Of a DNA stretch of 36,553 bases, positions 1 through 36,553 are shown one piece after another. The notes under the pieces are model-generated. The model had not been told where the DNA came from. It saw only the letters and a list, made by a program, of their open reading frames with translations, and did no database searches. The translations under genes were made by a program, and so were the position numbers. The DNA lies in NCBI GenBank assembly GCA_945861625.1, contig CAMAVI010000030.1, positions 1 to 36,553 of the forward strand, given 5' to 3'. Positions within the stretch are counted from its first letter, which is position 1. Each line of letters starts with the position of its first letter. The DNA is from Candidatus Sulfopaludibacter sp. SbA3 (GTDB taxonomy: Bacteria > Acidobacteriota > Terriglobia > Bryobacterales > Bryobacteraceae).

Positions 1-110
1 TCCGGGCGTGCGTGCTTTCCACCATCTTCATCTCCCCCAACTCCCCTCGCGTCAAAAACACTGCCTCAATTTCCCGTTACGTCCCCCTCATGCCCCGCGC
101 CACTGCCTTC
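1..110. other. left-edge stretch without a supported gene
   Basis: No convincing gene is seen here. One plus-strand frame is open to about position 165 but reads as a proline/serine-rich composition without a start. On the minus strand an ATG at 31 follows a purine-rich GGGGAG stretch and could begin a divergent gene leaving the window, but only ten codons are visible, which is too few to support a call. Confidence 0.4.
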
Positions 111-123
111 CTTGACCGTCAAG
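111..123. promoter_or_regulatory. CTTGAC inverted repeat upstream of dnaK
   Basis: CTTGAC, one central base, then GTCAAG: a perfect 13-bp inverted repeat. The same hexamer CTTGAC recurs at 161-166 over the dnaK -35 box. HspR repressors are known to bind HAIR elements built on CTTGAGT and ACTCAAG half-sites with a 7-bp spacer. Here the half-site core is similar but the spacing differs, so the operator role is inference. It lies about 40 bp upstream of the -35 box, and the operon it precedes ends with an HspR-like gene. Confidence 0.45.
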
Positions 124-161
124 CCAGCCCTTACCGACGGATTAGGGGACTCCGTCTATAC

Positions 162-190
162 TTGACAATACAACACTAAGCTTGCATAAT
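162..190 (+). promoter_or_regulatory. dnaK promoter (sigma70-like)
   Basis: A perfect -35 TTGACA at 162-167 is followed, after exactly 17 bp, by CATAAT at 185-190. Transcription would start near 197, giving a leader of roughly 45 bases before the dnaK ATG. A degenerate HAIR-like arrangement (CTTGACA, 7 bp, ACTAAG) spans 161-180 and overlaps the promoter, a position suited to repression. Confidence 0.7.
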
Positions 191-243
191 GGCAATAGGC
201 TAAATCATAGCCGCCAGTTCAATTAGGAAGAGAGACGCATAAC

Positions 244-2160
244 ATGGGCAAAATCATTGGCATAGACCTGGGCACCACCAATTCGGTGGTCGCCGTCATG
301 GAAGGCGGCCAACCGGTTGTCATACCGAACCAGGAAGGCGGGCGGACGACCCCTTCCGTGGTGGGCTTCGCCAAGAACGGCGAGCGCTTGGTCGGGCAGG
401 TCGCCAAGCGCCAGGCGGTCACCAATCCGGAAAACACCGTTTATTCCATTAAGCGCTTCATGGGCCGGCGCATCGACGAAGTCAGCCAGGAAATGAAGCT
501 GGTTCCGTATAAGATCGCCGCGGGTGACAGCCAGGACGCTCGTGTCGATATCAGCGGGAAGAAGTATTCCCCGCCCGAGGTTTCGGCGATGATCCTGGGC
601 AAGCTCAAGGAAGCCGCGGAGGCCTACCTGGGCGAAAAAGTGACGCAGGCCGTGATTACCGTGCCCGCTTACTTTAATGACTCGCAGCGCCAAGCCACCA
701 AGGATGCCGGCAAGGTCGCGGGCCTGGAGGTCATGCGTATTATCAACGAGCCCACGGCGGCTGCGTTGGCCTATGGACTCGACCGCAAGAAAAACGAAAC
801 CATCGCCGTGTATGACTTTGGCGGCGGCACGTTCGACATCTCCATCCTGGAAGTCGGCGACGGAGTGGTGGAAGTGAAGTCCACCAACGGCGACACGCAC
901 CTGGGCGGCGACAACATCGACAATCGCATCATAGACTGGCTGATACAGGAATTCAAACGCGATCAGGGCCTCGACGTCTCCAAGGATCAGATGGCATTGC
1001 AGCGCCTGAAGGAAGCCTCTGAAAAAGCCAAGATTGAGCTGTCGACGTTGCTCGAAACGGAAATCAATCTGCCCTTCCTCACGGCGGACGCCAGTGGCCC
1101 TAAGCACTTGGCCATCAAGCTGACCCGCGCCCGCTTCGAGCAGATGGTGGCCGACATTCTGGACCGCTCCATCGAGCCCTGCAAGAAGGCTCTGACGGAT
1201 GCCGGCCTCCAGCCGTCACAGATTGACGAAGTGGTCTTGGTAGGCGGCTCCACGCGAATTCCGAAGGTGCAGGAGATTGTCCGCAATCTGTTCGGCAAGG
1301 ACCCTAACCGCAGCGTAAACCCCGACGAAGTGGTCGCGGTGGGTGCGGCGGTGCAGGGCGGCGTACTAGGCGGCGAAGTGAAGGACGTGCTGCTGCTGGA
1401 CGTGACGCCGCTTTCGCTCGGTATCGAAACACTGGGCGGAGTCTTCACCAAGCTGATCGAGCGCAACACCACGATTCCAACGCGCAAGAGCGAGGTTTTC
1501 TCGACCGCGGCCGACTCGCAGACATCGGTTGAAATCAAGGTCTACCAGGGCGAGCGCGCCCTGGCCAAGGACAACCGCATGCTGGGCGTGTTCCAGTTGA
1601 TCGGCATCCCGCCGGCGCCGCGCGGCATTCCGCAAGTGGAAGTGACGTTCGATATCGACGCCAACGGCATCCTCAACGTCACCGCGAAGGACAAGGCCAC
1701 CAACAACGAACAGAAGATCACCATCACGTCTTCTTCCGGCCTCAGCAAGGACGAAGTGGACAAGATGGCCAAGGACGCCGAATCGCACGCCGCCGACGAC
1801 AACCGGCGCAAGGACGAGATCGATGCGCGCAATCGGGCCGACTCAATGGTCTATCAAGTCGAAAAGATGCTCAAGGAGCATCGCGACAAGATCGGCGAAG
1901 ACGATGCCAAGAACGTGGAAGCCGCGCTCGAAGGTACGCGGAAAGCCATGGCGGGAGGCTCGGTGGAGGAAATCAGCAAAGCCACCGATAGCCTGACCCA
2001 GGCCAGTCACAAACTGGCCGAGGCGATGTACAAATCAACCGCCGGCGCCGCCGCGGCCGATGCCGGTGCGGGCGACAAACCCGCTGGTGATACGGCCAAG
2101 GACAAACCCAAGGACAATGTGGTCGACGCCGAGTTTGTCGACGTGGACGAGAAGAAATAA
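244..2160 (+). CDS. dnaK: Chaperone protein DnaK (Hsp70)
   Basis: Cytoplasmic ATP-dependent Hsp70 chaperone that binds unfolded segments with DnaJ and a nucleotide exchange factor. The 638-residue product is full length. The N-terminus has the Hsp70 phosphate-binding signature ([10 protein letters not shown], residues 5-14). The second signature, with DFGGGTFD, lies near residue 195, and [13 protein letters not shown] near 335. A substrate-binding domain, a helical lid and an acidic, Ala/Gly-rich tail ending in an EFVDVDEKK-type motif follow. A purine-rich AGGAAGAGAG lies 10-20 bases before the ATG. It is the first gene of a dnaK-dnaJ-merR run with a strong promoter at 162-190. No grpE follows it, unlike the actinobacterial dnaK-grpE-dnaJ-hspR order. 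Confidence 0.98.
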
Positions 2161-2213
2161 ATCGAAGGGGCCAGGGGTTGCAGGGCACCGGCCCATAACC
2201 CCTGCGTGCCGCC

Positions 2214-3395
2214 ATGCCGCAGAACGACTATTACAAGACGCTCGGAGTTGACCGCAGCACGGGCGCGGACGATCTCCGCAAGGCTTACCGGCGCCTGGCG
2301 CGCAAGTACCATCCCGACCTGAATCCGGGCGACAAGGCCGCCGAAGACCGCTTCAAGCAAGTGCAGGAGGCCTACGACATCCTGAGCGATCCGAAGAAGA
2401 AGCAGATGTACGACCAGTTCGGCTTCTATTCGGACAGCGGCATGCCGGGAGGCGCGGGCGCGTATGGAGGCGGGCGCGGCGGCGGCCCCAACATGGGATT
2501 CAGCGGTTTCGACTTCGCCGACTTCATGAAGGCGGGGGCAAGCGCGGGCGCGGGGCGCGGCCGCCATGCCGGCCCTGAAGATTCAGCCAATTTCCAGGAC
2601 ATTTTCAGCCAGTGGTTCGGCCGCCAGCACGAGCCCCAGGGAGCGGCACCGGAAAAAGGCACCGACCTTGAATACGGTCTCAGCATCGACTTCTGGCAGG
2701 CCATCCGCGGCACCCAAGTGCGGCTCAAGATCAACCGCCAGGAAGTGTGCCGGACCTGCGATGGAACCGGCTCACGGAGCGGCTCCAACACGGTGTGTCC
2801 GGAATGCAACGGCGGCGGAAACGTCACCCAGATGGCGGGCGCGATGCGTTTCAACCTTACCTGCCCGCGCTGCGAAGGCGCGGGGAGGCTCACCAACAGC
2901 TGCGGAACATGTCATGGGGATGGGCGCATTTCAAACCCGGAGTCCGTGGAAGTGCGTATCCCGGCGGGAGCGCAACAAGGTTCGCGCCTCCGCGTGCCGG
3001 GCAAGGGCAATGCCGGAACGCATGGAGCGTTGGCCGGAGATTTATATATTACGGTTCGCGTGGAACCGCACCCGCTGTTCCGCCGCGAGGGCGACGATAT
3101 TGAAATCCAGGTTCCCGTGCGTATTGACGAGGCGGGCTTAGGTACGAAGATTGAAGTGCCGACCATCGACGGCCGCGCTCTGCTGCGCATTCCACAGGGC
3201 ACGAAAAACGGACAGAAATTCCGGCTGCGCGAAAAAGGAGTGCAGAATTCCCGCACCGGCACCCGCGGCGATCAGATTGTCGAAGTGCTGGTTGAAGCGC
3301 CGGTGGTCCAGGACGAGCGCACCAAGGAAATTCTGCGCGAGTATGCCACGCTGCACCCGGAAGATCCGCGGGCGGACATCTGGACGAAAGTATAA
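2214..3395 (+). CDS. dnaJ: Chaperone protein DnaJ (Hsp40)
   Basis: J-domain co-chaperone that delivers clients to DnaK and stimulates its ATPase. The 393-residue product has the whole type I architecture: a J domain with the HPD motif near residue 33, a Gly-rich linker (about 75-125), four CxxCxGxG zinc-binding repeats ([32 protein letters not shown], about residues 180-240), and C-terminal substrate-binding domains. It starts 53 bp after dnaK with no strong Shine-Dalgarno visible. The linker is rather long, with a Phe-rich insert near 95-130. Very likely co-transcribed with dnaK and the following merR gene. Confidence 0.96.
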
Positions 3396-3407
3396 GGCGG
3401 TACAACG

Positions 3408-3788
3408 ATGGCCAAGGCAAAACGAGCCGCGTTCATGATCTCGGCGGTAGCCGAGCAGTTCGAAATCCATCCCCAGACCCTCAGGCTCTACGAGCGCGAG
3501 GGGCTCCTCAAGCCATCCCGCAGCGACGGCAACACACGCCTCTACACCGAAGAAGACTTGGAACGCCTGGAAGTGATTCTGAAGCTCACGCGCGAGCTGG
3601 GCGTGAACCTGGCAGGCGTTGAAATCATCCTCAACATGCGCGAAAAGATGGAAGAGATGCAGCGCCAGATCGAGTCGTTTGTCTCCAGCTTGAACACGGA
3701 AATTTCTTCCCAGCGCGCCCGGCCAGTCGCCAAGGAAACGGTGAATTCGTTGATTCCGGTGATTGAGCTGCGAACGCCGAAGAAGTAA
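3408..3788 (+). CDS. hspR: MerR-family regulator, HspR-like heat-shock repressor
   Basis: A 126-residue protein with an N-terminal MerR-type winged helix-turn-helix (about residues 10-80: ISAVAEQFEIHPQTLRLYEREG, then the NTRLYTEEDLERL wing). A coiled coil (about 85-110, EKMEEMQRQIESF) should mediate dimerisation. It begins 12 bp after dnaJ. HspR proteins are known to repress the operon that encodes them, often using DnaK as co-repressor, and the position fits this. The function is inferred from family and context; other small MerR proteins look similar. The CTTGAC sites at 111-123 and 161-166 are candidate targets. Confidence 0.8.
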   Translation: MAKAKRAAFMISAVAEQFEIHPQTLRLYEREGLLKPSRSDGNTRLYTEEDLERLEVILKLTRELGVNLAGVEIILNMREKMEEMQRQIESFVSSLNTEISSQRARPVAKETVNSLIPVIELRTPKK

Positions 3789-3799
3789 ACGCTCTGGCC

Positions 3800-4405
3800 T
3801 TAGTCGCGCGCGACCACTTTGCCCGTGTTAGCGTCCACCGTCACCGTGTATTCCGCCGAAGAGACCGACCCGCCCCACAACACGCGCCAGATCGGATTCG
3901 GGAAGCGGGTTCCCGCCTCGTAGTCCAGCATGAAATTAACCGGCGGACGCGTGCCCGGCTTGCTCACATAGTCTTTCGCGGACTTCACAGCCTCTTCGTA
4001 CGCATCGATGGTATCCGTTTTCAATAACGCCGGAGAGAATGGCCTTTGCGCGCCGCCTGCCCGCCAGGCTTCCTGCTGCCCCGGAAACACGCCCTTGTGC
4101 AGCCCGTCGGCTTCCACGGCGGACCAAGTGTAGGTACGCGCACGAGCCAGGCTTTCGGAAACAAATATGATTTCCCAGCCTCCGGCCTTGCCGGGTTCCA
4201 GCTTCACGCCGGTCACATTCACGCTGCGCCCGGTCAACGGCTGGCTATCCGGAGCCCACATCCGCGACGATCCGTACAGATATTGGAACGCCTGGCGGCC
4301 ACTGAGGGGCGCGGGTGGCGGTTCAGCCTTCTTGGTTACAGGAGCGGGCTCGTCGGAACAGCCCACCAGGAGGATCGCCGCGACAGCGGCGAGAAACATG
4401 CGCAT
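3800..4405 (-). CDS. Putative lipoprotein with PepSY-like tail
   Basis: A 201-residue protein with a short lipoprotein signal (lipobox LVGC, Cys16) and a Pro/Lys-rich linker, so it is probably an exported lipid-anchored protein. The C-terminus (FPNPIWRVLWGG, then EYTVTVDANTGKVV) resembles the end of PepSY-type domains, where a WRV strand is followed by a VDxxTGxV hairpin. No enzyme motif is seen. It is convergent with the hspR-like gene (11-bp gap) and has its own promoter candidate at 4427-4455. The function is unknown. Confidence 0.75.
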   Translation of the reverse strand: MRMFLAAVAAILLVGCSDEPAPVTKKAEPPPAPLSGRQAFQYLYGSSRMWAPDSQPLTGRSVNVTGVKLEPGKAGGWEIIFVSESLARARTYTWSAVEADGLHKGVFPGQQEAWRAGGAQRPFSPALLKTDTIDAYEEAVKSAKDYVSKPGTRPPVNFMLDYEAGTRFPNPIWRVLWGGSVSSAEYTVTVDANTGKVVARD

Positions 4406-4426
4406 ACACTTCCAGTGTAGTGCACG

Positions 4427-4455
4427 GTATAACGTACTACGGCCGCGCGGCCCAA
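4427..4455 (-). promoter_or_regulatory. promoter candidate for the lipoprotein gene, with internal palindrome
   Basis: On the minus strand TTGGGC (4455-4450) and TTATAC (4432-4427) are separated by 17 bp. The perfect 12-bp palindrome GGCCGCGCGGCC at 4441-4452 overlaps the -35 box and spacer, where a bound protein would block transcription. It also lies just upstream of the lipoprotein start at 4405. The palindrome is GC-rich, so it could equally be a chance structure. Confidence 0.45.
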
Positions 4456-4471
4456 CTTATTTCACGGCGTT

Positions 4472-6619
4472 CTATTTCACCACCTTGACCGTCACCGTGT
4501 TGGAGTATGCCGAAACGTTCATCGCGTTAAAGGCTTGCACCCGGTACAGATACGTGCCGCGGCTGGCCATGTTGGTAAACGTCTTGCTGTTGGCGCCGAC
4601 AGTTCCGGCGCGCGCGAAGTTCGTGGTTCCGGAAGGCGCGCGCTCGATGTAGAAGCCCGCCTCATTTCCAGAATTGTCCACCCATTGCAGAGTGACCGCT
4701 CCCCGGCCGGCTTTTCCGGTGAGCCCTGACGGCGCGTTGATCAGATTCGGATCGGGATTTACAGTGATCCCTACTTGCGCCGTCGCGGTCGCCCCGCGAT
4801 TATCTGTCACCGTCAGAACCGCGCTATAGGTCCCCGCATTCGCATACGTGTGCGATGGACTCGCGCCTGTGCCCGTCGAACCGTCCCCAAAATTCCAGCC
4901 ATACGAAGCGATCGAGCCGTCGGGATCGCTCGATCCAGCCGAACTGAATGTCACCGCGAGCGGCGCTGTTCCCGACAAGGGAGCCGCCGAAGCCGCAGCC
5001 ACCGGGGGCTGGTTCGGCGCGCCGGACGGCAGCACCAGCAGAGTGATGCTCTGCGCGGGCGAGGTGAAGTTGACGGCGTTGCCGCTATAGCCCAGATCGG
5101 CCAATCGCGTAATCGCATTAGAAGCGGCGAGTTGATACACCTGCGCCGCGCCGCTCCCCGCGAAGTTATTCAGAGCGACATTGACTGGCGTCGAGCCTGA
5201 CAAATACTTGCTGACGACCATCACGGTCAGTGCGCCATCGGCAGTACGTTGACCGGCGAACACCGCCACGTTGTCCGGGTTCGGCCCGGAAGCCGACACG
5301 CTCACGTCGCCAAACGCCGATTTATTGCCGTCGTAGTTGCGGTACATCTTGATCGCCTTGTACGTTGGCGTGGAGGCGTCCGGAGTGGTCCAGCGCGCCG
5401 CCAGATCCAGTCCCTCGCGGCCAAAGATGCCGAGAATATCGGCCTGCGTGGTGGCGCCGTTGATATGGTTTTCCGCGCCCCAATTGTATTCGGTGATGCC
5501 GATCGGCGTGCCCGGATAGTAGTAGTTGTTCGCCCATCCACGCAAGCGCGGAATCAGCATGACATTGTCATTGATCCAGGTCGGGTCGACGTAATTGGGG
5601 TCCCACAGAGAGCGCGTCGATTGATTCCTGCGCAACTGCATGGCGGTACTGGTGTCGGAACTGAATTCCCCGCTCTGCGGGTAATAGTGCACGGTGAACA
5701 CGTCGAGCAAGTGACGCCCATCGGCCCTCAACTGCCCCAGAAGCCAGGGAAGATAATCGGCGCCGCCGTGGCTGTTGCGATCCGGCAGAAAACTCCAGCC
5801 GTGAAGGCTGCCGTACTGCTGGTCATAGCCGCTGAGGAGATAGCCGCTCCAGCCCCACTCTTCCGGACCCACTATCTGCGCGTTGGGGTCCGTTCCGCGA
5901 ATTTGCGCGGCGTAGTCTTTGATCCGCGCCAGAACTTCGTCCATGCTGGCGCCGGTGGGATGCACGTCGCGATGCGTGGAGTGCCAGATGCTGTGTTCGT
6001 TATCCAGGACGCAGTAGCGCGGCGCGGAGGCGTCGGCCAGGCCCCACTGATTGACGATCGCCTGCACCCACTGCTGCTGAAAACCCGCCGTGTTGGCCAC
6101 ATTCGCGTCGTTCGGATCATTGCCCGTGATGGGTTGCCCGTTGGATTTGAGAATCCCGTTTCCGGCGTCCGGAAACCACTGCGCGTCGTTGCCGGTCTGC
6201 GCGCCGTACTTGGCCTGTGAAAAGCCGGAGAGCTTGGAGCGGTTCGCCCCCAGCTTGGCCACCCAGTCGAGCATGGGTATCGTGATCATGGCGCGGGCGC
6301 CGGCCGCCTGCGTCGTGGAAATGAACGTATGGCCGCGTTCACCGGCCACCGCCGAAGCCTCGCCTATGCTTTCGAAGTACCAATCCTGAGCTCGGTTGTC
6401 CGCGTTCAGTTGCCAGTTGTAGCGGCTGCTGTTGTTGCCTCCATAGCGATTGAGAGGCACATTCAGATCGGAAAGCTGCGCCGTGGTTCCGTAGGCGATT
6501 CCGTAGACGCGTGGATCGATCGCATGCCGGTTGGCGCTGGCATCCACTACGACCGACGCGGCTGGATTCTGCGCCAGGGCGGCGGCCGTGAACAGAAGCA
6601 ACCCGCTGATGCGACGCAT
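4472..6619 (-). CDS. Secreted glycoside hydrolase, GH44-type, with PKD and FN3 domains
   Basis: A 715-residue exported protein (signal peptide, cleavage near LAQ at residue 17). The catalytic part resembles GH44 endoglucanase/xyloglucanases: RYGGNNSSRYNW (about 58-69), a DNE motif followed by IWHSTHRD (acid/base candidate Glu208), and TEYNWG (nucleophile candidate Glu377). A C-terminal beta domain of the GH44 type follows to about 530. Then come a PKD domain (about 538-625, with a WNFGDGS core) and an FN3-like domain (about 630-712), both usual accessory modules in polysaccharide degraders. It starts 2 bp after the secreted Ig-repeat gene, so the two are probably one operon. The family is recognised by motif; substrate is not known. 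Confidence 0.85.
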   Translation of the reverse strand: MRRISGLLLFTAAALAQNPAASVVVDASANRHAIDPRVYGIAYGTTAQLSDLNVPLNRYGGNNSSRYNWQLNADNRAQDWYFESIGEASAVAGERGHTFISTTQAAGARAMITIPMLDWVAKLGANRSKLSGFSQAKYGAQTGNDAQWFPDAGNGILKSNGQPITGNDPNDANVANTAGFQQQWVQAIVNQWGLADASAPRYCVLDNEHSIWHSTHRDVHPTGASMDEVLARIKDYAAQIRGTDPNAQIVGPEEWGWSGYLLSGYDQQYGSLHGWSFLPDRNSHGGADYLPWLLGQLRADGRHLLDVFTVHYYPQSGEFSSDTSTAMQLRRNQSTRSLWDPNYVDPTWINDNVMLIPRLRGWANNYYYPGTPIGITEYNWGAENHINGATTQADILGIFGREGLDLAARWTTPDASTPTYKAIKMYRNYDGNKSAFGDVSVSASGPNPDNVAVFAGQRTADGALTVMVVSKYLSGSTPVNVALNNFAGSGAAQVYQLAASNAITRLADLGYSGNAVNFTSPAQSITLLVLPSGAPNQPPVAAASAAPLSGTAPLAVTFSSAGSSDPDGSIASYGWNFGDGSTGTGASPSHTYANAGTYSAVLTVTDNRGATATAQVGITVNPDPNLINAPSGLTGKAGRGAVTLQWVDNSGNEAGFYIERAPSGTTNFARAGTVGANSKTFTNMASRGTYLYRVQAFNAMNVSAYSNTVTVKVVK

Positions 6620-6621
6620 GG

Positions 6622-8100
6622 CTATCTCCGGCTCACCGTAACACTGGCGCTGGCGGACTTGCTTGTATTCGCGACGGAAACCGCCGTGACCGTGACCGTC
6701 GCCGGTGACGGAACGGAAGCTGGCGCTCTGTAGAGACCACCGGTACTGATCGTGCCTACGGTGGAGTTTCCCCCAGTCACGCCATTTACTTTCCAGACGA
6801 CCGCCGTATTCGACGTGTTAGAGACTGTCGCCGAAAATTGTTTAGTCTTTCCGGGACGTACCGTCGCGCTGGTGGGCGAGATACTGATGCTCACCGGAGG
6901 CGGCGGATTGACCACACTGACCGCGGCACTACCTACGGCGGACGAAACGGCGACGCTGATCGCATGAACCGTCGCATTCACCGGCGATGTGGGAGCCGTA
7001 TACAGGCCTGTGATCGAATCGATGAATCCGACGGCAGAATTGCCGCCGACGGTTCCGTTTACATCCCAGGTGACCGACTGATTGGCGTTGCCGGTTACCG
7101 TCGCAGTGAATTGCTTCTGTGTATTCACTTGGACGCTGGCGCTGGCCGGACTGACGCTGACGAATACGCCGGCTTGCGCGGCTTGTCCTGAATTCGGATC
7201 GATCATGAGCGGCGACACGTCCACGGCTTCGAAATCCGAACCCTTCACGTTACCCAGCGCGCGCAGGTCACTGTCGTTCCACCGCGAATCCGGCGCGCCC
7301 GTGATGTACCAGGCCGAACCGTTATCGGCCAGCATCATGCCATATCTTTTCATCGCCGTCAAAATGATTTGGTTGGTGGCCGAGTAACCGGAGATATTGA
7401 AATTCGCGCGCAAGCGGAAACGCGCGCCCATGGGCGGATATTGAGGTCCGGTCAGAGAAGACGCGTAGTGACGCGCGGGCCATACGTAAGCCCGCTGCGT
7501 CTGGGGCACGGTAAAGCGGATCGCGTGGCGGATTTCGCCCGCCAGAATTTCGTCAAAGCGCAGCAAGCCGGGGAAGATCGGCAGACCCGCGGCGTCGGCG
7601 GAAGTCCAGGTGGCCGGCCGCAGCGCGTTCGATTGCAGATTGTAGATCGCGCCGGAGCCTCCCTGCCAGCTGGCGGTCTGCGGAAATGCGTAGTAGATCT
7701 CGTAGAGAATGCAGTTGCTCGTGTCAATCGAAGTCGCGTGGCGGTCGCCGGTACTCGCGCTGCCGCCTTCGATCGGGGCATTCAAGGGAATCGCGTAAGG
7801 GCCAGTGTCGCTTTCGCCCTGGTATGTGAAATTCGCGGGATACTTCGTCTGGGTACCCGGCACCGTGACAAACGGAATGCCAATCGGACCGCCGTTCCAC
7901 ATGCCCGCTCCGAAATCGGGATGGACACCCGTCCCGGCGCCGATGGTGTTGACCCACGTGGAAGAACTGGGCGAGACCGGAAGCTGATCCACCCGCGTAT
8001 TCCAGATGTTATTCGCGGGAAGAACGGGACAGTTGCCGACAGTAGGGGCCTGGGCAAAAGCCAAGCCAACTGAACACAGGAAACCAATGAGATGTTTCAA
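6622..8100 (-). CDS. Secreted protein of unknown function with two Ig-like (Big2-type) repeats
   Basis: A 492-residue exported protein. Translation appears to start at TTG (8100), preceded by a strong GGAGGAG at 8105-8111. After the signal peptide (end near AQAP, residue 19) comes a roughly 290-residue domain I do not recognise. It is rich in Trp, Tyr and Asn (CPVLPANNIWNTRVD, WPARHYAS, YPPMGARFRL, MLADNGSAWYITG) and ends about residue 305. Two tandem bacterial Ig-like domains follow (about 315-400 and 402-490), each with the SPxSAxVxxGxxxxFxATV start and a VxWxVNG core. It lies immediately upstream of the GH44-type gene, so a role in extracellular polysaccharide handling is an inference from context only. 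Confidence 0.7.
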   Translation of the reverse strand: MKHLIGFLCSVGLAFAQAPTVGNCPVLPANNIWNTRVDQLPVSPSSSTWVNTIGAGTGVHPDFGAGMWNGGPIGIPFVTVPGTQTKYPANFTYQGESDTGPYAIPLNAPIEGGSASTGDRHATSIDTSNCILYEIYYAFPQTASWQGGSGAIYNLQSNALRPATWTSADAAGLPIFPGLLRFDEILAGEIRHAIRFTVPQTQRAYVWPARHYASSLTGPQYPPMGARFRLRANFNISGYSATNQIILTAMKRYGMMLADNGSAWYITGAPDSRWNDSDLRALGNVKGSDFEAVDVSPLMIDPNSGQAAQAGVFVSVSPASASVQVNTQKQFTATVTGNANQSVTWDVNGTVGGNSAVGFIDSITGLYTAPTSPVNATVHAISVAVSSAVGSAAVSVVNPPPPVSISISPTSATVRPGKTKQFSATVSNTSNTAVVWKVNGVTGGNSTVGTISTGGLYRAPASVPSPATVTVTAVSVANTSKSASASVTVSRR

Positions 8101-8187
8101 AACACTCCTCCGAGGCTTCCAGAATAAAGTTGGAGGGCGGAACCTACAATCGGGTATCTGCCTGAGGAGACCTGTGGCGGGCCCCTA

Positions 8188-9510
8188 CTACTCGCCGCCG
8201 CTGACCGCGTACTCGGTCTTGGGTTTGACGTTGCCCGACTGCACCAGCATGGCTTTGCTGTGATCGATTTCGCCTTCCCACTTGGCGACCACCAACGTTG
8301 CCACCGCGTTGCCCGACAGGTTTACCAGGCTGCGCATTTGAGACATGAAGCGGTCCACGCCGAGCAGCAATGTAATAGCGGCCACCGGTACTGAGTTCAG
8401 TGACGCAAGAGTCGCGGCCAAGGTAATGAAGCCCCCGCCCGTTACAGCGGCCGCTCCCTTGGACGTCAGCATGAGAACCAGAAGCAACTGAAACTCCTGC
8501 GCTCCGGTCAGTTGCGTGTTGGTGGCTTGCGCCAGGAATATGGCCGCAACAGTCAGGTAGATCGAGGTGCCATCCAGATTGAATGAGTATCCGGAGGGAA
8601 TTACCAGGCCGACAACAGATTTGTTGACACCCAGCTTTTCCAGTTTGACCATGAGCGAAGGCAGGGCCGCCTCCGATGTTGAAGTACCCAGCACGATGAG
8701 CAGCTCTTCCTTCAAATAGCGCAGCAACTTGAAAATGCTGAAGCCATGGGCGCGGGCGATCAGCCCTAAGACGACGAACACGAACAGGCACCCGGTGACG
8801 AAGAAGCACAGCATCAGATTGCCCAACTGGATCAGGGTGCGGATACCGTACCGTCCGATGGTGAAGGCCATGGCCCCGAACGCACCCAATGGCGCGGCGT
8901 ACATGATGAAATTCAACATCTTGAAAAAGACGTTGCTGGCGTTATAAATCAAATCCAGAATCGGCTTGCCTTTGTCGTAGACCGTCAAAGCCAGACCGAA
9001 CAAGATGGCGATGAATAGAATCTGCAGAATTTCGCCCTTAGCAAAAGCATTGGTAAGTTGGTCCGGAATGATATTCATCACGAAATCGACCGAACTCAGC
9101 TTTTCACCGGACGTCGTGTATTGGGCGATCGACTTGGCGTCAAGAGTGGCGGGGTCCGCATTGATTCCTGCGCCCGGTTGCACGACTTTCACAACAATCA
9201 GGCCAATCACCAGCGCGGCCGTGGTCACCACTTCGAAATAGAGCAGCGCTTTCATGCCCACGCGGCCCAGCTTCTTCATATCGCCCATGCCCGCAATGCC
9301 CGTCACGACGGTGGTGAAAATGATAGGCGCGATCATCATGCGGATCAATTTCACAAAGCCATCCCCCAGCGGCTTCATTTGTTGGGCCAGCGGCGGATTG
9401 AAGAAGCCGAGTGCGATTCCCAGCAAGATTGCGATCAGCACCTGGAAGTACAGCTCTTTGTATAGCGGGCGGGGCGCTAGCGCCGACGATGAGGACTGCG
9501 TGTCTGCCAT
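8188..9510 (-). CDS. Dicarboxylate/amino acid:cation symporter (DAACS family)
   Basis: A 440-residue inner-membrane transporter of the GltP/DctA type. It takes up acidic amino acids or C4-dicarboxylates with protons or sodium. Visible are eight or so hydrophobic segments, the serine-containing re-entrant hairpin with [11 protein letters not shown] (about 280-290), the [10 protein letters not shown] motif (about 335) and the second hairpin [12 protein letters not shown] (about 375-386). The order and length fit the family. Sequence alone does not decide between glutamate/aspartate and succinate/fumarate. ATG start at 9510; 24 bp after the PQQ dehydrogenase gene on the same strand. Confidence 0.92.
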
Positions 9511-9534
9511 AAAACTCCTACAATTCTACGCGTT

Positions 9535-11385
9535 CTACTCCAGGGCGAAAGCGTTCAAACCCGAACTCACGATTACAACATATTGCTTGCCGTTGCGTCC
9601 CATGTAGGTCATGGGGTTGGTGTGGCCTTCCGAGTCGAGCTTCCCTTCCCACAGCACCTTTCCGCTTTTCGAGTCAAATGCGCGGAAGCGCCTGTCGTTG
9701 GTGCCGGCGATAAACACCAGTCCCCCGGCGGTGGCGATGGGCCCGCCTTGTCCGAACGCACCGGTGTTGTGAATACCCTTGGCCTCCATCGCGTCGCTGG
9801 TACCCAGCGGAACCTGCCAGGCGATCTCGCCGGTATTGGCATTCACCGCCGTCAGCAGCGCCCACGGCGGCTGCTGGCAGGGCAATTGGGTCGCCGGATT
9901 CCAGAAGCGCGCATTCGCCGTCCCAGGGCCAAGCGGGCTGCCGCGCCGGTACGCCACCTGGTCGCCGGGAGGCGTCTTTTCGTGTTTTCCCATGCCGGCC
10001 AGCTCACGGGAATTCACGAACACGTATCCGAGGCTTCCGTCCACCGCGACACCGCCGTAATTCGGGCCGCCCTGCTGGCTCGGGAAAATAACGCGGTACT
10101 CTTTGCTGCTGTACGGAGTGTAGGAGCCGTAGCTATGGATGCCGCCGATCTTTTCCGCCAGATCACGGCAAAACTTCTCGTGCTCCGGCTCGCCTTTGAA
10201 AATCTCATCCGGCCGCATGCCTTGCCGGGTCAGTGGCGGAGGCTTCAGCGGAAACGGCTGCGTGGGCCAGGTCTGCTCGCCCGGGATGTCGCTCTGCGGC
10301 ACCGGACGCTCTTCCATTCCGTAAATGGACTTGCCCGTTTCGCGATCCAGGAAAAACATCAGGCCCGGTTTGGAGACCGCGACAACGGCTGGGATGCGCT
10401 TGCCATCGCGGACCACCTCCACCAATGACGGCGCGGCTTCGGCGTCGTAATCCCATACGTCATGATGCGTAAGTTGGAAGTGCCAGCGGACCTTTCCCGT
10501 GTTGGCGTCCAGGCACACAATCGACGAGGAGTACAGGTTCTGGCCGGGCCGGCCGCCGCCGTAGTATTGCGGCGCGGGCTGGCCGATGGGCAGAAAGACC
10601 AGACCGCGCTGGGTATCCACGGTTGCGGCGCCCCAGTGCGCGGGCGAGCCGGCGCGAATCCAGTAATCCTTGGGCCAGGTTTCGGCGCCTGCTTCTCCCG
10701 GCTGCGGGAGGGGATGGAAAGTCCACATCAATTTTCCGTTGCGCAGGTCCCAGGCGCGTATGTCCATGGCCGCTCCCTCCGGATCGTCTTCCTTGCCCTG
10801 CGCGCCCGTGATGATTAGGTTGCGATAGATCGCGCCCGGCGAACTCATGTGGTAAATCGCATTGGGGAACTTGTCGGTCACGCCGACGCGCAGATTCACC
10901 GTGCCCTCATTGCCGAAGCCAGGAACCGGCTTACCGGTCTTGGCGTTCAACCCCACCAGGCGTCCGTTGCTCGATCCGGCGAGAATCATCGCGGGACTGT
11001 CTTTGTCGCCCGGCCAATACGACACGCCGCGAAATGGCGCGCCCTCCTGGCCGAAATCGTACTTCCAGATTTCCTTGCCGGTTTCCGGCTCCAGCGCGAC
11101 CACCGTGTGCTGGCGCGTCGGCGAATACAAGACGCCGCCAACCATGATCGGCACCGCCTCCGTTCCCGACAGATTCCGCGTCGCCGAATCGAAGCTGTTG
11201 ACGCCGGGAGTGACACCGTACTGCCACGCCGGTTTCAGCTTGGAGACGTTCGAAGTGTTGATCTGTTTGAGCGGAGAAAAGCGCCGGCCACCCGGGTCAT
11301 ATCCGTAGGAGGGCCAGTCGGACTGCCCCCAACCGGCAACCGCCGCCAACCCCAGCAATGGAATGAGAATTGTTACTTGCTTCAT
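9535..11385 (-). CDS. PQQ-dependent quinoprotein dehydrogenase (glucose/alcohol dehydrogenase-like)
   Basis: A roughly 616-residue exported protein. The ATG at 11385 is chosen because it opens directly into a signal peptide (MKQVTILIPLLGLAAVAGWG), whereas the longer frame to 11412 adds nine residues before it. The body is a pyrroloquinoline-quinone beta-propeller with repeated strands of the type ALEPETGKEIWK, LNAKTGKPV, LDANTGKVRW, AFDSKSGKVLWEGKL. It oxidises sugars or alcohols in the periplasm, passing electrons to the respiratory chain. There is no cytochrome c motif (CxxCH) and no N-terminal membrane domain, so a soluble single-domain form is expected. The substrate is not known. Confidence 0.88.
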   Translation of the reverse strand: MKQVTILIPLLGLAAVAGWGQSDWPSYGYDPGGRRFSPLKQINTSNVSKLKPAWQYGVTPGVNSFDSATRNLSGTEAVPIMVGGVLYSPTRQHTVVALEPETGKEIWKYDFGQEGAPFRGVSYWPGDKDSPAMILAGSSNGRLVGLNAKTGKPVPGFGNEGTVNLRVGVTDKFPNAIYHMSSPGAIYRNLIITGAQGKEDDPEGAAMDIRAWDLRNGKLMWTFHPLPQPGEAGAETWPKDYWIRAGSPAHWGAATVDTQRGLVFLPIGQPAPQYYGGGRPGQNLYSSSIVCLDANTGKVRWHFQLTHHDVWDYDAEAAPSLVEVVRDGKRIPAVVAVSKPGLMFFLDRETGKSIYGMEERPVPQSDIPGEQTWPTQPFPLKPPPLTRQGMRPDEIFKGEPEHEKFCRDLAEKIGGIHSYGSYTPYSSKEYRVIFPSQQGGPNYGGVAVDGSLGYVFVNSRELAGMGKHEKTPPGDQVAYRRGSPLGPGTANARFWNPATQLPCQQPPWALLTAVNANTGEIAWQVPLGTSDAMEAKGIHNTGAFGQGGPIATAGGLVFIAGTNDRRFRAFDSKSGKVLWEGKLDSEGHTNPMTYMGRNGKQYVVIVSSGLNAFALE

Positions 11386-11410
11386 AATGAGTACCGAGAA
11401 AAAAGTATAC

Positions 11411-11424
11411 ACCCCCGCTGGGGT
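11411..11424. promoter_or_regulatory. short inverted repeat between divergent genes
   Basis: ACCCC, a 4-base centre, GGGGT, lying in the short gap between the PQQ dehydrogenase (leftward) and psd (rightward). A TATACT box on the minus strand (11409-11404) is just downstream, so it could mark a shared promoter/operator region. No good -35 was found; low confidence. Confidence 0.25.
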
Positions 11425-11449
11425 CAGGATGCGACAATAGGAACTGGAA

Positions 11450-12085
11450 ATGGTTTCCTACGGCATCTATTATGCGCTGGGACTGACCAGCGCGGGCGCG
11501 GTCGTCACTTGGCTATTGAGTTGGCCATTCGCGATTCCGTTCTATCTTCTGGCCGCCTTTTGCCTGAATTTTTTCCGCGATCCGGAGCGCGAAATCCCCG
11601 CCGGTCCCTACGCCGTATCGCCTGCGGACGGCAAGGTGGTGGTTGTCAAACAGAACGACGCCGGCGGGCACCAAGTCAGCATCTTCCTCAACGTTTTCGA
11701 TGTACACGTCAATCGCACACCCATCGGTGGAAAAGTTGCGTGCGTGACATACAAGAAGGGCGAGTTCCTGGTCGCCAGCAAGCCGGAAGCCAGCGCGGCC
11801 AATGAACAGAATGTCATCACCATTGACGGCTCCATTCAAGGCCATCCCACTCGCGTCGTGATGAAGCAGATTGCCGGATTGATCGCCCGCCGGATCATTT
11901 GTTACGTCCAGGCTGGGAACATCCTGGAAGCCGGCCAGCGGATCGGACTGATGAAATTCGGCTCGCGTGTTGACGTACTGTTCGGCCCGGAGTGGGAAGT
12001 CGCCGTACGGGCAGGCGAACGTGTGACGGGTGGCTCGACCGTCATTGCTCGTTTCAAAGACGCCCGCTTCAAGGAAACGGCATGA
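11450..12085 (+). CDS. psd: Phosphatidylserine decarboxylase, short (type A) form
   Basis: Converts phosphatidylserine to phosphatidylethanolamine at the inner membrane using a pyruvoyl cofactor made by self-cleavage. The 211-residue product is the short PSD form. It has N-terminal hydrophobic segments (about 5-40), the conserved VFDVHVNRTPI (82-92), IGLMKFGSRVDV (165-176), and the self-processing GGST at 194-197, where Ser196 should become the pyruvoyl group. Its stop overlaps the start of pssA (ATGA), so the two enzymes of PE synthesis are translationally coupled. Confidence 0.95.
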   Translation: MVSYGIYYALGLTSAGAVVTWLLSWPFAIPFYLLAAFCLNFFRDPEREIPAGPYAVSPADGKVVVVKQNDAGGHQVSIFLNVFDVHVNRTPIGGKVACVTYKKGEFLVASKPEASAANEQNVITIDGSIQGHPTRVVMKQIAGLIARRIICYVQAGNILEAGQRIGLMKFGSRVDVLFGPEWEVAVRAGERVTGGSTVIARFKDARFKETA

Positions 12086-12957
12086 GCAGCATGCCCTGGC
12101 GCGACCGGTTGATTGACCCGCGCTCCCCGGATCGCCGTCCGCGGCGCGCGGCGTATGCATTGCCCACTCTGTTTACCGCGGGCAACGTATTTCTGGGCTT
12201 CTATGCGCTGATCGAAGCCTTCCTGGGATCGATGGCCATGGTGACGGATGCCGCTTCGGCTCCAGGCCACTTCCGCAACGCGGCGGTTTCCATTGGTTGG
12301 GCCGTCTTCTTGGACGGCCTCGACGGGCGCATCGCGCGCATGACCAACACCGTCAGCGAATTCGGCCGCGAGATGGATTCGTTGGCTGACTCGATCACCT
12401 TCGGCATCGCACCGGCGGTACTGGCGTTTACCTGGGGCGTGCAGTTCGTCGATCCATCCACCGACGCGACGGTTCTGGAGTATCTGAACCGGTGCGGGTA
12501 CTTTTTGGCGTTCCTCTACCTTCTCTGCGGCGCGGCGCGCCTGGCTCGCTTCAACATCACGAAAAATCCCGTACCAAAGAATCCCGGCCGGCCGGATCGA
12601 AAGTATTTCGTGGGCATGCCCATCCCTTCAGCGGCGAGTGCCATTGCGGCGATTGTTTATGCAACGGGAAGCGAGCCGCTGCATAACTGGGTACTATCCG
12701 CTGTCTGGCTGGCGCTGTTGGCGCTGTTGGCGTTCCTGATGGTGTGCACGTGGCGTTATCCCAGCTTCAAAGACCTGAGCCTCACCCAGCCGCGCTCGCC
12801 GCTCAGCATTATTCTGATCGGCAGCTTTATTTATTTGATCTGGGTGTTCTCCAAACCGGTCTTGCTGGCCATGGCCGTCACCTATGTGGCGAGCGGCATC
12901 GTGATTCGAATCGGCGGCGCCGTGCGGCGGAAACTCAAGGGGCACCCGGTTGGCTGA
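12082..12957 (+). CDS. pssA: CDP-diacylglycerol--serine O-phosphatidyltransferase
   Basis: Makes phosphatidylserine from CDP-diacylglycerol and L-serine, the substrate for the preceding psd. The ATG at 12082 was chosen because it overlaps the psd stop as ATGA, although the frame is open further upstream. The product is 291 residues. The CDP-alcohol phosphatidyltransferase motif is intact: D78-G79, D81-G82, A85-R86, G95, D99, D103. Around it are six or more hydrophobic helices, as expected of this polytopic family. Its end overlaps the next gene by 8 bp. Confidence 0.95.
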   Translation: MSSMPWRDRLIDPRSPDRRPRRAAYALPTLFTAGNVFLGFYALIEAFLGSMAMVTDAASAPGHFRNAAVSIGWAVFLDGLDGRIARMTNTVSEFGREMDSLADSITFGIAPAVLAFTWGVQFVDPSTDATVLEYLNRCGYFLAFLYLLCGAARLARFNITKNPVPKNPGRPDRKYFVGMPIPSAASAIAAIVYATGSEPLHNWVLSAVWLALLALLAFLMVCTWRYPSFKDLSLTQPRSPLSIILIGSFIYLIWVFSKPVLLAMAVTYVASGIVIRIGGAVRRKLKGHPVG

Positions 12958-13954
12958 GCAAACCACACGAACGCGAGTGGCGCTGGTGGGAGGAGACTCC
13001 CTGCTGGGCCGTGAACTGCGCGAGGTATTGGGAGAGTCGAAGCCCGCGCCTGCAATCGAGATGATTTCCGCGTCGGCGGAGAACGCGAGCATGCTGGGGG
13101 CTGATGACGAGGAAATCATCGCGCTCACACCTCTCACCGCACAGAGTCTGGCCGGCGCGCGGGTCGCGTTTCTCGCCGGATCCCCTGCTTCCAGCCGCCG
13201 GGCGCTGAAACTGAATCCAGCGGACGGGCCGGTGCTGATTGACCTGACCGCGGCGCTGGAAGATCAGCCGCACGCACGGTTGCGCGCGCCTTCGGCCGAA
13301 GTCACGCGTTCCCTGCCTCAGCCCGGCGTCATCTATGTCATTGCGCATCCGGCCGCCATCGCCGCCACAATGCTGCTGGCCAGTCTGTCCAAAGCCAAAC
13401 CGATTCGCCGGTCTGTGATCCACGTCTTCGAACCCGCCAGTGAGCGTGGCAAAAAAGGTTTGGATGAACTGCGCCAACAAACCGTGGGTGTCCTCACATT
13501 TCAAAAACTGAAAACGGATGTCTTCGATACCCAACTCGGCTTTGCGATGCTGGCGCGCTACGGAGAAGAGGCAGTAGAACCGCTCGAAAGCGTCGAACAG
13601 CGGATCGAGAAGCACCTGGCGTCCCTGCTGGCCTCCTATCCGGGAATTCCCATGCCGTCCCTGCGGCTGATTCAGGCGCCGGTGTTTCATGGCCACAGTT
13701 TTTCCGTATGGGTGGAGTTTGAAGAGAACCCTGGAGCCGGCGCAATCACCCAGGCACTCCAGGCCGCGGACATCGACGTCCGGCCGGACGATCCGCCGAG
13801 CAACGCAAACATCGCCGGGCATCACGGGTTAAGCGCGGGAGCGATTGCGGTTGACCCGAATCATCCTCGCGCCTGTTGGCTGTGGATGGTGGCGGACAAC
13901 CTGAAGCTTTCCGCCGAGAACGCCTTAAGCGTGGCCCGAGGGTTTATGCGATGA
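12950..13954 (+). CDS. Aspartate-semialdehyde-dehydrogenase-like protein lacking the catalytic cysteine
   Basis: A 334-residue relative of aspartate-semialdehyde dehydrogenase. The start is TTG at 12950, overlapping pssA by 8 bp. The N-terminal Rossmann part is recognisable (RVALVGGDSLLGRELREVL, 9-27), as is the dimerisation segment (FEPASERGKKGLDEL) and the late PVFHGHSFSVWVEF motif with its conserved His. The active-site stretch, normally NPNC(S/T), reads AHPAAIAA (about 127-134), so the catalytic Cys and adjacent Asn are missing. The substrate-binding Arg position ahead of the PVxxGH motif is Gln. It is unlikely to be a normal dehydrogenase; a regulatory, scaffold or different catalytic role is possible. 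It lies between pssA and lptE. Confidence 0.8.
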   Translation: MAEQTTRTRVALVGGDSLLGRELREVLGESKPAPAIEMISASAENASMLGADDEEIIALTPLTAQSLAGARVAFLAGSPASSRRALKLNPADGPVLIDLTAALEDQPHARLRAPSAEVTRSLPQPGVIYVIAHPAAIAATMLLASLSKAKPIRRSVIHVFEPASERGKKGLDELRQQTVGVLTFQKLKTDVFDTQLGFAMLARYGEEAVEPLESVEQRIEKHLASLLASYPGIPMPSLRLIQAPVFHGHSFSVWVEFEENPGAGAITQALQAADIDVRPDDPPSNANIAGHHGLSAGAIAVDPNHPRACWLWMVADNLKLSAENALSVARGFMR

Positions 13955-14490
13955 GGCGTCATGCGGTGAAGTCTCATAGGACGAGGTTGGCGGCTCTGCT
14001 CCTGACTGGGTTCGCCGCTTCCTGCGGCTACCACACAGGCGGACGCGCCGATCTGATCCCCAAGGCCGTTCATACCATCGCCGTTCCGGCGTTCACCAAT
14101 ATCACGGCGCGTTACAAGTTGACCGATCAACTTCCGCAGGCCATCTCCCGCGAGTTTATTGCCCGCACGCGCTATCGCGTGGTTTCCGATCCCGAAGCAG
14201 CGGACGCGGTGCTGGATGGCGCGGTGCTGGGATACAACTCGTTCCCGACTGTCTTTGATCCGAAAACCGGCCGCGCCAGCGCCGTCGAATTGCGCGTGGT
14301 CATGCGCCTCAGCCTGCGTGAACGCGCTACCGGAAAGGTTCTTTACAGCCGGCCCAACTTTGAAATTCGCGAACGCTATCAGATTTCGATCGACCCCGCC
14401 GCCTTTTTCGAAGAAAGCGATTCCGCTCTGCTGCGTGCCGGCCAGCAAACCGCGCGGCAGGTGGTATCTTCCATTCTCGAAAGTTTTTGA
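13951..14490 (+). CDS. lptE: LPS assembly lipoprotein LptE
   Basis: Outer-membrane lipoprotein that plugs the LptD barrel during lipopolysaccharide export. The ATG at 13951 overlaps the preceding stop as ATGA and opens into a lipoprotein signal (basic n-region, hydrophobic core, lipobox FAASC, Cys near residue 25). The mature part starts CGYHTGGR, the usual LptE beginning, followed by IAVPAFTN and ISREFIARTRYRVV, then the ADAVLDG strand. 179 residues is the common size. No lptD is in the window. Start follows from the overlap; the frame continues upstream but inside the previous gene. Confidence 0.9.
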   Translation: MRRHAVKSHRTRLAALLLTGFAASCGYHTGGRADLIPKAVHTIAVPAFTNITARYKLTDQLPQAISREFIARTRYRVVSDPEAADAVLDGAVLGYNSFPTVFDPKTGRASAVELRVVMRLSLRERATGKVLYSRPNFEIRERYQISIDPAAFFEESDSALLRAGQQTARQVVSSILESF

Positions 14491-14493
14491 CCC

Positions 14494-15555
14494 ATGACGC
14501 CGGACCAGTTCGTCGCCAGTTTGCAGAAGAACGGAGCGGCTCCGGTTTATCTTTTTCTCGGTCCGGAACCTTATCAGCGGGAACGCTGCCGCAAGGCCTT
14601 ATTGGATGCCGTGCTGGGCACGGATGCCGATCGCGACGGCGGATTCGGCCGCCTGGACCTGGATGAAATCCCCTTGGCGGCGGCGCTGGATGACGCCCGA
14701 TCACTTTCTTTGTTCGCGACCAGCCGCGTGCTGTGGCTGGCCAGCGCCGAGACTGCATTGCCTCGCGGACGTGCGGCGGCCAGTGAGGAAGGCGAAGCAC
14801 CCGGCGATGGCGGTGAGCTCGCCGCTTACCTGCGTGAACCCACGCCAGGCACGGCCGTTGTGCTCGAATGCAGCCGTTACGGTTTCGATGGGGAGGACAA
14901 AGCCAAACTCGAACGCGTCCAGAAGCACTTCGCGGCGGTGACGGCGCAGGTGGAGTTCCGCCCGTTCTCGCCCGAATCCGCGCGCTCGCTGGCACAGTCG
15001 CTGGCCAAGAAGGCCGGGCTGCAACTGGGCCTGGCCGAGCTGGCGCTCTTGCTCGACGCCACCGGAGGCGACGCCGCCCGCATCGAGATTGAAATCGAAA
15101 AGCTATGGCTCCTGACAGCGGGCCAGCGCAAGGTCACCGCCGAAGACATCGCCGCGTTGGTGCCCAACGCCCAGGCAACAACGATCTTCGTTTTGGTCGC
15201 GGCGCTCGGCCGCCGCGATCGAACACGGGCTCTGGAAGTCCTGGATACCCTGACCCGTGAAGGCGAATACATGCCGCTGGCACTCACGTTTCTGGCCACG
15301 CAATTCCGCATGGCGCTGGCCGCTCGCGAAGCGGGCTTGCGGAGTGCCTCCCAAATTCAAGCGCACTTCAACAAGTTGGGAGCCCGCATGTGGCCGGAGC
15401 GCGCACGCCAGATTGAGCAGACGGTCGGCGCGTTTTCCAAACAGAAGCTGGAGCGGGCGGTGGTGAAGCTGTTCGAAGTGGATCGCGCGCTGAGAGACGC
15501 GCGGCCGGACGACCGCATCGTGATGGAAGAAATGATCCTCGCGCTTACCGCGTGA
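14494..15555 (+). CDS. holA: DNA polymerase III subunit delta
   Basis: The clamp-loader wrench subunit that opens the sliding clamp. The 353-residue product begins with the typical VYLFLGPEPYQRERCRKAL stretch (about 18-36), has a central helical AAA+-like region without nucleotide-binding motifs, as expected for delta, and a C-terminal helical collar domain with the ALTFLATQFRMAL signature (about 262). It follows lptE by 3 bp; the lptE-holA pairing is common in many bacteria. It is convergent with rpsT, with only 3 bp between the stop codons, and holA followed by rpsT is also a familiar neighbourhood. Confidence 0.93.
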   Translation: MTPDQFVASLQKNGAAPVYLFLGPEPYQRERCRKALLDAVLGTDADRDGGFGRLDLDEIPLAAALDDARSLSLFATSRVLWLASAETALPRGRAAASEEGEAPGDGGELAAYLREPTPGTAVVLECSRYGFDGEDKAKLERVQKHFAAVTAQVEFRPFSPESARSLAQSLAKKAGLQLGLAELALLLDATGGDAARIEIEIEKLWLLTAGQRKVTAEDIAALVPNAQATTIFVLVAALGRRDRTRALEVLDTLTREGEYMPLALTFLATQFRMALAAREAGLRSASQIQAHFNKLGARMWPERARQIEQTVGAFSKQKLERAVVKLFEVDRALRDARPDDRIVMEEMILALTA

Positions 15556-15558
15556 GAC

Positions 15559-15825
15559 TTAGGCCGCGAGCTTGCGCAGGCGGAGCGTCAGCCGGCTCTT
15601 GTAGCGGGCCGCCGTGTTCTTCTTGATGATGCCCCACTTGGCGGCACGGTCAATCAACGAATACGTCTTGGGAACCAGAGCGGTGGCGCCTTTGGCGTCC
15701 TTGCTTTCGAGCAGCCGCCGCATCGCACGGATTCCATGACGCAGCCGGGTCTTACGAGTCCGATTGATGGCCGTACGCCGTTCGGTGATGCGAACGCGTT
15801 TAAGCGCGGTAACAGTATTTGCCAT
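15559..15825 (-). CDS. rpsT: 30S ribosomal protein S20
   Basis: Primary 16S rRNA-binding protein of the small subunit. The 88-residue, Arg/Lys-rich helical protein has the S20 pattern: an N-terminal SALKR-like [28 protein letters not shown] in the middle, and a C-terminal [14 protein letters not shown]. It has its own promoter candidate at 15836-15865 and is transcribed against holA. Confidence 0.96.
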
Positions 15826-15835
15826 GTGAACTTTA

Positions 15836-15865
15836 AGAATACCTTACATGGCGTTGCCTGGTCAA
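15836..15865 (-). promoter_or_regulatory. rpsT promoter
   Basis: On the minus strand TTGACC (15865-15860) and TATTCT (15841-15836) are 18 bp apart, placing the start a few bases before the rpsT ATG at 15825. It overlaps the first codons of the longest frame of the next gene, which supports a later start for that gene. Confidence 0.6.
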
Positions 15866-15901
15866 TTTCGGTGGAAACCTGAGGGGACGGCCAGAAGCGG
15901 C

Positions 15902-17143
15902 ATGCTACGCTGGTGGCGTCAGATGTCCGCGCGTCTCCTGCTCGCAGTTTTCCTGACCGTAACCGGCGCTTTCGCGGCGCCTCCGCCCGCCGTCTTCGCT
16001 CAGTTGGATCAAATGATCGCTACGTTGGGCGAAATCACCGGCTGGCAGGTGAAGAAAAGAGTGCCCTCGGAGGTCCTGACCAGGGAAAAGTTCCAGCGCT
16101 ACCTGGCGACTCACATCAAAGACGGCGACCACGATAAAGCCGTACACGCCGAAGAGCTTGCGCTCAAAATGTTCGGCTTGGTGCCGCGGGATTTCAACCT
16201 GGCGCGGGAAACCTCAGATCTGCTGGGCGAGCAAGCTGCCGCGTTCTACGACTATCGCAGGAAGCGGTTGTATTTGCTCGATTCCACGCCCCCGGGCGAG
16301 GAACAGCAAATGGCTCTGGTCCATGAACTGGCCCACGCGCTAGCCGATCAACAACACTCGCTTGGTAAGTACCTAACGCGCGGCTCTCCGGACGCGGATG
16401 AGACCACGGCCCGCGAAGCGGTCATGGAAGGCCAGGCCACTTGGCTGACCTGGGCTTACGAAGTGAAGCAATCCGGCGGCAAGGCCGAGGTGCCCGAAGG
16501 CATGATCGATCGCCTGACACGCGAACGCGACAACCCCTCCGATTTTCCGGTACTCGAAAATACGCCGCTGTATATGCGCGAATCGCTGCTGTTTCCATAC
16601 AACGCCGGCGCCCGCTTTCAGGATGCCGTGTATCGGAAGATGGGCCGCGAAGCCTTCAATGCCGTGTTCGCCCGCGGACCGCTGAGCACGCAGCAAATTA
16701 TGCACCCCGGCGAATACTTCGGCGGCAAGAAGCCGCCCGCGCTCGACCTGCCCGAACTGGACAAGATCCTCGGCAAGCAGGGCAATCCATACCGGGGAAT
16801 TATCGAAGGCAGCGTCGGCGAGTTCGACCACGCGATTCTGTTACGCCAATACGTGGGAGAACTGCAAGGTAAAGACGCCGCCGAACACTGGCGCGGCGGC
16901 TGGTTCCGCCTCTATGAACACAAGAAGGATCAGCACGCCATCCTTTCCTACGCTTCCGAATGGGACTCCCCTGCCGCCGCCCGCCGCTACTTCGAGCTCT
17001 ACCAGCGCGTGCTGAAGGGTAAGTGGAAGAAGATGGAAGTTACCTCCGCCTCCGAAAGCGAAGTCGGCGGCGCGGGCGATTCCGGACGCTTCAGCCTCCG
17101 CCTGACCGGCACTTCGGTCCAGTCCTTCGAGGGCTTGCCTTAG
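15902..17143 (+). CDS. Secreted putative metallopeptidase (HExxH)
   Basis: A 413-residue exported protein. The ATG at 15902 (with a second candidate at 15923) is chosen over 15848 because it opens into a signal peptide ending near AFAA (residue 26), and because 15848 lies inside the rpsT promoter. A zinc-binding HELAH motif (H141, E142, H145) is followed by EAVMEGQAT, where Glu176 could be the third ligand of a gluzincin. The rest is mixed helix and strand, with RQYVGELQGKDAAEHWRGG near 320. I do not recognise a named family. It may cleave envelope or extracellular proteins; that is inference. Confidence 0.75.
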   Translation: MLRWWRQMSARLLLAVFLTVTGAFAAPPPAVFAQLDQMIATLGEITGWQVKKRVPSEVLTREKFQRYLATHIKDGDHDKAVHAEELALKMFGLVPRDFNLARETSDLLGEQAAAFYDYRRKRLYLLDSTPPGEEQQMALVHELAHALADQQHSLGKYLTRGSPDADETTAREAVMEGQATWLTWAYEVKQSGGKAEVPEGMIDRLTRERDNPSDFPVLENTPLYMRESLLFPYNAGARFQDAVYRKMGREAFNAVFARGPLSTQQIMHPGEYFGGKKPPALDLPELDKILGKQGNPYRGIIEGSVGEFDHAILLRQYVGELQGKDAAEHWRGGWFRLYEHKKDQHAILSYASEWDSPAAARRYFELYQRVLKGKWKKMEVTSASESEVGGAGDSGRFSLRLTGTSVQSFEGLP

Positions 17144-17193
17144 GGATTCCGCCGGGCTAAGCAGCGAGGCAGACTCCTGTGTAAAATAAAGGC

Positions 17194-17769
17194 ATGCGAC
17201 TCCTGGCTTCTGCTGCTGCAATCTTGGCGCTCACCGTCACGGCCTTCGCCGCTCCTCCGGTTCCGCGCAAGTCTCCGGAATTCGTCATCACGGACCCTTC
17301 TGGCAAACCAGTCCCGGTTTCCAGCTTCAAGGGCAAAATTTTGGTGATGCCGCTCATGTTCACCACGTGCCCGCACTGCCAGCGCGAGGCGCAAATACTT
17401 ACCAAGCTGCAAAAAGAATTCGCGAATCGCGGCGTGGTAATGCAAGGCACTGTGTTTGACAACGCAAATGGACCCAAGGCGGCGCAATTCGTCAAGGACT
17501 TCAGCATCGGATTCCCGGTGGGCTTCAACACGCGCGACCAGGTGGTGGGTTATCTTGGCTTATCCGTAATGGACCGCTGGGTGGTTCCGCAGGTCGTCAT
17601 CATTGATAAGGACGGGACGATCGTCGCGCAGAGCGCCGCCGAAGGTACGCCGGAACTGCAGGACGAGGCTTACATACGCACGTTCCTCGAAAAGCTGTTG
17701 AAAGGTGGCGCGGCTGCTCCGAAAACCAGCAGCGCGGCGCCGGCTCCCAAGGCGGTAGCCACAAAGTAA
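17194..17769 (+). CDS. Exported thioredoxin-fold protein (TlpA/SCO-like)
   Basis: A 191-residue protein with a signal peptide (cleavage near AFA-APP, residue 20) and a thioredoxin-like domain. A redox CPHC motif (C59, C62) follows the strand ILVMPLMFTT. The late cis-Pro VPQVVIIDKDG is also present. It probably acts in the periplasm on disulfides or metal-centre assembly. CPxC is found in SCO1/SenC and TlpA-like relatives, and the Cu-ligand His of SCO1 is not obvious, so copper delivery is not claimed. The C-terminal tail is Ala/Pro/Lys-rich. Its stop codon lies within the first unit of a tandem repeat, and a terminator follows. Confidence 0.85.
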   Translation: MRLLASAAAILALTVTAFAAPPVPRKSPEFVITDPSGKPVPVSSFKGKILVMPLMFTTCPHCQREAQILTKLQKEFANRGVVMQGTVFDNANGPKAAQFVKDFSIGFPVGFNTRDQVVGYLGLSVMDRWVVPQVVIIDKDGTIVAQSAAEGTPELQDEAYIRTFLEKLLKGGAAAPKTSSAAPAPKAVATK

Positions 17770-17816
17770 CCACACAAAGTAACCACGCAAAGTAACCACG
17801 CAAAGTAACCACGCAA
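17762..17816. repeat. tandem 13-bp direct repeat at the 3' end of the thioredoxin-fold gene
   Basis: The unit ACGCAAAGTAACC (first copies with ACACAAAGTAACC) occurs about four and a half times in a row: 17762-17771 (partial), 17772-17784, 17785-17797, 17798-17810, and a partial at 17811-17816. The upstream gene stops at the TAA inside the first unit (17767-17769). The repeats are nearly identical, suggesting recent slippage. Confidence 0.9.
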
Positions 17817-17820
17817 CGCG

Positions 17821-18804
17821 CTACGTTTTTGAAGAAGTCGCCGAGGCAATCGCTTCGGCGATTTTTTTTCCGTGAAAGCGGCCGTTCTCGATGAATATCT
17901 CGCTGGTGTGCATTCCGGCCACCAGCACTCCCGCCAGATACATTCCCTTGCGATCGCTCTCCAGTGTCTCCGGATTCGTGTTGGGCCGCGCGGTGTGCGG
18001 ATCGAACTCGATCCCGTGCGCGGCGAGGAACTCCGTATCAGGCCGGTAGCCGGTCATCGCAAACACGAAATCGTTCTTCACGGTGACTTCGCCCTTCGGC
18101 GTAGTTAGCGTGACCGAATCGGGGCGGATCTCTTTCACAGTCGAGTTGAAGTATGCCGGAATTTCACCGTTCGTGATGCGGTTTTCGATATTGGGCTTGA
18201 TCCAGTACTTGACGTTCTTGTGGATGCCCGGTCCGCGGTGAACCATGGTGACGCGCGCACCGGTCCACCATAATTCGAGCGCCGCCAGCGCTGCCGAGTT
18301 CCTGGCGCCAACAATCAAGACGTCCTGGTTGTAATACGGATGCGCCTCTTTGTAATAGTGGATGACCTTCGGCAACTCCTCGCCGGGCACGTTCAACCGG
18401 TTAGGCACATCGTAATAACCCATCGCCAAAATCACCTTGCGCGATTCGTAGCGCTGCGGGCCGCCAAGGTTATCCACGGCGTGGGTCACGAAGGCTCCTT
18501 CTTCGCCCGTAATTTTCTGCACGTGCTGGTATTGCCGGACATCCAGGGCGTAGTGCGCGGCCACGCGGCGATAGTATTTGAGCGCCTCATTCCGCACCGG
18601 CTTCTCATTCAGCGCCGTCATGGGGATGTCGCCAATCTCCAGCAATTCCGGTGTTGTGAAGAATACCAGGTTGGTCGGATACTGGTAGAGCGAGTTGACC
18701 ACGCAACCTTTATCAATTAACAGCGCGTTGCAGCCGAGTTTCTTGAGCTCGATGCCGCAGGCCAATCCCGTAGGTCCGGCGCCAACGATAACGACATCCA
18801 GCAC
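17821..18804 (-). CDS. ypdA: YpdA-like FAD/NADPH disulfide reductase
   Basis: A 327-residue flavoprotein. It resembles YpdA, which reduces bacillithiol disulfide with NADPH, and related thioredoxin-reductase-like enzymes. It has the N-terminal FAD motif (GAGPTG, residues 8-13), the second dinucleotide motif GARNSAALAALE (about 165), and a FAMTGYRPDTEFL segment near 250. In characterised YpdA proteins a Cys stands in the GxGPCG turn; here that position is Thr12 and a Cys is at 16. The start is GTG at 18804, directly abutting the alaS stop. Substrate assignment is inference from similarity. Confidence 0.75.
   Translation of the reverse strand: MLDVVIVGAGPTGLACGIELKKLGCNALLIDKGCVVNSLYQYPTNLVFFTTPELLEIGDIPMTALNEKPVRNEALKYYRRVAAHYALDVRQYQHVQKITGEEGAFVTHAVDNLGGPQRYESRKVILAMGYYDVPNRLNVPGEELPKVIHYYKEAHPYYNQDVLIVGARNSAALAALELWWTGARVTMVHRGPGIHKNVKYWIKPNIENRITNGEIPAYFNSTVKEIRPDSVTLTTPKGEVTVKNDFVFAMTGYRPDTEFLAAHGIEFDPHTARPNTNPETLESDRKGMYLAGVLVAGMHTSEIFIENGRFHGKKIAEAIASATSSKT
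17838..17869 (+). terminator. Rho-independent terminator inside the 3' end of ypdA
   Basis: TCGCCGAGGC, loop AATC, GCTTCGGCGA, followed by eight T. One G-T-type mismatch lies in an otherwise 10-bp stem. On the plus strand it terminates the exported thioredoxin-fold gene. On the minus strand the same bases code the C-terminal KKIAEAIAS of the convergent reductase. Confidence 0.85.
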
Positions 18805-21426
18805 TCAGAGCTTCCCTTCCACGGTCTTGTAAACACGCTCCAGCTCGCCGTCGAGTGCGGCTACGTTCTTGCCGCCACCTTCCGCCATGTCCGGACGCCC
18901 CCCACCTTTGCCTCCAGTCGCGAGGGCAATCTCCTGCACCAGTTTGCCCGCCTGAACTTTGGATGTCAGATCCTTCGTCACGCCACTCACAATCGCGATA
19001 TCATCTCCGCTCGCCGCGGCCAAAACCACGACGGCCGTCTTCCACTTATTGCGCAGCGAATCGGCCAGAGTGCGGAGCTGCTGACGGTCGAATCCATCCA
19101 CGCGCGCCGCAAGCACTTTTACGCCTTTGATGTCACGCGCCTGGCTTTCCAGATCACCCGCCTGCGCCTGGGCCATCTTGGTCTTCAACTGCTGCAATTC
19201 GTGCTCGAGCGCCCGTTCCTTGGCGACGAGTTTATCGAGCTGTTCCAGTAAATCATTTTCGGAAGACTTCACCAAACTAGCGACACCCGCCAACTGTGCT
19301 TGCGCCGACTGGAACCGCCGCAGCGCCTCGTCTCCCGTGATCGCCTCAATGCGCCGCACGCCGGCCGAGATGCTGCCTTCGTAAACGATCTTGCACAGGC
19401 CGATGTCGCCGGTCCGGCTGACATGCGTGCCGCCGCAGAGTTCCTTACTGAAGCTGTCAATCGCCACTACGCGCACGTGCTCGCCGTATTTCTCACCGAA
19501 TAGCGCCATGGCGCCGGTCGACAGCGCCTGATCCAGGTCCATTACATCGGTGTGCACGACTCGATTAGCCAGGATCTCCTGATTCATCAAGCGCTCGACT
19601 TCGGCGAGCTCATCGCGATCCATCGCCGTGTAGTGCGTAAAGTCGAAGCGCAGTCGCGAGGGCTCGACTACACTACCCGCTTGCTTGACGTGGGTGCCGA
19701 GCACGGTCCGCAACGCCGCATGCAACAGGTGCGTGCCTGTGTGATTGCGCATCGTTGAATGACGGGACGCGGAATCGACGCGAGCGATCACCGTGTCGCC
19801 TTCTTTCAACGAGCCGGTCACTTTGACCCGGTGAGCGGTCTTACCCGGCGCGCCGTTGTGCGCCGCTTCCACGACGGCAACTGTATCGCCTGTTTGCACA
19901 GACACCAGCACTCCCGTATCGCCCACCTGCCCACCGGCTTCCGCATAGAACGGCGTGCGGTCGAGAACAACTTCGCCATCCAGAACCACCACCACCGTCG
20001 CCGTCGCTTCCAGCGCTTCACGGCCTACGAACTCTGTCTTCGGCAATGTCTGGTAAACCGGATTGACGTGTGCCTTCTCCGCGCCCTTCCAACTGGCACG
20101 GGCGCGTACGCGCTGTTTCTCCATCTCCGCCGTGAAGCCCTCCCGATCGATAGTCAGGCCCAGTTCGCGCGCCATGTCTTCCTGCTCGTCTAACGCAAGG
20201 CCGTAGGTGTCATATAACTTGAACGCTGTCGCGCCTGGAAGCACAGCAACGCTTCCCGAAACTTTAACGTCTTCATAAACGAACACTTTCAGCACACCTC
20301 CCGCCGCCGTCTTCGCCTCGTCGCGGAAGTATTTCTCGGCCACCTGGAACGTGGTGGCATATCGGTGCTCCTCGTCTTTGACAACACGGGCCACGCGCTG
20401 CACGCTCTCCATCATTTCCGGATACGCATCGCGCATATGCTCGGCCACAAAGCCGGTGAGTTTGTAGAGGTAGGGATCGGTGACTCCCGACATGCGCGCG
20501 TTGCGGATCGCCCTGCGCATGATCTTGCGCAGAACGTAGCCACGCCCCTCGTTGGACGGCACGACACCATCGTGAATCAGGAACGCCGTGGAGCGCGCGT
20601 GATCCGCGTTGATGCGCATCACGGTATCCATCTTCGGGTCTTCACCAAACGTCTTACCGATGAGATCACCGGTCTTCAGGACAATCGGTTTGATCAGATC
20701 CGTGTCGTAGTTGGACAACACCCCTTGCATGACTGCCGCAAGGCGCTCCAACCCCATGCCGGTGTCGATGGAAGGCCGCGGCAACGGGGTCAACTTGCCG
20801 CTGGCGTCGCGGTCAAACTGCATGAACACCAGATTCCAGATTTCCACGAAACGCTCTCCGGCTTCATGAGGGAAACTCCCCGGACCCGCTTCCGGTCCGA
20901 AATCGTAGTGGATTTCCGAGCAAGGCCCGCACGGTCCGGTCTCACCCATTTGCCAGAAATTGTCTTTCTCGTCAAGACGGAAGATCCTGTCTTTAGGGAT
21001 CCAATCCTGCCACAACTTCTCGGCGTCGTCATCCTCGCGGAACACCGTGACGTAGAGACGATCTTTCGACAGCCCGTAATCCTTCGTGATCAATTCCCAG
21101 GCATACGCGATGGCGTCTTTCTTGAAATAGTCGCCGAAAGAAAAGTTTCCCAGCATTTCAAAGAACGTGTGATGCCGCCGCGTGTAGCCGACGTTATCTA
21201 GATCGTTGTGCTTCCCGCCCGCCCGCACACATTTCTGTGAGGTCGTCGCGCGCGTGTAATCACGTTGATCCTGACCCAGGAACACGTCTTTGAACTGATT
21301 CATTCCCGCGTTGTTGAACAGCAATGTGGGGTCGTTCGCCGGCACCAGCGACGAACTGCGCACCACGCGATGCCCGCGGGCGGAAAAATAGTCGAGGAAC
21401 TTCTGGCGTACCTGGGAGCCTGTCAT
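18805..21426 (-). CDS. alaS: Alanyl-tRNA synthetase
   Basis: Charges tRNA-Ala with alanine and edits mischarged Ser/Gly. The 873-residue product is full length. It opens with a class II catalytic core (RQKFLDYFSARGHRVV; FNNAGMNQFKDVFLG at 38-52; YTRRHHTFFEMLGNFSFGDY near 80). The editing domain has the HTGTHLLH metal site (about 566) and the CGGTHVSRTG motif (about 665). A C-Ala domain with a coiled coil near 725-760 ends the protein. It starts at an ATG 27 bp after the vapC stop and is immediately followed by the YpdA-like gene. Confidence 0.97.
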   Translation of the reverse strand: MTGSQVRQKFLDYFSARGHRVVRSSSLVPANDPTLLFNNAGMNQFKDVFLGQDQRDYTRATTSQKCVRAGGKHNDLDNVGYTRRHHTFFEMLGNFSFGDYFKKDAIAYAWELITKDYGLSKDRLYVTVFREDDDAEKLWQDWIPKDRIFRLDEKDNFWQMGETGPCGPCSEIHYDFGPEAGPGSFPHEAGERFVEIWNLVFMQFDRDASGKLTPLPRPSIDTGMGLERLAAVMQGVLSNYDTDLIKPIVLKTGDLIGKTFGEDPKMDTVMRINADHARSTAFLIHDGVVPSNEGRGYVLRKIMRRAIRNARMSGVTDPYLYKLTGFVAEHMRDAYPEMMESVQRVARVVKDEEHRYATTFQVAEKYFRDEAKTAAGGVLKVFVYEDVKVSGSVAVLPGATAFKLYDTYGLALDEQEDMARELGLTIDREGFTAEMEKQRVRARASWKGAEKAHVNPVYQTLPKTEFVGREALEATATVVVVLDGEVVLDRTPFYAEAGGQVGDTGVLVSVQTGDTVAVVEAAHNGAPGKTAHRVKVTGSLKEGDTVIARVDSASRHSTMRNHTGTHLLHAALRTVLGTHVKQAGSVVEPSRLRFDFTHYTAMDRDELAEVERLMNQEILANRVVHTDVMDLDQALSTGAMALFGEKYGEHVRVVAIDSFSKELCGGTHVSRTGDIGLCKIVYEGSISAGVRRIEAITGDEALRRFQSAQAQLAGVASLVKSSENDLLEQLDKLVAKERALEHELQQLKTKMAQAQAGDLESQARDIKGVKVLAARVDGFDRQQLRTLADSLRNKWKTAVVVLAAASGDDIAIVSGVTKDLTSKVQAGKLVQEIALATGGKGGGRPDMAEGGGKNVAALDGELERVYKTVEGKL

Positions 21427-21453
21427 CGGTAGTTTTATTTTCCCATGCCGGAT

Positions 21454-21852
21454 CTATTTCAATCCGACGACTTCATATCCCGCCAGCCGGAAATGGCGAT
21501 CAAACGTAAACGCCCGCCGGATCCGGTGACGCCGCATGAGAGCAAACGATACGCAATCGGTGAAACTGACGCGCTGGCCGGCGTACTTGCGCATCCAGCG
21601 CAGCGCTTCCAGTTCGTCTTCGCGATCGGAGCCGATCACATCGATATGCGGCGATGCGTAGACATCCGTAACTCGATTCACCGCCTCCAGCCAACCGACC
21701 TGCCTCGCCAACAACGTCGCGAGTTCGGCGGTGATGTGACTGCTGGTAATAAATGGCGGTTCCAGCTTTCCCCAGGTGTCAGCGGCCTGCCTGTAATACT
21801 GGTCCCGCTTGCGATACAGCGCCAGAAAGGCGCCCGTGTCGACGAAGATCAA
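21454..21852 (-). CDS. VapC-type PIN-domain toxin (module 1)
   Basis: A 132-residue PIN-domain ribonuclease, probably the toxin of a type II toxin-antitoxin pair. It starts at TTG (21852), overlapping the antitoxin stop by 3 bases. The acidic metal-binding residues are all present: Asp5 (IFVDTGAF), Glu43 (TAELATLL), Asp99 (FTDC), Asp118 (FDRHF). Length is standard, so the toxin looks functional. It is followed by alaS after 27 bp on the same strand. Confidence 0.9.
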   Translation of the reverse strand: MIFVDTGAFLALYRKRDQYYRQAADTWGKLEPPFITSSHITAELATLLARQVGWLEAVNRVTDVYASPHIDVIGSDREDELEALRWMRKYAGQRVSFTDCVSFALMRRHRIRRAFTFDRHFRLAGYEVVGLK

Positions 21853-22103
21853 GATTCCTCACCGTAGAGGTACTCGTCATGCCGGGCCGCCAGATCCACC
21901 GGCCCATCGTCGACATAGATCACCAGATTATCCCAGAACGGATCGCCGGTCTTCTTTTTCGACTTTCCTTTGGCGGGCGCGGCGATCTGTTTCTCCACGG
22001 CCTGCCGCACAAACTCGCCGAAGGAGATGCCCTGCTGGCGCGCCTTGGCCACGGCCTTGGCCTTGAGCAGCGGAGGCATCACGATGGTGGTGCGGTCAGG
22101 CAT
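21849..22103 (-). CDS. VapB-like antitoxin, ribbon-helix-helix (module 1)
   Basis: An 84-residue antitoxin. The ATG at 22103 is chosen over the longer frame to 22172, because the latter would run through the operator palindrome. The N-terminal segment RTTIVMPPLLKAKAVAKARQQGISFGEFVRQAVEKQI looks like a RHH DNA-binding unit, followed by a Lys-rich linker and an acidic C-terminus that should bind the toxin. It overlaps vapC by 3 bases. Autoregulation by the complex is typical of the family and is supported here by a perfect palindrome directly upstream. Confidence 0.85.
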   Translation of the reverse strand: MPDRTTIVMPPLLKAKAVAKARQQGISFGEFVRQAVEKQIAAPAKGKSKKKTGDPFWDNLVIYVDDGPVDLAARHDEYLYGEES

Positions 22104-22104
22104 A

Positions 22105-22120
22105 ATTATGTATACATAAT
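22105..22120. promoter_or_regulatory. 16-bp perfect palindrome, likely operator of VapBC module 1
   Basis: ATTATGTATACATAAT is a perfect 16-bp palindrome, and it lies one base before the antitoxin ATG at 22103. Its AT-rich sequence could also hold a -10 element, suggesting a near-leaderless transcript. RHH antitoxins usually bind such symmetric sites to repress their own operon. It also lies 10 bp beyond the 3' end of the upstream M2-type gene (stop at 22130). Confidence 0.75.
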
Positions 22121-22129
22121 AGCATAACT

Positions 22130-23953
22130 CTACCAGCCCGCCGGTTTGCCCTGGTTTTGCTCGTCCAGCCATTTCTGGAGAGGCGCGAAGTAATCCAGAA
22201 TCGCCGTTGCGTCGATCTGCCGCTGCCCAGTGAGTTCAGACATCGCGTCCTGCCAGGGACGGCTGAGCCCCATCTCCAGCATCTTGTTCAATCGCGCGCC
22301 GGCTTCCTTGTTGTCATAGATGGAGCAGCGGTGCAAAGGGGTGTCAGCGCCCGGCGCCGGGCAACCCGCGGCCTTCGCTAGAGCTTTGTGAAACTGGAAC
22401 TGCATGATGAACGACAGGAAATACCGCGTGTAGGGAACATTCGCGGCCACATGATACTTCGCGCCGGGATCGAAGTCCGCTTCGCTGCGCGCCACCGGCG
22501 GCGCCACGCCCTGATACTTCAACCGCAAATCCCACCAGGCTTTGTTGTATTGATCCGGCGGAATCTCCCCAGAAAACACACGCCAGCGCCACTGGTCGAT
22601 CATCAGCCCGAACGGCAGGAACGCGATCTTTTCGAGCGCTCGCGAGAGCAGCAACCCTATGTCTTTCGAGGAATCCGGCGCGCCGTTGAGCAACCCGATC
22701 TTCATCAGGTATTCGGGTGTCACGGACAATGCAATCGTGTCGCCGATGGCTTCGTGGAACCCGTCATTGGCGCTGTCACGGAACAGCAACGGTTGTTTGT
22801 TATACGCCCGTTGATAAAAGCTGTGGCCGAGTTCATGGTGAACCGTGGTGAATTCTTCTTCGGTGATGTCGATGCACATCTTGAGGCGCAGGTCTTCGAT
22901 GTTGTCCACGTCCCACGCGCTGGCGTGGCACACCACATCGCGATCGCGCGGTTTGATGAACATGGAGCGGTCCCAGAATGTCTGCGGCAGCGGCGCAAAA
23001 CCCAGAGACTTGAAGAAGCTTTCTCCGTAGCGCACCATGTCCAGCGGCTTGGTGTTGCGCCTCTTCAGAATCTCGGTCAAGTCGTAGCCCTTGTCCGCCG
23101 CCGGAGCCACCAGCTTGTACGTATTCGACCAATCTTGCGCCCAGATGTTGCCCAACAGGTGCGCCGGAATCGGACCTTTCTCCGGCACCACGCTGGCCCC
23201 GTATTTCTCGCGCAACTTCCAACGCACGTAGCTGTGCAAGGACACATAGAGGGGCCGCACCTGCCCCCACAATCGGTCGACTTCTTTGGCGAACTCATCG
23301 GGCGTCATGTCGTACTTCGACCGCCACATCGCGCCCGAGTCTTTGAAACCCAACTCACGCGCGCCCTTGTTGGCCAGTTCGACAAAGCGCTGGTAGTCTT
23401 TGCGCATCGGCGGCGAAATCGTATGCCAGCCGCGCCAGGCGTCCAGGATCTCCGCCGGATTATTGCTGGTCGCCAGCACCTTCGTCACCGCCGCGATATC
23501 CATGCAGGGATTCGCGGTACCAGCTTTGTTTTCAGGGCAGTACTTGCCCTTGCCATAGCGGCCTTCCATCGAGGCGCCCAAGCGCGTGACCTCGGCGCTC
23601 TCCGCCGGATTGGAAGGCGCCGCCAGCACCAACCCGACCTTCAGCAGATTCAGCTTGCGGCGCTGATCGGCGGGGAGATCTGCTTTGTCGAACTGAACCG
23701 CGCCCTTGGCCAGGCGCACGCTTTCGGCGATGGAGCGCTCGTTGGCGCGCGCCGCGACGGCCTCGCTGTCATCCGTGATGTAGGTCGACTGCACCCAGGC
23801 CGCCTGGCTCGCATCCAGAACCAAGTCGAACAGTTTCTTTTCCGCCTCGTCCAGAAAGGTCTTGGCGTCGGAGCTACCGGTGGAACCGCAGCCACAAAGT
23901 GCGCAAACAAAACCAATGGCGGTCAAAACGCGCAGCGTCTTCATAACCGCCAT
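22130..23953 (-). CDS. M2-family peptidyl-dipeptidase (ACE-like), probable lipoprotein
   Basis: A 607-residue zinc metallopeptidase similar to angiotensin-converting enzyme, removing C-terminal dipeptides. The ATG at 23953 is chosen (a second ATG is at 23944); a longer GTG start at 24010 precedes it. The zinc site HHELGHSF has H373, E374, H377, with the third ligand Glu401 in GFHEAIGD. The N-terminus is hydrophobic and ends in LCGC, a lipobox, so it is likely lipid-anchored and exported. It is divergent from the amidase gene. Bacterial members of this family are known; the natural substrate is unknown. Confidence 0.9.
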   Translation of the reverse strand: MAVMKTLRVLTAIGFVCALCGCGSTGSSDAKTFLDEAEKKLFDLVLDASQAAWVQSTYITDDSEAVAARANERSIAESVRLAKGAVQFDKADLPADQRRKLNLLKVGLVLAAPSNPAESAEVTRLGASMEGRYGKGKYCPENKAGTANPCMDIAAVTKVLATSNNPAEILDAWRGWHTISPPMRKDYQRFVELANKGARELGFKDSGAMWRSKYDMTPDEFAKEVDRLWGQVRPLYVSLHSYVRWKLREKYGASVVPEKGPIPAHLLGNIWAQDWSNTYKLVAPAADKGYDLTEILKRRNTKPLDMVRYGESFFKSLGFAPLPQTFWDRSMFIKPRDRDVVCHASAWDVDNIEDLRLKMCIDITEEEFTTVHHELGHSFYQRAYNKQPLLFRDSANDGFHEAIGDTIALSVTPEYLMKIGLLNGAPDSSKDIGLLLSRALEKIAFLPFGLMIDQWRWRVFSGEIPPDQYNKAWWDLRLKYQGVAPPVARSEADFDPGAKYHVAANVPYTRYFLSFIMQFQFHKALAKAAGCPAPGADTPLHRCSIYDNKEAGARLNKMLEMGLSRPWQDAMSELTGQRQIDATAILDYFAPLQKWLDEQNQGKPAGW

Positions 23954-24044
23954 GGTATCGGATTTGCAAAGTACGTTAGCATTGAAGCGCCTGCCAGCCG
24001 GCGGAAACACCGATGATGGCGATCGGGAACTGGAGGAAGAAGCT

Positions 24045-25565
24045 ATGCGATTCCCCGCGACGCGCCGTCACTTCCTGACGCGCACCCTAGTCGGCGCCTC
24101 CGTGCTGACCATAAGCCGAACCGGCTTGGCCCAATCGAACTCGGCCGAGACTAAATCCGGGAGACTTGTCGACCTGACGGCCACGGAAGCCGTCGCGCTG
24201 CTGCGATCGGGCGATCTGTCATCCGAGCGGTACACCACCGCGCTCCTGGAGCAGTGCCGCAAACATCGGGCGCTCAATGCGTTCATCTGGCAAAACGAGG
24301 AGATGGTGCTGGAGGCGGCCAGAGCCGCTGACAAGAATCGCACGGCCAAGCGGCTTGGACCCCTGCACGGGCTGCCGATTTTAGTGAAGGACAACATAGA
24401 CACAGCGAGCGCCCCGACCACTGGGGGAACACCGGCCCTGCGAAACCATCGTCCGCGCGCGGACGCGCCCGTTTTGGCGTCGTTATTTTCCGCCGGGGCC
24501 ATTATGCTCGGCAAGACCAATATGCATGAGCTTGCGCTGGGCATCACCAGTAACAATGGAGCTTTCGGCGCGGTTCACAATCCCTACGATCCTGCCCTGA
24601 TTCCCGGCGGCAGCAGCGGAGGCAATGGGGCTGCCATCGCGGCGCGAATGTGCGCGGCCGGCCTGGGAACAGACACCGGCGGTTCTGTCCGGATTCCGGC
24701 GGCTCTGTGCGGTATTACCGCCCTGAGACCGACTATGGGCCGCTACCCTGGTAAGGGTATCGTTCCCATATCTCACACGCGGGATACTGCGGGACCGATG
24801 GCACGCTCCGTGCGGGATCTCGCGCTTCTGGATTCCGTCATCACCGGCGACAGAACGCCCGCTCGGCCCGTGGCGCTCAAAGGAGTGCGCATTGGCGTGC
24901 CGCGCGGCTACTTTTACGACAACCTGGATCCCAGCCTTGCGCCGGTGATCGAGAATGCGCTGGCCAGGCTTCGTCAAGCAGGCTGCGTGCTGGTGGAAGC
25001 GGATATCCCAGATATCGATAAACTCTACTTGTCGGCAACAATTCCCGCTACGTATTACGAAACGCTTCACGACACGTCGCGGTATCTACAGGAAAGCGGA
25101 GAGCGTATAACAATTCAGGAATTTGCAGCACAGATTGGAAGTCCCGACGTCAAAACTTACTATGCAACGCTTGTACTAGGACCGGGCGCTCCGACTCAAG
25201 CGGCGTATGAGGCCACGATGAAAACTCGGCCGATACTTCAGGCTGCCTACCGCAATTACTTCCAGAGCCACAACGTTATGGCGATCGCCTTCCCCACCAC
25301 CGTATTACCCGCGCGCGCCATCGGTGAGGATGCCGAAATCGATCTCAATGGAAAAACACTTTCTACCTTCAACACGTATCTCCGAAACACCCGTCCGATG
25401 ACCACAGCAGGAATACCAGGATTGAGCCTCCCGGTGGGGCTTACCGGCGCAGGGTTGCCCGTGGGCCTTGAATTCGACGCACCTCACGGCAACGACAGGA
25501 AACTGCTGAGCTTGGGCATGTCGCTGGAGACTGTGTTTGGGAAGATGCCTCCCCCACCGTACTGA
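24045..25565 (+). CDS. Tat-exported amidase (amidase signature family)
   Basis: A 506-residue amide hydrolase. The ATG at 24045, with GGAGGAAGA just upstream, opens into a twin-arginine signal (TRRHFLTRTLVGAS). The alternative far-upstream start (23862) would overlap the M2 gene. The Ser-cisSer-Lys triad is present: Lys115 (ILVKDNID), Ser190 (PGGSSGGNG), Ser214 (TDTGGSVRIPAA). It probably hydrolyses small amides or peptides in the periplasm; substrate unknown. It shares a short divergent region with the M2 peptidase. Confidence 0.9.
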   Translation: MRFPATRRHFLTRTLVGASVLTISRTGLAQSNSAETKSGRLVDLTATEAVALLRSGDLSSERYTTALLEQCRKHRALNAFIWQNEEMVLEAARAADKNRTAKRLGPLHGLPILVKDNIDTASAPTTGGTPALRNHRPRADAPVLASLFSAGAIMLGKTNMHELALGITSNNGAFGAVHNPYDPALIPGGSSGGNGAAIAARMCAAGLGTDTGGSVRIPAALCGITALRPTMGRYPGKGIVPISHTRDTAGPMARSVRDLALLDSVITGDRTPARPVALKGVRIGVPRGYFYDNLDPSLAPVIENALARLRQAGCVLVEADIPDIDKLYLSATIPATYYETLHDTSRYLQESGERITIQEFAAQIGSPDVKTYYATLVLGPGAPTQAAYEATMKTRPILQAAYRNYFQSHNVMAIAFPTTVLPARAIGEDAEIDLNGKTLSTFNTYLRNTRPMTTAGIPGLSLPVGLTGAGLPVGLEFDAPHGNDRKLLSLGMSLETVFGKMPPPPY

Positions 25566-25594
25566 GAGGCAAAGGGATCTAACCAGCGGAATCG

Positions 25595-26040
25595 CTACGC
25601 CAGCAGTTCCAGGCTTGACTCCGCGCTTCCAGGCACGGTATCCAAGGAAATCGACCGGTCAAACGTCACCAAATTGCCCTTCCGCGATACCGCTAGAGCA
25701 AGCAGATACACGTCAGTCAATCGACTCGAGTTTGTGACTTTCGAGGGGCGGCAACGGGCTTCATCCAGGAGCGAGATGTCATCCGGCCAGAATTCATGGT
25801 TTGCTTTGGCACAAAGTATCCGCAGATGCGACATCACCTCGGCCGGAGTTGCGCGAACCGTCGGATAGCTCGCATGGCTCAACACGCGAATGCAGCCATT
25901 GATCGTAATCGGACAAGTTGCCCAACGTTGCCCCATCTTTGCCGACAATGCGCCGCCCGCCGGTGTGCACTCTCATGGTGAATGTGGCTGGGATCGAAGA
26001 GTGCAACCAGCACGTTCACGTCGAGCAGCGCAGTGCTCAT
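25595..26040 (-). pseudogene. Frameshifted VapC-type PIN toxin (module 2)
   Basis: Read from an ATG at 26040 (overlapping the antitoxin stop as ATGA), the frame gives a good PIN N-terminus (MSTALLDVNVLVALFDPSH, Asp7) and then hits TGA at 25881. The rest of the domain (QRWATCPITINGCIRVLS, RLTDVYLLALAV, LVTFDRSI) continues in another frame, from about 25975 down to 25595. The shift corresponds to loss of one base (or gain of two) in the GC-rich stretch near 25950-26000. The toxin is therefore not made as one chain unless the sequence is in error or ribosomes shift. Confidence 0.8.
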
Positions 26041-26267
26041 TCAGAATCACGCAGGCGGTTGACCACTGCGAGGTCGGCGCGCGCTCCCTTGCGGGCCGTT
26101 TCGAACAAAGGCACCCCGTTGCGTACTTTCGCAGGCCGACGGGAAGGACTAGACAGCCCTTGCCGGACCAAGTCCGAGATGACCTGCCCCGCCGTCAGCC
26201 CGCGCCGCGCCGCGATCTGTTTGGCCAAACTAAGAACGTCTTCATTCAGATCCAGCGTGGTGCGCAT
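26037..26267 (-). CDS. VapB-like antitoxin, ribbon-helix-helix (module 2)
   Basis: A 76-residue antitoxin. The ATG at 26267 is preferred over 26288 because MRTTLDLNEDVLSLAKQ begins a typical RHH strand-helix-helix. The C-terminal part (RNGVPLF, ARKGARADLAVVNRLRD) is a toxin-binding tail as seen in VapB relatives. It overlaps the broken vapC by 4 bases. It is 39 bp downstream of the lon 3' end on the same strand. With its toxin apparently broken, the antitoxin may persist as a remnant or act in trans. Confidence 0.8.
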   Translation of the reverse strand: MRTTLDLNEDVLSLAKQIAARRGLTAGQVISDLVRQGLSSPSRRPAKVRNGVPLFETARKGARADLAVVNRLRDSE

Positions 26268-26306
26268 GTCTACATCATCACACTCCACTAAACGTGATGC
26301 TTGATG

Positions 26307-27101
26307 TCACGCCGCCTTCGCCGGCGTCGCCGGTTTACTCGCGAATCCGGGCAGGATCGCCCGCAGCACGTCTTCCACGCGCTCGGCGAAGATAAATTCC
26401 ATCTCCTTGCGGACTTCTTCGGGCAGATCCCGCAGGTCTTTCTCATTGGCCTTCGGGAGAATCACGCGCTTGAGGCCCAGTCGCCGCGCGGCCAGCACCT
26501 TTTCCTTGACGCCGCCGATGGGCAGCACCAGGCCCGTCAACGTAACTTCACCTGTCATCGCGGTATCGCTGCGAGCAGGCCTACCCGAATACAGGGAAGC
26601 CAGCGCAGTGGTCATGGTCACGCCAGCCGACGGACCGTCTTTCGGAGTCGCCCCGGCCGGCACGTGAATGTGCAGGCCACTGTTGAGGAACAGCGCGGGG
26701 TCGATGCCAAGTTCGGCGGCGTGGCTCCACACATAGCTGCGTGCTGTCTTGGCGGATTCCTGCATCACCTCGCCCAGTTGTCCGGTAATGGTGACGTCTT
26801 TCCCGTTGGGCAGCAGCGTCGCTTCAATGTACAGAACGTCGCCGCCCGTTTCAGTCCAAGCCAGACCCGTGGCCACGCCCGCCGGCAATTCGCGGCGGCC
26901 CGTCTCAGGCGAATTTGTCTCCGGCCCCAGAAAGTCCGCAACCTGTTCCGGGATGATCTCGGCCGCTTCCGTGCGGCCCTCGGCCACGCGTAGCGCAATC
27001 TTCCGCATCAACCGCCCGATGGTCTGTTCGAGCTGCCGCACGCCCGCTTCTCGCGTGTATCGCGAAATCACCAGTTGGAGCGCAGGGTCGGTGATCCGCA
27101 T
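26307..27101 (-). CDS. lon: Lon protease, C-terminal fragment (AAA+ small subdomain and Ser-Lys protease domain)
   Basis: A 264-residue open frame that is the direct in-frame continuation of the upstream Lon N-terminal frame, after a TAA at 27131-27129. It starts at the first ATG (27101), 27 bases after that stop; the homologous sequence begins earlier, at 27128, so the ATG lies a few residues into the small subdomain. The protease domain is complete: catalytic Ser158 in PKDGPSAG and Lys201 in IGGVKEKVLAA (43 apart, as in E. coli Lon). A weak purine stretch (GAAGAACAG) precedes the ATG, so re-initiation is possible. It may be non-functional alone. Confidence 0.85.
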   Translation of the reverse strand: MRITDPALQLVISRYTREAGVRQLEQTIGRLMRKIALRVAEGRTEAAEIIPEQVADFLGPETNSPETGRRELPAGVATGLAWTETGGDVLYIEATLLPNGKDVTITGQLGEVMQESAKTARSYVWSHAAELGIDPALFLNSGLHIHVPAGATPKDGPSAGVTMTTALASLYSGRPARSDTAMTGEVTLTGLVLPIGGVKEKVLAARRLGLKRVILPKANEKDLRDLPEEVRKEMEFIFAERVEDVLRAILPGFASKPATPAKAA

Positions 27102-27128
27102 CTGTTCTTCGTTGAGTCCGGTTTGTTT

Positions 27129-28670
27129 TTACTGCCGCGGAATCAGGTAACGCCGCGCGATCTGCGCCTTCTCTTCTTCGCTGTAGCCGGAGAGCCGCAG
27201 AATCTCCATGCGATCCAGCAGAGGAGCGGGAATCGCGTCCAGCGTGTTGGCCGTGGTTACGAACATGACTTTCGAAAGATCGAAAGGCAGGTCCAGATAA
27301 TTATCACGAAACGTCTTGTTCTGCTCCGGGTCCAGGACCTCCAGCAGCGCCGACGCCGGGTCGCCCCGGAAATCGCGCCCCAGCTTATCGACTTCGTCCA
27401 GCATCAATACCGGATTCGCGAAACCAGCCCGCCGCATGGCCTGCAACAGGCGGCCCGGCAGCGCCCCGATATAAGTCCGCCGGTGGCCGCGCAGTTCCGC
27501 TTCGTCGTGCACGCCGCCCAGACTCATGCGCTCAAACTTGCGTCCAAGTGCCCTCGCGATGGATTGCCCCAGAGACGTTTTTCCGACGCCCGGCGCGCCC
27601 ACGAAGCACAGAATGGGAGCCTTGGCTTCCGGATTCAACTTCAACACTGCCAGGTGCTCCAGGATGCGTTCTTTCACCTTGCTGATGCCGAAGTGATCTT
27701 CATCCAGAACCTGGCGGGCCCGCGCCAGATCCAGTTGATCCTCGCTGCGCTTGTTCCAAGGCAGTTCAATCACATATTCGAGCCACGTGCGGATCACATT
27801 GTGCTCGGGCTGAGAAGCCGGCAGTTTCTCCAAGCGCCCCAATTCGCGCTCGGCTTCCTTGCGGACGTCTTCCGGCAGGTCCGCCGCGGCAAGTTTTTCG
27901 CGCAGCGATTCCACCTCGGCTTGCTCCGGATTCTTCTCGCCGAGTTCCTGCTCGATGGCCTTCTTCTGTTGCCGCAGGATGTATTCTTTCTGCTCGCGCG
28001 ACATTTCTCCGCTGGCTTCCGCTGTGATCTTGTTGCGCAACTCCATCACATCCAGCTCGTGGTCGAGCCAGCCGTGCAACAGGCGCAGCGCCTCCAGCCG
28101 CGTCGTGGCTTCCAGCAGCGATTGTTCCTTAATCCCTTCCAGCCCCATCAACGACGCGACCATGTAAGCCAGCCGCAGCGGATCTTCATGGGACGTAAAC
28201 ATACGCGCCAGTTGCTGTGGCGACGCTGCCCCCGGTTGGATCAGTCCCGCAAACTTGCTGCCCATCTCCACGATGGCGAGCGTAAGAGCTTCGGTTTCGC
28301 GGCTGGAATCATCCGGCGCGGGGAGCGGCGTGAAGCGCGCCGACAAAAACTTGTCATCGTCGACCTTGACGATGACAACGCGCTCCAGGCCGAGAACGAC
28401 AACGTCCAGATGATCTGGCTTGGGCCGTGCGGTCTTGCGAATCGCAGCCCGCGTGCCGATGGTGAACAGATCCGATGCGCCAGGGGCATCCACCGCCGGA
28501 TCCCTCTGCGCGACGATAATGATTTCTTTATCTTCGGTTGCGACGGCCGCTTCCACCGCCGCCATGGACGCCGGCCGGCCCACCGAGAGCGGCATCATCA
28601 ACCCCGGAAACAAAACCGAGTTTTTCAGCGCCAGTAACGGCAGCGTGCGAAGTTTTTCCATCTCGGCCAT
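27129..28670 (-). CDS. lon: Lon protease, N-terminal fragment (substrate domain and AAA+ large subdomain)
   Basis: ATP-dependent protease that degrades misfolded and regulatory proteins. This 513-residue frame has the LON substrate-binding domain (about 8-200), a coiled-coil region (about 215-290), Walker A GAPGVGKT (358-365) and Walker B LMLDEVDK (Asp425, Glu426). It ends with ARRYLIPRQ then TAA. At that site family members have Leu (RQLK-type), so one T to A change from TTA would account for the stop. With the continuation the protein would be about 787 residues, the usual size. AAGGAG lies 7-12 bases before the ATG. It follows clpB by 29 bp on the same strand. Confidence 0.9.
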   Translation of the reverse strand: MAEMEKLRTLPLLALKNSVLFPGLMMPLSVGRPASMAAVEAAVATEDKEIIIVAQRDPAVDAPGASDLFTIGTRAAIRKTARPKPDHLDVVVLGLERVVIVKVDDDKFLSARFTPLPAPDDSSRETEALTLAIVEMGSKFAGLIQPGAASPQQLARMFTSHEDPLRLAYMVASLMGLEGIKEQSLLEATTRLEALRLLHGWLDHELDVMELRNKITAEASGEMSREQKEYILRQQKKAIEQELGEKNPEQAEVESLREKLAAADLPEDVRKEAERELGRLEKLPASQPEHNVIRTWLEYVIELPWNKRSEDQLDLARARQVLDEDHFGISKVKERILEHLAVLKLNPEAKAPILCFVGAPGVGKTSLGQSIARALGRKFERMSLGGVHDEAELRGHRRTYIGALPGRLLQAMRRAGFANPVLMLDEVDKLGRDFRGDPASALLEVLDPEQNKTFRDNYLDLPFDLSKVMFVTTANTLDAIPAPLLDRMEILRLSGYSEEEKAQIARRYLIPRQ

Positions 28671-28699
28671 ATTGTACTCCTTGTCCCCCGCTCCTTCTC

Positions 28700-31225
28700 T
28701 TAAGATGCTGCGATGGGGGCCGCGGATTCGACATGAAACGTAAGTTCATGGTCCGCGCCCACCTCCACGCGAACTTTCTGGCCATCGCGAACTTCTCCGC
28801 CCACCAACTTCCGCGCCAGTGGTGTTTCGACTCCCTTTTGAATGGCTCGCTTCAGCGGACGCGCGCCGAAGCTGGGGTCGTAGCCCACGCTCGCCAGGTG
28901 TTCCACGGCGGCAGCGGAGAGTTCCAGTCCAATGTGCCTCTCCGCCAGCCGGGCCCGCAGAGTTTCCAATTGAATCACCACAATCTTCTTCAGTTGCTCG
29001 TCCGTCAAACTGTGGAAGTTGATGATCTCGTCGACACGGTTCAGGAACTCCGGCCGGAAAATATTCCGCAGTTCGCCTTGCGGCGCATTGGACGTCATGA
29101 TCACGATGGTGTTCTTGAAATCCACCGTGCCGCCCTGGCTGTCGGTCAGGCGTCCGTCATCGAGCACTTGCAACAGAACGTGGAAGACATCGTGATGCGC
29201 CTTCTCAATTTCATCCAGCAGCACCACCGAATACGGACGCCGCCGCACAGCTTCAGTCAACTGCCCGCCTTCTTCGTAGCCGATGTAGCCGGGAGGCGCG
29301 CCCACCAGCCGCGAGACCGTATGCTTTTCCTGGTACTCGGACATATCGATACGAATCATCGACCGCTCGTCGTCGAACAGGAATTGCGCCAGCGCGCGAG
29401 CCAGTTCCGTCTTCCCCACGCCCGTTGGCCCCAGGAACAGGAAGCTACCCACGGGTCGTTTCGGATCTTTCAATCCACCGCGAGCCCGCACGACAGCATC
29501 CGCGACCGCTTCCACGGCTTCGTCCTGACCCACAATGCGCTTATGTAATTCCTCGGGCAGATGCATCAGCTTCTGGATCTCGCCTTCGAGCAACTTGGAC
29601 AGCGGAACACCCGTCCAGCGGCTGACCACCTGTGCGATATCTTCTTCATCCACCTCCTCTTTGAGCAGCGCCGTGCTGTTCTTGCCGGCTTCCAACTGCT
29701 TTTCGAGCCCAGTCAACTTGCCATATTTCAATTCCGCGGCTTTGTTGAGGTCATAAGCGCGTTCGGCTTGCTCGATCTCGACCTTGGTCCGCTCGATTTG
29801 CTCGCGTATGTCGCGCTGCTTCTTGAGAGCTTCCTGATCGGCCTGCCACTGCGCGCGCAGGCTTGCCGAAGAAGTTTTCAATTCGGCCAATTCCCGTTCC
29901 AACTTGGCGAGCCTCTCCCGCGATGCTTTGTCCGTCTCTTTCTTCAGCGCCTCGCGTTCAATTTCAAGCTGCATCTGGCGGCGCGTGGTTTCGTCCAGCT
30001 CCGCCGGCATCGAATCGATTTCCGTGCGCGTCTTGGCACCGGCTTCGTCAATCAGGTCAATGGCCTTGTCCGGCAGGAAGCGGTCGGAAATATAGCGGTT
30101 GCTCAGCACCGCCGCCGCCACCATGGCCGAATCCTTGATGCGCACCCCATGGTGCAGCTCGTAGCGTTCGCGCAGCCCGCGCAAGATAGAAATCGTGTCT
30201 TCCACGGTCGGTTGATCCACCAACACCGTCTGGAAGCGCCGCTCCAGCGCTTTGTCTTTCTCGATGTTCTTGCGGTATTCGTCAAGCGTGGTCGCGCCGA
30301 TGCAATGCAGTTCGCCGCGGGCGAGCATGGGCTTCAGCAAGTTGCCGGCGTCCATCGACCCTTCGGCCTTCCCCGCCCCGACCACCGTGTGCAACTCGTC
30401 GATGAAGAGAATGATTTCGCCTTCCGCGGCCAGCACTTCCTTGAGCACGGCTTTTAAGCGCTCTTCGAACTCGCCACGGAATTTCGCACCCGCCACCAGC
30501 GCGCCCATATCGAGGGAAATGATTTTCCTGTTCTTCAGCCCCTCCGGCACGTCGCCGCGCACAATGCGGTGCGCGAGCCCTTCCACGATCGCGGTCTTGC
30601 CCACACCCGGCTCACCGATCAACACCGGATTGTTCTTGGTGCGCCGCGATAGAACCTGGACCACTCGCCGAATTTCCTCGTCGCGGCCAATCACGGGATC
30701 GAGTTTCCCCATCGCCGCAAGCTTCGTCAGATCGCTACCGTATTTCTCCAGCGACTCATAGGTCGCTTCGGGATTCGACGACGTCACGCGTTGCCCCTTT
30801 CGGATGGTTTGCAGTGTTTTGAGAATGCGCTCATGCGTCAGGCCCATCTCGCGCATGATTTTCTCACTCGTCGCGGCCAGCGCCACGTGTTCCACCGAGA
30901 CATACTCATCCTTAAACTGAGCGGCTTCTTTTTCAGCACGCTCCAGAAGATCCTGCAAGCGCTTGGTAACGTAAACCTGATCGACGCCCGGCGCCGAACC
31001 GGAAACCGTCGGCATCCGGTCCAACTCTTCGGTCAGCTTCTGAAAAACCTTCTTAAGATCTACCTCGGCCTTCCCCAGCAGCGACGGCATCAGGCCGCCC
31101 TCCTGGCCCAGCAGAGACATCAATAAATGTTCTACCTCAATTTGCTGCTGCCCTCGCTTGGAAGCCAATGCCTGGGCTGAGCGCATTCCTTCTTGCAGCT
31201 TTTCCGTAAATCGATTGAAGTCCAT
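28700..31225 (-). CDS. clpB: ATP-dependent disaggregase ClpB (Hsp100)
   Basis: Hexameric AAA+ unfoldase that extracts proteins from aggregates with DnaK. The 841 residues show an N domain (about 1-145), the first AAA+ (Walker A GEPGVGKT, 204-211; Walker B near 277), the coiled-coil M domain (about 395-525) that separates ClpB from ClpA/C, and the second AAA+ (Walker A GPTGVGKT, 599-606). The segment between TSN (711-713) and FRPEFLNR (723-730) is 9 residues; in E. coli ClpB it is 29, which accounts for much of the shorter length. It precedes lon by 29 bp and has its own promoter candidate. Confidence 0.96.
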
Positions 31226-31248
31226 AGGTTCCTGACCTTCTTGGTTGC

Positions 31249-31278
31249 ACTATAACACATGAGCGGAGTACAGTTCAA
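31249..31278 (-). promoter_or_regulatory. clpB-lon promoter candidate
   Basis: On the minus strand TTGAAC (31278-31273), 18 bp, TATAGT (31254-31249), about 24 bp before the clpB ATG at 31225. No CTTGAC or HAIR-like site was found here, so clpB may be controlled differently from dnaK. Confidence 0.5.
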
Positions 31279-31285
31279 TAATCTT

Positions 31286-31298
31286 ATTGTATTACAAT
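31286..31298. promoter_or_regulatory. AT-rich inverted repeat between clpB and the aminotransferase gene
   Basis: ATTGTA, one base, TACAAT: a perfect 13-bp inverted repeat in the 124-bp divergent region. It lies 8 bp beyond the clpB -35 box and could be a regulator site. No protein can be named. Confidence 0.4.
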
Positions 31299-31349
31299 CA
31301 TATTTTGAGTCTTTGCAGACGCTCCTTCAGTGATATCATCGTTCTGGTC

Positions 31350-32681
31350 ATGGCAACCACTCTGCCAAAGCTCGTGACTCCTCTTCCGGGGCCCAAGGCG
31401 CGGACCCTGATCGAACGCGACGCCCAATTTATCTCGCCTTCTTATACCCGCAGCTACCCGTTGGTGGTTGCTTCCGGCCAAGGGGCGATCGTGGAAGACG
31501 TTGACGGCAATCGGTTTCTGGATTGCAGCGCGGGTATTGCGGTGGTCGCCACGGGCCACTGCCACCCCAAGGTCGTCGAGGCCATTCAGCGCCAGGCCGC
31601 CCGGCTCATCCATATGTCGGGCACGGACTTCTATTACGAGAACATGGTGGATTTGGCGCAGAAGCTGGCGTCCCTCACCCCCGGCGGCGTCCCCAGGAAG
31701 GTGTACTTCGGCAACTCCGGCACCGAGGCCATCGAGGCCGCTATTAAGTTGGCTCGCTATCACACCGGCCGCAAGCAGTTCGTGGCCTTCTTCGGGGCCT
31801 TTCACGGCCGCACCATGGGCTCTCTGGCCCTCACCGGCAGCAAGAACACCCAGAAGAAGAACTTTTTCCCGCTGATGCCAGGCGTCCACCATGTGCCTTA
31901 CGCGGATTGCTACCGCTGCCCGTACGGCAAGAAGGTCGAGACCTGCGCGGTCGAATGCGCCAAGGCCATTGAGGACCCGCTGTTCCGCACCATCCTGCCT
32001 CCCGAAGAGGTAGCGGCCATTGTCGTTGAGCCCATCCAGGGCGAAGGCGGCTACCTGGTGCCGCCCAAGAAGTTTCTGGACGAGCTACGCCGCATCGCCG
32101 ACCAGCACGGCATCCTCCTGATTTTCGACGAAGTCCAGTGCGGCATGGGACGGACCGGTAAGATGTTCGCCTCCGAGCACTTTGACGCGGTGCCGGATAT
32201 CGTCGCGCTGGCCAAGGGAATCGCCAGCGGCCTGCCGCTGAGCGCCACCATCGCCCGCGCCGAAATCATGGACTGGAAACCGGGCGCCCACGCGTCCACC
32301 TTTGGCGGGAATCCGGTGGCCGTGGCGGCATCGCTGGCGACCATCGAACTATTGGAGCAGGAGCTGATCGCGAACGCGGCGACCGTCGGCGCGCACATGA
32401 AAGCGCGCCTGAGTGAGTTCCCCCAGCGATTCGCGAATGTCGGCGACGTGCGCGGCCTGGGGCTGATGATCGGCATCGAGCTGGTGAAGGACCAGGCCAG
32501 CAAGGAACGGACTCCCGAGCTGCGCGACCGTCTGGTGCAAATGTGCTTCGAACGCGGCTTGCTGGTGCTCGGCGCGGGTCCCAACACGCTGCGCCTGTCA
32601 CCTCCGCTGGTGCTCACGACCGAGCAGGCGGATTGCGCCGTGGACATCATCGCCGAGTGCCTGCAAACGGCTACCCGCTAA
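31350..32681 (+). CDS. PLP-dependent aminotransferase class III (acetylornithine/4-aminobutyrate type)
   Basis: A 443-residue class III aminotransferase. The ATG at 31350 is preferred over the longer TTG frame to 31287, which would lie inside the regulatory palindrome. The PLP Lys is K289 (ALAKGIASGLPLS), Asp260 (IFDEVQCG) should bind the pyridine nitrogen, and FGNSGTEAIEAAI (120-132) contacts the phosphate. A Cys cluster (C187, C190, C199, C203: CxxC then CxxxC) resembles a structural metal site and is not general in the class. Substrate (ornithine, GABA or another omega-amine) is undecided. Confidence 0.9.
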   Translation: MATTLPKLVTPLPGPKARTLIERDAQFISPSYTRSYPLVVASGQGAIVEDVDGNRFLDCSAGIAVVATGHCHPKVVEAIQRQAARLIHMSGTDFYYENMVDLAQKLASLTPGGVPRKVYFGNSGTEAIEAAIKLARYHTGRKQFVAFFGAFHGRTMGSLALTGSKNTQKKNFFPLMPGVHHVPYADCYRCPYGKKVETCAVECAKAIEDPLFRTILPPEEVAAIVVEPIQGEGGYLVPPKKFLDELRRIADQHGILLIFDEVQCGMGRTGKMFASEHFDAVPDIVALAKGIASGLPLSATIARAEIMDWKPGAHASTFGGNPVAVAASLATIELLEQELIANAATVGAHMKARLSEFPQRFANVGDVRGLGLMIGIELVKDQASKERTPELRDRLVQMCFERGLLVLGAGPNTLRLSPPLVLTTEQADCAVDIIAECLQTATR

Positions 32682-32704
32682 GCCGCGCTACAATCGTCGA
32701 TTCC

Positions 32705-33232
32705 ATGCGGATTCTAGACGTCGGCTGCGGCATCAACAAACTCGCGGGCGCGATTGGCATCGACCGCAATCCCTCCAGCCGCGCCGATGTCATCTGCGAC
32801 CTGGACCGTTTCCCGTACCCCTTTCGCGATGCGTCCTTCGACAAACTGCAAGCCATCCACGTGATCGAGCACGTCTCCGACGTCATCAAGACCATGGAGG
32901 AATTCCACCGCCTGCTGCGCGCCGGCGGCGAGGCGTTCATTGTCACACCTCACTACACGGATTTCAGTTCTTTTTGCGACCCCACGCACCGCTGGCACCT
33001 CAACAGCTTCTCGCTGCGCTACTTCGGCAAAAATCACGGTGGCTTCGGCTACTATTCCGGCGCGCGCTTCGAGGAAGTCTCGGTGCGCGTCAAGCTGCTG
33101 GCCCTATGGCGTTACCTCGGCTTCGAGCTGGCCGTCAATGCCTCCACGCGCTTCCGCCGCTTCTGGGAATACTATCTGTGCTATGTGGTGCGCGGCAAAG
33201 TGATTGAGTGGAGATTGCGGGCGGTAAAGTAG
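32705..33232 (+). CDS. SAM-dependent methyltransferase (small, class I)
   Basis: A 175-residue protein with the SAM-binding start MRILDVGCGINKL (LDVGCG motif I), a motif II-like VICDLDRFPYPF, and the HVIEHV(S)D motif (about 57-64) of UbiE/type-11 methyltransferases. The ATG at 32705 is preferred over the longer frame, which overlaps the aminotransferase. It follows the aminotransferase by 23 bp. The target is unknown; the C-terminal half is Arg/Tyr-rich. Confidence 0.85.
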   Translation: MRILDVGCGINKLAGAIGIDRNPSSRADVICDLDRFPYPFRDASFDKLQAIHVIEHVSDVIKTMEEFHRLLRAGGEAFIVTPHYTDFSSFCDPTHRWHLNSFSLRYFGKNHGGFGYYSGARFEEVSVRVKLLALWRYLGFELAVNASTRFRRFWEYYLCYVVRGKVIEWRLRAVK

Positions 33233-33244
33233 CGTCCTACCTGC

Positions 33245-33727
33245 TCACTTATTCCCCGCCGGCGCGCGCCGCCGCACTTCGTCGAAGAAGTTTTCGATAA
33301 ATGTGACGCGGCTCCGTGTTTGATTCGAGCCGGGCTCTTCGGCCGGCAGAATCACGGCGAATCGCTTGCCGGCGGGCGCGAGGTCAATGTTCCGGCTGGC
33401 GTTGACTCTGTTAGCAAGCTGCTTCTCGGACCACATGCGCGGCTTCTCCGCCACGAACGAACTGCCTTGCACGGTGTAGGCGGCCGTCATCACACGGCTC
33501 TCCAGGTTCTCGAAGAACAGTTGCCGCCCGCTGCGCGACCACATCGGGTAGGCTCCCCCGCCGCTCGATATCTGCCACTTTCCGCCGCCGGAGGTTGCTT
33601 CCGGAAACGCCCGGACGTATATCTCGTAGGTCCCCGACTCAGTGGACGCGTAGGCCATCCACCGCCCGTCTGGAGAGAGCATGGGGTATCGCTCGTCGGA
33701 TAGACGCAGATGAACGCCGATGACCAT
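33245..33727 (-). pseudogene. C-terminal remnant of a TolB/WD40-type Ser/Thr protein kinase
   Basis: A 160-residue reading frame with RYPMLSPDGRWMAYASTESGTYEI and IYVRAFP then GGKWQISSGG, the final beta-propeller repeats of large protein kinase-TolB fusion proteins common in Acidobacteriota. It ends with VTFIENFFDEVRRR-type sequence, also typical of their C-termini. The kinase domain and most of the propeller are missing, and the upstream side is occupied by the yraN-like gene start at 33768. It is best read as a degraded fragment; a small independent protein is less likely. Confidence 0.7.
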
Positions 33728-33767
33728 TTGTTTGAAATAATCGCCGCCTTCCGCCCACTCATGTTGT

Positions 33768-34172
33768 ATGATCGCGACATTCGCCGACTGGCTCCGTCAC
33801 CGCATGCGGCTTCGCCGCTGGAATGCGGACCTGGCGCTGGGCCGGCGCGGTGAAGATCTCGCCCACCGCTACCTGCGCCGCCAGGGCTATACGATCGTTG
33901 CGCGCAATTACCGTCTGGCGTCCGGCGAAGCTGAGGCCGATCTCATCGCCTGGGACTGCGACACGCTGGTCATCGTGGAAGTGAAGACGCGCCGCAGCGA
34001 TGAATTCGGCCCTCCCGACCGCGCCGTGGGCCCGGAAAAGCTGGCCCACCTGCGCCGGGTCGCCCGCTCCTACGCGCGCAAATCAGAAATACCGTGGGAA
34101 CGTGTGCGACTGGACCTGGTTACGGTCACGATGGGCACGCCGCCCAGGCTCGAATTGTTCCGCAACGTGTGA
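33768..34172 (+). CDS. YraN/UPF0102 family endonuclease-like protein
   Basis: A 134-residue protein with the YraN pattern: LGRRGEDLAHRYLRRQGY (24-41), ARNYRLASGEAEADLIAWD (44-62), and IVEVKTRRS (68-76). The E..D..EVK arrangement matches the PD-(D/E)xK nuclease fold. The start could also be the ATG at 33804. The cellular role of the family is poorly defined. Confidence 0.9.
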   Translation: MIATFADWLRHRMRLRRWNADLALGRRGEDLAHRYLRRQGYTIVARNYRLASGEAEADLIAWDCDTLVIVEVKTRRSDEFGPPDRAVGPEKLAHLRRVARSYARKSEIPWERVRLDLVTVTMGTPPRLELFRNV

Positions 34173-34248
34173 AGGGACTCGCCGGCTAAAGAGAACCCCA
34201 GCCCAGGCCGATCTATGGTATGGTATCCGCTATTCTGGCTACTGTACT

Positions 34249-34626
34249 GTGACCACTTCCACCGTTCACCAAAAGCGCCGCTCCCTGGTCTTAGTCGTCG
34301 CGTTCACTTTGCTCGCAGCGGCCGCCCAGGTGTTGTTCAAGTTCGGTACGGTCCACTTGAACCAACACCCCGGCCTCATGGGCCTCCTCACCAATTTTCC
34401 GTTGATTGGTGGACTGGCGCTCTACGGCGTAGGCTCGGCGATGATGGTGATCGCTCTGCGGCATGGCGAGTTGTCCTTTCTTTACCCATTAATCTCCTTA
34501 AGCTATGTCTGGGTCGCTATTCTTTCGGTCGTGGTTTTTCAGGAGGAAATGAATCCGTACAAAGTCGCGGGCATCAGCGTGATCATCGCCGGCGTGGCCG
34601 TCATGGGTAATGGAGCCCGCCGATGA
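34249..34626 (+). CDS. SMR/EamA-like half-transporter, first of a pair
   Basis: A 125-residue four-helix membrane protein. The GTG at 34249 is chosen because the upstream frame overlaps the yraN-like gene. Helices are visible at about 12-33, 45-72, 75-100 and 105-123, with GELSFLYPLISLSYVW in the third, as in EamA/SMR-type proteins. The first helix lacks the acidic residue used for proton coupling in EmrE, having Gln instead. Its stop overlaps the next start (ATGA), so it is likely a heterodimer partner, comparable to ArnE/ArnF or paired SMR proteins. Confidence 0.85.
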   Translation: MTTSTVHQKRRSLVLVVAFTLLAAAAQVLFKFGTVHLNQHPGLMGLLTNFPLIGGLALYGVGSAMMVIALRHGELSFLYPLISLSYVWVAILSVVVFQEEMNPYKVAGISVIIAGVAVMGNGARR

Positions 34627-34985
34627 ACACGCCGCTTTCCGCCATGGCCTGGGTGAGTTTTGGAGCCTTTATCGGCAGCCTGGGCGCGGTGGGTTTCAAG
34701 GCCGGAGCCGGGAGGCTGGAACGAAATCTCATGTCCCTGCTCCGGAATTGGCAACTCGCGGCCGGCGTGGCGGGCTATCTGCTGTCGTCGGTGTTCTTCG
34801 TCGTGGGCCTGCGGCGCGGCGAGCTCAGCGTTCTGTTCCCCATGGTATCTACCGGCTACATCTGGACCATGCTGTGGTCCAAAATGTTTTTTCACGAGCC
34901 CATGACACGGGGCAAGCTTGCCGGACTCGTCCTGATCCTGGCCGGCTGCGTTCTCCTGGGCATGGGAAACCAGCACGCCGGCTAG
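34623..34985 (+). CDS. SMR/EamA-like half-transporter, second of a pair
   Basis: A 120-residue protein overlapping the preceding stop by 4 bases. It has four hydrophobic helices and the same third-helix motif (RGELSVLFPMVSTGYIW). Together the two look like halves of an antiparallel heterodimer. The substrate is unknown; ArnE/F-like flippases move lipid-linked sugars and paired SMRs export cations or metabolites. The first helix again lacks the usual SMR glutamate. Confidence 0.85.
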   Translation: MNTPLSAMAWVSFGAFIGSLGAVGFKAGAGRLERNLMSLLRNWQLAAGVAGYLLSSVFFVVGLRRGELSVLFPMVSTGYIWTMLWSKMFFHEPMTRGKLAGLVLILAGCVLLGMGNQHAG

Positions 34986-35014
34986 CTTCCCGCCAGAACG
35001 CCGCGCTCCGGGAG

Positions 35015-35020
35015 TATACT
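35015..35020 (+). promoter_or_regulatory. -10 box candidate for the metallo-beta-lactamase-fold gene
   Basis: TATACT, 45 bp before the ATG at 35066, in an otherwise GC-rich 80-bp gap. No clear -35 is present. Confidence 0.35.
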
Positions 35021-35065
35021 GTCCAAAGGCCGCCAATCCGGCACACTCACTTGAGGAGTACAGAT

Positions 35066-36553
35066 ATGCAAAGACATTTTTGGAAATCGATAAGCCTCGC
35101 CGCGCTGCTGGTAGGATCGGCCGCCGCGCAGGATGTACAAAGCGTTTTGCGCACCGCCTCCACGGCGATGGGCATGAATGACATGAAATCCCTCCAGTAC
35201 ACGGGCACTGGCTGGCAGGGGATGGTGGGGCAAAACTTCACGCCCGGCGACGACTGGCCGCGAACGGGCTTAAAAACGTATACGCGGACCATTGACTTCG
35301 ACTCCATGTCTTCTAAAGAAGAGTTTGTCCGGTCACAAGGCACCTATGCACTCCGCGGCGGCGGCGCCGGCTTTCCTTTTCTGACCGACCAGAAAGTCAC
35401 CCGCATGGTCAAGGGCAGCTCCGCCTGGACCTTAAACCCGCAAGGGCAAGCCGTTCCCGAGCTTGCTGAAGCCGAAATCCGCCAGATGGAAATCTACCTG
35501 ACGCCGTGGGGCTTCCTCAAAGGCGCGATGGCGCCGGGCGCAAACCCGATGATGGTCAAGCGCACGGAATATGACGAAAGAGTGACGGTGGTCTCCTACA
35601 TGGCGCTCGGCAAGTACCGGATCAACGGAACTATCAACGCGAAGAATATGATTCAGCGCGTACAGACCTGGTTCCCCAATCCGGTAGTGGGCGACATGTA
35701 CATTGAAATTGTCTACACCAATTACAAGCCGGTGGGCGGCATTCAGTTCCCGCGTTTCCACCAGCACTATGACTATGACAACGGTCCGCCTTCCACCAAT
35801 GTCAGCGGCGGCGATCATGCCTTTGGCCTGGAAACCGTTTCCGAGGTGAAGTTGAATGTGCCAGACGCCGCGCTCACCGTGCCCGCCAATGTGCAAGGTG
35901 CCATGATCGCTCCGGTGCGCGTGACCACCACCAAGCTCGGCGACGGCCTGTGGCTGATGGGAGGCGGTTCCCACAACAGCATCACGGTCGAGTTCGCCGA
36001 CCATGTGGTTGTGATCGAAGCGCCATTGAACGAAGAGCGTTCGCTCGCGGTCATCGCCGAAGTCAACAAGCTGGTGCCCAACAAGCCGATCAAGTACATC
36101 GTGAACACGCACCACCATTGGGACCATCTGGGCGGCATCCGGACCTATGTACACGAGGGTGCAACGGTAATTACGCAAGAAGGCAACCGCCCTTATTACG
36201 GAGAAGTCCTGCACGCCGGGCCCTGGCTCCTGAAACCGGACCGCTATTCGATGTTCCCGCCGGAGGAATGGTCGGAAGGCTACGTCTTTGAAACCGTGGC
36301 GGAGAAATTCGTCCTGGCCGACGATACACGGCGCTTCGAACTCCACAAGGTGGAGGGCCTTCCCCACGTGTCCGGCATGCTGATCGCGTATTTCCCCAAG
36401 GAAAAGGTCGTGGTGCAGGCCGACATGTTCGCTCCGGGCGCGCCCGTCAACCCGAATACCAGGGCGTTTTACCAAACCCTGAAAAAGCTAAAGCTGGATG
36501 TCAACACCGTCGTCGGCCTCCACGGTAATCCGGCTCCGATGTCGGCACTGGAA
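35066..36553 (+). CDS. Exported metallo-beta-lactamase-fold hydrolase (partial, runs off right edge)
   Basis: At least 496 residues; the gene continues beyond the window. A strong GAGGAG lies 8-13 bases before the ATG. The signal peptide ends near SAAAQ (residue 22). An approximately 260-residue N-terminal beta-rich region without recognised motifs precedes the metallo-beta-lactamase domain (about 284 onward), with THHHWDH (H349, H351, D353, H354), the zinc-binding HxHxDH motif. A later segment (LPHVSGMLIAYFP) probably supplies another ligand His. Role unknown; the exported location suggests an extracytoplasmic hydrolase. Confidence 0.88.
   Translation, partial: MQRHFWKSISLAALLVGSAAAQDVQSVLRTASTAMGMNDMKSLQYTGTGWQGMVGQNFTPGDDWPRTGLKTYTRTIDFDSMSSKEEFVRSQGTYALRGGGAGFPFLTDQKVTRMVKGSSAWTLNPQGQAVPELAEAEIRQMEIYLTPWGFLKGAMAPGANPMMVKRTEYDERVTVVSYMALGKYRINGTINAKNMIQRVQTWFPNPVVGDMYIEIVYTNYKPVGGIQFPRFHQHYDYDNGPPSTNVSGGDHAFGLETVSEVKLNVPDAALTVPANVQGAMIAPVRVTTTKLGDGLWLMGGGSHNSITVEFADHVVVIEAPLNEERSLAVIAEVNKLVPNKPIKYIVNTHHHWDHLGGIRTYVHEGATVITQEGNRPYYGEVLHAGPWLLKPDRYSMFPPEEWSEGYVFETVAEKFVLADDTRRFELHKVEGLPHVSGMLIAYFPKEKVVVQADMFAPGAPVNPNTRAFYQTLKKLKLDVNTVVGLHGNPAPMSALE

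Follow-up and report, generated by a model that had tools for sequence, protein, structure and literature searches.

An in-frame stop codon private to one genome interrupts a second, clpB-linked lon gene in Candidatus Sulfopaludibacter sp. SbA3

A complete lon frame carries a single in-frame stop codon

A lon gene in the stretch of DNA analysed here is interrupted by an in-frame TAA. On balance we take this to be a nonsense allele of recent origin, either fixed or segregating, in a second Lon gene that is linked to clpB and presumably dispensable. The stretch, referred to as the window (36,553 nucleotides), forms contig 30 of an assembly of 3.8 Mb and 174 contigs that is 94% complete. On its minus strand a lon frame extends from 28670 to 26307, listed as two open reading frames (ORFs), and in the aligned frame the TAA at 27131-27129 is the sole internal stop. 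The codons across the stop read CAG TAA AAA CAA ACC, after which the frame runs on to a TGA at 26309-26307. An ATG at 27101 lies in this same frame, 27 bases past the TAA. The features of the locus are as follows.

27129..28670, minus strand: N part of lon2 as encoded, 513 aa, with the substrate-binding domain and the large AAA+ subdomain, ending in TAA (ORF list, Pfam)
27129..27131, minus strand: in-frame TAA, private to the source genome in comparison with 20 genus orthologs (sequence, ortholog alignment)
26307..27128, minus strand: continuation of the lon2 frame, with the lid (by Pfam) and the S16 protease domain (ORF list, Pfam, alignment)
26307..27101, minus strand: putative restart ORF from the ATG at 27101, 264 aa (ORF list, start-site energy)
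28700..31225, minus strand: clpB, open frame of 841 aa directly upstream of lon2 (name from reading the sequence)
25595..26288, minus strand: VapBC-like pair downstream of lon2, with the PIN gene spread over two frames (alignment with the same-genus genome G002)

In the N part, Pfam reported LON_substr_bdg (PF02190, E 1.9e-36) and AAA (PF00004, E 1.5e-22), and in the C part Lon_lid (PF22667, E 5e-20) and Lon_C (PF05362, E 2.7e-80). The N part also contains GAPGVGKTS and DEVDK, which we take to be the Walker A and B motifs, and the C part contains KDGPSAG and KEKVLAA, presumably the catalytic motifs of the Ser-Lys S16 protease domain. Four domains spread over the two parts indicate a Lon frame that is complete apart from a single stop, rather than a chance arrangement. 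An earlier reading made from the sequence alone had described a lon interrupted at this TAA with the frame resuming behind it, and the ORFs, the codons and the Pfam matches all agree with that description.

A further lon, an open frame of 815 aa with no stop, is present on contig 39 of this genome. Over the stretch compared it is 45% identical to the Lon2 ortholog of genome G021, to which the interrupted gene is 84% identical. This makes the interrupted gene a second copy, linked to clpB, for which we coined the label Lon2. The closest named matches of its C part come from Terriglobia, Bryobacteraceae and other Acidobacteria assemblies. With a second lon whose frame is open, a broken lon2 poses no paradox.

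The sequence-only reading had placed the break at the exact junction of the large and small AAA+ subdomains. By Pfam this holds, as Lon_lid begins with the first residue of the C part, just past the stop; by solved structures it does not. The first or second residue of each of the chains 1qzm, 1x37, 4git and 5e7s is aligned to ortholog residue 495 (query residue 11), and the stop corresponds to ortholog residue 515, which puts it about 20 residues inside the small-subdomain chains. Two of these, 1qzm and 1x37 (94 and 124 residues), we take to be isolated small subdomains. Whether the cut sits exactly at the subdomain boundary depends on the definition used.

The stop is absent from relatives

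We examined a same-genus set of 22 genomes, in 20 of which the Lon2 locus spans the position of the stop codon; two of these orthologs (L014 and L023) are partial, and G002 covers the gene end only. All 20 orthologs are free of stops over the aligned range and all have Leu at the stop position, encoded by TTG in 14, CTC in three, CTT in two and CTG in one. The earlier suggestion that the missing residue is Leu was thus borne out, but its proposed route, a one-base change of TTA to TAA, finds no counterpart among these orthologs, none of which has a Leu codon one base away from TAA. The same reading had held that uninterrupted lon genes in close relatives, together with a lack of peptides from the C part, would speak against it; the first half of this is what the codon comparison found.

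Uninterrupted frames in these 20 genus orthologs, over the aligned range, are also what would be expected if the TAA were a wrong call in the contig and the organism's own lon2 were uninterrupted. We regard such a consensus or assembly error as a close rival, with rather less than an even chance of being correct. The codons themselves bear on it. TAA differs from TTG, the codon of 14 of the 20 orthologs, at two of three positions, and one miscalled base does not easily account for this. Such a call would need a prior Leu codon one base from TAA, which is uncommon: in 17 window ORFs it makes up 21 of 814 Leu codons. Near the stop, however, A in third position is enriched, to a level reached by 9 of 769 overlapping fifteen-codon windows.

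The search was extended to 200 genomes of the family, where rows with identity of at least 61%, counted by hand, were considered Lon2-like. By this count there are at least 124 rows in at least 123 of the 200 genomes. Among the 124 Lon2-like matches listed, stops were found in two, those of the source genome and of G162, and the other 122 had none. In the phylum search (396 genomes) the source genome was the only one with a stop among the matches listed, and the 80 Lon loci taken from the search with the C part showed no stop within the aligned range. No Lon split at the same point was seen in genus, family or phylum relatives among the matches listed.

G162 belongs to another genus, and its Lon2 (L144, G162:C254), which adjoins a clpB end, is interrupted by a TAA within the Walker A motif and, 16 codons on, by a TAG (1686-1688 and 1734-1736). 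With these two in-frame stops Lon2 is found broken elsewhere too, which speaks for a nonsense allele, but they could be errors as well. One genome of the same genus, G022, has no Lon2 match; it also has no close clpB match, and so the absence of Lon2 may be a gap in the bin. A Lon2 on CALQCC020000001.1 (L065), titled Bordetella parapertussis, is 73% identical to a genus ortholog, and the title looks mislabelled.

Single stops also occur in other conserved genes

To put the lon2 stop in proportion we looked at alaS, an essential gene. An internal stop was present in 1 of the 150 alaS matches listed (186 of the 200 family genomes matched), in genome G204, where the residues around the stop mismatch those of relatives, which suggests a local sequence error. 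Artefacts thus occur at about the frequency seen here, in keeping with an error in lon2. The rows listed give no difference between Lon2 (2/124) and alaS (1/150; Fisher p 0.59), and one stop in lon2 falls within this background. A clpB search was made in four genomes that were not a random pick, namely G022, G025 and G036, which have no Lon2-like match, and G002. The clpB-like genes of two of the four are broken, by a TAA in G025 (L153, G025:C534) and by a split over two frames in G036 (L157, G036:C35). Together with the alaS stop, these cases make a single unshared stop weak evidence of biology.

The quality of the window itself could be judged against G002, which is collinear with most of window positions 150-26591 at about 85% DNA identity. 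Its contig ends inside lon2, 94 codons from the gene end, with the stop site outside the overlap. Of 28 mechanically picked G002 ORFs, 21 match the window, 18 of them in one piece and without a stop in the window. Of the remaining three, one runs antisense over the VapBC/lon end and is found in two pieces, one meets a stop at residue four, and one, antisense to dnaK/dnaJ, contains six stops. Errors are not widespread in the window, and no other credible gene in the stretch shared with G002 is broken in the window alone, which argues against an error in lon2.

Two further points emerged from the comparison with G002. The PIN gene of the pair downstream of lon2, which we take to be VapBC, is matched in G002 in the same two frames, and a 653-base stretch at this pair is 95% identical to G002 as against about 85% around it, and may have been exchanged recently with the PIN gene already broken. 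A gene with GH44 and PKD domains (4428-6614, minus strand) lies in a 2.2-kb stretch missing from the otherwise collinear G002.

Neither half of lon2 shows significant decay

Comparison of the last 94 lon2 codons with G002 gave dN 0.025, dS 0.725 and w 0.034, next to w values of 0.031 for dnaK and 0.034 for alaS. Where the other genus members all agree, 0 of 131 columns had changed in the C part and 1 of 241 in the N part. Residues private to the source genome numbered 17 of 255 in the C part and 22 of 504 in the N part (Fisher p 0.22), and the C:N ratio of 1.53 compares with a pooled 0.97 in the 20 relatives (p 0.21). As neither excess is significant, these data do not support relaxed selection on the C part. 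The earlier statement that both parts are intact and without drift is upheld to this extent.

The absence of significant decay means that a stop that disables the gene must be young. A rough Poisson estimate, assuming neutrality after the stop, gave probabilities of 0.012 for a stop present over 10% of the branch and 0.11 for 5%, so that a disabling stop would date to roughly the last tenth of the source branch since G002. Strong constraint on the C part leaves the nonsense allele a narrow interval of time, and this counts against it, as do the presence of Lon2 in so many family genomes and the alaS stop. Intact halves are equally in line with an error. These data fit a genuine stop of recent date as well as an error or a C part that is still translated.

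Restart and read-through at the stop

If the C part were still translated, termination at 27129 could be followed by re-initiation at 27101, the 513-aa and 264-aa chains forming a working, nicked Lon. We consider this natural two-chain Lon unlikely. We know of no earlier case, and none was found in titles and abstract openings of Lon papers in the openly accessible literature. The ATG 27 bases past the stop is a feature in its favour, the more so as none of the 20 genus orthologs has Met at this site; by chance, however, a start codon in frame within 30 bases would not be rare. Its predicted anti-Shine-Dalgarno pairing is -3.2 kcal/mol. Among 10 other predicted window starts, four are weaker (holA, -0.7, and dnaJ, -1.7, among them) and six are stronger, including those of lon (-8.6) and clpB (-6.5). 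The restart site is thus unremarkable, of middling strength. According to excerpts of one source, termination-reinitiation in E. coli is documented for overlapping gene pairs, which lends the mechanism some precedent, and the dependence of bacterial reinitiation on a ribosome-binding motif varies (PMC6728339).

The conservation of both parts and the Pfam lid that starts right behind the stop would suit two chains, but such conservation is equally expected with a young stop or an error, and by the solved chains a product starting at 27101 would cost the small subdomain about 9 residues beyond the 20 or so already cut off. None of the 20 genus orthologs, and no other relative among the matches listed, is split at this point. 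The RNA offers nothing in favour of two chains either, as shuffled sequences fold at least as well as the 141-nt stretch that surrounds the stop (z +0.89), and the genome has its second lon with 815 codons open. A sigma-70 scan of 26900-27400 gave no internal promoter for the C part on the minus strand.

Read-through or recoding at the TAA, yielding some full-length Lon2, we hold to be very improbable. The exactly kept frame and the conservation of both parts would fit it, but the folding result gives no sign of a recoding structure and the stop occurs in none of the 20 genus orthologs. TAA terminates 6 of the 17 window ORFs tallied, the N part among the six; it is hence in use as a stop, and a reassigned code was rejected.

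A recent nonsense allele as the favoured reading

Of the three readings put forward from the sequence (nonsense mutation, error and split Lon), the first two stay viable and little speaks for the third. We favour the nonsense allele, and we infer that the stop is real, young, disabling and backed up by the other lon. A nonsense mutation would have arisen recently in lon2 and become fixed or be segregating. Translation would yield a fragment of 513 residues that keeps the substrate-binding and large AAA+ domains but lacks most of the lid and the whole protease domain, and Lon2 proteolysis would be lost or greatly reduced. The lon on contig 39 may cover the need.

The finding is ordinary in kind, and caution is due, given that an unshared in-frame stop in a single draft genome lies within the background set by alaS. 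A two-chain Lon, if true, would pair a 513-residue ATPase part with a 264-residue lid-protease part in a nicked hexamer, possibly uncoupling unfolding from proteolysis. Were the stop real and old, nature would have tested whether the AAA+ core requires a tethered lid.

Comparison with known systems

The product of the clpB-linked lon is presumably of the LonA type, with which it shares all four domains, in order and in one frame. The single uninterrupted chain of a LonA protease is absent from lon2 as encoded, where the TAA parts the large AAA+ subdomain (and, by the solved chains, the start of the small one) from the rest. The Lon2 of G162, which may be a young pseudogene, has in common with it in-frame stops in a conserved Lon2 beside a clpB end, but there the stops number two, one inside Walker A and one beyond it, where lon2 here has one, at the lid. 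The alaS of G204, a suspected sequence error, likewise has a stop in a conserved gene, but the residues around that stop mismatch, whereas lon2 here is clean on both sides. As for a young pseudogene, lon2 has the lesion and the second lon in the genome, and the relaxation of the rest of the gene is not significant.
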